A model generated the notes under the pieces. That model saw nothing but the letters and a program-made list of their open reading frames with translations. It was not told where the DNA came from and made no database searches. From Mytilisepta virgata (Eukaryota; Mollusca; Bivalvia; Mytilida; Mytilidae), in assembly GCA_028015205.1 (NCBI GenBank), contig CM051508.1, positions 13,348,001 to 13,412,000 of the forward strand: DNA of 64,000 nucleotides. Direction: 5' to 3'. The stretch's first letter is position 1; the number at the start of each line of letters is the position of its first letter. A program made the position numbers and the translations under genes. Positions 1-64,000 of this stretch are shown here, piece after piece.

Positions 1-382
1 AACGGTTTTTTTCAGACCTGTCAAACAAGTCATGATTACGTCCATAAAACTTTAATAAGGATGACTCCAACTTAGGAGCAACATACCCCTGTCTGAGAAA
101 CATTTTTGCAAGGAGCCGGGATCTGACCAGGAAGTCAATGTATATGTCACAAGCTCTGGAATAATGTATGAGTTGTGAAATATATATTACATACGCCGGC
201 GCTTCTGGAATATTGCAGCTCAAAAATGGGAAGTTGACGATTGGAAAGTCAAAGTCATCCCGTTTGTCGTAAAGTTTTGTATTCAACCTTCCTCTGGTGT
301 CAATTTCGAGGTGAAGGTCAAGATAAGATGCAGACTTGGCAGTGTCTGTGGTATTCTTAATTTCGAGCTCATTGGGAAGAAC
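1..382 (-). pseudogene. Reverse-transcriptase element, C-terminal fragment
   Basis: Read on the minus strand from 382 to 1, one open frame without stops gives LPNELEIKNTTDTAKSASYL, then the DLHLEIDTRGRLNTKLYDKR block, NFPFLSCNIPEAPAY, YISQLIHYSRACDIYIDFL and LRQGYVAPKLESSLLKFYG. This is the conserved region just after the catalytic YxDD motif in a reverse-transcriptase family common in molluscs and chordates. It has no start codon, a stop just upstream, and is cut by the window edge. Clade not assigned. Confidence 0.7.
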
Positions 383-796
383 TTAATTGATGAAACAAAT
401 TTCTCACAATTTATAGCAAGATAAAGATGGATTGTGGATTTTTATTACTCTGTATTAAATGTTAATATATGTCAATAAGAGAATCTTTCAAAAAGCCAAA
501 AGATAAAAAAAAAGACAATGTCGGTGATACAATCAAACACACCTAAACAGTTGGTCTACAACTGTGTAACTTTGCATGTCCTAGTTTCATTCACAATAAA
601 AAGATCACATGACCTATTTTACGGTTCAATCAAGATGGTAAATGTTTAGGATCAGGTTTTTGATCACAAATTACTTTAGGGTTCCCACTCTTGTAGAGCT
701 GGTTAAGGTTATGGTTAATGTTAGGCTAACGTTATAATAGAATTTCTGTATATGGGGTTGCACCCCTAAAGTAAACGAAGGCCATGCAGGTTTTTT
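383..796. other. No recognised feature
   Basis: AT-rich sequence between the reverse-transcriptase fragment and the first hairpin-headed element. No reading frame, RNA gene or repeat that I can support. Confidence 0.5.
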
Positions 797-2255
797 AGCT
801 CACCTGACCCAAAGGGTCAAGTGAGCTTTTCTCATCACTTGGCGTCCGTCGTCCGGCGTCGTCCGTCGTCGTCCGGAGTCATCGTTAACATTTCACATTT
901 TGAACTTCTTCTAGAGAACCACTGAATGGAATAAAACCAAACATGGCATGAATGTTCCTCATGAGGTGCTGACCAAGTGTTGTTACTTTGTAGCCGATCC
1001 ATCATCCAAGATGGCCGCCAGCGGGGAACTTAGTTTAACATAGGACCCTATGGGAAATGCATACAAATGACTTCTTTTAGAGAACCACTGAATGGAATGA
1101 AACCAAACATGGCATGAATGTTCCTTATGAGGTGCTGACCAAGTGTTGTTACTTTGTAGCCGATCCATCATCCAAGATGGCGGCCAGCGGGGAACTTAGT
1201 TTAACATAGGACCCTATGGGAAATGCATACAAATGACTTCTTTTAGAGAACCACTGAATGGAATGAAACTAAATCTGGCATGAATGTTCCTTATGAGGTG
1301 CTGACCAAGTGTTGTTACTTTGTAGCCGATCCATCATCCAAGATGGCCGCCAGCGGGGAACTTAGTTTAACATAGGACCCTATGGGAAATGCATACAAAT
1401 GACTTCTTTTAGAGAACCACTGAATGGAATGAAACTAAATCTGGCATGAATGTTCCTTATGAGGTGCTGACCAAGTGTTGTTACTTTGTAGCCGATCCAT
1501 CATCCAAGATGGCTGCCAGCAGGGAACTTAGTTTAACATAGGACCCTATGGGAAATGCATACAAATGACTTCTTTTAGAGAACCGTTGAATGGAATGAAA
1601 CCAAACATGGCATGAATGTTCCTTATGAGGTGCTGACCAAGTGTTGTTACTTTGTAGCCGATCCATAATCCAAGTTGGCCGCCAGCGGGGAACTTAGTTT
1701 AACATAGGACCCTATGGGAAATGCATACAAATGACTTCTTTTAGAGAACCACTGAATGGAATGAAACTAAATCTGGCATGAATGTTCCTTATGAGGTGCT
1801 GACCAAGCGTTGTTACTTTGTAGCCGATCCATCATCCAAGATGGCTGCCAGCGGGGTACTAAGTTTAACATTGGACCCTATGGGAAATGCATACAAATGA
1901 CTTCTTTTAGAGAACCACTGAATGGAATGCAACAAAACATAGCATGAATGTTCCTTATGAGGTGCTGACCAAGTGTTGTTACTTTGTTGCCGATCCATCA
2001 TCCAAGATGTTTAGAAGTCTATCAGAAAATTGTAAAAAAAATTCTGAATGGTCACAACTTGACCACATATTCAAAAATAATAATGATAAGATGTCTTCAG
2101 TAGCTATTGTAAGACTACACTAAGATGACCTGTTTTTAATTTTAAATACTGTGTCAAATTAAACCAATCTTGGTCTCAATCATTATATAATTTTACATAA
2201 TTTCCAAAATCACATTAGATACAGGTGAGCGACACAGGCTCTTGAGAGCCTCTAG
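797..2255 (+). mobile_element. Hairpin-headed element with 166-bp tandem core (Helentron/pearl-like), copy 1
   Basis: Starts with a stem-loop head AGCTCACCTGACCC...GGGTCAAGTGAGCT, then a CGTCC-rich stretch, then about seven ~166-bp tandem units (904-2000; each has AGAGAACCACTGAATGG and TAGCCGATCCATCATCCAAG), then a unique tail. CAGGTGAGCG at 2222-2231 is the inverted copy of the head CGCT-CACCTG end. It is followed by a perfect hairpin AGGCTC-TTGA-GAGCCT (2236-2251) and CTAG. This resembles non-autonomous Helentron (HINE/'pearl') elements of bivalves: asymmetric terminal inverted repeats plus a 3' hairpin. No protein is encoded; short frames inside are artefacts of the repeat. Confidence 0.7.
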
Positions 2256-2544
2256 TTTTTGTTAGGGTTAAAATTCAAAAACTACTAGTAATAGCTAGGA
2301 TCCTAACTTGTTTAGAGATGCAACTGTGTGACGAGGTGAATAAACAGGCAAAATTTGAACGTGTTTATTGGTTTTGATTAGGGATAATATTTTCTTATCA
2401 TTGTACAGGTGGTAGATGGGAATTTTGTATAGAGACTTACCTCGCAGGGAACTCAAACTTCTATACCAAAAAGGTCATTCATATTGATTTTGATTCAGGT
2501 TTAATCTTTATATTTCGGTAACTATAAATGTAAGGACTTAAACA

Positions 2545-5500
2545 CACAGGTAAAACCATGACACAGGTGTTCGAACAGTCAAGGTAAAACCATGACACAG
2601 GTGTTTGAACAGTACAGGTAAAACCATGACACAGATGTGTTATCAGCACATATAAAACTATGGCACAGATGTGTTATCAGCACGGATAAAACTATGACAC
2701 AGATGTGTGAACAGTACAGGTAAAACCATGACACAGGTGTTTGAACAGTACAGGTAAAACCATGACACAGATGTGTTATCAGCACATATAAAACTATGGC
2801 ATAGATGTGTTATCAGCACGGATAAAACTATGACACAGATGTGTGAACAGTACAGGTAAAACCATGACACAGATGTGTTTGAACAGTACAGGTAAAACCA
2901 TGACACAGATGTGTTATCAGCACATATAAAACTATGGCACAGATGTGTTATCATCACGGATAAAACTATGACACAGATGTGTGAACAGTACAGGTAAAAC
3001 CATGACACAGGTGTTTGAACAGTACAGGTAAAACCATGACACAGATATGTTATCAGCACATATAAAACTATGACACAGATGTGTGAACAGTACAGTTAAA
3101 ACCATGACACAGGTGTTTGAACAGTACAGGTAAAACCATGACACAGATGTGTTATCAGCACATATAAAACTATGGCACAGATGTGTTATCAGCACGGATA
3201 AAACTATGACACAGATGTGTGAACAGTACAGGTAAAACCATGACACAGGTGTTTGAACAGTACAGGTAAAACCATGACACAGATGTGTTATCAGCACATA
3301 TAAAACTATGGCACAGATGTGTTATCAGCACGGATTAAACTATGACACAGATGTGTGAAAAGTACAGGTAAAACCATGACACAGGTGTTTGAACAGTACA
3401 GGTAAAACCATGACACAGATATGTTATCAGCACATATAAAACTATGGCACAGATGTGTTATCAGCACGAATAAAACTATGACACAGATGTGTGAACAGTA
3501 CAGGTAAAACTATGACACAGATGTGTGAACAGTACAGGTAAAACTATGACACAGATGTGTGAACAGTACAGGTAAAACCATGACACAGATGTGTGAACAG
3601 TACAGGTAAAACTATGACACAGATGTGTGAACATTACAGGTAAAACCATGACACAGATGTGTGAACAGTACAGGTAAAACTATGACACAGATGTGTGAAC
3701 AGTACAGGTAAAACCATGACACAGATGTGTGAACAGTACAGGTAAAACCATGATACAGATGTTTGAACAGTACAGGTAAAACCATGACACAGATGTGTGA
3801 ACAGTACAGGTAAAACCATGACACAGATGTGTTATCAGCACATATAAAACTATGGCACAGATGTGTTATCAGCACGGATAAAACTATGACACAGATGTGT
3901 GAACAGTACAGGTAAAACCATGACACAGGTGTTTGAACAGTACAGGTAAAACCATGACACAGATATGTTATCAGCACATATAAAACTATGGCACAGATGT
4001 GTTATCAGCACGGATAAAACTATGACACAGATGTGTGAACAGTACAGGTAAAACCATGACACAGGTGTTTGAACAGTACAGGTAAAACCATGACACAGAT
4101 GTGTTATCAGCACATATAAAACTATGGCACAGATGTGTTATCAGCACGGATAAAATTATGACACAGATGTGTGAACAGTACAGGTAAAACCATGACACAG
4201 GTGTTTGAACAGTACAGGTAAAACCATGACACAGATGTGTTATCAGCACATATAAAACTATGGCACAGATGTGTTATCAGCACGGATAAAACTATGACAT
4301 AGATGTGTGAACAGTACAGGTAAAACCATGACACAGGTGTTTGAACAGTACAGGTAAAACCATGACACAGATATGTTATCAGCACATATAAAACTATGGC
4401 ACAGATGTGTTATCAGCACGGATAAAACTATGACACAGATGTGTGAACAGTACAGGTAAAACTATGACACAGATGTGTGAACAGTACAGGTAAAACTATG
4501 ACACAGATGTGTGAACAGTACAGGTAAAACCATGACACAGATGTGTGAACAGTACAGGTAAAACTATGACACAGATGTGTGAACATTACAGGTAAAACCA
4601 TGACACAGATGTGTGAACAGTACAGGTAAAACTATGACACAGATGTGTGAACAGTACAGGTAAAACCATGACACAGATGTGTGAACAGTACAGGTAAAAC
4701 CATGACACAGATGTTTGAACAGTACAGGTAAAACCATGACACAGATGTGTGAACAGTACAGGTAAAACTATGACACAGATGTGTGAACAGTACAGGTAAA
4801 ACCATGACACAGATGTGTGAACAGTACAGGTAAAACTATGACACAGATGTGTGAACATTACAGATAAAACCATGACACAGATGTGTGAACAGTACAGGTA
4901 AAACTATGACACAGATGTGTGAACAGTACAGGTAAAACCATGACACAGATGTGTGAACAGTACCGGTAAAACCATGACACAGATGTGTGAACAGTACAGG
5001 TAAAACCATGACACAGGTGTTTGAACAGTACAGGTAAAACCATGACACACATGTGTTATCAGCACATATAAAACTATGGCACAGATGTGTTATCAGCACG
5101 GATAAAACTATGACACAGATGTGTGAACAGTACAGGTAAAACCATGACACAGGTGTTTGAACAGTACATGTAAAACCATGACACAGATGTGTTATCAGCA
5201 CATATAAAACTATGGCACAGATGTGTTATCAGCACGGATAAAACTATGACACAGATGTGTGAACAGTACAGGTAAAACCATGACACAGGTGTTTGAACAG
5301 TACAGGTAAAACCATGACACAGATATGTTATCAGCACATATAAAACTATGGCACAGATGTGTTATCAGCACGGATAAAACTATGACACAGATGTGTGAAC
5401 AGTACAGGTAAAACTATGACACAGATGTGTGAACAGTACAGGTAAAACCATGACATAGATGTGTGAACAGTACAGGTAAAACCATGACACAGATGTGTGA

Positions 5501-6235
5501 ACAGTACAGGTAAAACTATGACACAGATGTGTGAACATTACAGGTAAAACCATGACACAGATGTGTGAACAGTACAGGTAAAACTATGACACAGATGTGT
5601 GAACAGTACAGGTAAAACCATGACACAGATGTGTGAACAGTACAGGTAAAACCATGACACAGATGTTTGAACAGTACAGGTAAAACCATGACACAGATGT
5701 GTGAACAGTACAGGTAAAACTATGACACAGATGTGTGAACAGTACAGGTAAAACCATGACACAGATGTGTGAACAGTACAGGTAAAACTATGACACAGAT
5801 GTGTGAACATTACAGATAAAACCATGACACAGATGTGTGAACAGTACAGGTAAAACTATGACACAGATGTGTGAACAGTACAGGTAAAACCATGACACAG
5901 ATGTGTGAACAGTACCGGTAAAACCATGACACAGATGTGTGAACAGTACAGGTAAAACCATGACACAGATGTGTGAACAGTACAGGTAAAACTATCACAC
6001 AGATGTGTGAACAGTACAGGTAAAACTATCACACAGATGTGTGAACAGTACAGGTAAAACTATCACACAGATGTGTGAACAGTACAGGTAAAACTATCAC
6101 ACAGATGTGTGAACAGTACAGGTAAAACTATCACACAGATGTGTGACAGTACAGGTAAAGCCATGACACAGATGTGTTATCAACAAAAGTAAAACCACGA
6201 CACAGATGTGTGAACAATACCGTTAAAACTGTACC
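2545..6235. repeat. 34-bp satellite with 136-bp and 952-bp higher-order structure
   Basis: About 108 head-to-tail copies of a 34-bp unit (ACAGGTAAAACCATGACACA plus GATGTGTGAACAGT). Variants with ATCAGCACATATAAAAC and ATCAGCACGGATAAAAC alternate with the main type in four-unit blocks (136 bp; e.g. 3850, 3986, 4122). A larger 952-bp period (28 units) relates 3634, 4586 and 5538. Open frames across it are by-products of 34-bp periodicity, not genes. Each main-type unit carries CAGGTAAAA, a splice-donor-like string on the + strand. Confidence 0.95.
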
Positions 6236-6560
6236 AAATGAACTCTTGAAACATGAAACAGATGACTATCTAGATATTTTATATTGTTAATTACCAATTA
6301 GAAAAGGAAACTTCACAATTTGAAAGTTAAAATCACCACGCCTGTTATAAAGTTTTTACAGTCAATTATTGGATGTGTGTAGGTAATAAAACTTCTAGGT
6401 ATACGAACATTTTGTGCATCAAAATTGTCACCATAGAATTTACTTTATATAAAAACAAGAACCGATAGACAAAAAGAGGTGCCATAAAGTACATCCGATA
6501 ATCTGTTTAAAGAAATCCAACAAACTCAACATTTAATTGTAACAAGACAACTTAGGTCAC

Positions 6561-6808
6561 ACCAATTTTTTTTTTAGTTCTTTGGATTTTTGGACTAAGA
6601 TTTTTATTAGGCTAAGATTAAATTTACGTGCGGACCTAATTGTTTTTATCTAAAATATTGCAAAAAAAATCGAAGAAAACCCTATTTTTACCAAATTTTA
6701 GGAGCGGGCGAACACTTTTTAGTTTTAATTCCCTGAAAAATGAAGAATTTGGGTCGAATTTTCCGAAAATCGGAGCGGCGAAATCCAAAGAACTAAAAAT
6801 CAATTTGG
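6561..6808. mobile_element. Small TIR/fold-back element
   Basis: Inverted ends of ~28 bp: left 6561-6588 contains TAGTTCTTTGGATTT and right 6781-6808 contains AAATCCAAAGAACTA. Roughly 248 bp, no coding capacity. Target duplication not clear. Confidence 0.55.
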
Positions 6809-8129
6809 TATGGCCTTATCTATTGATAAGAACTAAGAAATATTCATCCCGATCGTAGCATGTATTGTGAATGTTCGGTAAACATGACAGGCTTATGGGC
6901 CGTCGTGATCTTGCTGTGGGACATAATATGTTCTGGCTCATCTACAACAGCAATAAAATGATATTAATCTCAGTGCCTATGTATTCCACCGGTGTTACAC
7001 GAGTTAATTTCTCATGTATCAACAGTAACAGTCTGCCATTCGATAGTTTCTCATTTGTCAACAGCACTACAGCAACTTAACACATGAGTGCATTTCGTCT
7101 TTTTCGAATGACTTCCGTTAATTGGATATGGCTCAGCAGGTTCAGTTGAGAACTCTACCTTGAATTTGTTTCGTGGTTTGAACTTTTTGTTCTGCATATG
7201 GTGATGTATCGTCATGATCAATCATGCAAGTTATCTGTTACGTTTATTGAAAATTTTATATGCGGATTAATGTTTATAGTGTGAGAGTTTGGTAAAAGGT
7301 AAAAGAATATTATTTTTTAATTTATACTTCATCAATTTTTGATACTCAGTCTTAAAAAGGCTAAATTGGAAACTATTTGTAAATATCTAATTAAACTATA
7401 TAGTTTAAGTTTCTCCATTTCAATGAAAACAAGGTTCAGTCTGGACAAGCTTCAGGTGCATATAAAGTATATATTCGAGCTTTTAAATATCGAGATTGCT
7501 ACTGTATATCGAACGGGAGATCATTTGAAAGAATGGCCGTTTCATGTAAACTAAATCCAAGCTATAGTACCACCATATGCTATATGAAATATTTTACTAC
7601 TAGGTAAAAATAGAAATATGGTCATTTTCAGGGTTTTTTGTTTGAAAAAAAATGGTCGGATAAACCTTAATTCGATAAGTTAATGGTGAGTTACAAGTCT
7701 TGGGCTGTTTCGGTGTACCTGTAAATTCGAGGAGTGATTTTAGGGAAGATTAAAGGAAACTGAGCTGACAAGGTAGTCCGAGAGTGCTCTGACGTCTGAC
7801 GTACGGCCTCTCGGACTACTGACAAGGGAGAGTGGCATATAATGACAACATTTGTTAAATCTGTTATCCATGTAATAATAACAATTCTTCTGTAATTATT
7901 ATTGGGTACGTGCTGCTTTTGCAGTGGAACATTTTTACTGCTACATTTTACCGAGTTTTGAATTTATTTCTTAAAAGAAAATTGAATTAATTAAGTTTTT
8001 TTTAAACTTTAACCCGTCAGACAATCTTTCACACGATTCAGTGTCATGTGAATTTACGTTCATTATCAGATTATTTTGATTCATTTATTTTATTTTATTT
8101 TATTTTATTTATTTCATTATTTTCTTATG
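6809..8129. other. No recognised gene
   Basis: AT-rich spacer. The only structure seen is a short inverted repeat at about 7770-7822 (GTAGTCCGAGAG ... CTCTCGGACTAC). Short open frames lack any recognisable motif. Confidence 0.5.
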
Positions 8130-8640
8130 TACCATGAGACTGATGCTGTTAACATGCTGGAATTTCTCATCGACAACATCTTTGTTGAGTTTGGAGGACA
8201 TGCAGATGTTTTTTTTTCAGCAAACGATCGGCATCAATGAGACCAACTGTGCGCCGCTTTTGGCCGACATGTTCTTGTTTTCATATGAAGCTGGGTTTTT
8301 ACATTTTGAATGAATCGGAAAGAAAAGAAACTAGCCTATTACTTTAATTTCATTTTCACCCTATATAGAGGATGTCTTGTCACTTAATAATCCTTACTTT
8401 AAGGATTACCTACACCTCATCTATCTCAACGCACATGTGATTTATATTGAGATTTTCTCGACACGGCGAGATTGCCGTCACATACTTCTAAGACAGGGTT
8501 ATGTTCAGTCTCTGTTAATTTCATCACTCCAAAAGTTTTACGGTCTTCATCACGAATTGATTGGCCGATACGAAGTTTCTATCTTGCGTATGAGACTATC
8601 TTCAGTTAAATTTCACGTCCTTCTGGAATTGACACACCAC
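8130..8640 (+). pseudogene. Decayed reverse-transcriptase fragment
   Basis: Pieces of the same reverse-transcriptase family as 1-382, in three shifting frames: MLEFLIDNIFVEFGG near 8150-8200; QQTIGI..TNCAPLLADMF near 8218-8275, where the family has GIPMG; YIEDVLSLNNPYFKDYLHLI near 8363-8420, in place of the catalytic YIDD; then LLRQGYV, SSLQKFYGLHHELIGRYEVS near 8485-8600. A segment between the last two is deleted. Frameshifts and the D-to-E change mean it cannot be active. Confidence 0.7.
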
Positions 8641-8750
8641 CGGACTTGACACCTCACCAGACTTGTCACTTCACTGAAAATGTAACAGGTGACGTAACGG
8701 AACAGAATATGCTTACCCTTCCGGAGCACCTGGTGTCACTCCCGTTTTTT

Positions 8751-10335
8751 AGCTCACCTGGCCAAAGGCCATGTGAGCTTTTGCCATCACTTGGCGTCCG
8801 TCGTCCGTCTATCGTCCGTCGTCCGTCCGTTGTTCGTCGTCCGTCCGTCCACCGTCCGTCGTTCGTCGTCCGTCGTCCGTAAACTTTCACATATTGATCA
8901 TCTCCTCTAAAACCAATGGAGCAAATTTAACCAAACTTTACAGGAATGATGTATAGAAGGTCCTTTACTAAGATTGCCGAAATTTTTCCGATCCGCCAAA
9001 AAAAAATGGCTGCCAGAGCAGGACATATAGTTTAACATTGGACCCTATGGGAAAATATGTTAAAGTTCATCTCCTCTGAAACTACTTGAGCAAATTTAAC
9101 CAAACTTTACAGGAATGATGTATGGAAGGTCCTTTACTAAGAATACCGAAATTTTTCCGATCCGCCAAAAAACATGGCTGCCAGAGCAGGACATAGTTTA
9201 ACATTGGAACCTATGGGAAAACAGGTTAAAGTTTATCTCCTCTGAAACTACTGGAGCAAATTTAAGCAAACTCTACAGGAATGATGTATGAAAGGTCCTT
9301 TACTAAGATTGCCGAATTTTTTCCGATCCGCCAAAAAAGATGACTGCAAGAGCAGGACATAATTTAACATTGGACCCTATGGGAAAACATGTTAAAGTTC
9401 ATCTCCTCTGAAACTACTTGAGCAAATTTAACCAAACTTTACAGGAATGATGTATGGAAGGTCCTTTACTAAGACTGCCGAAAATTTCCGATCCACCAAT
9501 TAAAACATGGCTGCCAGAGCAGGACATAGTTTAACATTGGACCCTATGGGAAAACAGGTTAAAGTTTATCTCCTCTGAAACTACTTGAGCAAATTTAACC
9601 AAACTTTACAGGAATGATGTATGGAAGGTTCTTTACTAAGATTGCCAAAATTTTTCCGATCCGCCATAAAACATGGCTACCAGCGCAGGACATATTTTAA
9701 CATTGGACTCTATGGGAAAATATGTTAAAGTTCATCTCCCCTGAAACTACTTGAGCAAATTTAACCAAACTTTACAGGAATGATGTATGGAAGGTCCTAT
9801 ACTGAGATTGTTGAAATTTTTTCGATCCGCTGTAAAACATTTCTGCCAGCGCAGGACATAGTTTAACATTGGACCCTATGGGAAAACATGTTAAAGTTCA
9901 TCTCCTCTGAAACTACTTGAGCAAATTTAACCAAACTGTTATGGAATGATGTATGGAAGATCCTTTAGAGGGATTGCTCATTTCGTTCGAATGCGACAAA
10001 CATCATGGCTGACAGCAGGAACATAGTTTTAACATACATGCCTATGGAAAAAACATATTTTGATCATCTCCTCTAAAACTATAATAGCAAATTGAATAAA
10101 ACTGTACTGGAATGATGTATGGAAGGTCATTTACAAAGTTGGCTCATTATGTTCAAATCTGAGAAAAACATGGCCACCAGAGGGAAAATACTTTTAACTT
10201 TGGACCCTATGAGAAAAATATATTTTGATCATCTGCTCTGAAACTTTTGAAGCAAATTCAACCAAAGGATTAATGGAAGTTTGTAGAAGCATTTTGTCAG
10301 GTGAGCGATACAGGCTCAGCCAACTGAGCATCTAG
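8751..10335 (+). mobile_element. Hairpin-headed tandem-core element, copy 2
   Basis: Head AGCTCACCTGGCC-AAA-GGCCATGTGAGCT forms a stem-loop, followed by a GTCCGTCC-rich tract and about nine ~167-bp units (8899-10290; TCTCCTCTGAAACTACTTGA, ACCAAACTTTACAGGAATGA). The tail has CAGGTGAGCG (10298-10307) and hairpin GCTCAG-CCAA-CTGAGC (10314-10329) followed by ATCTAG. Same architecture as 797-2255 but with a different hairpin sequence that is still fully paired. Confidence 0.7.
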
Positions 10336-13049
10336 TTTTATAAGAGTTCACATTGCTAGTTTCTGTGCTGCCTTGTTCTAGTTTTGTTTAAAATTTATTA
10401 TACGTTTTTTTTTATTCTTTTAGATATACATGTATCCGGCTTGTGGCATTTGTTTGTTGTGTTCCATTCTCCTGACTTTTTTTTCCTTGGACTTCGAATT
10501 TGTGGACTTTTACCATTTTTTGTCGATTCGGTATTCCTTTGTCGATATTATGTTTTCCATTATCATTATATTATATACACAATGATATATTTAAGATTGT
10601 TTTTCCCGGGGGTGGGGATCTTCCAGCACATTTGAACCCCGAATCCTTTCCAGACAAAATTTGACCATGTTACACACCCCATTACAGACGATCTGTGTCT
10701 AAAATAATACCCCTTTTTAACTAGCAATCCAAATATACATGTAGCTCATTGATATCCAGACTCGGCTTCAACTACTTGTCTTATGTTTGTTTTCTCCATG
10801 TTTATTTACATAAGTTTCTTTTTTAAAGGTGATTGTGACTGAAATTCTATGTTTCCCTCAAATTATAACCCCATTCCAGATAGTCCGATATAATCCCCTT
10901 TGTAAAAAAGAAAAAGTATACCCCTTTACAGTCGTTTTGCGAAAAAAATCCCCCCCCCCTTTTGTCAGAACATGCCTAACACCTCATATATAGTAAGTAC
11001 TCCCCCCCCCCCCCCCCCCCCCGGGTTTTTTTTCAAAGTCGGTTGCAGTCAACATATATTGTAAAAATAAGCTGACTGTAAAGAAAAGGTCTGAAGTTTT
11101 CATTAATTAATGAAATTGTTTCTAATGTTTTTACTGTATCATTCACGTATTGATTTCTTAAATTTAGTTCTTGAAAATGCCAATATAATTCAATATAGAA
11201 ATTTCATTCATGTCTATCTCATTCAAGCTTACTACATGCCGAGTTATCATATTTAATTTTTTTTAAATATAGTGCACGGCTTCTACTCAGTTCTATATTT
11301 AATGCTTTTCATCCTTATTATAAGCGATTAAGAAGGAACACGCTCGTCTGATTTCTGGTATTTTAATTCCCGGATTTGTGTTGGCGTTTATAACGTGAAT
11401 TTAATGGGTATTAATGTCAAGGTCATTACACAGTAACGGCAAGATGCTGCAACTGCAGAAGAAATTTAATTGATGGTTAGCTGTACAGAATCGAGGAAGG
11501 TTTAATTTTCAAGGTACTTAAATATTTCATACAAAAAATTTTTGCACAAGTTATAAAAATACTTGAAAGAATAATAAGGAAGAAAACACTGGCACTGACT
11601 ACTGTCCCACATACAACCTCCCTGCCCCTGGCAGGACCATTTCCGTTCTGTGATATCACTGCAATGGGAAAAACCCTGGCTTTAGCCGTGATCTCTAAGG
11701 ACAAGAACACTTTCTTTTTTGGTTCTTTTACGGATGAATATATATATTAATTTTTCATTTTAATATGCTGTTGGCGTGGCCAATGATGCTAGCACAGCAA
11801 TAGGACCACCCTTAAAAAATTGTTTGTTTGGCATTGCTGACCCACACTATCAGAAGGTGGGTAGGTAGGTAGGGAATTTTTTTTTTACATTTTAAAGCTT
11901 TATATTTTCAGACTGGTTTTTCACAGAATAAAGAGGAAGATATGACTTATTACAATTACACGCAAGGCCTGTACACCTACTTCTCAATTAACTGATTTGA
12001 ATCATTTAGTGTAGATTAGTTCGATTAATGCATATATGTGCATTAAATTGTAGATAAGTGTGGCAACATGTTTATTTGATTAATTTAATTTATTTAAGTC
12101 CTATGCATTGTGTGATGGTTGTTAGAGGATTTCTCTTTAAGCCAGTTATGTTTTGTAGATAAAAATTGAATTACAGGTCAGCGGAGTTCACTTGTCTTGC
12201 ATCTTGAGATTAATTGACCTTGTGCTGTTTTGATTTATTTATTGTTTCTGGGTTAAATATGATAGTTGTTTGAGATGGATAATTACGGAAATTATTGATG
12301 GTAAATAGATTGTTAAAATATGAAATATCACATGCTTACTACATGTAGTAATATAGGTAAATTTATATCGATAAAATCTCTTCATATTTTGAGGATAACA
12401 TCTTGATATAGTTTGTTGAGTTAACAGTAATGTTTGTTATTGTAGATCATTATAGGTAATATCTTGCTGGTAGTGTTAAATCAGTTGTTTTGTTCGACAT
12501 GTTAGTTTTCTATTATCAATAATAGTTTTGGTTTATTTGAATTAAAATTTACCATATTTCGGATTTCCCCAATCCGGGAGATAAAAACCATTGTGGTTTA
12601 ATAGGACAGTATATGGTGTTGCCATTTTAGTGTTTAGTAGAATAAATACTTTTTTTAAGATTATTTAAACTTAAGGTTTTAGATTTTTATTTTCAATGTA
12701 TGCATTTTAGCTGAAGTTACATATTGCGCCAAGTTTTTGTATGCAACCATCGGTGTTCTTTGAAACAATTGGTTAGCTAGTTCATTTTCAGTAATGAGAT
12801 GCCTGTGTTTTCGGATTAATTTTGGTAGATGTCGTAAACCACTGTCATATTTTGTCGTAAGAACTAGCGGAATATTTGTGTTAGATTTTTTCTTATATTC
12901 AAGAGTTTTCGCCCTTGCAAAATGTTCGTTGATTTGATTATGGAATTGATTTCTTTTGCTTTATATCCTCTTATTAAGAATCGTTGGATAGTTAGTTCGA
13001 TTTCTTGTTTTCTTTGCCAAACAAATGAAATTTTATTTTAGGCCTAGCC
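10336..13049. other. No recognised gene; poly(C) tract
   Basis: AT-rich sequence with a run of 21 C at 11002-11022. A short block at 11764-11810 (ATGCTGTTGGCGTGGCCAAT) is shared with the dispersed repeat at 24534. The region before 14895 should contain the GPD2 promoter and 5' non-coding exon, but nothing singles them out. Confidence 0.5.
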
Positions 13050-13258
13050 CTTTTAAGATACTCATTTCTGGTATCACGATTCTGATTCTAAAATTATAAT
13101 TTGAAGCAAGTTATTTCCCCTCAGTTTCCAGCAAACAAAACTTTTTCTAGCCTTAGTATGTAGCACAATATGGCTGCCCCCATTAAACAAAGACTTTTCT
13201 AAATGACCCATATGTAGAAAATGCATATGCTCCAATAGCGCTTGCTATTAACCACTTT
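13050..13258. repeat. Dispersed repeat (shared with 24534-24790)
   Basis: Shares long near-identical stretches with 24580-24790: TCATTTCTGGTATCACGATT, AATTTGAAGCAAGTTATTTC, TAGTATGTAGCACAA and ATGTAGAAAATGCATATGCT. Non-coding, class unknown. Confidence 0.65.
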
Positions 13259-13270
13259 ATACATTTTACA

Positions 13271-13503
13271 GGTGGCCAAGTGGTTTAGGTAGTTCGTCAT
13301 GACTACTAATGGTCACAAGCATGTTAAAACTGAGGTTATGAGTTCGAAACTCACCTTTTAATTGACAAGGATTGCCAATTTTCCTACCGAATGTCAGTGG
13401 TTCTCGCTGGGTACTCCGGCTTCCTCCACCAATAAAAACTGACCGCCACAAAAAAGCCAAATGTGCTGAAAACGGCGTAAAACCCCAACTAAACAAACAA
13501 ACA
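13271..13503 (+). mobile_element. tRNA-derived SINE, family A
   Basis: Pol III A-box-like TGGCCAAGTGG at 13273 and B-box-like GAGTTCGAAAC near 13340, then body GACAAGGATTGCCAATTTTC, CTCCGGCTTCCTCCACCAAT, ATGTGCTGAAAACGGCGTAA and an (AAAC)n tail. The most complete + strand copy; others at 18905, 22415, 37296, 38700, 41800 and 56643. Confidence 0.8.
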
Positions 13504-14686
13504 TTTTTTACATGTTTTCTTATAATAATATTTAATACTGTTGAGAAATATACACTCGTGAAATCAAATTTCAGTCATCTGAAGTGTGGAACTACTTCAC
13601 CAACTGAATTGAGGAGGGTAACATCACAGTTTGCGTCATATACCTTCTTTTTGTCTTGTATGTTGTATCCTTTATACTTATTGCCCTTTAAGGAAATGAA
13701 ATGTTATATTATATGAATGAAAAATGTCATTCCATTGTGATGTCATGCAAGTAGTTCCGATTTTGTTTACTGTGACTTTGAGGGTTATGTACATGTCACA
13801 ATTCAAATGTTTTGGAGTCCGCTGTGAATAAAAAGCACTGAAGACAAAGGTTATTTGTACAACTATTGTGAAACTATAGCCCTTGTCTGGAGGGTGAGCA
13901 AATTATGACCAGACCAAATAAAAAAATGTGTTTAGGATTTCATGCTTAAAAAAATCACTGTAGGGTCAGTAGCATTTTTTTTTATTTTGCCAGTTTTTAA
14001 AAACTTTTCCATGTGGGAGAAATATTGTGGTTTTTAATTGTGCTTATACAATAAAAACTTAATGGTACATGTAGGCACAAAAAATAAGGGATGGTAGAGA
14101 AACCATAAATACACATACAGTGATCTCCCCAAAAGTTTTTTTCATATATGGGGGCATGATCATCTCAATTATAGTTCACGGCACGTTGACTGGTACAAGT
14201 GCTTTACATCACATTACACTAAAAGCAGTTATTAAAAAGCAAAGTAACTGGTACTGATACAACTACATTTTTACATATATTTAAATATCATGCAGTAGCA
14301 GCTTAATCTATCAAAAGTTAGTTTCCACTGAGTAGAAATTTTTCTGTTTTTCATTTTTCCTTCTTGACTTGCACATGAACCGAAGTCAATTTCATATCAG
14401 ATGAGCATGAAGCTTGGTCATCATCACTTATTGTTGATGGGCATGTTGATTTTGCAATAGAATGTACAATAGTCGTCTTTGGATTGAAGCCAATCTGTCA
14501 ACATTGAATAGCCTGTAGAACACGGTTTCTTCTTTGATGGTTGATTGGACATTGTATTTGTTGAGAAATTTCCAAACATCCCAATTTTCTCCTGCAAGGC
14601 AGACAACTGCGTTATTAGTCTACATTAAAAGTCATGAAGGTCAAATTATGTCTTGCTCCTGTGGAAAAATTAATAAAACAGTTACA
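13504..14686. other. No recognised gene
   Basis: AT-rich sequence upstream of GPD2. A 60-codon minus-strand frame (14424-14606) matches no family I know and has no supporting signals. Confidence 0.4.
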
Positions 14687-14788
14687 GCCCTCATTTGATG
14701 TAGACATTCAGATTTTTATTTACAAAGCCCTCAGGGAAAACAACCTCTCTTGGGTTACCAAATCTGAATGTCTACCTCAAATGAGGGC
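14687..14788. repeat. Fold-back inverted repeat upstream of GPD2 exon 1
   Basis: GCCCTCATTTGATGTAGACA at 14687 pairs with the inverted copy ending at 14788 (TGTCTACCTCAAATGAGGGC), a ~29-bp arm with ~45-nt loop region. It lies ~110 bp before the acceptor of the start-codon exon. Confidence 0.6.
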
Positions 14789-14894
14789 CATAATAGTATA
14801 TTGTCAAAGTAAGTATGTGAAATTTTAACTTGATGTTGACCATTACTTTAGATTACATTTTTAGATCAATGCATAAATATATTTTTTTTTTCAG

Positions 14895-15042
14895 TTGTAA
14901 AATCAAACAGCCAAAAATGAGAAATTTAAAGTCGCTGTTGTCATCTATTAGGAGATTATCAAAGACAAAGACTGGTCTAGCTATTGGTGGAGGAGTATGT
15001 TTAGTGGCTTATGTATATCCAAAATTTGTAAATAAAAATCAG
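14895..15042 (+). CDS. GPD2: GPD2 exon with start codon (residues 1-42)
   Basis: A polypyrimidine run and AG at 14893-14894 precede 22 nt of leader and then ATG at 14917. Coding part 14917-15042 ends in phase 0 before GTAAAA. The peptide starts [10 protein letters not shown], is rich in Arg/Lys/Ser and lacks acidic residues, as expected for a mitochondrial presequence. Residues 20-34 ([15 protein letters not shown]) form one hydrophobic segment, matching the N-terminal membrane anchor region of animal GPD2. Confidence 0.88.
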
Positions 15043-18000
15043 GTAAAATTTTTGTAACACATAAGGTTTTGCAGTATCCATAGACAATTTTATTTTGTGA
15101 ACTAATTTTGTCCCCGAAATGTCAAATAGATTTTCACTGAAAATCATTGGATTTATGCAGTCAAAAAGAGATCATCAACGTGAAAATATATTTACTGTTA
15201 ATCATTTGCTAGTACTTCATGTTTTTCAGGGACTTGGAAAAATGGATGTAATTGTGGGTTTTTAATATAGTGCATTTGAAGTTTAAAAAACAAATCAAGA
15301 ATGTTTCAAGTGATAAAAGTTAAAAGTCAATTGATAAATAAACTATTTCCCAAGTGACATATTTACTATGATATCATTATACATAGTTTGGGGGAGTCTA
15401 TAGGAATCAGCTTGTCTGTCTGTCTGTCTAGAATTTTTTTGTACCCGCAGTTTCTCAAACATGCCTTATCAGAGGTTAATGAAAATTTGCATACTGTTAG
15501 ATCACACGTAGATGTGCGCGTGTGAAGTATGTCTTGGTCCAATACTTTTTCCCATAATTTTATACCCTTTTGGACTTAAAAATTCTGTCTATCCCCTAAT
15601 TTTTTTTTGTACCCACAGTTTCTCAAACGTGCCTTATCAGAGGTTACATTGTGTAATTAAACTTTGCATACTGTTAGATCCTAGTACGTAGATGTGTGCA
15701 TGCGAAATATGTGCTGGTCCAATACTCTTTTCCATAATTTTATACCTTTTTGTTGCCTCAGTTATACCCAGTTGGACTTAGAAAATTGTGAGACAATTCA
15801 CCATGATAAGGATGCCCTAGTTCGTTAAATCAACAGCAGCAGGGGTTATAGTTAGTGAGATCCCTTGACAGTTATAGTTAGATTTGGTTCGTGTCAAATT
15901 GGATTATAAAAGACTTGTGAGCTCACAGTCAAATTAATATATACTGGGGACTTCGCTAGGACGTTAAAAATCCACCTCACCTTATAGGGGTTACATCTTA
16001 ATCTTTTAAGCAGTAGTCCAAGGACTAGTGGATACCATCAATTTGGTTGCCCCCTGGCACGAAAAGTGGACCGCAAGTAAAATTGATGAAACACAAAACC
16101 TAAAACAATTTAAAGGCAAAATGTTTTTAAATCTGAAAAAAACTCAAATAATTCCAGAAGAGGTTTGTTATATTTTGCTATGACCCAGCTAAATCCAAAA
16201 TTGACCAATCATGATTAAGTCTTATTAGGAACATATTTTATCAGAATTATAACTGCAGCTAGAAACTTGCGATTTAGTGATGGGGTTGATTCATTGAACC
16301 ACACGAATTGATTAAAGCACATATTTAACTATTTATACATTGCAATATTTTACCCGTTCAGCAGGCTACTGCTTACAAAAACTCTGGTCTTCACTGTAAG
16401 TTTGGAGTGACCTCAGCGATCAGACTAGCTTAAATGTCTATGTCTGCCTTGTTGGTCAAGCGAAGAGCAGGGTTCATGTATTTATATCATATGAACATGT
16501 TTAAGTCATGATATACAGGTTAACCATTCATGTTGTCTGTTTTATTATTAGTCCCCTACTGGCAATGCAAAAGGGGACTATAGGTTTGCACTCCATCTGT
16601 CTGTCAGTCACAGTACAGTTTCAAGACTTTTTCCAAAAACTGTTTAATGAAATGATCTTATTTTTGGTGTGTGAGCTTATAATGATGAGATACAGATCAA
16701 GTTTGAGTTTAATGCTGATTGATTAATTATATTTTGAGAATCATTACCCTTGGAAATAGGAATTATTGTCAAAAAATTTTTTTCCGGACTATCTTCACAA
16801 ACCCTTTTACCAAAATTGATCTTATTTTTGGTATGTGAGCTTATAATAATGAGCTACAAATCAGGTGTTAGTTTCAGGCAGATAGCTCTAGCCAATTAGG
16901 GACATTGTATTGGTCATCAATATTCTCAGAATGCTTGTTTATGTAGTACTTACACTGGACATTAATCAGTTCTCAATTGATCAAAAAGCTTTTTATTACA
17001 GATATCAGTAGCTGCTGCAACTGATGCAGAACAGAATTATGCCTGGTCACCTTTACCCACCAGGGAGGACATGCTTAAATCCTTGGAAACAGAGCAGTTT
17101 GATGTTCTGGTGATAGGAGGTGGTGCCACAGGTGCAGGTGTGGCATTGGATGCCACAAGTAGAGGTAAATGAAAAGACTTATAATGAATTGAATCTTTAA
17201 TTGCTGTATAAAGTCCACGAAAATATTCATTTTGACAGAAGTTAAAGATAAACATTCTCTTTTTTGACTGGATTTGGATATTCCAATATTTATCACTAAG
17301 ATTTTTACCAAAAATGTGGTATAAAAAGATTTAGATCAATAACTGTGCACTGTGTGCAGAAAAAAACTAAAGGAAGCAGCTACAACCAAATGGAACACTG
17401 CCTTGTTAAAAGGGGTGTTGATAAAGAGGTCAAAGATTTGGAAACTGTAATTTTTGTATTACCTAAGTATATACAGTTGTAAGCAATCTCGAAGCTGTGG
17501 AATATATTCAATTCTGTGGTATGCAGTGGTTCTACTGATGTTAAATTTATTGCTTATACTGACAGCTGAAGCAGGTTCTCTTTGCAAAACATTCAGAGTC
17601 AAGTATTTTGGGAAATCAGTCCAAAAAATATCATCATACATTTTCAGGTTTGAAAACAGCAATGGTTGAGAAATACGACTTCTCATCTGGAACAAGCAGT
17701 AGAAGCACAAAACTAATCCATGGAGGTGTTAGATATCTACAGAAAGCTGTGTTTAATTTAGACTTAGAACAGGTATTTGTAATATTTTTTTTCAACATTT
17801 TTAACATTTTATATGAAAATGAAAGGATGTGGGATACACTGAGACAACATCAAAACAAATATGTATGTAACGGAAAATCAAAATATATATCAGGGGTTTG
17901 TTGTGTGGCTTTGAACATGGGAAACATTAATGACCCTTAACAAGTGACTTTCGTGCACGTTAGCCATTGGTTGAGGAAGCTAAAGTACCCGAATAGAACA

Positions 18001-21000
18001 AGCAACCTTTGTCATAAAACTGGAAATTCTTGTTAATTATACCCCCACTCTACGGAGTGGGTGGTATACTGAATTCACCTTGTCTGTCAGTCCGTTCAAA
18101 CTGAAATTTTTCGTCACCCTTTTCTTGGCTTCTGTGCAACGGAATGTTTTGATATTTGGCCTGCATCTTTATGGCCATGAGTTGTATCATCTCGCATATT
18201 TTCAGGTCTGTCATGGAACCATTTCCTGTTTGCCGATACTTACAAATTTTACAATACCTTATGTTTACATGAATTTTTTCGTCAAACTTTTCTCGGCTTC
18301 TCTGCAATGGAATGTTTTGATATTTGGCCTGCAGCTTTATGACCATGAGTTGTATGTATCATCTCTCATATTTTCAGGTCTGTCAAGGAACCACTTCCTG
18401 TTTGCCAATACTTACAAATTTTACAATACCTTATGTTTACATGAAATTTTTCGTCAAACTTTTCAAGACTGTTTTCCCAATATTCAAAATTAATAAAGAG
18501 TGGGGGTATACTTTGCATGATAACATGTGCAACCTCATGTTAAATTGGATTTGAATAAACACTGCAACTTAGAGAATCGGTGTTTAGAGGCTAGTTGTTA
18601 TGAAACTAAACTCCGAAAACACTTTACTCTTGGCTTATTAAATCAAAGGCTTGAAAACATATATGAAAAGTTGTAAGTTTCACTGTCTATAATTTCATCT
18701 GCATGTAAGGTTTAAATCTTTGTTTCTTTTTTTTTTGCTGTTAAAATACAGTTTACAAAAGTAATTAAATTTTTGTAATTCTGTTAATTAGTACAGAATG
18801 GTTAAAGAAGCATTAACAGAGAGAGCCAACCTGATAGATATCGCTCCACACTTGGCCTATCATTTTCCCATTATGTTGCCAATATACACGTAAGTACAGT
18901 TGTTTAGTTTAGTTGGGGTTTTATGCCGTTTTAAGCACATATTTCGTGGCGGACAGTTTATTGGTGGAGAAAGCCGGAGTACCCAGAGAGAACCACGACC
19001 TTCGGTAGAAAAATTGGCAATCCTTGTCAATTAAGATCTGAGTCGAACACATCCCGCCAACAGGTGAGATTAATCTCACAACCTCAGCATTGACAGGCTA
19101 GTGATCATTAGTAATGACGAACTACCTAGACCACTCGGCCACCTAGTCCCCCAGTACATGTGTAGTGATGTTCCAGTCATTGATTATGATAAATAATATA
19201 TCAATTTTTATATCTTCTAAAACATTCAATTATTATTTCGCCAACTGAATCATCACAGAAATTCATGATCTTCTATGAAACATTCGTCAATTAGAAAATT
19301 AGTCTTGCATGCATTTGAAAGAGACCACAATTTAACACTCTCAAAGCATTATGCTGACCTTGAACTTTTCCAATTTCAAGGTCATGGATAGGGAAACTGC
19401 TATGCGAATTACCACCCGGACAACATCAAAAAATTTACAAAATTCTATATTGATTCAGAATCTTCATAAGAATTACTATAGTTTTATTGTAATTCCCAAC
19501 ATGTCACTTAAATTTAGAATATAAAAGTTTTTAAAGTTCCTACACTGAGGTATGTCAAAATAACAAATCATTCAGGGGTCGAGCTGGCAATCAAAAAGTT
19601 GTTGCCAAAAAAAATTGCCAAAATGTCATTTTTGTCACCAGTTTCAAAATTTGTTCGCCAAGTCACCCTCCTCCTTTTTGAAACATACATGATTGTTTTT
19701 TATTCATTACTATTTGAAAAAAACAACCTGAAAAGTATTTTTGATTAAATAAAGTTTTAATGACAGTTAACTTCCATATGAAATGACCTTTATTTTGATT
19801 GCAAGCTTAATAAAACATTGATTGTTCCCTTTCATGCTGTTCCACATATATGTTTTGTGATGTTAAACCGGAAGTGAGAACACAAACTTTGCTAATTGGA
19901 AATTTTATGATATTATGATTTTAAACACCTGTTAATGGTGTTAAAAAGCATGCATATTTATTTTCATGACTTTTAAAATTACCTAATAAAATTTTTAATA
20001 ATATACAATATACAATACAATACTGTGTTTAATAGCCTTATGTAAACTGTTCAATTATCATAGATAATTATACACTGACAAATGATGTTTCTTAGTTACC
20101 ATTTTAAAATGTTTTCACATAAGTGCCAGATTTTTTTTCAAAAAAAGATTGAAAAAGTCGCAAGAAATATCTCCAACTATGAAATTCTGTCGCCAGATTG
20201 AATAAAAAATCACATTTGGCGACATTGGTGAAGCCCAGCGCGGTCCCTTATCATTCTTTTATTGCAAGTAACAAAAATATTATATAAGTTATGTATAATA
20301 CAATTACTTACTATACTGTATAAAAATAAACAGTTTTATACAAACTGTCATTTTTCTGAGTAAGGTTGACATACTGATAAAAAAATGTTTGTTGTTTGAA
20401 GACCATTCTCCCAAGTCGGGGTTTTGTATCCATGCTCGTTCCTACAAACCCCTGACATCACACATTCATATTTTGCGGGTTGAACATATAGGCGCCTGGT
20501 GTGTGACCTAGAAAATTCTATCTAAGACGCAAATAAATTCTCTTCTGACCTAGAAAAGTAACCAATGACAATCGTCCACTTCTGACCCGTAAAATATGAA
20601 TGTGTGATGTCAGGGGTTTGTAGGAATGAATGTGGATACAAAACCCTGACTTGGGAGGATGTCAGTGGATATAATTATTACAGAAAGAAATGATAGAAAA
20701 GGCTTAGTTTTACATAGTAAAGCATTTTCAATTCTTAGATTGTTTAAAATTAAAGTTTTTAGTTCATTTTTGTTTTCATCTAATTGTGTTTATTGTATTC
20801 ATTGTAGATATTGGCAGATACCGTATTTCTGGGTTGGTATTAAGATGTATGACTTCGTGGCTGGTAAACAGAAACTCAAGAAGAGTTATTACTTGTCTAA
20901 GAAGAAAGCTTTGGAAAAATTTCCTATGTTAAAGAAGGAACAGTTAAAAGGAGCATTAGTATATTATGATGGTTTGTATTGATAATGGTGTTCATAGAGA

Positions 21001-24000
21001 ATCAATAATTATCTCCCTTACTTAGGGGAGATAATTTTATATTTTTTTCTTGGTTCTGTTAAGCTAATCAGACATTATTTATTATGTGACCTGAATAATT
21101 TGACAGAAATTAATTTGAGATTTTTGTTGCAATAATTTAAACTTGTGAAAATGGATTGCAATAATAAGTCTCTAATTTCTACCTTGTTTTCTATAAAGAA
21201 TTGCAATTCATTGCAGTTAATTTTTGTTATTTATAATAACTTCAAGTTAAGGACACAATACTGATTATCGTTTCTTGATATTTACTTTATAAACAGGATT
21301 TTCCAACAGAAAACATCTGGTTGTTGGTTTGACAAATTATTTGAGCGGCTGGTTAATCCAGTATTCTGTCATTTTTACAACTCATTTCTTGTTTTTTAAT
21401 TTATTATTTCAAGAACTCAATAATTTGTCACCAGTGAATATTAAATTTGAAAGATATTTTTGGCCGAAGACTTTTTTTCTCAAATGTATTTTCTACTTTA
21501 CCAAAGGAGTTCAGATATAAAAACCGTAATACAAACATGACTGTACTGTAATAAAGAAATGAATTGCTTGCCGGAATGGATATGGGAATCACCTTGAAGT
21601 TCTGTATACGGAAACTTAACTCATTGCCTACTTTTACTTGCCAACTCGACTAAACAACTTGTAGCATTTCTTTTGTCAACTCATATCGCTGACAACTTAC
21701 ACATTTTCCTAAATAAAAGGTTGCATTGCTCACATTTTGCTTACTGCACATTTATTTTAGGCCAACATGATGATGCTCGAATGAACATCTCTGTAGCAGT
21801 ATCTACTGCCAGGATGGGTGGGACAGTTGCTAATTATGTGGAGGTGCTAGACCTTCATAAAACAAAAGATGAACAAGGAAAGGAAGTAATATCAGGGGCT
21901 AGAGTTAAAGACAGAATAACAGGTTTGTGTAGAGGAAGTAGAATTCATTGGAATTTTCGTAAGGGAAATAATATACAGCATAATTAAAAATTGTGAATGG
22001 AATAGTGTTATTAAATGGGTATTTTCATATAAAGCCTGAATTATGTCTGAGTCAGTCGTATTGGGTCAAGGTCAACTGTATAGGCCCGAGGCAACGCTGA
22101 GGCCCTGTATAAATGCCAGCTTTCAAGAACTTCCTGTTACATTGAATGGCCCATTTATACTGTATTTTAAGTCATTTGTTAATAAATGGTAATATTATAC
22201 TTTATAATCATCCCTTAAAATTGGGAAAATACACTTGTATAGCAGCAAGATAAGACAGATATCTTAGATTGGCAAAAAGTTTTATGTCGACTTTTAAGGT
22301 CTGTACCTTTGTGTATTTTCCTATACCTGGCTTGGAATGGATGTGTATGGTGAGATGAAAATGTTTTAATTTTGACCCAAGAACACCATGTTTACATACT
22401 GATAATGTTGCAGTTGGGGGAAAGGCCTAGTTGTTTAACTACTAGTTATATTAGCCAGTTAATAACAAGTTCCTGAGTTCGAATCAAAATTCATGACTTA
22501 GAGTGTTCGATTGCATCTTATTTGACAAGGATTGTCACTTTTCCTGCAATAGGTTGTTCTTTCTCTCTGGGTTATCTAGTTTCTTCCACTGATGGAACCT
22601 GGTCATCGTGATGTAGCTAGATGTGCTGAAAGTGGCATAAAACCTCATTAAATCAGTGAATCAGTTGCAGTTTCCATGTGATATTGTGTGATACACTATG
22701 AAGTGAATATCAGATTGTAAAATAATAAGTCTTTCAAAGATTTATATGTTTAATTATTTAATTTTCAGACAAGGAATTCAATATAAAAGCTAAATGTGTG
22801 ATAAATGCCACTGGACCCTACACTGATCTGATCAGACTTATGGGAAAACATGGCGAGAGGAGAATATGCCAACCTAGCCAAGGTGTACATATAGTTTTAC
22901 CTGACTATTACAGGTAAGGCCAACTAAAATTAATTAGTAGATTTTCATCCAACTTTTTGAAAAAAATGGGGCGGGTGGGAGGATTTTATTTTTTATTTTT
23001 TATTTCATATGAAACTATTTTGTAAGGTGTTATTAATATGTAAACCTTATAAAATGGCTTATACCGCTTCCTACTCTAAGAATCACGAAAACCATGTGGA
23101 ATTGCTACAGGAAGTTAACAAAAAATGAAATTATTGACACGGATACTGGTAACGCAGATGAACAAAATCCGGAAATCGTAAATTTTAGAAAATAAAAAAA
23201 ATCGGGCGGCACGATTTTCGAGGGGGGGCAGGATGAAAATCTATCAATTAATTTTAATTGGCCTAAGTTTTACCTATTAACGCCATTGGGCCAGATATAT
23301 ATATATATTCCTAGAAAATGTGTAGTTCTTCTTCCACGTAATTCACCCCCTGTATTATATTCAGTAAATGTGGGTCAAGATGATATTTTGGGCAAATCAG
23401 TTGTATAAAGGGATCAACTGATCATACAACTAATGAGAAACCTGAGTGAGTTATCTTTTCCTAAACAATGTAGGTAAGGGAGATAATTAAATGCTCTCCC
23501 TTTTGTCCTGAGGCTAAAAGGGAGACAAATTTATTATCTCCCTTACCTACATTGGTTAGGAAAATATAACTCAGTCTGGTTCCTCATAGTGTGGATATAG
23601 AATTTCAGATAATAGTATACTATGAAATAAAACTACCAATCTATGGCAGCTAAAAAAAAGCCTTAAAATTGAAAAAAATGTCTGGAAATGTCCTGGAAAA
23701 ATCCCTGAATTTTTATGTTCTAAAAGGGTGAAAACTGCTGCAGGTATGACGAAATATCTTTGCAATTTCTATATGGAATTTGAAAAATTTGTTTATCTGG
23801 TGACATTTTGCATTCACAACAATGACATAAAACATTTACATGTAGATGAATAAGAAAAAAAGCCAGATAAAAAAACCATGTAAAACCATTTTAATTTTGT
23901 GAAATTAGTGTTTTATTGTGACATTATAGAGCATGTCAATTTCAGTCACAGTATTTGCAAAATAAATTTATTCAGTAATTTATTGCGATTCCTATGTGTT

Positions 24001-27000
24001 TTTTAGTCCAGACAGCATGGGATTGTTAGACCCTTCAACAAGTGATGGACGAGTGATCTTTTTCCTTCCCTGGCAAAGAGTTACACTTGCAGGTTTGAAA
24101 ATCTACTTAAATAATTACGTACAAATCTAATTTTCAAAATAGCATGTATATATACACATGAAATTCTACAGACTACATACATGTATCACCCCAAAACAAT
24201 CAAAAATACATTATTTGACAAATGTGATCAAGCATGGAAAAAAAAATTGATTAAATTTATTTTGACATATCTCTCTTGAAACTTGAATGACTTGAATAGC
24301 CATATTTCATGAAACTAGCAAATTATTAGCTGAAAATTTAGATTTATTTGAAGATTTATTTATGTTGGGAATCTCTTGAGCTAAGTCAAATATATTGCTC
24401 ACTCAGATTTGAACAATAATAATCATTAAAACCATTTCTGATGCGCCAAAATAAAAAAATTAATTTTTCATTAGTAATTGCCTTTAAAATCAGGGAAAAA
24501 AATTAACTCTTAAAATATAATGTTAAAATTAATATGCTGTTGGCGTGTCCAATGATGCGAGCACAGAAATAGCCCTTTCCAGAAACTCATTTCTGGTATC
24601 ACGATTATGCCTCTAAAATTATAATTTGAAGCAAGTTATTTCCCTTACTTTACTTATTCCCTTTCCGGCGAACGAAATTTTTCTAGCCTAAGTATGTAGC
24701 ACAAATGAATTCACTTCGGATTGCATAATGGCTGCCCATATGTAGAAAATGCATATGCTCCTATAGTGCTCGCTGTACTCGCTATTTATATTGAAAATGG
24801 AATATGGTTGAAGTAACTGTCAGTGCAAAATTGTTTACAGCCATGTGTCAAAAATTAAAGCAAAACAACAGTAATATTATTGCTGTTCTTCAATTTAAGG
24901 TCAAAATGATACCTTCAACACCAACAAAAATTGTGTATCCCACTGCTGATTATTAAGAAAGTCCCTTGTCTTAGTTGAGTGAAAAATAAAACTTTAACCT
25001 GCAATGTCAATGAACAAATTACACACAATAACAGCTCACAGAAATCTAACAAATGTTGTCACAATTTGCATGATAATCTCAGCATGCATGTTGTAAGGCC
25101 ATTTATTTTTAATTAGTTGGTTTACGGATCCACCAACCCGATTTTGCCGATTTGAAGAAAAAAAATAAAATTGAAAACTTTGGTTTTTTATTACTGCTGA
25201 TCCTCTGAAATCAGCCATCCCAAAAATAAAAATAAATTAAAATCCTTTTTGCATCAAAATTTCATAAAAGATTATAATCAGGTTCGTAAAAAAATAGATT
25301 ATCCATCTGTAAAATACTTGTATTAACATGATCCAAAAATAAAATCTATTTGTAGTTGTTAGTTGATGTCAATTTCCGAAACAAGTTTTATGAAATGAAT
25401 TTGCTAATAGAATCCATGCGGCTTTTAAGTTCGTTTTGTATGAATATCTTGATTCCGTAATATATCGAATCCACTCATTTCCTAAATGAAAATGTATTTT
25501 GTCGTAGTTGACGAGTCGGATCCCTTGAAAAGGGAATGGCAGCAAGAGTCTTAAACTGATCATTTGCAATCTTTGTATATTTGGCAATATAACCAAGATT
25601 GTTCAAAATCAGTCTTTATTGTACATGATTGTCCCTCTTTTTTTTCTTCTTTTTTTTCTGACCGACCGACCCTATTTTTAAAAAAAAAATCCGTAAACCA
25701 ATTAATTAAAAATAAATGGCCTAAACAAGACAAATGTAGAAAGAATCACAGAGCACATCAAGATTCATGTGAGATTGGACAGGACCTGTTATAGAAGAAG
25801 TCCTGAAACAACAGGCTGTCACTTGGTCTATAAGTTTCATTGAAGTATGAGAGATTGTAGTACACTTGCACATGTCCACTTTCATTTTGGGTCCTCAGTC
25901 AGATTATTTTTTTCACTTTTTCACAAATCATGATTCATGATGAAAATTTTCCTTATGCCAAGTAAAATGTCCCTCTTTAAAACTCTCCATCAAAAATAAA
26001 AAATTACTGGGTCTTATCTATTTTATCCTTCTGAACTTCTTATAGAAAATTTCTCAGTTATATGCAGTTTTAAATCAACACTACTTGTTCAGTTGTCATG
26101 AACTGGTTCAATTACTTGACTCAATGATATTTTTATCTATGGACTTCTTTTTGTCTAACTCAGTTCAAAGTTCATGATAGGCCTTGATTCATATAACTTG
26201 GCAGAAAAGAACTCCTTGAATATTTCCATTAACAGGTACTACAGATGTTGCATGTGATGTTACAGACCATCCATCTCCATCTGAAAAGGAGATCCAGTTC
26301 ATACTTTCAGAAGTCAGGAATTATCTACACAGTGATGTGGACGGTAAGTTCAGAAGTCAGGAATTATCTACACAGTGATGTAGACGGTAAGTTCATACTT
26401 ATAGAAGTCAGCAGTTATCTACACAGTGATGTAGACAGTAAATTCAGAAGTCAGGAATTATCTACACAGTGATGTAGACAGTAAGTTCAGAAGTCAGGAA
26501 TTATCTTCACAGTGATGTAGACAGTAAGTACATACTTACAGAAGTCGGAAATTATCTACACAGTGATGTAGACAGTAAGTTCAGAAGTCAGGAATTATCT
26601 ACACAGTGATGTAGACGGTATGTTCATACTTACAGAAGTCAGGAATTATCTACACAGTGATGTAGACTGTAGGTTTATACTTACAGAAGTCAGAAATTAT
26701 CTACACAGTGATGTAGACAGTAAGTTCATACTTACAGAAGTCAGCAATTATCTACACAGTGATGTAGACAGTAAGTTCAGAAGTCAGGAATTATCTACAC
26801 AGTGACGTAGACGGTATGTTCATACTTACAGAAGTCAGAAATTATCTACACAGTGATGTGGACAGTAAGTTCAGGAATTATCTACACAATGATGTAGACA
26901 GTAAGTTCAGAAGTCAGGAATTATCTACACAGTGATGTAGACAGTAAGCAGTGGTTGCGCTGGCATTCAAAAACTTGTCACCAAAAAAATCGGTAAAGCA

Positions 27001-30000
27001 TCATTTTTGTCGCCAGTTTCAAATTTGTTCGTCAAGTCACCCTCCCTCTTTTGGAAGCATTCTGCCATACGTGATTGTTCTTTTATTCATTACTATTTGA
27101 AATAACATGGCCTGAAAAGTATTTTTGATGAAATGTTTTAATGACAGCTAAATTTCATCTGAAATTACCTTTATTTTGATGGCAAGCCTAATAAAACATC
27201 GATTGTTCCACATGTGTTTGTTGATGTTAAACCGAAAGTGACATCAAAATCTTTGAAGATTGGAAATTTTATGATATAATGCTTTTAAACACCTTTTAAA
27301 GGTGTTAAAAAGCATGCATAGTTAATTTCACGACTAATAAAATTACTTAATTAAAATTTGGATAATATAAATACTATCTTAGTGTATAAATTGAATTGTC
27401 CTCAGCATGTGCAAGTTATTGATTGTGTTTGTTTACTGTTGACACACCTGCTGTGTTTATTGGCCTGATGTAAACTGATCAATTATCATAGATAATTATA
27501 TAAAACTTACAAATGATGTTTCTTAGTCACCATTTAAAAATATTTTCACATAAGTGCCAGATTTAAAAAAAAAAAGATCCAAAATTTCTGTCGCCAGAAA
27601 TATCCCAACTGTAAAATTCTGTTGCCAGATTGAACAAAAAAATTGCATTTGGCGACATTGCCGAAGCCCAGGAATTATCTACACAGTGATGTAGAAAGGA
27701 AGTTCAGAAGTCAGGAATTATGTACACAGTGATGTAGACGGTAAGTTTATACTTACAGAAGTCATGAATTATCTACACACTGATGTATACAGTAAGTTCA
27801 GAAGTCAGGAATTATCTACACAGTGATGTAGACGGTATGTTTATGCTTACAGACGTCAGGAATTATCTACACACTGTTGTATACAGTAAGTTCATACTTA
27901 CAGAAGTTAGGAATTATCTACACAGTGATGTATACAGTAAATTCATACTTACAGAAGTCAGCAATTATCTACACAGTGATGTAGACAGTAAGTTCAGAAG
28001 TCAGGAATTATCTACACAGTGACGTAGACGGTATGTTCATACTTACAGAAGTCAGCAATTATCTACACAGTGACGTAGACGGTATGTTCATACTTACAGA
28101 AGTCAGGAATTATCTACACAGTGATGTAGACAGTAAGTTCAGAAGTCAGGAATTATCTTCACAGTGATGTAGACAGTAAGTACATACTTACAGAAGTCAG
28201 AAATTATCTACACAGTGATGTAGACAGTAAGTTCAGAAGTCAGGAATTATCTACACAGTGATGTAGACGGTATGTTCATACTTACAGAAGTCAGGAATTA
28301 TCTACACAGTGATGTAGACTGTAAGTTCATACTTACAGAAGTCAGGAATTATCTACACAGTGATGTATACAGTAAATTCATACTTACAGAAGTCAGGAAT
28401 TATCTACACAGTGATGTAGACAGTAAGTTCAGAAGTCAGGAATTATCTACACAGTGATGTAGACTGTAAGGTCAGAAGTCAGGAATTATCTACACAGTGA
28501 TGTAGACAGTAAGTTCAGAAGTCAGGAATTATCTACACAGTGATGTAGACTGTAAGTTCAGAAGTCAGGAATTATCTACACAGTGATGTATACAGTAAAT
28601 TCATACTTACAGAAGTCAGGAATTATCTACACAGTGATGTAGACAGTAAGTTCAGAAGTCAGGAATTATCTACACAGTGATGTAGACTGTAAGTTCAGAA
28701 GTCAGGAATTATCTACACAGTGATGTATACAGTAAATTCATACTTACAGAAGTCAGGAATTATCTACACAGTGATGTAGACAGTAAGTTCAGAAGTCAGG
28801 AATTATCTACACAGTGATGTAGACTGTAAGTTCAGAAGTCAGGAATTATCTACACAGTGATGTAGACAGTAAGTTCAGAAGTCAGGAATTATCTACACAG
28901 TGATGTAGACAGTAAGTTCAAATGTCAGGAATTATCTACACATTGATGTAGACTGTAAGTTTATACACAAAAGATCACCAAACACAAACAACAGAGTCGG
29001 AATAGTCTCACATTTTAGACACTTAGTACCATAATAACCCTTATTATTCGACACCCTGATTTTTCGACACTTTTGAAAATTCAAGGAAAATTATTTTTTG
29101 ACTCTTATTAGGGACTCGGCAGGATTTTTACGGTAGAATAAATGGTCAATACCTTTGTGTTATTAATAATAACATTCTCAATCTCTTTTGATATTTGTAG
29201 TTTATTCTGCAAACTAGTTTGACATAGTTTGGTGTAGGCTGTTACAATTGAAAACCTACACACAAACTGTGTCAAAGAAATTTGTTTTCTGTATCCCACA
29301 ATGCATTGGGATTTAATATCATATTCCTCTGGGTAAATGGTCTCAGTTGCTTACTGGAATAACCTCTCTTTAGCCCTTAAGATTACAGGGAGATAATTAG
29401 ATTTATAACATGATAGATGGCTATATAAACAAATATTTCTCATTCTCATTCCTGAAAGTTTCCAGAATTTGATGGTTTTTGGATTTTGACAAGTTTAGTC
29501 CATATATATTCCTTTTCATAATACTGATTTAAACCAGATTTCTGGATTTTGACACTGTGTAAGTAAAAAAAAAAACTCATCAACCATAAATATTAAATAA
29601 AAACAAACAAAAAGCCAAGAAAATGTAGCTGGTTAAAGTATTGAACAGGCTGCTATTTTTGTGATTAATCAAAACTGCCAAGTTTCTCAAACTAAAGATT
29701 CTCTACATCAAACAGAAAGAACATTCCATAAGCATGAATAGCACACACACACAAAAAGATATGCTAGTGGGTGGTTAATTGTTTTGCCTATGCCTTGTGA
29801 TTGCAGAATGATTATTTTGTCACAGTGTTGAACAGGCTAGTATTTTTATGCCTGCACAAAACTGTGCCAAGTTGTTCAGACTGCATATTCTCTAGATAAA
29901 AAAGAATTAATAGTTGTGGACTTTTAAGAATGAAAAATTAAAGAAAAAGCAGGTAGTTTTTTTTTTTTTCAAAGTTCTGTCTTATTATTTATTTTAATTA

Positions 30001-33000
30001 ACTATATATTCTAAGGCAGTCCTGTTAAGATGCAAAAAATAATGGATATATAGCTTGGTAAGACTTGTAATTATTCCATTGGAGGGTTTGACAGCTGTTT
30101 TGTCATTTCAGAATGACTAAGTCGTCACAGTATTGAACAGGCTAGCATTTTTATGCCTGCTCAAAATTGTGCCAATTAAGTCAGCCTGCAAAGTCTTATG
30201 CTTCAGAAGATAAAGGTTGCAATGAAACTGTTCATGGAAACACTGGTATTTTTTCTAGACCATATATTTTTTCTTTTCAAAACAAAAGCAAAAATAGTAT
30301 AATTGGTTAGAGCTGGTACAAAATTTTACTTACTCAGACAAAAAAAAAAAACCAAAATTGTGTTAAAGTTTCAAATTATTTAAAATTTTTAAATGATATA
30401 TTCTGACAATGGAACAGTCTTCTAGTAGGTCCAACTTGTCCCCCTCACAACTCTGTAAATCCTGAGGATAAATTTTGTTTTAAAAGAAATTTATTTTTAA
30501 AAAAAACATTCCATTTTGTAGTTTTTCTGTTTTTGCAGTATTCCTGATGTGTCACAATGTTGAATAGGCTTTCAGTTTTATGCCTGCACAAAATCGTGCC
30601 AAGTCAGTTAAACTGCTAGTTCTATGTAGATCATAAAGACATCTACCTAAAAAAGAAATTGAAATACAAATATTATATTGCATTAGCATAATATGGTGCA
30701 CAGTGCTTGAATAAAGTAGTTAGTGCAGTTTGTTTGAATCAGAGAAATCATGAAATACGTTTGTATGACTTTGAAGAAATTCTGTAGAACATTCAGTAAA
30801 ATTCTTGGATTAGTTTATATAGCTTTCAAGAGATTCTGTAGGACATACATGGATGTGTCCATTGAAATTAATGGGTTAGTTTGTATAACTTCCAAGAAAT
30901 TGTTTAGGATATACCTGTCGAGGAAAACTGTTCTGTCAGTGCAGAATGACTAAGTTGCCACAGTATTGAACAGGCTAGTATTTTTATGCCTGCACAAAGG
31001 CGTGCCAATTTAGTCAGACTACGTATTCATGTGCAAATCATAATATATATAATAGTCGTTCATTGGGATATTTCACCAGATTTTTTTTTCAAATCAATGC
31101 AAAATGACTGTGTTGCCACAATGTTGAACAGGCCAGTAAATTTATGCCTGCACAAAATTGTGCCAAGTAAGTCATTTTACCAAGTCCTATGTAGAACATG
31201 GAGTAAGGTACATTGTAATTTACTTTTTTTTTTAAATGCAGTAAATATCTGGATAGATGTAGTGAAAAAAAGAAGAAGTATGAACTATTAAAGTATTTAC
31301 TTGATGGTGAATTACTGTCGAAGATTTTCACCTGTAGTTTACCACAATACAGCACAGACAGTAAATTTTAGTCCGTGCATATATTGTGCCAAACCATGTG
31401 TAAAAAATGTCGTCTGCAACAACAACTAACGCATGAAACAGTTACAATTATTCAGTGAGTTAAGAATAGTAGCAGCATACTACCACATGATATAAACTGA
31501 CAAAGATAGTCAAATAAACAGATATGCACATAAACAGATAAACAGATATGCACATAAACAGATAAACAGACAAGCACATAAACAGATAGATAGATAGATA
31601 TGCACATAAACAGATAAACAGATCTGCACATAAACAGATACACAGATATGCACATAAACAGATATGTACATAAACAGATAAACAGATATGCACAGATAAA
31701 CAGATATGCACTTAAACAGACAAATGCTCAGATAAACTGAGATATTCATGAATAAAGCGACAGAATAAACAGAAATATAGATATAAACCATTAGAATTAT
31801 TTGACATAAACGGGTATAAAGTTCCTCCATAAAAAGATGTTAAGATGAACAGATAGTCAAAGATACACGTTTATGTTAACAGGAACATACACATATATGT
31901 TAACAGAAAGATACACGTATATGTTAACAGAAAGATACACGTATATGTTAACAGAAAGATACACGTATATGTTAACAGAAAGATACACGTATATGCTAAC
32001 AGAAAGATACACGTATATGTTAACAGAAAGATACACATATATGTTAACAGAAAGATATACTTACATGTTAACAGATACACTTGCCAAATATAAAAAAAAC
32101 AGTTATTTGCAAAAATAAGAGATATTTACAGAAGAGAAATATATTCACATCTACAGAAATTTTTGATACCCTTGAATTTCACACAAATTAATTTTTCTCA
32201 CTTAAACCCTCAATGAAATTTGCATAAACAGAAATGTTCACAGTATATTGAAAATAAAATGTGGTGAATGCATTGTAAGAGCAAAATGACTATTTTGTCA
32301 CTGAGTTGAACAGGCTAGTATTTTTATGCCTGCACAAAACCGTGCCAATTTAGTCAGATTGCAAATTCGTCAGATTCTAAATAAAGAATAGTTATCTACT
32401 TTGAATATTAAAAATAAAATAAATGCAGGTACTAAGTTAAAAGTAGAAACAGTTGTTGCCTACGTAGACAGATATTTTTGCTGAAATAAACAAAATTATT
32501 ATATTTAGTTTCAATCATTTTGGGAACAATTGCATTAAAGTGTAAATATTGTCATGTTGTAAAATTTTCTCAGAACATGAAAAGCACACATTTGCCCAGA
32601 CGGCTGCAGTTGTATGCCTGCACAAAAATGTGCCAATCAAATTCTGGAAATCTCATCTTTTGGCCAATCATGTTACTGATCAGAATTTTTTGCATAGTAT
32701 AAATTGTAAAATTTAAGACCACACTAGTTCTGTCTTTTAAAGTAGATCTTGTGTGTATGCCTTTTAAATAAGATCCACTTACACATTCAAGAATTTCAAA
32801 ATTTACATTTGAGCACAAAAAATATTGGTTGACAAAAACTTCTGTGCATTTTCCAACAGTTTTAAATTGTAAATAATTATAATGGTAATTTTTGGTGTAA
32901 ATAAATTAACCATAGCAAAAACTATTTTAAAATATCAAGAATTAAAATAATTGACAAAATATAATATAATTAATTAACAATGGTGCACTATAACAAGAAA

Positions 33001-36000
33001 TAATAATTTATTAAATTAATTTTGAAAAATATTGACTTAACTCATATACATGTGATTGGATATATTAACAAAATGTTGAAAATATTTTATGTATAGTCTT
33101 TTCTGTACAAAATTTCCTTTATATTACAAAATCTTCTTATTTTCTTACCTTTCAGATTTTTTCCCAAATTGTTGTCCTCAAATTACTGTTTACCTGATTC
33201 AGGTAGTTTTTGATACTGACCTAAAGTAGCCAGGGAATTTATATAATATTGCAGGGTGTTTTTCACTGATCATGTCAGAATCACTCACAAGTCATCAAAA
33301 CTCTTTAATTATCAGAGTATACCCATTGGCAGTTAAGTCTTCGGGAGAAAAGGTATTACAAACACTGTGATTAATTTGTAAACAGTATTGTTTTTCTGTT
33401 AATTGCAGGTAATAGGTGTTTTAATTGGGAGTTTATGTCAAGTTTTTATCAGAGTATTTCACACTTAAGAAATATCGAATTTTATGCAGAGCAAAACTTG
33501 ATTTTAAATATATAATTGTATGTAATTATTTGAATAAAATACTAGAAAGAATGATGATTGAGGCTATTAAAGAAAAAAATAATTTTATTATTCCTCATAA
33601 TTTAAGAAAATGTATTTGCATATAAAAAGGAAAGAATTTATCTTGAAAAGTTTTTTTATACTACAAACTAAAAAAAATTGATAGAAAAGTTTCAGAAAAT
33701 TCAAGTCTTATTAAAATTGTTTAAAAAAATTAATATACAGAAATGTTCTATTATAGACAAATATTATTTCAAATTTGCTAAAAGAAAAAAAATACAGAAA
33801 ATGCAAATATGGAAATGTCGTTACTAAATGAATTATGATGATCTTGTTGTTTTATAAGATACAAAAATTTCCTAAATAAAAATTTGACAAATATAAGTTA
33901 TTGTTTCTTGTTTAAAAAAGTGCAAAAATCAATATTTCTTGACAAATATTTTAACCTATTGATGAGAACACAAATTCTATTAAATAAAAAGAAGCAAGCT
34001 AAGTAAAACAGTATAAGTACATTTAATAAGGTACATGTAGCTAGTTGCTTGAAAAGACGGTGAAAAAAATAAAATGAAAACCATTTTTAGTTCCCAATTT
34101 TTGAGTTAGTAAAGTCTTTAATATTGATTAAGGAATACATCATTTTAATGCTATTAGCTCAATATCTTTATTCTCATAACCATATACATAGGTACAGAGA
34201 CATTATACAAAACACATAACACATATACAATATATATATGTACAAAGATTATAAGAGAATTAAGGTAGGTATAGATAATTATAAATATATAAGTTAGCCG
34301 GGAGGACTCACTCTTTTGTTTATAATTCTAATAAATTTACACAATTTTATAAGTTTTTGTTTATTTCTAGTAGACATTATCTCTTTAAAATATAAAATAT
34401 TTGGCCTAACAGTCAGTCTGTTCTCGATGTATAGCTTTCTTTCAAAGGAAAAATGTTTACATGATAAAATATAATGAAACTCATCGCCAACATCAGAATT
34501 ACATAATTCGCATTTTCTGTTTTGGCGATCTATATTTTGCCATCTACCACTTTCAATAGGAAGTTTATGATTTACTGTTCTGAATTTAATAAATGTTAAA
34601 AAATCTCTCTCTTCAAGTATATAGTAAAAAGTTTATAATTTACAGCCTTCGAACAATTTTGGAGATCATCATGCCATTTCTGTTTGAATTGATCGCACAA
34701 ACTCAATTTCACTCTATTTTTGAGCCAGTTTTCACTAATAAAAAGTTGTGAATCCCATACATTTGTCAGTCCACATTCATCAAAAATACCTTTTACATAC
34801 ATTAACCATTTAAAATTAACGTTCTGCATATTCGACAAATAATACATACATCTGTACATAATATTACACAATTTTGATTCTTTGCCCATGACTAGTTTAC
34901 ACCAATAAGATACCATTCTCTGTTTTACATAAATACTGAGTGGGAAACGCCCTAATTCCCCATAGACCATACAATTCGGAGTGGATGATTTCAAATTTAA
35001 CAATAATTTACAAAATCTCAAATGCACCTTTTCTATTAGACTAAAATCGCTAAACCCCCATAATTCAGACCCGTACAGAAGAATCGGTATGACAACTTTA
35101 TCAAATAAATCTAACTGACATGAAACTGTAAGTCTATGATATTTCCCTCTTTTTAGAATTTCATACATAGCCCGTGTCCCTTTATCAGCCTGTGCTTTAA
35201 TAGATCTCTTAAAGTTTCCTGTCCTGGTTAGAAGAATACCCAAGTAATTAAATTCGCATACAATTTCGATATTTACCCCATCAAATGTAAATTGTAAATT
35301 ATTCGGCAGCCTTCCTGCCGAAAAGCATATTATCTTGGTTTTTCCCACATTAACCTTTAATTTCCAAATTATACAGTACTGCTGGAAGAGATCTAACTGA
35401 TTTTGAAGCCAATCAGGGGATTCAGACATTAAAACTGTATCGTCTGCATATAATAAAACAAATATTTTAAGATAGATACCCAAAGTGTTGTCAAGTTCAT
35501 CTGTAATAGTAGAGAGAGCTGTACTATTTTGACTATCCAGAAACTCTTCTAGATCATTTAGAAAAAGGGCAAAAAGAAAGGGTGACATATTTTCACCTTG
35601 CCGTACACCATTATCACAAGGGAAATAATCTGATTTACTATTATTATATACAATATTTGATTTAATATCTTTATACATATTTTGTACAACATTAAGCATT
35701 TTTCCATTTATGTTATTTAAAAGCAACTTATAGCTTAAAAGTTGATAATTAGTTTCAGTTATTAACAAAATATATATGTTTATACAATCAGTTTACTTTG
35801 TATACATAACAAGAAAAATAAATGGAAATGGTGAGCTGTCAAAAGGGGCATAAAACGACTAAAATGTATGAAATACACAAGTCGAACAAAACCAAATATA
35901 AAATCGTTAAAAAAACAAACTAAAAAGTTAAAAATACCCAATGTTTCGACCAATATGGTCTTTATCACACGCATGTAAAAAATAAAAATAAAAGGTGTTG

Positions 36001-39000
36001 ACTCTTTGAAACCCAGAGCAAGACTGAGTCCGTACATAAAATGTAAACAAAAACAAAAAATTATTTGACGTGGGTGTCGATCAGTAAACGTGCTTCATAG
36101 AAAATACATAAATGGCAAGGTAGATAGTAAAACTATATAGTAAAAATAAGTAAAATAATATATTTGATGTTATGATTTGGAAGACGTACATTTTATTTTC
36201 ATACATTTTAGTCGTTTTATGCCCCTTTTGACAGCTCACCATTTCCATTTATTTTTCTTGTTATCTATTGTCGCATGAGCTGTTTGCAACATACATAGTA
36301 CTTTGTATACAGGGGCACTTGACAAACATTACTAACTAGTGAAAATATATATTGGTAATTCACCTTGTGTTTATTAAATAGGAAGGCGTAGCCCGACGAT
36401 TTAATAAACTTGAGGTGAATTACCAAGTTATTCTATGCTCAACATTGTCCTTGAGTTATCATCAAATGTGAATTTTAGTTCACATCACCCATGATAGTAA
36501 TGGATTCCAGAGATTTAATTTAATATATCTGCAAACATTTGTGTGTAAAACGAATTTTAACAATGGCCTAACAGGTCTGTATCATTTTTCTGTCATCATT
36601 TTATTAGTCTATTGATAACAAATTTGTTGACAAAACTTAAAGGAAAATTAGTTAGTAATTCCACTATGAAAACATCTGTCAGTTTTCTGGCTGTGTTCGC
36701 TGTCGATTGGCTACAAGACATAATTCTACCTCATTAATATGAATATCATAGAATAAGTGCTATAATATCTGAATGGTGTTAATGATAATCTTTAAATTTT
36801 TTTTTTTTGTTTGTTTACTTTTAGTAAGAAGAGGTGATGTTTTATCAGCATGGTGTGGTATCAGACCATTAGTCATGGACCCAAACAAAAAGGATACTCA
36901 GTCCGTAGCTAGAAATCATATCATAGAAGTGTCTGAGAATAATCTTATTACCATAGCAGGTAGGCGCCGTATAGGTGGATTTATTTAGTGTGGTGTCAGT
37001 TTATCGCTTATTTTAGTGTTTGATTGAAATTTTCCAAAATGTATTGCTATTAATAATTTGTATTTCATAATGATCCTGCATAATATGTACATGTATTTAG
37101 CAGATTTTTGAAATTCGAAATTTGAAATTTTACGCAGGCCAAAATAACCTATTATATGGTACTACAAATTCAGCGACAGATAGAATCCAAACATACTAGG
37201 GTCTAAGATTATAAAAAAAAATCACTAAAGATCCAGAATATACACAATTTTAATAATGATTATAAGTATGTAAAGTAGTCTGTAAAGATTGTTTGTTTGT
37301 TTGTTTAGTTGGGGCTTTTATGCCCTTTTCAGCACATTTGGCTATTTCGCTGCAGCCAGTTTTATTGGTGGAGGAAGCCGGAGTACCCGGAGAGAACCAC
37401 GACCTTCGGTAGGAAAATTGGCAATCCTTGTCAATTAAGATCAGTCGAACACACCACGCAAGAGGTAAGATTCGAACTCCCTACATCAGCATTGACAGGC
37501 TAGTGATCATTAGTAGTCATGATGAACTACTCAGACTACTTGGCCAGCATTAAACAATAAGTAAGAAAAATACAGGTTCAGTCATAGCAGAGATTGTTCA
37601 TTGTGAGATTTTTCCAATTGAGATTATTGAATTTTGAAAATCTGACGTCTGACCTCAGTGTTAAACTTGACCTGTTTTTGCTTTGATATGTTTTGTCGGA
37701 TTAATCAAAATGCTGGTCTGTTAAACAAAATTTGCCTTAGAATTTTCTATTTTCAATTTCTGGTTTTATCAAATAGGTGGGAAATGGACAACATACAGAC
37801 ATATGGCTGAAGAAACTATTGACAAGGCAGTGGAAATTTGTGGTCTCCAACCAACGTCAAAATGTCGGACCAAAGGTCTCATGTTGGATGGAGCCCATGG
37901 ATGGACACCGACATTATTTATAAGACTGGTCCAAGATTTTGGACTGGAAAATGAGGTAAATAATACCGGTAGATGGTTTCAAATGATCTCATTGTAGTAT
38001 AACTATGGGTTTTATTGGTATACATATTTGAATATTTTGAAAGTTCTAATCAAAAATATTTTATGATAGATACATATCAAATGAATTGGACAACAGGCTA
38101 TGCAAGTCCTGTCCATGAAACAAGATGGATAAACAAAATATAAAAGAATATAAACAAATACAAAACCATTTAGCATTTAACCTAATGTAAGAATTTAATG
38201 AGCTTAGATCAATTATATAAGATATATTACAAATAGGTAAAACAATTTGTACCTTTGGACTGAATTAAAGTTCTATTTGAGCCAAACACTTGAGGAATAA
38301 GTATATAAGATCAGACATAAAAAAAAGCTGTTTTACAGGAAAACTCATTCAAAATATTAAATGCTGTAGTTATTGCATCCAAATATTTATTTGCAAAGTG
38401 GCACAATTCCTGAGGTATCTTGCAAAATGGCACAATTCCTGAGGTATCTTGCAAAGTGGCACAATTCCTGAGGTGTAAAGGGCAAAGGTTTCTGTCTCAG
38501 GTTAAACTTAAAATTTTTTTTATAGGTGGCCAAACATTTGGCAAGTACATATGGTGACAAGGCATTTAAAGTTGCCAAGTTGGCCACATTGACTGGAAAA
38601 CGATGGCCGGTCTCTGGCAAGAGATTACATGAAGAATTCCCATACATTGAGGCAGAAGTAAGGTTTGATTACACAATTATATAAAATGTTTTTAAATTAT
38701 GAATGGCCTTGGAGGTCATTGAACTCTCAGCACTGAAATCGTGAGTTTGAATTCAACTCATTGCAAAGGGTTGTTTGAATCTGACCAAAATTGACAAGGA
38801 TTGCTAGTTTTCCTGAAAAGGAGTACGGTACTCTGGCCTGCTACACCAAACTGAATTTCACAATTCAAAAGAATTTCCCTTAAAAGTGTAACATCCCTAA
38901 TAAACGATGAACAATTCTGTAATAATGAATTGCATGTCTTTTTCCCTGTAGGGTGTAACGTTGAGTATTAAATTATCTTTACATTGGAATTGTTGTGAAA

Positions 39001-42000
39001 ATTGTTTACAAACTATTTGGTATGCACATATTATAAAACAAAAAAGGACCACAAGATCCTTTGATATGCATTTAGTTTAAAATAAGATCCTTTGATATGC
39101 ATTTAGTTTAAAATAAACAAAGATTTGACAGAATTTAAAAAAATATATAGTTTGATGACTCTTAACACTTTTAAATTTCTTTGTGACACAGACTGATACA
39201 AAATATTTAACCAACTGGTCTGATGCATTAAATTGTACCTCCACTTTATATGAAAAGATAGAGATACAGACTAAACTTCAATATGACAACATCTCATACA
39301 ACTGAACAAGTAAAAGATTAATGACATCCAGGGATTGTTGTGTGGGTTGCAACACAGAGCAACAGCCCATACCACAATATAAATCAAAACCCCATATAAA
39401 CACAGTATGTAGAAAATAACTATGTATTATACATGTATTGTGTACTACAGGTACGATATGCCGTAAGAGAATATGCCTGTCGAGCTATAGACGTTTTAGC
39501 TAGGAGAACAAGATTGGCATTTTGTAATGTACATGCTGCAGAAGAGGCCCTGCCAAGAATTATAGAAATAATGACAAAGGAATTAAAATGGAACAAAGCT
39601 CAACAGCAGGTAATAAAGTCTGGGTTTTTTTTGCAGTCTATGGGTTCTACCACAACATTCAGTGAGCTGGAATAAACATGTTTTTCTCTACTCAACACAG
39701 TTAATTTTCCAACTTTAAGACACATGTTTTACAAGTGTTACATATATATTTTCCGTCATGTACGAGTGAGTTATGTAATTTCTCCACCTAAGACAGATTA
39801 ATTTTTTATTTTCCGTCATCTACGAGTGAGTTATGTAATTTCTCCACCCAAGATAGATAAATTTTTGATTTTCAACACGTGAGCTTTAGGAAGGGTGTTA
39901 AAAACTAAAAAGGAACCATCGAGGGTGGAGAAATTCCATAACACATGAGTTAATTGAAGGAGATTCTGTTTTTCCTATGATTTTCGACAAAAACCCCAAG
40001 AAATGCTACAAAATTTGTTAATGTGGACGTCTTTTCGGAACTTCTCTAGTTTATCATTCTGATAAACGTAAAATCCATGAATAGCGGTTGGGGTAATTGC
40101 ACGAGTCTTTTTAATCCCATTTGGAATTAAACAATTTTTAACCACTGTGCTCAGAATTGTGGAAATGCAGCAAGAATGGGAGGAAAACGTTTCTCTAATT
40201 TTTTGCGCATTTATACATCTCTTGACCCATTTGATAAGATCTGATATCACCACACGTTGGATAATAAATGCTTGTAAAATTTCCCACAAAAAATGTTCAG
40301 AAGACCTCTTTGAGTTTTTTGATTGTCATTAGAGAAAAAGATTCTAAAACTCTTGACACATTAATTATCAAATTTATCCACTCTCGATAATTAAATTTTC
40401 GGACAAGCCTTGCAGTTTAAAAATGAAAATTTAATTATCTTGAGTTGATAAATTTCATAATTAACTGGTCATCATTGTAGAATCTATATTTAAACCATTA
40501 AGAGTGAATATACAGTCAATTGTCGTTATGTTGAATCCATTTGGACCTGAAAATCTAGTTTGACTTAAGCAAAAATTCAAGATATCAGGAATAAATATGT
40601 ATAGTTACTGCTGTTGAGGGTTCAAACAGATAATTTGAGTTACCTAAATTTTGACTTAAATGTTTTCGAGATAAAGAGAGTCAAGTGTATATTGTATCAC
40701 ACAAGATGCAGTGGAAGAACCTGTTTCTGTAAAGAATTTCAAAGTTAGTTAGGCAAACTTGAAGCTCTTTCTACTAAACTGTGTACTTTACGTGCGATGG
40801 TCACTGGACTGCAAGGAAATATAACAATGAATAGTTGATAATACACAAATCATTGTTAAAAAATAATCAACCAGTCCAGAAAAGTCTAATCTAATTAAGA
40901 ATATGAGAAATTTTCTGTTATCTTATTTAGGAGATAACTGCATTGTATTGTATTATTCGACAGTGTCAATTGAATGATTTGATGGTCAGAAATTGAGTTT
41001 ACTGGCGACGCGTTAGTAAATGGTATTTCCGACTATCAAATAATCAATTGATGCCGTCAGATAATAAAATACGATACTGTTATCTCCATTGTAATGCAGA
41101 TGTCAAAATATTGCTTTAAAACGGATATTTTCGTATTGTCGGAAGTAACGTCAGCACTTGCGAAATAATTTCATGGCATCAATTGTGCATTTGGTGCCAT
41201 GAGATTTTCAACATTGTCCAATCAGAATCGACGTTACAATCAGTATTGCATTACAATGGGCAATAACATATATTTTGGGCTACAAAGGTAATTTAAAAAA
41301 TGATTGTGTCTTTTCTTTCAGGCTGAAATGGAGCATGCCAAACAATTCCTTAGGTGTGAGATGGGACTTGATTTAGGAACAGGACATGCTAACGTACCTA
41401 TTAACTTTACAAAGGATGAAATAAATCAATTCATGACAAGGTTTAAATCTTTGGATTATGATAATAAAGGATTTATTACAGTTAATGATCTAAGACGATA
41501 TTTTAAGGTAAGATTATAAAACCTAGCAAAATCTGTGTTACATGCTTTATCCTGATTTAGAGTAATTTCTCGCAATTTAATTGGCTGATATTGTCCTAAT
41601 AAATTTCAGTGCAATTTTTTATTAAGTCAATTCGAATTATCCCCCTTATACCATTGACTTAAAAAAAAAAAAAATTTTGAGTTGCTTACCTTTGTTTATT
41701 ACTGACGTATGTAAGATGGAAAAAAAAACAATAAATAAGTGGTGTCATCAAAAAAAATCAGCATAAATTCGTTACACAGTGTGCAATTGTCCTCATACGG
41801 AATGTGTTGCATGCTGTACCAACCCAAGTTATCAGTCAGAGGACCAATATTCAAAAGACAAGGATTGCAAGTTTCCTACAAAAGTTTGGTACTTATCACT
41901 TGGTGCCCTTAGCACAAAAACCTAATGAAGCCAAAAAAAAAAAAAAATTTTGCTGATATTTGTATTAATTATAACTTTTTTACTTAAATTGTTTGTGGTG

Positions 42001-45000
42001 CCCTATTTGATGTTGACCGCCTCGGTGGCCTCATGGTAGCGTGCTTGCCCCAAGTGCGGAAGGTCGCGGGTTCGATCCTCGTCCAGGTCAAACCAAAGAC
42101 ATTAAAATTGGTATTTGCTGCTTCTCCGCCAAGCACGCGGCATCTAGGAGTAAGAGCAAAGACTGGTAATGTGTCCGAGTGAGGTGACATGTCTTCCTGC
42201 GGACAGTTACCTCTTGAGCTAGCACATTAAAAATCCGACTTAGCTTGTCGGTCTAGTACAAAGCAGGGATCATATTCATTATCATATCAACATGTTCTCG
42301 TCCTGATATGTACCCTGTTGCCACTGGATGTTAAACAATAATTCATCCATCCTATTTGATGTTCATGCAACTGTATTCAGTTAAATAGTCCTGTCTTCAA
42401 TATATACTTAAAGCACATAAAATTAGTTTTTATCCTACTCCCTCAAAAAGTCTGGAGGACATCAATCTAATTAAAAACCGATCTCTCATCGCTCCCGTTT
42501 TCTGATATGTCGCGTGGGAGATCTAACGAAACCCGCTTTGAGGTCACATGTGAGTGACCTCGTAGGTGTGTCCTGTTCGACCAATTAAATTGCGGCTTAC
42601 GCGATCTTGTAAGTTGATTACGAAGAAATCGTCAGTCCCCAGAATTCATAAACTTTTTTGATTGGCTTACTGATAGGAAGTCAACTCATTTGCATGTCAT
42701 TATAAATTCATAAGTTCCAGTTCACTCACATGTGACCTCAAAGCGGGTTTCGTTAGATCTCCCACGCGACATATCAGAAAACGGGAGCGATGAGAGATCG
42801 GTTTTTAATTAGATTGGGAGGACATGAAATGCAAATGAACCAAACTAAAACTTGATTAATTTTGAATTTATAATTCTTTTCAAAGCCAAAGAAAAATGTG
42901 TTCCGATGACCAAAATGAACTTAAAGGCAAATTTTGAATTGAGATAGATAGGTATAAAAATCTGGTATTTTTGTGATCGGAATAAATTATTTTGACCCGA
43001 GGAGTTCAGGCATGACTTGGACAGTTAATTTTTTTCCCCTTATATATATGAAATAAAAACTTGGAAACAATAGGTAAATTTCATAGAAATTATAGTCCAT
43101 AAAAAACTTTTTGTTTTTTTTGGTTTTTCAGAAAATTGGAGAACGTGTGTCAGAAGATCAATTACATGATATATTAAATGAAGTAGATCTCAACAAAAAT
43201 GCTCAAGTAGATATAGGAGAATTTTTACAGGTTTGTATATGCACGTTTTCTTTAAAAAATTTGGAGGAATGTAATGCCCATAAGAGATTTTTATAGATTT
43301 GTGTATGTAGTTTTTGTGGCGCCTGCAGAACGCATGGTCGACACATAGGGATCACTATCTGTCATCTTGCGTCGTCTTGTGTTGTCACACTTTTCTTCTA
43401 TCCTCAACTACTCGTAAACCACTCAAAGCAATTTGATGAAACTTTCTCTGTGCATTAACCTTAATGCAAAGGTGTGCATATATATTTCATTTTTAGAAAA
43501 TTTTAAAATATTTTGTAAAAATTGACGTCCGCAGACGACACGTGTCTTCCTTGGAAGACTTACACATTTTTTATGTAAAAAAGCGAATATTTAGTAGACG
43601 TAGGAGTTGTGCACACTTTTCTGCATGTAATGTATTTAGTAAAAAGGGAAGGAATTTAGAGAAAAGATTGTTTATTGGGTTTGAAATCTGTTGTGTGTTT
43701 CTGGATTCTTTTTCTGTTCTATTTATGTGAATATTCTGTTCTAGTGGAGATTTTTGTACTACTTTTTATGATTATAGATATAGTGGACTGCATAGTTTTA
43801 CTTTTTAATTTTTGAACAGACTAAACAGTATAAGTACCCTTGTTGAAACCCTTAAACCTTTTTTTTTTAAACAAACTTAATTTTGAAAACATTTTCATCA
43901 CAAAAAGCTAATTTTCTTTTTAATTCACAAATTCAATTTGACAATATCAGGTTATATGGCATAAACCTCTTTTCTGGGCCAATCAAATAGTTCATTACAT
44001 TGCAAATTAAATTGTGTTGTGCACTTGGCTTTATTTATTTATTGTGCATTTTGTCAAAAGGGATGTACATGTATATGATTTGTCAGTTGGATGTTGTGCT
44101 GTGTTAATTGGGTGATTTATGTGGAATGTCAGTTTTCATTTCTATTCAAAATTGAAATTGAAAATAAAAAAGGAAAAAATTCATTTATGATTCAGTATTA
44201 TGTAAAAATTGAGACATATTTATTTGGATGGGGAAATTCAAGGTTGGACACTTATGAAATGTATATGTGTCTAATCTTGATATTTCATCAAGTACAGTCT
44301 TTGAGTTTTTTCATATATGGATTAGATCTTTAACCTTATTTGTCTTCTTTGTCGAGCCTGCGACTTACGTCTTGGAAGCGAGACATAGTGGTCCTACTTT
44401 CTGTCATTGGCGTCTTCGTTTTCACCGGCGTCATCATCGTCGGCCTCAACATTTATTTTCATAGTGTGGTTTAAGTTTTTTTTAACATTAATTACTTTCT
44501 TAAACCATCCTGGATTTTTACCAAACTTGAATAAAAGCTTGTTCGTGGTCAAAAGATTGTATCCAGAGGAAAATTTTGTAATAAATTTTTCTCCATTTTT
44601 CCATATTTAACTTAAAAATGGACTTAGTTTTTCTCCCAGTTAACATTACATACAGTCTGCAGTCTAAGTTTTTAAAACATTAATTACTTTCTTAAACCAT
44701 CCTGGATTTTTACAAAACTTGGACAGCAGCTTGTTCATGATCAAAAGATAGTATCCAGAGGAAAATTTTATAATATTTTTTTTTCCATTTTTCCGTATTT
44801 TACTTATAAATGGACTTAAATTTTCTCCCAGTTAACATTACATACAGTTTGTAGTTAAAGTTTTTAAAACATTAATTATTGTCTTAAACCATCATGGTTT
44901 TGTACCAAACTTGGACAGAAGCTTGTTCGTGATCAAAAGATAGTATTCAGAGGAAAATTATGTAATTATGTTTTTCCTATTTTCCTGTATTCTACTTATA

Positions 45001-48000
45001 AATGATAGAAGCTTCTTCATGATCAATAAATAACATGCGGAGAAACATTATGTAAATTTAACTTTTACACTGAAAACATAGACAACAGCAAAAACAGGCA
45101 AGGTATGAATTTTTTATATATATAAATATCGTATGCTTATCTATAATACTAAATTTACGAATTAGCCGAACAGGCGGCAAAACGCGTGGTTCAAAATAAA
45201 CGATGTGTGGTTCAGATTATAAAAGTTATTATCGGATTTGACAATCTGCATTTATAAATTTCAACTGCAGTTTTGTTTATGTGCAAATGGAATTTGTATG
45301 CACTTTTCCTATATGAATTCTCCCAACATATCCCTTAGAAGGTTCTCGAATGCATCATTTTAACACATTGATTTAAATAAACAAGTATGCACATATTTTA
45401 AATGTATTTCTGTTTGAAATTACGGAAGAATAATAAAACTAATTAAAAACATTCTCCTTCGAATGGGATGTTTCCGCTTCATGTATTCAGGATTGTTTTT
45501 CTACAATAACGCAATTTCTTCTAACATTAAAGGCTATGAACTTTCAAGATTATATGAAGAAGTAAGGTAAAGTTCAGAGGAATTCCTAACTTAGTTGTTT
45601 TTTTTTTGGATTGCTCGGATGTTTACATTGCACAAAGTGATTAAACCAACAATTATCTATTTTTACATTATTTGTCATTTGACCTGTCTAAATATATCTC
45701 TACCATACAATTCCCTGTAAGCCCTAGATAAAACTATTTTTAACAAATGGTCATCTTTATCATTAATGACGAAATTTATCTCGGACATCTTTGATAAATA
45801 TAAACGTGGACAGCACACGCATCCACACACTAAAAATGCTTTTATCGTCTGACTATTGCATATATTTGTGAAATTAAGCATCGCATACCCTGCCCAATGG
45901 AACAATTGGAACAATTATTTTCCAAACATATGCTCTACCTAACTCATGGCATCTTTTGAAAAATTCATCCGTCACTAAGGAAATGGTTACATCTACAATT
46001 TCATTTTCATATTTATTCTGAAGGAAAAATGTAATGCATTTTGAAATGTGTATTTAATGAAAGCTTTTCATCAAGTTCCAGTTCAGAATTAATTGTAACA
46101 ATAAAAATATTGACAATTTATGTGGTTGTATTTTCGTCATAGATTTTGACTTTGATGGAACCTTAAGGTCCATTTTGGTAATTCTGCGTGGCATACAGTC
46201 TACTTCATCAGTGGATACATCTTCGGTAGTAACGAACAGCCATATGACAATTGGGTCACGTTGACCTACATTTCACGCTTCATTGACTTTGGTTAAAGTT
46301 TGCATTAACATCCATTTCTGGAATACTACAGCATATATAGACATGAAACTATCAGTTGATACCACCTACTTGACAGGAAAGTTTATGGAAAGCCTGCTAC
46401 AACATCCATATTGAGTCACTGTTCCATGAATGACATGGCCGCAACAACTTTATATAGTCAACATGGCCACCACAAAAAAAAAATGCTTATTTTCCCGCGC
46501 TTGCACGGGTTCAATGTCTTGTATGTGTATATATAAATTCCTGCAGCTTATTTGTTAATTTATCTTTTATACGCAGTTGCCAAATGCATTGTTATCTTCA
46601 TTCAATATAATTCAGTTTTTCAATTATCTGCATTTCTTAAATGGATTGAAATCTTATCCAGAATTCAATTTTTCCATTTATCTGCAGCTTATGAGTTCAT
46701 TGAAAATTCACAAGGATAACCCAACATACAGAAGCAGTCCTCATCTTCACAAGATGAAATCTCTGTTAAAGGACTCAGATCATGAGTAAGAAGGAAAAAA
46801 AATGTTCTTTTTATTCTAAAGTTCTGCATTGATTGAATATCCTTTGTAAATTATGTAATTATGATTAATTTCAACAGAGGCTAAAATCACCATTTTGTCT
46901 GATATTCACAGTTGCAATAGCTTGTGTGATTTGACCTTTGGTAGACCACGCCTTTTAAATTGTGTTGTTTTAAATCATCGATAATACTCAAAATTTAAGT
47001 ACACTTTTATGGTGTTAATTACATGGAGATAACATGCACTATCTAATTGCATGAAGTGTCAAACTCGTTGTTTAACTGTAAATGATTGTCATCAAAATAA
47101 AATTTTTATGGAGAGGTCGATATAAGTCTAATATTTATTAATTTTTATTTTCACAAAATCTTATAATGCCTAACAAATGCAATGATGATATATAGTAATA
47201 GAAGATTTTTTCCTGTTTCAGACATTATTCGTAACAATCATATTCTGACATATTTTGTTTTGAATTTTATTAACCGGATTTTCATAGGAAAATATCGGTT
47301 ATTAAATTGGTGATGTACGGCGGGCGGGCGGGCGGGCGGCCGGGTGGGCGGACGGGCGGGCGGTCGGGCGGGCGGACGGGCGGCTGCCAAACAGTGTCCG
47401 TGCAATAACTTATGAACTGTTCAACCAAAGCTTTTCAAATTTTAATATGTTGTTACTGATGACAAAATGGAGGTCAAGTTTGATATTGACGATTTTCACT
47501 TTCACCGTTCAAGAGTTATGGTTCTTGAAAGATTGAAAAATGGCTTTTCCAGTGGTGTCCGTGTGATAACTTATGAACTGTTCAACCAAAGCTTTTCAAA
47601 TTTTAATATGTTGTTACTGATGACAAAATGGAGGTCAAGTTCGATATTGACGATTTTCCCTTTCACCGTTCAAGAGTTATGGTTCTTGAAAGATTGAAAA
47701 ATGGCTTTTCCGGTGGTGTCCATGTGATAACTTATGAACTGTTCAACCAAAGCTTTTCAAATTTTAATATGTTGTTACTGATGACAAAATGGAGGTCAAG
47801 TTCGATATTGCCGATTTTCACTTTCACCGTTCAGGAGTTATTGTTCTTGAAAGATTGAAAAATGGCTTTCCCAGTGGTGTCCGTGTGATAACTTATGAAC
47901 TGTTCAACCAAAGCTTTTCAAATTTTAATATGTTGTTACTGATGACAAAATGGAGGTCAAGTTCGATATTGACGATTTTCACTTTCACCGTTCAGGAGTT

Positions 48001-51000
48001 ATGGTTCTTGAAAGATTGAAAAATGGCTTTCCCAGTGGTGTCCATGTGATAACTTATGAACTGTTCAACCAAAGCTTTTCAAATTTTAATATGTTGTTAC
48101 TGATGACAAAATGGAGGTCAAGTTCGATATTGACGATTTTCACTTTCACCGTTCAGGAGTTATGGTTCTTGAAAGATTGAAAAATGGCTTTCCCAGTGGT
48201 GTCCGTGTGATAACTTATGAACTGTTCAACCAAAGCTTTTCAAATTTTAATATGTTGTTACTGATGACAAAATGGAGGTCAAGTCCGATATTGACGATTT
48301 CCACTTTCACCGTTCCGATATTGACGATTTTCACTTTAACCGTTCAGGAGTTATGGTTCTGAAAAATTGAAAAAAGGCAGTTCAAGTCTCAAAAATTCCA
48401 ATATTTGTCACTTACTATAAATAGGAGGTCAAGATTGATTTTTGCCTTTCCATTTCTGAACCCTACAAAACCCTACAAAAATTCATTTATATTTCTTTAC
48501 TTCATCCTGTTTGGGAATCCAGATTTGCAAACATCATTTCCATGCAGGAAAATCCGGTTTGCTGTCATTCGACAGCCTCTTGTATTTTGTTGTTCCAATA
48601 CTTTAATGTCAGTGAAATGGGCATGGTTTATCATAGACAACTCACTTGAAAAAAGTGATTTTAAGTTAACGTGAATATTTTTGTATTTTTGTTTTCATAA
48701 ATATTATAGGATCAGGGATAATTGAGAAATGTATTTCAAATGCAATTGTAAATTAATATGGTGATTTTGTGATTGTATTTTTTATGTAATTCGATTATTT
48801 TGTTAACTTTGAATTTATGTTATAATTTAAGGAGCTTACAAAAGGATATTCAATCAAAACATTGTTCTTGTTGAATGTTTTATTTTTAATTCATACATAC
48901 ATATTCATAGGCTGATATGGTGGACTTATGGTTAAAATGTGAAGAAGTATATACCAGCAATCAACCAATCAAAATCCCAGTTTTTCATTGTTAAAATGCA
49001 TCATAATGTGTATTTTGTAGCCTTCTTGTGTAAGAGAATTATAAAACAAATGTGTACTCTGCCAAAAACTTTCTATTGCATATATGCCTATATATACTTA
49101 TCTAATGCACAGTATCAGGATACTTTGCTCAGTGTTAGAAGTCCTTTCTTCATGTCTAGATATCATTTTATAAAGAAATATTATACATTTATTTCCCTTG
49201 CATTAGTGGAATATGAAGATTTGTTCACCCGATTAAAGTCATGTTTCCCAAGGGCTTTTGCCCAAGGTAAACATGACTTTTCGAGGGTGTACAAATCTTC
49301 ATATTTCACTAATGCAAGGGAAATTAATGATTTATTCCACTATCCCTAGTGTAGTTTCTGAAAGGAAAAAAATTATATTTCAACAAGAACTTTTATGAAA
49401 ATTAAACAATCATGAAATAACATGAATAACACATGGAAATGTTTCACATTTTCTTTTACTTCGGCTGTTGATTTGTAACATTAGTGTAAAAAAAAATCAG
49501 GAGGATGACACAATGTTTTCGAGAAGGTGACACGATGATTTGTTACTTGTCACATGGGCTGCTCTAGACCAATCAAATGATCTCATTACTAGATTTAAAT
49601 TTATATAATAATATGCTTTCTGTTGAGGGATATAGTTGTTCCCAGTGTTGCCGATTAAAGACAAAAAACAATAATCGAGCTCAAAAATAAACTTCTGATT
49701 AATCAATGAAATATAACTTTCAATTCATTTTCCAGAAAAAGTATTAAACTTTCTTTAATAATTTATGTGTTTAAAAAAAATATTCTGACATGAGAAGGCA
49801 AGAAAAAGTTCAAAATATACTGTCCTGGTGTAAATGTAAATACAAAAGTAATACCGATGAGTATCTTGAGATTGTTAAAAAAAGATCAAAAAAAGATCTA
49901 TGTATATATATATATATATTGACTATAAATCATTAGATAATTTTTTTCATATAATTATCTGTTACGAAATTTCATCTGATTCCAATCACTAGTAGTTTCA
50001 TATCTTGAGTGTCACTAGATCATTATTCTTACGGAAATTTTAGCATCTATCATTAGTCATGGCTTTCATATGGATTCTGCCATCAAGTAGAACTTTCAAA
50101 GGGAATATTGTGAATAACTCGTGCATTGGCATCTACAGAAATAGTATCTTTCAGAAATCAAAATCGGTATTCATGATTTTTCTGTATAAAGGGTGGCATA
50201 GTAATGGATTTTTTTTTTGTGAGAGATGTCTCTATAATGAGCTGACAAACTCTTTAATTCATGATTTTTATAAAACAAAGCTGACTTAAAATTTCTTAAT
50301 ATGCATTTTTTTTTAAAAATAAATGAATGAAAATAACTCATTATCAAACCACAAAAATTTTGGTGTCAATAAATTATTCCCTTAGAATTAATTTAGAAAT
50401 ATAAAATCCCCATATTTTTGTTTTAAATTATATTGAAATACATGTACTAGCTTAAATGTGTGATACTGTTGAAATACTAGCTTAAGTGGGTGATACTGAT
50501 GCATCTCACGAATCAGCATCCTTAGAAGGGGGGGATGTTCTGTTCAATAAATTATCATAGTTATATTTATTATGAAAAGACAAGTCAGTGTTGAAACTAA
50601 AAGCTTTGTTGTTATTATTGATTTTCTTGTTCCATGTCAGTCCTTGATGTATGTTGTCATAGTTGATTGTCTCTTTTAAAAATTGAGAGTTGCCTCCCTT
50701 TATATGAGATTATTTAAAGGCAAAAATATTTTTCATTGTCCACTATTTTCTTTCCACAATATGCTGCATGTTTTGATAAAATGTGACCAAAATTCAATTT
50801 ACAGATTTTTCATTTAAACTAAATTGTCTGAATGTAAGGGAAGCAACTCTTTATAAGGAAATTTGTGTTGCATTATTCATTGTATCAAAAATGCATAAAT
50901 AGATTTTGATATTTGAAAAAAAAAAATTTGTATTGGTATATGTAAAGTCAATTTGCATGTTTTAGTTGATGTATTGTGCAAAAATAGGGAGAGAAATAAA

Positions 51001-54000
51001 GAATTTGAAGGAAGACGAGGGAGGAATTCATCTACATAGGGAACATCACAGGGTATAGACTGCACATTGTTTTTGAATGCTTTTGAACAATGCATCACAT
51101 CCAAGTTAAACAATCAATATTACAATTAACAGTTGCCAGGAAGTCAATTTCGAATGAACAAATGGTGATAAAAAGCATGCCTGAAAGTTTTCTGGGAATT
51201 TGCCAGATTTCTGGGTTTTGACCATTTAAGTCTGTACATTCCTATATAAAATAATTTAAAATATTGGATTCTTCTGAGTTTCTGGATTTTGGCATTTTCT
51301 GTACTATCACCGATGAAAAAGTATTCAAATTAATTTGTTAATGTGTGGTGAATCTATACCACTCTGTATACTTGGTTACTTTATACCATCCGATACAATT
51401 ATTAATGGCAGGATGTCAGCAATGTTCTTTATTTATCAGTGTATTCTCCTTTCAATGGGTTAGATATGGATCATTCAGATCTTAACAGATAACCCTCGTG
51501 CGGCATCTACTGTGGATTCATTTATTTTCGTGGATACTAATTTTTGTGGATAGAGGAAAAAAGGCATTTCTTGGGATACTTAAATTCGTGGATTGCTGGC
51601 TTAGAAAAAAATATAAAAAATGTTGTTGAAATACTTAAATTCGTGGCTTAGCACATCAGATATCATGAAAATACTGCGACAAAACGTACCGATCAGACTT
51701 GATATTGAACAGTAAAGTACTGATTTAAAGCGCGCATTAAACAAAAGTCTAACAAACAGATTCTTTAAATTTGTAAGGGAACAATTAAAGCTTATCGTGA
51801 ATTTAACAAGATTAACAAAATTCATAATTATTTACTCATTAGGTTAAACAGGTGTGAAATATATATTGACAAAATTGCAATCACTTATCACCAAATACCT
51901 CGGGGCATATACATACATATTTTTAATCCGATTACGATTAATAATTTCTGCTTTATTATCTTTTGACAAGATGTTTTTACTGTAATTTATGAGAAAGTCT
52001 GTATTGTTTAGGTCTACTTAGGATTGAGATTTTTCTTGAATGTTTGAATAAAAAAATACCGGAAGTGAATTCCGCGACAATTTACACAGTCAAAATCTTT
52101 TTAAAGAAAATTGTTTGAGCGTTTATATGTTACCAAAGACAAAATTACATGAAACACTGTATCCTCTGTGGATATAGCTAACTCATCATTTGTCAGAATT
52201 CAAGCACATGCTGTAAAAACGCAATTGTTCAACACTCCGTGGTTTCAAACTTCAGTGCATTTAAACACGAGTAAAAATATTATTTTTCATTGGATATTTA
52301 AATTCGTGGTTTACTGGGACCCACGAAAACCACGAAAATTGGTATACAACGAATATTAATGAATCCACAGTATATAAGTCAGTATTTCATAAGACATTCA
52401 AGGAAATAGTCGATTGGAAATTTTTAAGAAAAACAAAAGTAGCTTACTTTCTAATACATATCTGACATGACTTCTGTTTAGTAATCCTGCAGAATATGAA
52501 TGCATCATATTTTTCCTTGTTCAAAGTAGCTCCAAACTTAAATTGTCTTTGCCGTACGTGTTTTTGAAGGCGAATTTATTGTATTAAAATTTTTTTATTC
52601 GATTTGAATAGTTGGTATTTTTTATATTTGGTACCATTTCAAAATTGTTGTAAATACAAAGATATTTCCAAGACTTCTTTTCTGCTAGCTTTTCATTGAA
52701 TTTACTTTCCTGAGTGACATTAATTGTAAATTTATTGTTGAAACAATTAAATGAAGAGTTTATTGTGAAATAACCAACAATAAGTGTAATATTTACATTA
52801 GTTTTAATTCAACAGATAGTAGAGGATGGTACCTTTGTTTGTTTAACACCAACCCTTGTTTGAATAACAATTACAGTAGAATCTCGGTGCCTCAAACTCG
52901 GGTTGCTCGAACGACATGCAAGGCCAATATAAACCAAACTTTTAAAGAATCATTGTATAGAAGGACCTTTATAAAACTTTTTCATTTCATTCTGATAGGA
53001 TAAGCCATGATATACAAACAAAATTAGATATGCTTCATTCTGCACTAGTTCTTTCTTACACATAGTGAAATGGATTCTGGTACAAAATTGTCCGTTTATT
53101 TGTATGCCTGCAAATTTTAGAAATGTAAAATTTTTATTCTTCATCCAATTTCAATCAGGATCTTTTCTCTTAATTCATCTTGATGAGTACTTTCCGTAAT
53201 ATGCCAACAAATTTTTTGTATCTTTTCAAGATACTACTTGTTAAAAGGATGAAGCAAAATATTGTGTACACATTTATTTCAACTGTTCACCAGTCGACAT
53301 GCTGCAGTTGCATCCTGCTGTACTTAGAGAAGCCCCTTTTCCCCCCTACATCCCTGTTTATGACATTTCAGTTAGCCTTTTAAAAATAGTATGAAAGTTT
53401 GAAAAATGATTTATAAACCATTAATAAAGAAAGGACTTTTTGACATATTTTGTTTTTTGGGGTGAAGGATATTCTTGACTTTTGGCTCTTCAGCCAAAAA
53501 AAAGGATTTTCCTCTCAGTCACTATATTTTAAATTGATGAAACCTTATAAGATTCATATTTCTTGTTGAAAGAACTAAACATAGTCCTGTTTTGAATGTC
53601 TAATAGATACCCATGCATGTACTGTAGATTCACACATGCTGCATGTGTATAACATAAAAAAATGGAGGGACAAGGAGTTTTGTCTTTGGTTAAGGCCTGG
53701 ACTTGAGTCCCCCTGAGATCTATCTCAGATGCCCACTTGAAAATCTCACCCATCAGACACAGGTACCATATGACCTAAATTATTGGTTTTCTATTTTGGA
53801 ATTCACCAATTACCAATACATGTAATATTAACATGATTAAGAATGTATACGGATTTGATTTTTCTTTCTCTTTTTTTTTCTTTTTCCTCAAAAATAAAAA
53901 ATAGGCAGTTATTCCCTTAACTGCAATACCAAGGGGGGATAATATAATTGCTCCTATTGGCTGAATGGGGGTTATTTGATTACTTCCCCTGATAACTTTG

Positions 54001-57000
54001 TCAACTTACATTTTTTATCGTGTCAATATTATTATTGGTGTGATTTTGGCATTTTTTCTTCAATTTCTTAAAATTTGGGAAACAAAAGGACTTCCAACCA
54101 ACTATGTAACCTAATACAACAAGCCACAAACCAACAGTTTTTTTAATACACATGTAGTAAAAATAGAGATTTAATTTTTAAGGGAATACGATGTAATAAA
54201 GTTCCTCTACCTATTTTTGTCCCCCGCCGCAACGCGATGCGGGGGATATGGTAATGCCGGGTGTCCGTCCGTCCGTGCTTCTGTCTGTCCGTCCACCTTG
54301 TAAGCGCTCTAGCAAATTTATTTCTTGACCGATTTGGATAATATTTATACAGTAGCTTTAACTCAATGATACTTTAAGGGAGTTCGAAGATGAGTCATGT
54401 CGAAATATTTTTGTAGGAGTTATGCCCCTTAATAACTTAGAAAATTGACAAAATTTTCATGTAAGCGCTCTAGCAAATTTATTTCTTGACCGATTTGGAT
54501 AATATTTATACAGTAGCTTTAACTCAATGATACCTCAAGGGAGTTCGAAGATGAGTCATGTCGAAATATTTTTGTAGGAGTTATGCCCCTTAATAACTTA
54601 GAAAATTGACAAAATGTTCATCTAAGTGTTCTAGAAAATTTATATTCTCCTTGCATTGGAATAATATTTATACACTTGGACCTAAAGGGAGGTTTTATAC
54701 ATAAACTCCTATCGAAACTTATAAAATTGAAAAATACTGTCTTTAAGAGTTTGTTAGGCGGAATACTTTTGATCAAAGCATTTCTGTTTATTGAAAAGGA
54801 GTAAATGTACATTTGTATAAATTCTCAATACACATGGTAAAATAAGATTTCAACACTATACCCATATTGTATAAATGTCTTCATACCATTCATTAACTTG
54901 TAAAAAACTTTAGCAAAAACCACAAATTGTTTGTCCTTCTATTCTCTCTCTTTGAGAAAATTTTGTTATGTTTCACTTGTCCAAGGGTTTCTGATGCTCT
55001 AGCGGCGGGGGACTTCGGAACGCTGTTCGATTTTTTGCTAAAAATTTACCAGGTGGTCAATTTGTATGTATACTTTTCAAATACAGAAAGAAAAACATAC
55101 CTTCATGACTTAGTTTTGAAGATATTTGACACTGATTTTGATATATTTGAGCCAAAAACCCTAAACTTTTCATTTTTCAAGACAGTCACAAAAAAGTGTT
55201 TAAATTTTTAACGAAAAAAGATAACTTCACCGGTTTTTTTGTAAATATGTCTTACTCTATATAGACAATGTTTTCTGATAAATAATTGATGAAAAAGATT
55301 GATCAAGAAATTAGAAAATTATGCAGATTTAAGCCAAATAAGGAATATTGAAAATAATTTGGTAACTTCAGATGCATGTAGAAAAAAATCCTCTACTAAT
55401 TTTTTCTTTGAATTTTAGTATACATGTACTTTATCATAAAGAAATGAACTTCTGTTTGCAATGTGTTATTGTGGAGAAATTTGAGAAAAATCCCAAATTT
55501 TAGGACGGTATAAGAGTTTTACTTGGAGAATACCTTGATTTCACAAAATGTATCATTATCTCCCCTTGCTGCCGTATCGTATTCCCTTAGGGCTTTATTT
55601 GCTTTAGCTGACCACTGAAAATAACAAACCAGTACAGTCTACTAACTGCATTGCTAAAATTTTGTATTAGTTGCAGTGATAATGTTCCAGCATAGAGCTG
55701 ATTTATTCTATTTTATATTATTTATTTATTTGTTTTTTTGAAAATTAACATGGTAGATTTTTGCATTGTGTGTGACTTAAAATGTAATTTATCAAAAAAT
55801 GCTGTAAATGTATGGTGGAATCTCATATTGTGGTTGCACATGAGTTAATATTTAATATCGACTGTAAATGTTGATTTTGAGTACTGTTTCTTAATACTGC
55901 AAAACTGGGGAAGAAGTATCCTGTATTTTATTAAGAAACAGTCAGTAATTAACCTCTGAGCAGTAATCAAGTTTACTAGTAAATGTGATTTTCTGTCTTT
56001 TGCTTTGGTAATTTAGTGTTATTGGATGATGGAAAGGGAGGGAAGGGGCTTTTACTAAATTTCTACTCAGTACCTTGACTAAGGGTAAATGATTTACAAA
56101 TGTTTTAAAGACTTTTGTTAGTTCTTTCCCTATTTGCCTTAATCATATTTACTATGGGAGATAACTTAAATTATTATCTCCCTTGAGTAACTTTGTACAG
56201 GGGAGATAATCGATTTTAATATCTTTTTATGTTGTCAGTTTGTTGTTTTGTTGTTTGAAAATAATTGATTTTTTTAATTTCATTATTTCATTGGTTGTTT
56301 TTTGTTGACTTTCTTATGCAGAAAAAGATCTGAAGCTTTGCTTTTTGTTCATTGATTTCTGAGCTTTTTCTAATCATATATTTTCATTTTCTGTTCATGA
56401 AATGTTAACTGATGATTTGATTTTATAAACTTAAATATACTTTAATATGCACAGCTTGAAATTTTTTTAGTAACAGTCAAAATATGGCACATGTAATATT
56501 TAGAATTAGAGGTAGATTTATGTCATAGATTTGTACCAGGTCTTATTGATGTTGTAATTTGTTCCTGCTGTGAAATGGCTGTGATATGGCCTACATGGCA
56601 TTTAACACAATGAATCAACATTATAACATTAATTTATATCTATAAATTTGTGAGTTCGAATCTCACCGGTGGCGGGGTAGGTTTGACTCCGATCTTAATT
56701 GACAAGGATTGCCAATTTTCTTCCCGAAGGTCGTGGTACTCGTCCGGTTCTCTGACTTCCTCCACCAATAAAAAGTGGCTGCTGCAAAATAGCCAAAATG
56801 TGCTGAAAACGGCGTAAAACCACAACTAAATAAACAAACTTATAACGAAGTGAAGATAAATCCGGCCCTATTGCTATTTAACAATGTATATTTTTAGGCT
56901 TATTACAATTTTCTTGTAATGAAATTAGGCTTATAATGAAGTGGAGATAAATCCCTGGTCCTATTGCTATTTAAACAGTGTATTTTTGTAGGCTAATTAC

Positions 57001-58396
57001 AATTTTCTTATAACGAAATCGGGCTTATATCAGCATTTTTATTACTCTAATAATGAAGGAAATTGCTGAACAGACTAATTGTTTACCTATCTTACGTTAT
57101 GTAGCAATTCCACATACCCCCAGCTGGAGCTGTTTTTCTAGAAGTTATTTAAAAACTGGATTAAAAATATTTATCACCTATCTATAGACGATTTTGGTAC
57201 CAGATATAATGTTTACAATCTATGTTTCCGCCCAGTGCTGCACCTAGCATTAACTAGAATTGCTACTTTATGCATGGATGGATGGATGGATGATTATTGT
57301 TTAACGTCCAGTGGCAACCAGGTGCATATCAGGACGAGAACATGTTGATATGATAATGAATATGATCCCTGCTTTGTACTAGACCGACACGCTCAATCGG
57401 ATTTTTAATGTGCTAGCTCACGAGGTAATTGTCTGCAGGAAGACATATCACCTCACTCGGACACATTATACTGACTCTGAGCCGACCAGTCTTTGCTCTT
57501 ACTCTTAGATGCCGCGTGCTTGGCGGATAAGCAGCAAATACCAATTTTGATGTCTTTGGTTTGACCCGGCCGGGGATCGAACCCGCGACCTTCCGCACTC
57601 GGGGCGAGCACGCTACCACAAGACCACCGAGGCGGTTACTTTATGCATGGAAGATCACATATAACAATGGTAAATTGGACTTAAAACCATTGTCAGTACT
57701 TGAAAAGTCAATATTCCCATCTTTGTTATTGTAAATGATGTCAATCAAGACTTTTTTTAGCTCACCTGGCCCAAATTGTAGGTCATTTGGATGATTTCTT
57801 TTGAAATTCCTTCACATCAGAATCGTGTATAATGTTAATTAAATGTAAGTGTTGCATTTCTTTTGATGGTCAGTATATGAACTCTGTTATACTTACGAAT
57901 TTTCTGTGATTCAAAATTATATTTTATTGGAATAAAAAAAAATTTTGTACAACAAAGATACATTTGAAAACAAGTAAAATTAGTAATTCACTGGTTTTAG
58001 AACTGATAACATTGTGTAACAGAGAAATTTTTCAGAATTAAATTTTAAAAGAGGAGTTAACACTGCATTGTTTCTGTTATAACGAATGATGCCTATAACG
58101 AAATCCGATCAATATGGACTTCTTTATAAACGAACTCTACTGTACTTCTATTAAAAAGACACGTTAAAGAACAATACTAATTCTCAATATGAAAATTCAA
58201 CATGATGAATATTTAATTCCCCCCCCCCCCCCCCATCCTTCATTTCTATATCTAAGTTGTTATCTTTCTGTTTCTGTTTTAGTTAATGAGTGCATTGAAG
58301 ACAGGCACAGTTGCAAATTCAAGATTTGCGAAAGCTGCAGAGTTGAGTTCTGAATTAGAGAAAATCCCTGTAGAAAGGAGTGGAGGTGGAGTATAA
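14917..58396 (+). CDS. GPD2: Mitochondrial glycerol-3-phosphate dehydrogenase (FAD-dependent), 16 coding exons
   Basis: Oxidises sn-glycerol 3-phosphate to dihydroxyacetone phosphate at the outer face of the inner mitochondrial membrane and passes electrons via FAD to ubiquinone (glycerol-phosphate shuttle). Exons: 14917-15042, 17002-17164, 17648-17772, 18792-18889, 20808-20971, 21761-21922, 22769-22913, 24007-24092, 26236-26343, 36825-36959, 37777-37955, 38526-38657, 39451-39609, 41322-41507, 43132-43230, 58283-58396. All borders are AG/GT, phases match throughout, and the sum is 2181 nt, i.e. 726 aa plus stop (human 727). FAD Rossmann motif at residues 80-97; second family signature [11 protein letters not shown] across exons 10/11; EF-hands at 639-650 and 675-686. 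Start chosen as the first ATG after an acceptor at 14893-14894, giving a basic presequence. The acceptor implies an upstream non-coding exon that I could not locate. Identity is near certain; exon edges are by-eye calls supported by phase. Confidence 0.96.
15385..15765 (+). repeat. Two diverged ~190-bp tandem units in intron 1
   Basis: GTACCCGCAGTTTCTCAAAC / GCCTTATCAGAGGTTA and TGCATACTGTTAGATC recur about 165-190 bp apart (15440s and 15610s), preceded by (TCTG)n. Probably a decayed member of the hairpin-headed tandem-core elements. Confidence 0.5.
16549..16920 (+). mobile_element. Hairpin-headed tandem-core element (intron 1)
   Basis: Head AGTCCCCTACTGGC...AAAAGGGGACT is a stem-loop. Two units share TTGATCTTATTTTTGGT-like and GTGAGCTTATAATGATGAG-like strings ~190 bp apart. 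Same design as 797-2255 with different sequence; 3' end uncertain. Confidence 0.5.
17002..17164 (+). CDS. GPD2: GPD2 exon 2 (residues 43-97), FAD-binding motif
   Basis: Acceptor TTACAG at 16996-17001; donor GTAAAT at 17165; the exon ends after one base of the Gly97 codon. It encodes the beta-strand/glycine loop [14 protein letters not shown] (residues 80-93) followed by TSRG, a full match to FAD-dependent G3PDH signature 1. The Gly-rich loop (G81, G83, G86) contacts the FAD pyrophosphate in this family. Confidence 0.95.
17648..17772 (+). CDS. GPD2: GPD2 exon 3 (residues 97-138)
   Basis: Acceptor TTTTCAG ends at 17647; donor GTATTT at 17773; ends in phase 0. It carries [15 protein letters not shown] (residues 113-127), one of the most conserved blocks of the GlpD/GPD2 family, lining the flavin and substrate pocket. 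Confidence 0.95.
18038..18539 (+). mobile_element. Hairpin-headed tandem-core element (intron 3)
   Basis: Begins TATACCCCCACTCT with a CACTCTACGGAGTG head hairpin. Two ~185-bp units (TTGATATTTGGCCTGCA, TTTTCAGGTCTGTCA, CAATACCTTATGTTTACATG). Inverted copy AGAGTGGGGGTATA at 18497-18510, then hairpin TTGCATG...CATGTGCAA and CCTCATG. Confidence 0.62.
18792..18889 (+). CDS. GPD2: GPD2 exon 4 (residues 139-171)
   Basis: Acceptor TTAATTAG ends at 18791; donor GTAAGT at 18890. Encodes [20 protein letters not shown] and then the hydrophobic HFPIMLPIY stretch; leaves two bases of a Thr codon completed in exon 5. The pyrimidine tract is short, but protein similarity and phase fix the border. Confidence 0.93.
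18905..19152 (-). mobile_element. SINE family A (intron 4)
   Basis: Reverse-oriented copy: GTTTAGTTGGGG tail side, TTGGTGGAGAAAGCCGGAGT, AAAATTGGCAATCCTTGTCA, B-box region near 19060-19080 and GACCACTCGGCCACCTAGT head. Confidence 0.78.
19575..20245. mobile_element. ~670-bp dispersed repeat, copy 1
   Basis: Begins GAGCTGGCAATCAAAAAGTT and ends GGCGACATTGGTGAAGCCCA. Collinear with 26950-27670 along the whole length (GTCACCAGTTTCAAA, CTATTTGAAA, TGTTAAAAAGCATGCAT, TCAATTATCATAGATAATTA). No terminal repeats or coding frame seen. Confidence 0.75.
20404..20661. mobile_element. Mutator-like MITE, copy 1 (intron 4)
   Basis: Inverted ends CATTCTCCCAAGTCGGGGTT ... AACCCTGACTTGGGAGGATG; inner arm CCTACAAACCCCTGACATCA mirrored. 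Full-length like copies at 60265 and 62410, but here flanking target duplication is no longer recognisable. Confidence 0.75.
20808..20971 (+). CDS. GPD2: GPD2 exon 5 (residues 171-226)
   Basis: Acceptor ATTGTAG ends at 20807; donor GTTTGT at 20972. Encodes the [19 protein letters not shown] block and ends in VYYDG with Gly226 split. The GTTTGT donor is weaker than most in this gene. A 258-bp MITE ends 146 bp upstream of the acceptor. Confidence 0.95.
21761..21922 (+). CDS. GPD2: GPD2 exon 6 (residues 226-280)
   Basis: Acceptor TTTATTTTAG ends at 21760; donor GTTTGT at 21923. Begins GQHDDARMN, a conserved substrate-domain motif, and runs to the variable KTKDEQGKE loop. Phase 2 to phase 1, completing the Asp280 codon in exon 7. 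Confidence 0.94.
22415..22665 (+). mobile_element. Diverged SINE family A (intron 6)
   Basis: AAGGCCTAGTTGTTTAACTA head, GAGTTCGAATC B-box, GACAAGGATTGTCACTTTTC and ATGTGCTGAAAGTGGCATAA. Clearly homologous to 13271-13503 but older. Confidence 0.65.
22769..22913 (+). CDS. GPD2: GPD2 exon 7 (residues 280-328)
   Basis: Acceptor ATTTTCAG ends at 22768; donor GTAAGG at 22914. Encodes [12 protein letters not shown], the second conserved FAD-contacting motif (NATGP), and [14 protein letters not shown]. The residues between ([10 protein letters not shown]) differ from vertebrate GPD2, as expected for a surface loop. Confidence 0.95.
23433..23587. mobile_element. Fold-back MITE (intron 7)
   Basis: 155-bp near-perfect palindrome: GTAGGTAAGGGAGATAAT and inverted TTATCTCCCTTACCTAC, with CTCCCTTTTG...AAAAGGGAG centre. 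A second copy is at 58892-59045. Confidence 0.7.
24007..24092 (+). CDS. GPD2: GPD2 exon 8 (residues 328-357)
   Basis: Acceptor TTTTTTAG ends at 24006; donor GTTTGA at 24093. Encodes [20 protein letters not shown] then LPWQRVTLA; Gly357 is split. The [10 protein letters not shown] block is diagnostic of the family. The donor is non-consensus at +4/+5 but fixed by phase and protein. Confidence 0.94.
24534..24790. repeat. Dispersed repeat (intron 8)
   Basis: ATGCTGTTGGCGTGTCCAAT head (also at 11764), followed by the blocks shared with 13050-13258 and CCTATAGTGCTCGCT end. This copy joins both parts seen separately upstream. Confidence 0.6.
26236..26343 (+). CDS. GPD2: GPD2 exon 9 (residues 357-393)
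   Basis: Acceptor TTAACAG ends at 26235; donor GTAAGT at 26344. Starts GTTDVACDV (conserved GTTD) and ends [11 protein letters not shown] with the Val393 codon split. The last ~48 bases plus the donor are the template of the tandem array that fills the start of intron 9: AGTTCA occurs at 26296-26301 in the exon and at 26347-26352 just after the donor, exactly 51 bp apart. Confidence 0.95.
26344..26949 (+). repeat. Exon-9-derived tandem array, first block
   Basis: About 13 copies of the end of GPD2 exon 9 plus its donor. Long unit 51 bp (17 codons), short unit 43 bp lacking TACTTACA. Each unit keeps AATTATCTACACAGTGATGT and most keep GACAGTAAGTTCA or GACGGTAAGTTCA. Translated long units read [17 protein letters not shown]. 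The array begins directly at the real donor. Confidence 0.9.
26950..27670. mobile_element. ~670-bp dispersed repeat, copy 2, inserted into the array
   Basis: Homologous to 19575-20245 end to end: CGCTGGCATTCAAAAACTTG start and GCGACATTGCCGAAGCCCA end. It interrupts the exon-derived array, so it arrived after the array had formed. Confidence 0.75.
27671..28962 (+). repeat. Exon-9-derived tandem array, second block
   Basis: About 28 further units, 43 and 51 bp mixed, plus a higher-order pattern in which [43+43+51]-type groups recur (28440-28800). Typical borders: TACTTACAG before GAAGTCAGGAATT and GACAGTAAGT after GTGATGTA, i.e. acceptor-like and donor-like signals around each exon-like core. 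Confidence 0.9.
29210..29284 (+). ncRNA. miRNA-like hairpin 0 of intron 9 cluster
   Basis: Arms 29210-29240 and 29254-29284 pair over ~30 bp (TTTGACATAGTTTG with CAAACTGTGTCAAA, GTGTAGG with CCTACAC), loop about 13 nt. The 3' arm CCTACACACAAACTGTGTCA is recognisably related to CCTGCACAAAACTGTGCCA in hairpin 2, so it is taken as a diverged family member. Confidence 0.5.
29622..29708 (+). ncRNA. Decayed hairpin 1 of intron 9 cluster
   Basis: Shares GTATTGAACAGGCT and AAAACTGCCAAGTT with the family but the centre of the 3' arm has changed (GATTAATC), and pairing is poor apart from outer ATGTAG/CTACAT. Probably non-functional. Confidence 0.35.
29803..29884 (+). ncRNA. miRNA-like hairpin 2
   Basis: 82 nt: 35-nt 5' arm (GCAG...GAACAGGC), 12-nt loop TAGTATTTTTAT, 35-nt 3' arm (GCCTGCACAAAACTGTGCCA...CTGC). 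The arms align with no gaps and few mismatches; CACAGT pairs with ACTGTG by full Watson-Crick pairs. Geometry fits the ~35-bp stem and >10-nt loop expected of a pri-miRNA. Confidence 0.55.
30109..30189 (+). ncRNA. miRNA-like hairpin 3
   Basis: 5' arm CAGAATGACTAAG...TTGAACAGGC, loop TAGCATTTTTAT, 3' arm GCCTGCTCAAAATTGTGCCA...GTCAGCCTGC. TTGAACAGGC pairs with GCCTGCTCAA at all but one position, better than its relatives. Confidence 0.55.
30535..30616 (+). ncRNA. miRNA-like hairpin 4
   Basis: 82 nt. Lower stem differs from the others on both sides: CCTGA in the 5' arm faces TCAG in the 3' arm. 3' arm keeps ATGCCTGCACAAAA and CGTGCCAAGT; the T in GAATAGGC faces G, a wobble pair. Confidence 0.5.
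30941..31022 (+). ncRNA. miRNA-like hairpin 5
   Basis: 82 nt with the family loop TAGTATTTTTAT. Lower stem TGACTAA pairs with TTAGTCA. 3' arm GCCTGCACAAAGGCGTGCCA has two unpaired positions opposite CACAG. Confidence 0.55.
31099..31180 (+). ncRNA. miRNA-like hairpin 6
   Basis: 82 nt. Lower stem AAAATGACT pairs perfectly with AGTCATTTT; CACAAT pairs with ATTGTG. Both are altered on both strands relative to hairpins 2 and 5, so pairing is kept while sequence changes. Confidence 0.58.
31319..31412 (+). ncRNA. Diverged miRNA-like hairpin 7
   Basis: 5' arm ...AGTTTACCACAATACAGCA then CAGAC, loop AGTAAATTTTAG, 3' arm GTCCGTGCATATATTGTGCC then AAAC. CACAAT/ATTGTG and GTTT/AAAC pair; near the loop A-U replaces the usual G-C on both sides. 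One-base bulge. Confidence 0.45.
31495..31760. repeat. Minisatellite of ATAAACAG-type units
   Basis: Irregular 12-24-bp repeats of GATATGCACATAAACAGATA. Long minus-strand frames rich in YLF/CIS repeats are products of the repeat, not genes. Confidence 0.85.
31868..32075. repeat. 24-bp minisatellite
   Basis: About eight copies of a 24-bp unit containing ATGTTAACAGAAAGATACAC. Being a multiple of three, it stays open in several frames (e.g. MLTERYTY repeats on +), but there is no gene context. Confidence 0.9.
32281..32362 (+). ncRNA. miRNA-like hairpin 8
   Basis: 82 nt; outer GCAA pairs with TTGC where hairpin 2 has GCAG with CTGC (a two-sided change). Same loop TAGTATTTTTAT as hairpins 2 and 5; 3' arm GCCTGCACAAAACCGTGCCA. 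Confidence 0.56.
32571..32646 (+). ncRNA. Diverged miRNA-like hairpin 9
   Basis: Keeps TATGCCTGCACAAAAATGTG and CCAATC in the 3' arm; 5' arm has CACACATTTG and GACGGC; outer CAGAA pairs with TTCTG. More bulges than the others; may be decayed. Confidence 0.4.
32650..34140. other. AT-rich intron sequence, nothing recognised
   Basis: Very AT-rich middle of intron 9. No further family hairpins, tandem repeats or coding frames that I can support. Confidence 0.5.
34150..35770 (-). mobile_element. 5'-truncated non-LTR retrotransposon (LINE)
   Basis: Minus-strand frame 35768-34596 (390 codons) begins inside the reverse-transcriptase domain: [20 protein letters not shown] (RQG..SP..LF motif), [13 protein letters not shown] (catalytic YADD), [13 protein letters not shown], then the NYLGI thumb region. 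A one-base frameshift near 34630 is followed by a second frame: [38 protein letters not shown] (CCHC-like C-terminal motif), stop at about 34300. AATAAAG near the 3' end at ~34160. N-terminal and endonuclease parts are missing, as in typical 5' truncation. Clade (Jockey/CR1-like) not decided. Lies antisense in GPD2 intron 9. Confidence 0.85.
35806..36264. mobile_element. TIR element with 68-bp perfect inverted ends
   Basis: Left 35806-35873 and right 36197-36264 are exact inverted copies (e.g. GGTGAGCTGTCAAAAGGGGC and its complement). ~459 bp. TA sits at both ends (35807, 36262), compatible with a TA target duplication. Perfect arms suggest recent insertion or gene conversion. It abuts the 5' end of the truncated LINE. 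Confidence 0.75.
36340..36440. repeat. Inverted repeat
   Basis: TTGGTAATTCACCT and AGGTGAATTACCAA flank GTTTATTAAAT/ATTTAATAAAC; a ~85-bp fold-back ~385 bp before exon 10. Confidence 0.55.
36825..36959 (+). CDS. GPD2: GPD2 exon 10 (residues 393-438)
   Basis: Preceded by a long T-rich tract and TTTTAG ending at 36824; donor GTAGGC at 36960. Encodes [19 protein letters not shown], with the conserved GIRPL active-site segment, and ends ...LITIAG. Intron 9 upstream is ~10.5 kb, the second largest after the last intron. Confidence 0.95.
37296..37545 (-). mobile_element. SINE family A (intron 10)
   Basis: Reverse copy: (GTTT)n tail side, TTTATTGGTGGAGGAAGCCG, AAAATTGGCAATCCTTGTCA, B-box GATTCGAACTC, and ACTACTTGGCCA head. 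Confidence 0.8.
37777..37955 (+). CDS. GPD2: GPD2 exon 11 (residues 438-497)
   Basis: Acceptor AAATAG ends at 37776; donor GTAAAT at 37956; ends in phase 0. [20 protein letters not shown] matches FAD-G3PDH signature 2. Later part [20 protein letters not shown] begins the C-terminal helical domain. Confidence 0.95.
38392..38485. repeat. Three ~30-bp tandem copies just before exon 12
   Basis: GTGGCACAATTCCTGAGGTA type units repeated three times, ending ~40 bp before the exon 12 acceptor; the last unit is followed by the polypyrimidine tract. Confidence 0.8.
38526..38657 (+). CDS. GPD2: GPD2 exon 12 (residues 498-541)
   Basis: Acceptor TTTTATAG ends at 38525; donor GTAAGG at 38658; 44 whole codons. 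Encodes [20 protein letters not shown], then [20 protein letters not shown] and AE. These blocks align without gaps to animal GPD2. Confidence 0.95.
38700..38880 (+). mobile_element. Old SINE family A fragment (intron 12)
   Basis: GAATGGCCTTGGAGG head, GAGTTTGAATTC B-box-like region, ATTGACAAGGATTGCTAGTT and GTACTCTGGCC. Diverged and lacking the tail. Confidence 0.5.
39451..39609 (+). CDS. GPD2: GPD2 exon 13 (residues 542-594)
   Basis: Acceptor TACTACAG ends at 39450; donor GTAATA at 39610; 53 whole codons. Encodes [37 protein letters not shown] and a helical [11 protein letters not shown] end that links to the EF-hand domain. Confidence 0.95.
39735..39960. repeat. Direct and inverted repeats (intron 13)
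   Basis: TACGAGTGAGTTATGTAATT and TCTCCACC occur twice ~70 bp apart; GGTGGAGAAATTCCATAACA near 39925 is the inverted counterpart. Looks like the end of a TIR element. Sequence to ~40330 is unassigned. Confidence 0.5.
40930..41087. mobile_element. Fold-back element (intron 13)
   Basis: Inverted arms from GGAGATAACTG to GTTATCTCC with inner TCAATTGA and TTTGATGGTCAGAAA / TTTCCGACTATCAAA, centred on ACTGGCGACGCG. ~158 bp, ends 234 bp before exon 14. Confidence 0.6.
41322..41507 (+). CDS. GPD2: GPD2 exon 14 (residues 595-656), first EF-hand
   Basis: Acceptor TTTCTTTCAG ends at 41321; donor GTAAGA at 41508; 62 whole codons. After a helix ([15 protein letters not shown]) comes EF-hand loop [12 protein letters not shown] (639-650): Asp at 1 and 3, Lys at 5, Gly at 6, Asp rather than Glu at 12. 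The Lys and terminal Asp suggest weaker Ca2+ binding than a canonical loop. In animals Ca2+ at these hands lowers the Km for glycerol 3-phosphate. Confidence 0.94.
41800..41945 (+). mobile_element. SINE family A fragment (intron 14)
   Basis: AAAGACAAGGATTGCAAGTT and GTACTTATCACTTGGTG then poly(A)-rich end; weak similarity to the SINE A body. Confidence 0.35.
42018..42345 (+). mobile_element. tRNA-derived SINE, family B
   Basis: tRNA-like head: A-box TGGCCTCATGG, B-box GGGTTCGATCCTCG, then body ATTGGTATTTGCTGCTTCTC, CATCTAGGAGTAAGAGCAAA, CATATCAACATGTTCTCGTC and GTTGCCACTGGATGTTAAAC. Second copy, reversed, at 57270-57636. Confidence 0.82.
42463..42816. mobile_element. Mutator-like MITE with 95-bp TIRs and 9-bp TSD
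   Basis: Left TIR 42463-42557 and right TIR 42722-42816 are inverted copies (e.g. CGCGTGGGAGATCTAACGAA). GGAGGACAT is present directly outside both ends (42454-42462 and 42817-42825): a perfect 9-bp duplication, typical of Mutator-like elements. 354 bp, no transposase. Confidence 0.88.
43132..43230 (+). CDS. GPD2: GPD2 exon 15 (residues 657-689), second EF-hand
   Basis: Acceptor TTTTTCAG ends at 43131; donor GTTTGT at 43231; 33 whole codons. Loop [12 protein letters not shown] (675-686) has Asp1, Asn3, Asn5 and Glu12 but Ala at position 6, where EF-hands normally carry Gly. Phase 0 at the end lets it join either downstream terminal exon. Confidence 0.94.
43310..43545 (+). repeat. Head of a hairpin-type dispersed element
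   Basis: TGGCGCCTGCAGAACGCATG, a CGTC-rich stretch, then ACTCGTAAACCACTCAAAGC; similar in style to the heads of the tandem-core elements but without a clear core. Confidence 0.35.
44346..45050 (+). mobile_element. Tandem-core element, ~192-bp units
   Basis: Head GTCGAGCCTGCGACTTACGT with CGTC-rich stretch, then three units with AACATTAATTACTTTCTTAA / ACCATCCTGGATTTTTAC / GATCAAAAGATAGTATCCAG at ~44484, 44675 and 44868. In the last intron of the long GPD2 transcript. Confidence 0.6.
45138..46530 (+). mobile_element. Possible non-autonomous Helitron
   Basis: Starts ATCTATAATACTAAATTTAC and ends near a GC hairpin TTCCCGCGCTTGCACGGGTT (46491-46510) in otherwise AT-rich DNA. This combination is common for Helitron ends, but the exact termini were not resolved and no Rep/helicase is present. 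Confidence 0.35.
46688..46789 (+). CDS. GPD2: GPD2 candidate alternative last exon (33-aa tail)
   Basis: Pyrimidine-rich ATTTATCTGCAG ends at 46687. The reading frame continues exon 15 in phase 0 with [17 protein letters not shown] and ends ...[12 protein letters not shown]. LMSSLK parallels LMSALK at the start of the other last exon (58283), which argues for exon duplication. The tail is basic/Ser-rich and lacks the family's usual C-terminal VxRSxGG motif. A GTAAGAA donor overlaps the stop (46786). If used, joining to 58283 would read one Asp codon and then stop, so any product with this exon has this tail. No transcript evidence is available here. Confidence 0.62.
   Translation, partial: LMSSLKIHKDNPTYRSSPHLHKMKSLLKDSDHE
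47096..47101 (+). promoter_or_regulatory. Candidate polyadenylation signal for alternative last exon
   Basis: AATAAA about 307 bp downstream of the stop at 46789. It would allow the shorter GPD2 transcript to end before the tandem-repeat element at 47272. Confidence 0.35.
47272..48582 (+). mobile_element. Hairpin-headed element with 161-bp tandem core
   Basis: Head AACCGGATTTTCATAGGAAA then ATATCGGTT (stem-loop), (GGGC)n-rich 47318-47390, then six 161-bp units (ATAACTTATGAACTGTTCAA, GACAAAATGGAGGTCAAGTT). Inverted copy GAAAATCCGGTT at 48548-48559, hairpin GCTGTC-ATTC-GACAGC (48561-48576), then CTCTTG. 76-codon frames recurring every 161 bp are repeat artefacts. Confidence 0.75.
49191..49324. 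mobile_element. Fold-back element
   Basis: Long palindrome: ATTTCCCTTGCATTAGTGGA mirrored by CACTAATGCAAGGGAAAT; inner AAGTCATGTTT / AAACATGACTT. ~134 bp. A 136-codon open frame running through it is coincidental. Confidence 0.7.
49325..51507. other. Intron sequence, nothing recognised
   Basis: AT-rich, with a (TA)n run near 49900. No coding frame, RNA or repeat that I can support. Confidence 0.5.
51508..52372. mobile_element. TIR element, ~865 bp
   Basis: Ends TACTGTGGATTCATTTATTT ... ATTAATGAATCCACAGTA, with further mirrored motifs (TTAAATTCGTGG, CCACGAAAA) over ~95 bp. TA at the borders. A related fragment is at about 59745-59826. Confidence 0.6.
52373..54177. other. Intron sequence, nothing recognised
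   Basis: AT-rich with no supported feature; CTCGGTGCCTCAAACTCGGG near 52885 looks like the end of a DNA transposon but has no partner. Confidence 0.4.
54178..55592. mobile_element. Outer TIR-bounded unit
   Basis: TTAAGGGAATACGAT at 54178 and ATCGTATTCCCTTAG ending near 55590 are inverted. The interval contains the tandem-core element at 54219-55035, suggesting nested insertion. Confidence 0.4.
54219..55035 (+). mobile_element. Hairpin-headed tandem-core element, ~163-bp units
   Basis: Head GTCCCCCGCCGC...GCGGGGG stem-loop, GTCCGTCC tract, two full and one decayed ~163-bp unit (GTAAGCGCTCTAGCAAATTT, GGGAGTTCGAAGATGAGTCA). Inverted copy GCGGCGGGGGAC at 55002-55013 is followed by GAAC-GCT-GTTC. 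Confidence 0.68.
56643..56840 (+). mobile_element. SINE family A, 5'-truncated
   Basis: Begins at the B-box (GTGAGTTCGAATCTCACC) and continues GACAAGGATTGCCAATTTTC, CTTCCTCCACCAATAAAAAG, ATGTGCTGAAAACGGCGTAA, (AAAC)n. Lacks the A-box half. Confidence 0.78.
56840..57045. repeat. Two ~105-bp direct repeats
   Basis: GAGATAAATCC..CCTATTGCTATTT and TTACAATTTTCTTGTAA-type strings occur twice in tandem. Confidence 0.6.
57270..57636 (-). mobile_element. SINE family B, reversed copy
   Basis: Ends with TGGATGGATGGATGATTATT (3' side), CAGTGGCAACCAGGTGCATA, ACGAGAACATGTTGATATGA, then GGATCGAACCCGCGACCTTC (B-box) and GACCACCGAGGCGG head. Slightly longer and better kept than 42018-42345. Confidence 0.82.
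57757..57800 (+). repeat. Truncated head of the AGCTCACCTG element
   Basis: TTTTTAGCTCACCTGGCCCA as in 797 and 8751, but without CGTCC tract or core units. Confidence 0.5.
58283..58396 (+). CDS. GPD2: GPD2 terminal exon 16 (residues 690-726)
   Basis: Acceptor TTCTGTTTTAG ends at 58282. Encodes [20 protein letters not shown] and ...[14 protein letters not shown], the counterpart of the conserved C-terminal end of vertebrate GPD2, so this is taken as the ancestral last exon. It lies ~15 kb from exon 15. Confidence 0.93.
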   Translation, partial: LMSALKTGTVANSRFAKAAELSSELEKIPVERSGGGV

Positions 58397-58878
58397 CCTT
58401 AGGACAGCATTAGAAAAATATAAGTTATTTATTTATTGATGCCATATATGTATTCTTTTTTGTCTGTTTTTCATATTAAAGAGAAGCTATCTCCCCAAAT
58501 CAGGGCTTTGAATCCTTAAATATGATAGCAAAGATTATTACCTGATGATTTAATTATTGGTTCAATGCTTGCTGGATTGGCCTGAGGTGAAGATAAGTGC
58601 AAGATAGCTGATCAAGGACCAATATTAAAGCCTATAACGAAATCCATCACATTTCTGTTTTCCATATTATACGTAATGAGCTTGCTGAATTAGCCTGAGG
58701 AAAATCCAAAGGCCATTGCAGCTAGTCAAGGACCAATTTAAATAATCAACTTCAAAACAACTCTTGCCAATAAAAATATCATGCCTGCACAAATTTCTTG
58801 CTTGTAATGGCCTATCACATGTCTCCGTATTGTAAAGGAAGTTTCATCCATTATGCCCATTAAAACTTTAGTTAATTA

Positions 58879-58884
58879 ATAAAC
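58879..58884 (+). promoter_or_regulatory. Candidate polyadenylation signal of GPD2
   Basis: AATAAA lies 483 bp after the GPD2 stop codon, immediately before a fold-back MITE starting at 58892. It is the first perfect AATAAA I noticed in the putative 3'UTR. Confidence 0.45.
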
Positions 58885-58891
58885 ATTGGTA

Positions 58892-59045
58892 TGAGGAACC
58901 AGAGTGAGTTATATTTTCATAACCAATGTAGGTAAGGGAGATAATAAATTTGTCTCCCTTTTAGCCTGAGGACAAAAGGGAGAGAATTTATTTATCTCCC
59001 TTACCTACATTGGTTAGGAAAAGATAACTCACTCTGGTTCCTCAT
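58892..59045. mobile_element. Fold-back MITE, second copy
   Basis: ATGAGGAACCAGAGTGAGTT ... AACTCACTCTGGTTCCTCAT, with GTAGGTAAGGGAGATAAT arms; same family as 23433-23587. Starts 8 bp after the candidate GPD2 poly(A) signal. Confidence 0.78.
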
Positions 59046-60255
59046 TGCAGAACAAAAAGTTTGATGAGTCATTTTTCAAACTGGGAAACTAGAGACTAAT
59101 AAAAAAAACATTTTATGGTATGGGTAGTGAGAGTTTCTGAAGTTTAAACTTTAATTTGTAAATATCAATAAATGGACTTAAAAAGTTCTGTCAAACGCTT
59201 ATTATTGGTGGAATACCAATTTTCGTTCATTTCATGGAAAACGCAATCTGAAATTTACAAACAACAAATTATATATTTTCAATCATTTTATCAAGAGGAA
59301 ATAAAAAAAAGAAATTTCGAGGTCCTTTCCAAGAATGCAATATTATCGTTTGATCTTTACTAAATATATCTCAAACGGATTAGTATGAATAACGTTGTTG
59401 ACAGGGAAGAAGATTTTAGTTTGCTACAGGAAGAGATTTGGGCTGAGATAAATTATTGAAAATAAATATCTACTCCAGATGATGTAAACTATGTAATAGT
59501 AAAGTATTTATAAGGTTTTAAGAATTAATCTAGTTAATAAGTAAATTCTTTGGTTTTGTTTTTAGCTTCGGCAGAAAATATTGTTCTGATAACATTTTAT
59601 TTTGATCAAGCGTCTAATTGATATTAGTTAAGATGATAACGACACCGTTGATTGCATGTTCTGGATTTTTTTAACATTAGATTTTAAACACTCTTCATTA
59701 CTTTAAATTGGCCTTATTTGATTTTCATCTTTTTTTAAATTTTAAATCCACGAAATTAAGAACCCACAAATATGTCTTTTTGCCCCAATCCACGATGTCA
59801 ATGAAAATATCTGAATTCACAGTAGTTAAAATTACTGATGGTATTCAAATTCTTTGAGTGTAGTGACTAAGGTCATAGTTTATTTTATGTTTATCCTGGA
59901 ATTGGCTGGTTTACTGGCTAAATAAAATAGATTAAGAGGATTTGCTAAACTTTATAGATAAGTAACATAAAAGTCTCCTAGTACACCAGACCATACTTGA
60001 AATTCAATTTTTCTTGTATACTTGTTTAAAATTTTGATTCATGACAATTTATTCTTGTGCAGTATCAAGCAGTGTATATACCAGTATATGTTTGGAAAAT
60101 ATAAAGTTTTATTTTGAACCAGCATGAAAACTGAGAAATGCTTGTCGAATTCACATTTCCAATTTAATTCTCAAATAAACTATATTTTTGGTCAGTTTTA
60201 TTATATAAATACATATTTTATTTCATAGATTAGATTGAAATAACAACACAAATAA
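59046..60255. other. Downstream of GPD2, nothing recognised
   Basis: AT-rich; a fragment with CCACGAAATTAAGAACCCAC (59745-59826) resembles the TIR element at 51508. No gene supported. Confidence 0.45.
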
Positions 60256-60264
60256 AATGATCAT

Positions 60265-60521
60265 CATCCTCCCAAGTCAGGGTTTTGTATCCACGTTCTT
60301 TCCTACAAACCCTTGACATCACAAATTCATATTTTACGGGTCATACATAATGCTGCCTGGTGTGTGACATAGGAAATTCTACCTACGATGCAAATGGATT
60401 CTCTTGTGACCTTGAGAAGAACCAATGAAAATCGTTCACTTCCGACCAGCAAAATATGAATGTATGATGTCAGGGGTTTGTAGGAACGAACGTGAATACA
60501 AAACCCTGACTTGGGAGGATG
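60265..60521. mobile_element. Mutator-like MITE, copy 2
   Basis: 257 bp. Ends CATCCTCCCAAGTCAGGGTT ... AACCCTGACTTGGGAGGATG. Flanks AATGATCAT (60256-60264) and CATGATCAT (60522-60530) agree at 8 of 9 positions. Confidence 0.82.
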
Positions 60522-60530
60522 CATGATCAT

Positions 60531-62400
60531 ATGCTCTGTCCATTCGTGAGTTAAGTGATGTTCTGTAATTCAAAGCCTTTGATTTTGGAGGATAGAGAAA
60601 TTAAGTTCCATATTTTAATTGTTATCTGTATATTATTATTGTTTACCTACAATTGTTTATGTGTAAGCCTCTGTGTTTGTTGTATTTGTTCTAAAATGTC
60701 ATGATTTTTTTGTAAATATTATACATTAAGTATGTTTGATGACAGAATCAAATACAAGTATAAAAGAAGAAAAAAGAATGTAAAATCCAGTGACCTCATG
60801 AACAAATTTTTTCCATGATGAACTTATTGTGAAACATACATTCTTTGTGGTGCCGCAGTTTGCATGGATTTGTAGAACAGTCTCTGAATTAAAAAGTTAA
60901 AACATGTCCCTTTCATATAAAAACAATTTTGTATATGGAAAAATTATGTCTTTGCCTTAATTTTCCTGGTCAAATTGTAGTATTTTCATTTGTCAAACAT
61001 AATGAAAATGGCCAATTTCCAAGATGGCGCCTAAAATCTAAAAATAGCATCAGATGAAAAAAAAATTTGGGAATTTTTTTTAATGGTATCCCAAGTATAT
61101 ATGCCAAACTTAATGAAAATCTGCTGACATGTGCTGTGGATGCCTATAATGAGTTTTGCATGCTTTTCTCGATGACTGGGTATTAAGTACAATAAGAAAA
61201 TATGAAACGTTTTTTTGCCTTTCAAGTAAAATGACACTTCAATTATACATTGTACATGTAGATGGCAAACAGTACGCTCAAAATCTTATAAATGCAATTA
61301 CTGACCTTTTTTGGAAAATTGTAGATTTATTTTAAAGTATTATTCTTTCAAAAATTTACCAACAACCATTTGCAGCTAAGTAAACACCTTATTGCATATT
61401 CCAGTCCGAAAAAGAAATTCAGGAATTTAAGGATGATCGCTGGTCTAATAGGAAATAAATAGGATTTGAAATAGGTGTTTTAGTTTGAGAGAACATGAAT
61501 AGTAAACAAATAAGCAAGAAAAAGATATAGGTTCATGTACTCATTTTAGAGCTATAATGCCTTGAAAATTTGCGGGAAATGGGTTTTCTCTGGATTTTTC
61601 ATTTTCTTTGAATTGACAACTTCAGCCTCTCAAAAATTTATGAAAAAATAAAAAAGATTTCATAAAATTTTTTCAAATCCATTTTATGGTATATATGATT
61701 AAATTAAAAAAGAAAACGTTGGGGGTTCATGGGCAAAAAATTCATGTTTAAGAAATGGATAAAACCCGAGGATTCCGAAAATCTGACAAAAATACCATGT
61801 ATGTCTTTTTTTTATCTGATCCATCAGGTGTGTTAGCTGACCACACAATTCGGCAAAATTTTAACAGAACAAGCTTTTAAAATCCAGTGTAATCTTGCAA
61901 ACAAATTGTTTTACATGATGAGAATTTGCCACAGTAATTTCCATTAGAGCATGTGACCGTCCTTACTGAAATATTCCACTTAAATTTTGTTTTTTTTTAG
62001 TGCACCTGAAGTGGAAAGTTTCCACCTCTTTCTGTCAGTTTTTTCTTTTTTTGCCAAGGAATTTCCATTTGAACATGTGACCATCCTAATGAAGCATTCC
62101 ACTTAAATTTTGTTTAATTTATTCAGTGCTCTAAACCTGGAATGTTTCCAACTCTTTATTATATTTACATGTCTTGTACCGTATTTTGCTGCCTACAGGT
62201 CAAGACTTTTTTACTTTAAAATGCCCATTTTACCATTATAAGTCTATGGAGAAAGTATCAATTAGACCTATAATCCAGAAAATACAGTATTAAACACAAC
62301 AGAATATTAATCTTTGCTTTGCTTAAAAGCAGAAAGTTTGTCATGCTTGTACAATAATATACTCTAGAAAACCAATGCTGATAACAGACTCTAGAAATCC
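60531..62400. other. No recognised gene
   Basis: AT-rich. A duplicated motif (TTTCCATT.GA.CATGTGACC and AGCATTCCACTTAAATTTTG) occurs at about 61940 and 62065. Short open frames carry no motif. Confidence 0.45.
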
Positions 62401-62409
62401 ATATTTCCA

Positions 62410-62667
62410 CATCCTACCAAGTCGAGGTTTTGTATCCACGATCGTTCCTACAAACCCCTGAGAACACTCATTCATATTTAGTGGGTCGAACATATCGCCG
62501 CCTTGTGTGTGACCTAAAAAATCCTTCCTACGTTGCAAATAGATTCTCTATCAAACTTGAGAAGCAACCAATGAAAATCGTTCATTTCCGACCCGTAAAA
62601 TCTTAATGAATGTTGTCAGGGATTTGTAGGAACGAACATGGATACAAAATCATGACTTGGGAGGATG
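62410..62667. mobile_element. Mutator-like MITE, copy 3
   Basis: 258 bp, diverged ends CATCCTACCAAGTCGAGGTT ... ATGACTTGGGAGGATG. Perfect 9-bp flanking duplication ATATTTCCA (62401-62409 and 62668-62676). Confidence 0.85.
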
Positions 62668-63015
62668 ATATTTCCATAATATTTTACAATGTATTGAGGT
62701 TATAATCTAGTGTTAATGGTACAATTAATACTCAGTCCTATTTTAAATAATATGTAAAAGAAAAAACGAAAACTTGCCAATACCTAGCAATGTCAGTAAA
62801 CACTAGGGGCACCACTAGGCCGACACCAGAGTTTGTTTACAGTATACTGGTCCCAAAATAGGCTGGAAAAGGTTGTAAAGAAGTGGAATCCAGTTTTCAA
62901 ATAACTTCCCCCCAAAACTGCTCTACCTGGCGTTTACTGAAATGTCATGAACTACCTCTTCTCAATGGCAACCATAAATTGTTTCTGCTTTGTCTCCACA
63001 CAATTTACTTTATTA

Positions 63016-63296
63016 TTTAAGGTATCCGGACCATAATAGATCATGATCGAAAATTGTATCTCTTTTTGACAGTGAATGGCTGAACCAAAAAATTTAAATC
63101 AGGAATTTTGTATATAAATTTACTCAAGTTGAAACACATTTTGTTGCTTATATGCAGAGTCTGTAAAAATAAGTTAGTTATATTGGCATTTTCCCACGTT
63201 TGCCGATAATTACCGAGGTCATTTCAATTGCGTTGTATGCAACATCCGGGAACTTTTGAATAATCACTTGGTCATTTATGGTCCGGATACCTTAAA
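63016..63296. mobile_element. TIR MITE
   Basis: TTTAAGGTATCCGGACCATA ... TATGGTCCGGATACCTTAAA; 281 bp with ~21-bp perfect ends. No coding capacity. Confidence 0.75.
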
Positions 63297-64000
63297 ACTG
63301 ATACACTGGTAGTAGTATGAAATTTATTTACTCTGAGCTACACATAGTTATTGAGTTTATATTGAATGTTCTTGGGTGTTTGTGTGTTTTAGAATTCTGT
63401 GTTAATTCATGTTCATTTTTGTATGAAACAGTTGAAGTTCTTATGGATGTCATATATTTCGCTCTTCTGAACCTTAAAAAATTCTTTGATTTAACAAAAA
63501 TTTTGAGAGATATCAACAGTAAATTTTGTGCAAAATTTGGTGATTGGACCAGTTTATTAATTTGAGGTATCCAGAATTTTGAGATAAGAGTTTGATTTAT
63601 TTTAGTACATGTAGTATGAGAAATTTTATGGTAAATTATTGCTTTTTTTTTTTAGCTAATCTCGCCTGAAAAAAACAATGAGCTTTGTCATTACGTTACC
63701 TCAAATTCAAATCTTTTTGTCTGAAATAAAATATATATATGTTATATACAGGTGATTAATATTTGGATGTGGAGAAGATCGTTTGGACTGCTAGTTTAAT
63801 TGATCTATTTATTTTATCTCTACAATCAGGGTCCAGTTGTTCAAAAGTTAACTACAATTTTCAGTTTCAAATTTTTGCTTTTTTGATTATGTTGAAGGAC
63901 TGAAAATTTTCTGATGGGTTAATCCTACAACGTTGTGTGTCTATGCAATATTCTGTACAGAAATATTACATAACAATCGAAATAATGGAAAGTGAAAAAA
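63297..64000. other. No recognised gene
   Basis: AT-rich end of the window. An 82-codon + frame (63317-63565) and its antisense frame show no family motif. Confidence 0.4.

What the first reader, a model, noticed from the sequence alone, without database searches (positions are those of the whole stretch)
29210..32646. Cluster of about ten related pri-miRNA-like hairpins in GPD2 intron 9
Seen directly: a ~82-nt unit recurs at 29210, 29622, 29803, 30109, 30535, 30941, 31099, 31319, 32281 and 32571, all on the GPD2 sense strand, separated by unrelated AT-rich sequence of variable length. The best copies have a 35-nt arm, a 12-nt loop and a 35-nt arm that align with no gaps. The 3' arm core TATGCCTGCACAAAA is the most constant part. 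Pairing is kept by two-sided changes: CACAGT/ACTGTG (hairpin 2) versus CACAAT/ATTGTG (6); GCAG/CTGC (2) versus GCAA/TTGC (8); AAAATGACT/AGTCATTTT (6); A-U for G-C next to the loop in 7. A ~35-bp stem with a loop over 10 nt is what Drosha/DGCR8 prefers. I do not recognise the arms as any conserved bilaterian or lophotrochozoan miRNA I know. Inference: a lineage-specific intronic miRNA family grown by tandem duplication.
Basis: partly seen in the sequence, partly recalled or inferred. Interest (0 to 1): 0.9.

Follow-up and report, generated by a model that had tools for sequence, protein, structure and literature searches.

The report
Antisense microRNA cluster with miR-96 seed
Ten related copies of an ~82-letter unit, nine of them able to fold into hairpins, sit inside one intron of an animal's GPD2 gene and are predicted to be a microRNA cluster read from the strand opposite to the gene; eight of the ten copies carry the same seven-letter word (TTGGCAC) that is the targeting word of the old animal microRNA miR-96, so they would likely silence the same kinds of messages.

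Summary
The repeat family is real: ten units, six gap-free over 82 nt (81% identity; flanks 51-54%), nine still folding into a long hairpin, one decayed. In 1.03 Gb the 5p word with two mismatches or fewer was found only in this cluster, so a MITE is unlikely. The most constant block is GTGCCAA (8 of 10 copies), not TATGCCTGCACAAAA (5 of 10 exact). On the minus strand, antisense to GPD2, it reads TTGGCAC at positions 2-8 of a 5p arm that starts about 13 nt (10-18) above the hairpin base, with a 12-16 nt loop: near-canonical Drosha geometry. In the six close copies all seven seed columns are invariant against 1 of the next 4; minus folds beat plus by z-score in 8 of 9 copies; pairing survives two-sided changes. 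TTGGCAC is the seed of molluscan miR-96a, whose canonical genes lie elsewhere in this genome; outside the seed no clear homology was found. H1's orientation is undecided. No small-RNA reads were available, so transcription and processing are inferred. Verdict: likely a lineage-specific antisense microRNA cluster with a miR-96 seed, a new member of a known kind.

The parts
32568..32651 (-). Hairpin H10 (first in predicted transcription order); predicted 5p at 32616-32637, ATTGGCACATTTTTGTGCAGGC
   Evidence: z -5.64 on minus for 32568-32649, -1.20 on plus for the shorter 32572-32645; R1 E=0.00024 in 64 kb; 5p coordinates
32281..32362 (-). Hairpin H9; predicted 5p at 32328-32349
   Evidence: z -5.13 minus; core alignment A6
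31325..31406 (-). Hairpin H8, diverged; predicted 5p at 31372-31393, TTTGGCACAATATATGCACGGA
   Evidence: -36.1 kcal/mol minus against -19.2 plus, z -8.38; R1 E=0.15; outside the seed not alignable to H3 (z -0.8)
31099..31180 (-). Hairpin H7; predicted 5p at 31146-31167
   Evidence: z -6.10 minus
30941..31022 (-). Hairpin H6; predicted 5p at 30988-31009
   Evidence: z -5.68 minus
30535..30616 (-). Hairpin H5; predicted 5p at 30582-30603 (15 paired bases in 5p, the fewest of the nine intact copies)
   Evidence: z -3.92 minus
30108..30189 (-). Hairpin H4; predicted 5p at 30155-30176
   Evidence: z -5.18 minus
29803..29884 (-). Hairpin H3; predicted 5p at 29850-29871, CTTGGCACAGTTTTGTGCAGGC
   Evidence: z -5.10 minus
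29616..29695 (-). Copy H2, decayed: the stem is lost and the seed word has become TTGGCAG
   Evidence: z +1.32 minus, -0.72 plus; R1 E=0.017
29209..29285 (.). Hairpin H1, diverged, near-perfect stem; on minus the seed word would be TTGACAC (5p 29255-29276); orientation undecided
   Evidence: z -6.72 minus, -6.84 plus; R1 (plus model) scores it 20.5 bits on minus and 19.0 on plus, R2 (minus model) 21.9 on plus and 16.8 on minus, i.e. slightly better against the orientation of the others
26344..36823 (+). GPD2 intron that holds the cluster (boundaries approximate)
   Evidence: tblastn of a recalled GPD2 segment: exon stretches 26184-26342 and 36803-36961; donor GTAAGT read at 26344

Best explanation
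Ten related ~82-nt units in a GPD2 intron, nine of which fold into hairpins, are likely a microRNA cluster transcribed from the minus strand, antisense to GPD2, whose 5p arms would be the guides and would carry the miR-96 seed UUGGCAC in the eight copies that hold that word. Inferred working: a minus-strand primary transcript of about 3.4 kb would be cut by Drosha/DGCR8 some 13 nt above each hairpin base, Dicer would remove the 12-16 nt loop, and Argonaute would load 22-nt 5p guides of the form [C/A/U]UUGGCAC + AGUUUUGUGCAGGC-like tails. These would repress mRNAs with GUGCCAA sites, overlapping the target set of the genome's own canonical miR-96 genes. Shown here: the family, the structure with two-sided changes, the constant heptamer and its position, no second cluster found by pattern in the genome, and canonical miR-96-like hairpins elsewhere. 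Inferred: transcription, strand, processing, loading and targets.
For: Seed: TTGGCAC is the most conserved 7-mer window of the ten-copy alignment, 8 of 10. In the six close copies, which were not chosen by seed, 7 of 7 seed columns are invariant, against 1 of 4 for positions 9-12, 11 of 22 for the 3p arm and 10 of 24 for the lower stem. Over the eight copies that carry the word (H1 and H2 left out, so zero in the seed is partly by choice) the mean pairwise difference is 0.00 in the seed, 0.52 just before it, 0.45 just after. TTGGCAC occurs 8 times on the minus strand of the window, each time in these hairpins, and 0 times on the plus strand; about 3.3 expected per strand. Geometry: lower stem reaching 10-18 nt (13-14 in five of nine; the script stopped at 18), 15-20 paired bases in 5p, loop 12-16 nt. 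Strand: minus z -3.9 to -8.4, better than plus in 8 of 9; 25 G.U cells on minus against 13 on plus. Structure, eight copies: 84.3% of cells paired (shuffled 76.1%), 9 pairs with two-sided change (4.4), covariation 0.258 (0.130), 0 of 500 shuffles reach any of the five measures. Genome: at up to 2 mismatches the 5p word is found at 7 places in 1.03 Gb, all in the cluster. miR-96: bgl-miR-96a-5p cuuggcacuggcggaauaguca and bgl-miR-96b-5p auuuggcacuuguggaauaaucg (one passage of PMC7328434); canonical-like genes at C9:48671437, C9:48683330 and C12:51712798 fold with a similar 5p placement.
Against: No small-RNA or transcript data. H1 does not favour the minus strand (z and both models), and H3 favours it by z-score but not by raw energy (-29.1 minus, -29.9 plus). 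The wobble count is 12 to 8 in the six close copies and six of the 25 G.U cells are one column. Other parts are also constant in the six close copies: positions 17-22 of 5p 6 of 6, 3p positions 51-57 6 of 7. Covariation is weak in the six close copies; with eight, a register slid by one still shows 8 pairs with two-sided change against 9, though 31% instead of 84% of cells pair. Hairpins of this size are common in the window. H8 cannot be aligned to H3 outside the seed. 5p begins with C or A in seven of the eight seed copies rather than the usual U. H5 has 15 pairs in 5p. No antisense promoter was looked for. No other animal genome was held, so conservation between species is untested.
Confidence: 0.74

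Rival explanations
1. One reading: a microRNA cluster on the GPD2 sense strand, processed from the intron, with the 3p arm TATGCCTGCACAAAA... as guide.
For: The plus strand also folds (z -1.2 to -6.8 in nine intact copies); intronic co-transcription needs no extra promoter; ATGCCTG is constant in 7 of 10 copies (window CAGGCAT on minus).
Against: Weaker folds in 8 of 9 by z-score; a 3p start at that block with 2-nt overhangs leaves a loop of only about 4 nt (my arithmetic on the register); the constancy of GTGCCAA, the best of all windows, stays without a reason.
Confidence: 0.13
2. Hairpin RNA or palindromic DNA of another kind (endo-siRNA source, protein-binding palindromes) held by selection but not microRNA.
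For: No expression data; both strands fold; the arms are 35 nt long.
Against: Seven invariant bases at the microRNA seed position beside diverged neighbours; mismatched stems unlike long siRNA duplexes; DNA-binding palindromes would not need two-sided changes over 35 nt.
Confidence: 0.1
3. Palindromic transposon (MITE) copies.
For: Repeated inverted-repeat units of similar length.
Against: 5p word at up to 2 mismatches at 7 places in 1.03 Gb, all here; 15-mer core exact at 7 places, 5 here, the other 2 without the hairpin; the repeat TTGGCACAGTTTTGTGAAGTG (8 places at 3 mismatches) lacks the hairpin in the 5 copies folded. Target-site duplications were not looked for, and no DNA-similarity search of the genome was answered.
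Confidence: 0.03

Closest known systems
miR-96 / miR-263 / miR-183 family (molluscan miR-96a, miR-96b)
   Same: 5p guide with the word UUGGCAC near its 5' end on a stem of similar shape; bgl-miR-96a-5p and predicted H3-5p share their first eight bases, CUUGGCAC.
   Different: Positions 9-22, loop and star arm differ; alignment outside the seed is not clearly above shuffles (24 comparisons, z -1.1 to 2.3; among the three canonical genes 3.8-13.4); model R2 reports none of the canonical hairpins at E<=10; the only Rfam mir-96 match is 18.1 bits, E=3.8, gathering 65, at H10 on minus.
Lineage-specific animal microRNA clusters grown by local duplication (recalled example: primate C19MC)
   Same: Many related hairpins in a few kb, flanks diverged, a decayed member beside intact ones.
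   Different: Here one seed is held in eight copies and equals that of an old family to which no homology outside the seed was shown; orientation is antisense to the host gene.
Rfam microRNA families in general
   Same: Precursor size and shape.
   Different: 0 matches at gathering score in the window. Below it, at E<=10 in the cluster, 10 matches, the best mir-4798 at H1 on plus (25.7 bits, gathering 75, E=0.044).

Membership tests
animal microRNA gene | single hairpin with >=16 paired bases in the guide arm | tested here: met
   15-20 paired bases in 5p in the nine intact copies; 8 of 9 have >=16, H5 has 15; decayed H2 has 8
animal microRNA gene | loop of at least 8 nt | tested here: met
   12-16 nt in nine intact copies
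animal microRNA gene | lower stem of about 11-13 nt below the 5p start | tested here: inconclusive
   reach 13-14 nt in five of nine intact copies, 10 in H4, 17-18 in H1, H8 and H10, with 18 the limit of the script
animal microRNA gene | seed more conserved than the rest | tested here: met
   7 of 7 columns invariant in the six close copies and 8 of 10 copies with the same word; among paralogues only, not between species
animal microRNA gene | 20-26 nt reads from both arms, fixed 5' ends, 2-nt overhangs | not testable with these tools
   no small-RNA reads held
miR-96 family | word UUGGCAC at positions 2-8 of 5p | tested here: met
   8 of 10 copies; positions 2-8 of bgl-miR-96a, 3-9 of bgl-miR-96b as listed; depends on the predicted strand and start
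miR-96 family | homology outside the seed | tested here: not met
   z -1.1 to 2.3 in 24 comparisons; R2 reports no canonical hairpin; Rfam mir-96 18.1 bits against gathering 65
MITE | many dispersed copies | tested here: not met
   pattern searches only:
MITE | target-site duplications | not tested
   not looked for

The most novel reading that the evidence does not exclude
A bivalve-lineage microRNA array has arrived independently at the miR-96 seed and multiplied it eight-fold on the strand opposite a metabolic gene, so that one antisense transcript feeds a burst of guides into the ancient miR-96 target network.
Probability: 0.35. Interest if true: 0.72.

Novelty: new member of a known kind. 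Interest (0 to 1): 0.52.

Why it matters
Seeds define microRNA targets. A new cluster with an old seed but no clear homology to the old family would be a testable case of seed convergence, and a local array of same-seed hairpins next to a decayed member would show birth, seed-holding and death of microRNA genes in one intron. It also shows that the strand of a hairpin family is better judged by seed constancy and wobble pairs than by the orientation of the host gene.

Tried and rejected
Sense-strand reading: weaker on fold z-scores, wobble count, loop geometry and seed. MITE: no dispersed copies found by pattern. Derivation from the repeat that shares 16 nt with H3-5p (TTGGCACAGTTTTGTGAAGTG, 8 places): the 5 of 8 copies that I fetched and folded have no such hairpin. 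Derivation from canonical miR-96: not supported outside the seed, not excluded. Extra members: with filters off over 15.7 kb model R1 also gave 36346-36432 (E=0.009) and weaker ones; the four stretches that I folded (36346, 23478, 27259, 25061) are other inverted repeats or AT-rich hairpins and lie outside the 8 places of the seed word; the rest were not folded. 5p pattern in bacterial and archaeal contigs: 1 hit, in a Bacteroidetes bin (L020), without the hairpin, about what 20 fixed bases in 257 Gb give by chance; in viral contigs 0. H1 relatives: 8 places at 3 mismatches; 7 were folded and none is a similar hairpin. Print: of the 10-16 nt arm words tried, hits were 6 papers, 1 paper and 0 papers, none a mollusc study by title; UUGGCACA is in 41 papers, none of the 40 listed a mollusc study by title. 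A search for bivalve novel-miRNA clusters gave 3 papers, none on a mollusc by title. Supplements could not be read, so published miRNA tables may hold these arms.
Full report
What is there. With filters off over 22000-37700 further weak matches appear (36346-36432 at E=0.009; others at 0.07 and above); the four that I folded are other inverted repeats or AT-rich hairpins. The six close copies average 0.81 identity within the hairpin against 0.51 and 0.54 in 70-nt flanks, so the hairpin is what is kept. H3 and H9 still share 70% in one flank, a trace of duplication.

The locus. GPD2 exons lie on the plus strand: glycerol-3-phosphate dehydrogenase/oxidase or DAO/DAO_C models match four of the five exon stretches tested, some below the curated cut-offs, and tblastn with a recalled GPD2 segment places exon stretches at 26184-26342 and 36803-36961 on either side of the cluster. 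The window is G000:C1:13348001-13412000 of a 1.03 Gb genome. The species is not known.

The seed. On the minus strand the most constant 7-mer of the ten-copy alignment is TTGGCAC, in 8 of 10 copies; read on minus, H1 has TTGACAC and the decayed H2 TTGGCAG. In the six close copies, which were not chosen by this word, its seven columns are invariant, against 1 of 4 for the next four, 11 of 22 in the 3p arm, 8 of 14 in the loop and 10 of 24 in the lower stem; 17-22 of 5p (6 of 6) and 51-57 of the hairpin (6 of 7) are also constant. Over H3-H10 the mean pairwise difference is 0.00 in the seed (H1 and H2 left out), 0.45 for the next four bases, 0.20 for 13-22, 0.31 for the loop, 0.37 for the 3p arm and 0.46-0.52 for the lower stem. 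Its place fits: the 5p arm that would have it at positions 2-8 starts 13-14 nt above the base in five of nine intact copies (10-18 in all, 18 being the script's limit) and leaves a 12-16 nt loop. In the 64 kb window TTGGCAC occurs 8 times on the minus strand, each time in these hairpins, and never on the plus strand, with about 3.3 expected per strand. I read this as the mark of a microRNA seed.

Structure under change. For the eight seed-bearing copies on the minus strand (H1 and H2 left out), 84.3% of cells pair (shuffled 76.1%), 9 pairs show two-sided change (shuffled 4.4), covariation is 0.258 (shuffled 0.130); 0 of 500 shuffles reach any of the five measures. Slid registers pair 31-43% of cells with covariation up to 0.108, but the register slid by -1 also shows 8 pairs with two-sided change. 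With the six close copies alone, plus strand, support is weaker: 17, 38, 1, 487 and 36 of 500 shuffles reach the five measures. Related sequences can exceed shuffles without structure, as the tool warns.

Genome-wide. TTGGCACANTTTTGTGCAGGC occurs with two mismatches or fewer at 7 places, all in this cluster on the minus strand; 54 further places have 3 mismatches (reversed control 6 and 6 in all). Eight of these 54 are one repeat, TTGGCACAGTTTTGTGAAGTG; five were folded and lack the hairpin; the other 46 were not folded. H1's 5p has no other place under 3 mismatches. The tool notes that such counts can be lower bounds, no DNA-mode search was answered, and H8's word was never searched, so a more diverged paralogue elsewhere is not excluded.

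Relation to miR-96. bgl-miR-96a-5p and bgl-miR-96b-5p carry UUGGCAC at positions 2-8 and 3-9 as listed (one passage of PMC7328434). This genome has two miR-96a-like genes about 12 kb apart (C9:48671437 and 48683330), one miR-96b (C12:51712798) and one miR-183/263a (C12:62626125), all folding as precursors. Rfam mir-263 matches the two C9 hairpins below its gathering score (28.7 and 30.5 bits against 51.3). The cluster is unlike the three miR-96 genes outside the seed: 24 comparisons give z -1.1 to 2.3, against 3.8-13.4 among those genes, and the cluster model R2 reports none of them at E<=10. Two of the 24 comparisons reach 2.2-2.3, which may be chance or a faint trace. So: it would work like a miR-96-seed microRNA, but it is not shown to be a member of the miR-96 family.

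What is inferred. Transcription, strand, Drosha and Dicer cutting, 5p loading and targets. No reads were available. The Pinctada fucata study PMC6627748 (passages read) reports 42 novel miRNAs whose supplementary tables were not readable here, so some of these arms may already have been seen as reads.

Noticed. The same intron begins with a long minisatellite made from the 3' end of the preceding GPD2 exon together with its GTAAGT splice donor.

Noticed in passing
26306-26948 and 27669-28961: Minisatellite whose unit is the 3' end of the preceding GPD2 exon plus its GTAAGT donor (about 14 units in the first block, 28 units of 43 nt in the second); it encodes repeated FILTEVRNYLHSDVD and would offer dozens of decoy 5' splice sites in the intron.
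   Followed up: partly
31514-31724 and 31859-32075: Two tandem arrays (8/24-nt ATAAACAG type; 24-nt AAAGATACACGTATATGTTAACAG) between hairpins H8 and H9.
   Followed up: no
34596-35792: Reverse-transcriptase ORF on the minus strand (PF00078); best relative 67% identical over 93% of it, 765 proteins at E<=1e-30.
   Followed up: partly
23461-23559, 36347-36431, 49211-49304, 58921-59015: Long, strong inverted repeats (-37 to -60 kcal/mol on plus) outside the cluster, possibly MITEs.
   Followed up: no
2658-5855: Satellite-like minus-strand ORFs repeating motifs such as CSHICVIVLPVLFTHL.
   Followed up: no
L029 and L030 (C9:48671437 and 48683330): The genome carries two miR-96a-like genes about 12 kb apart, with different 3' arms.
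   Followed up: partly
L029:8684-8776: Rfam MIR2670 match below gathering (41.9 bits against 117), perhaps an unrelated inverted repeat.
   Followed up: no
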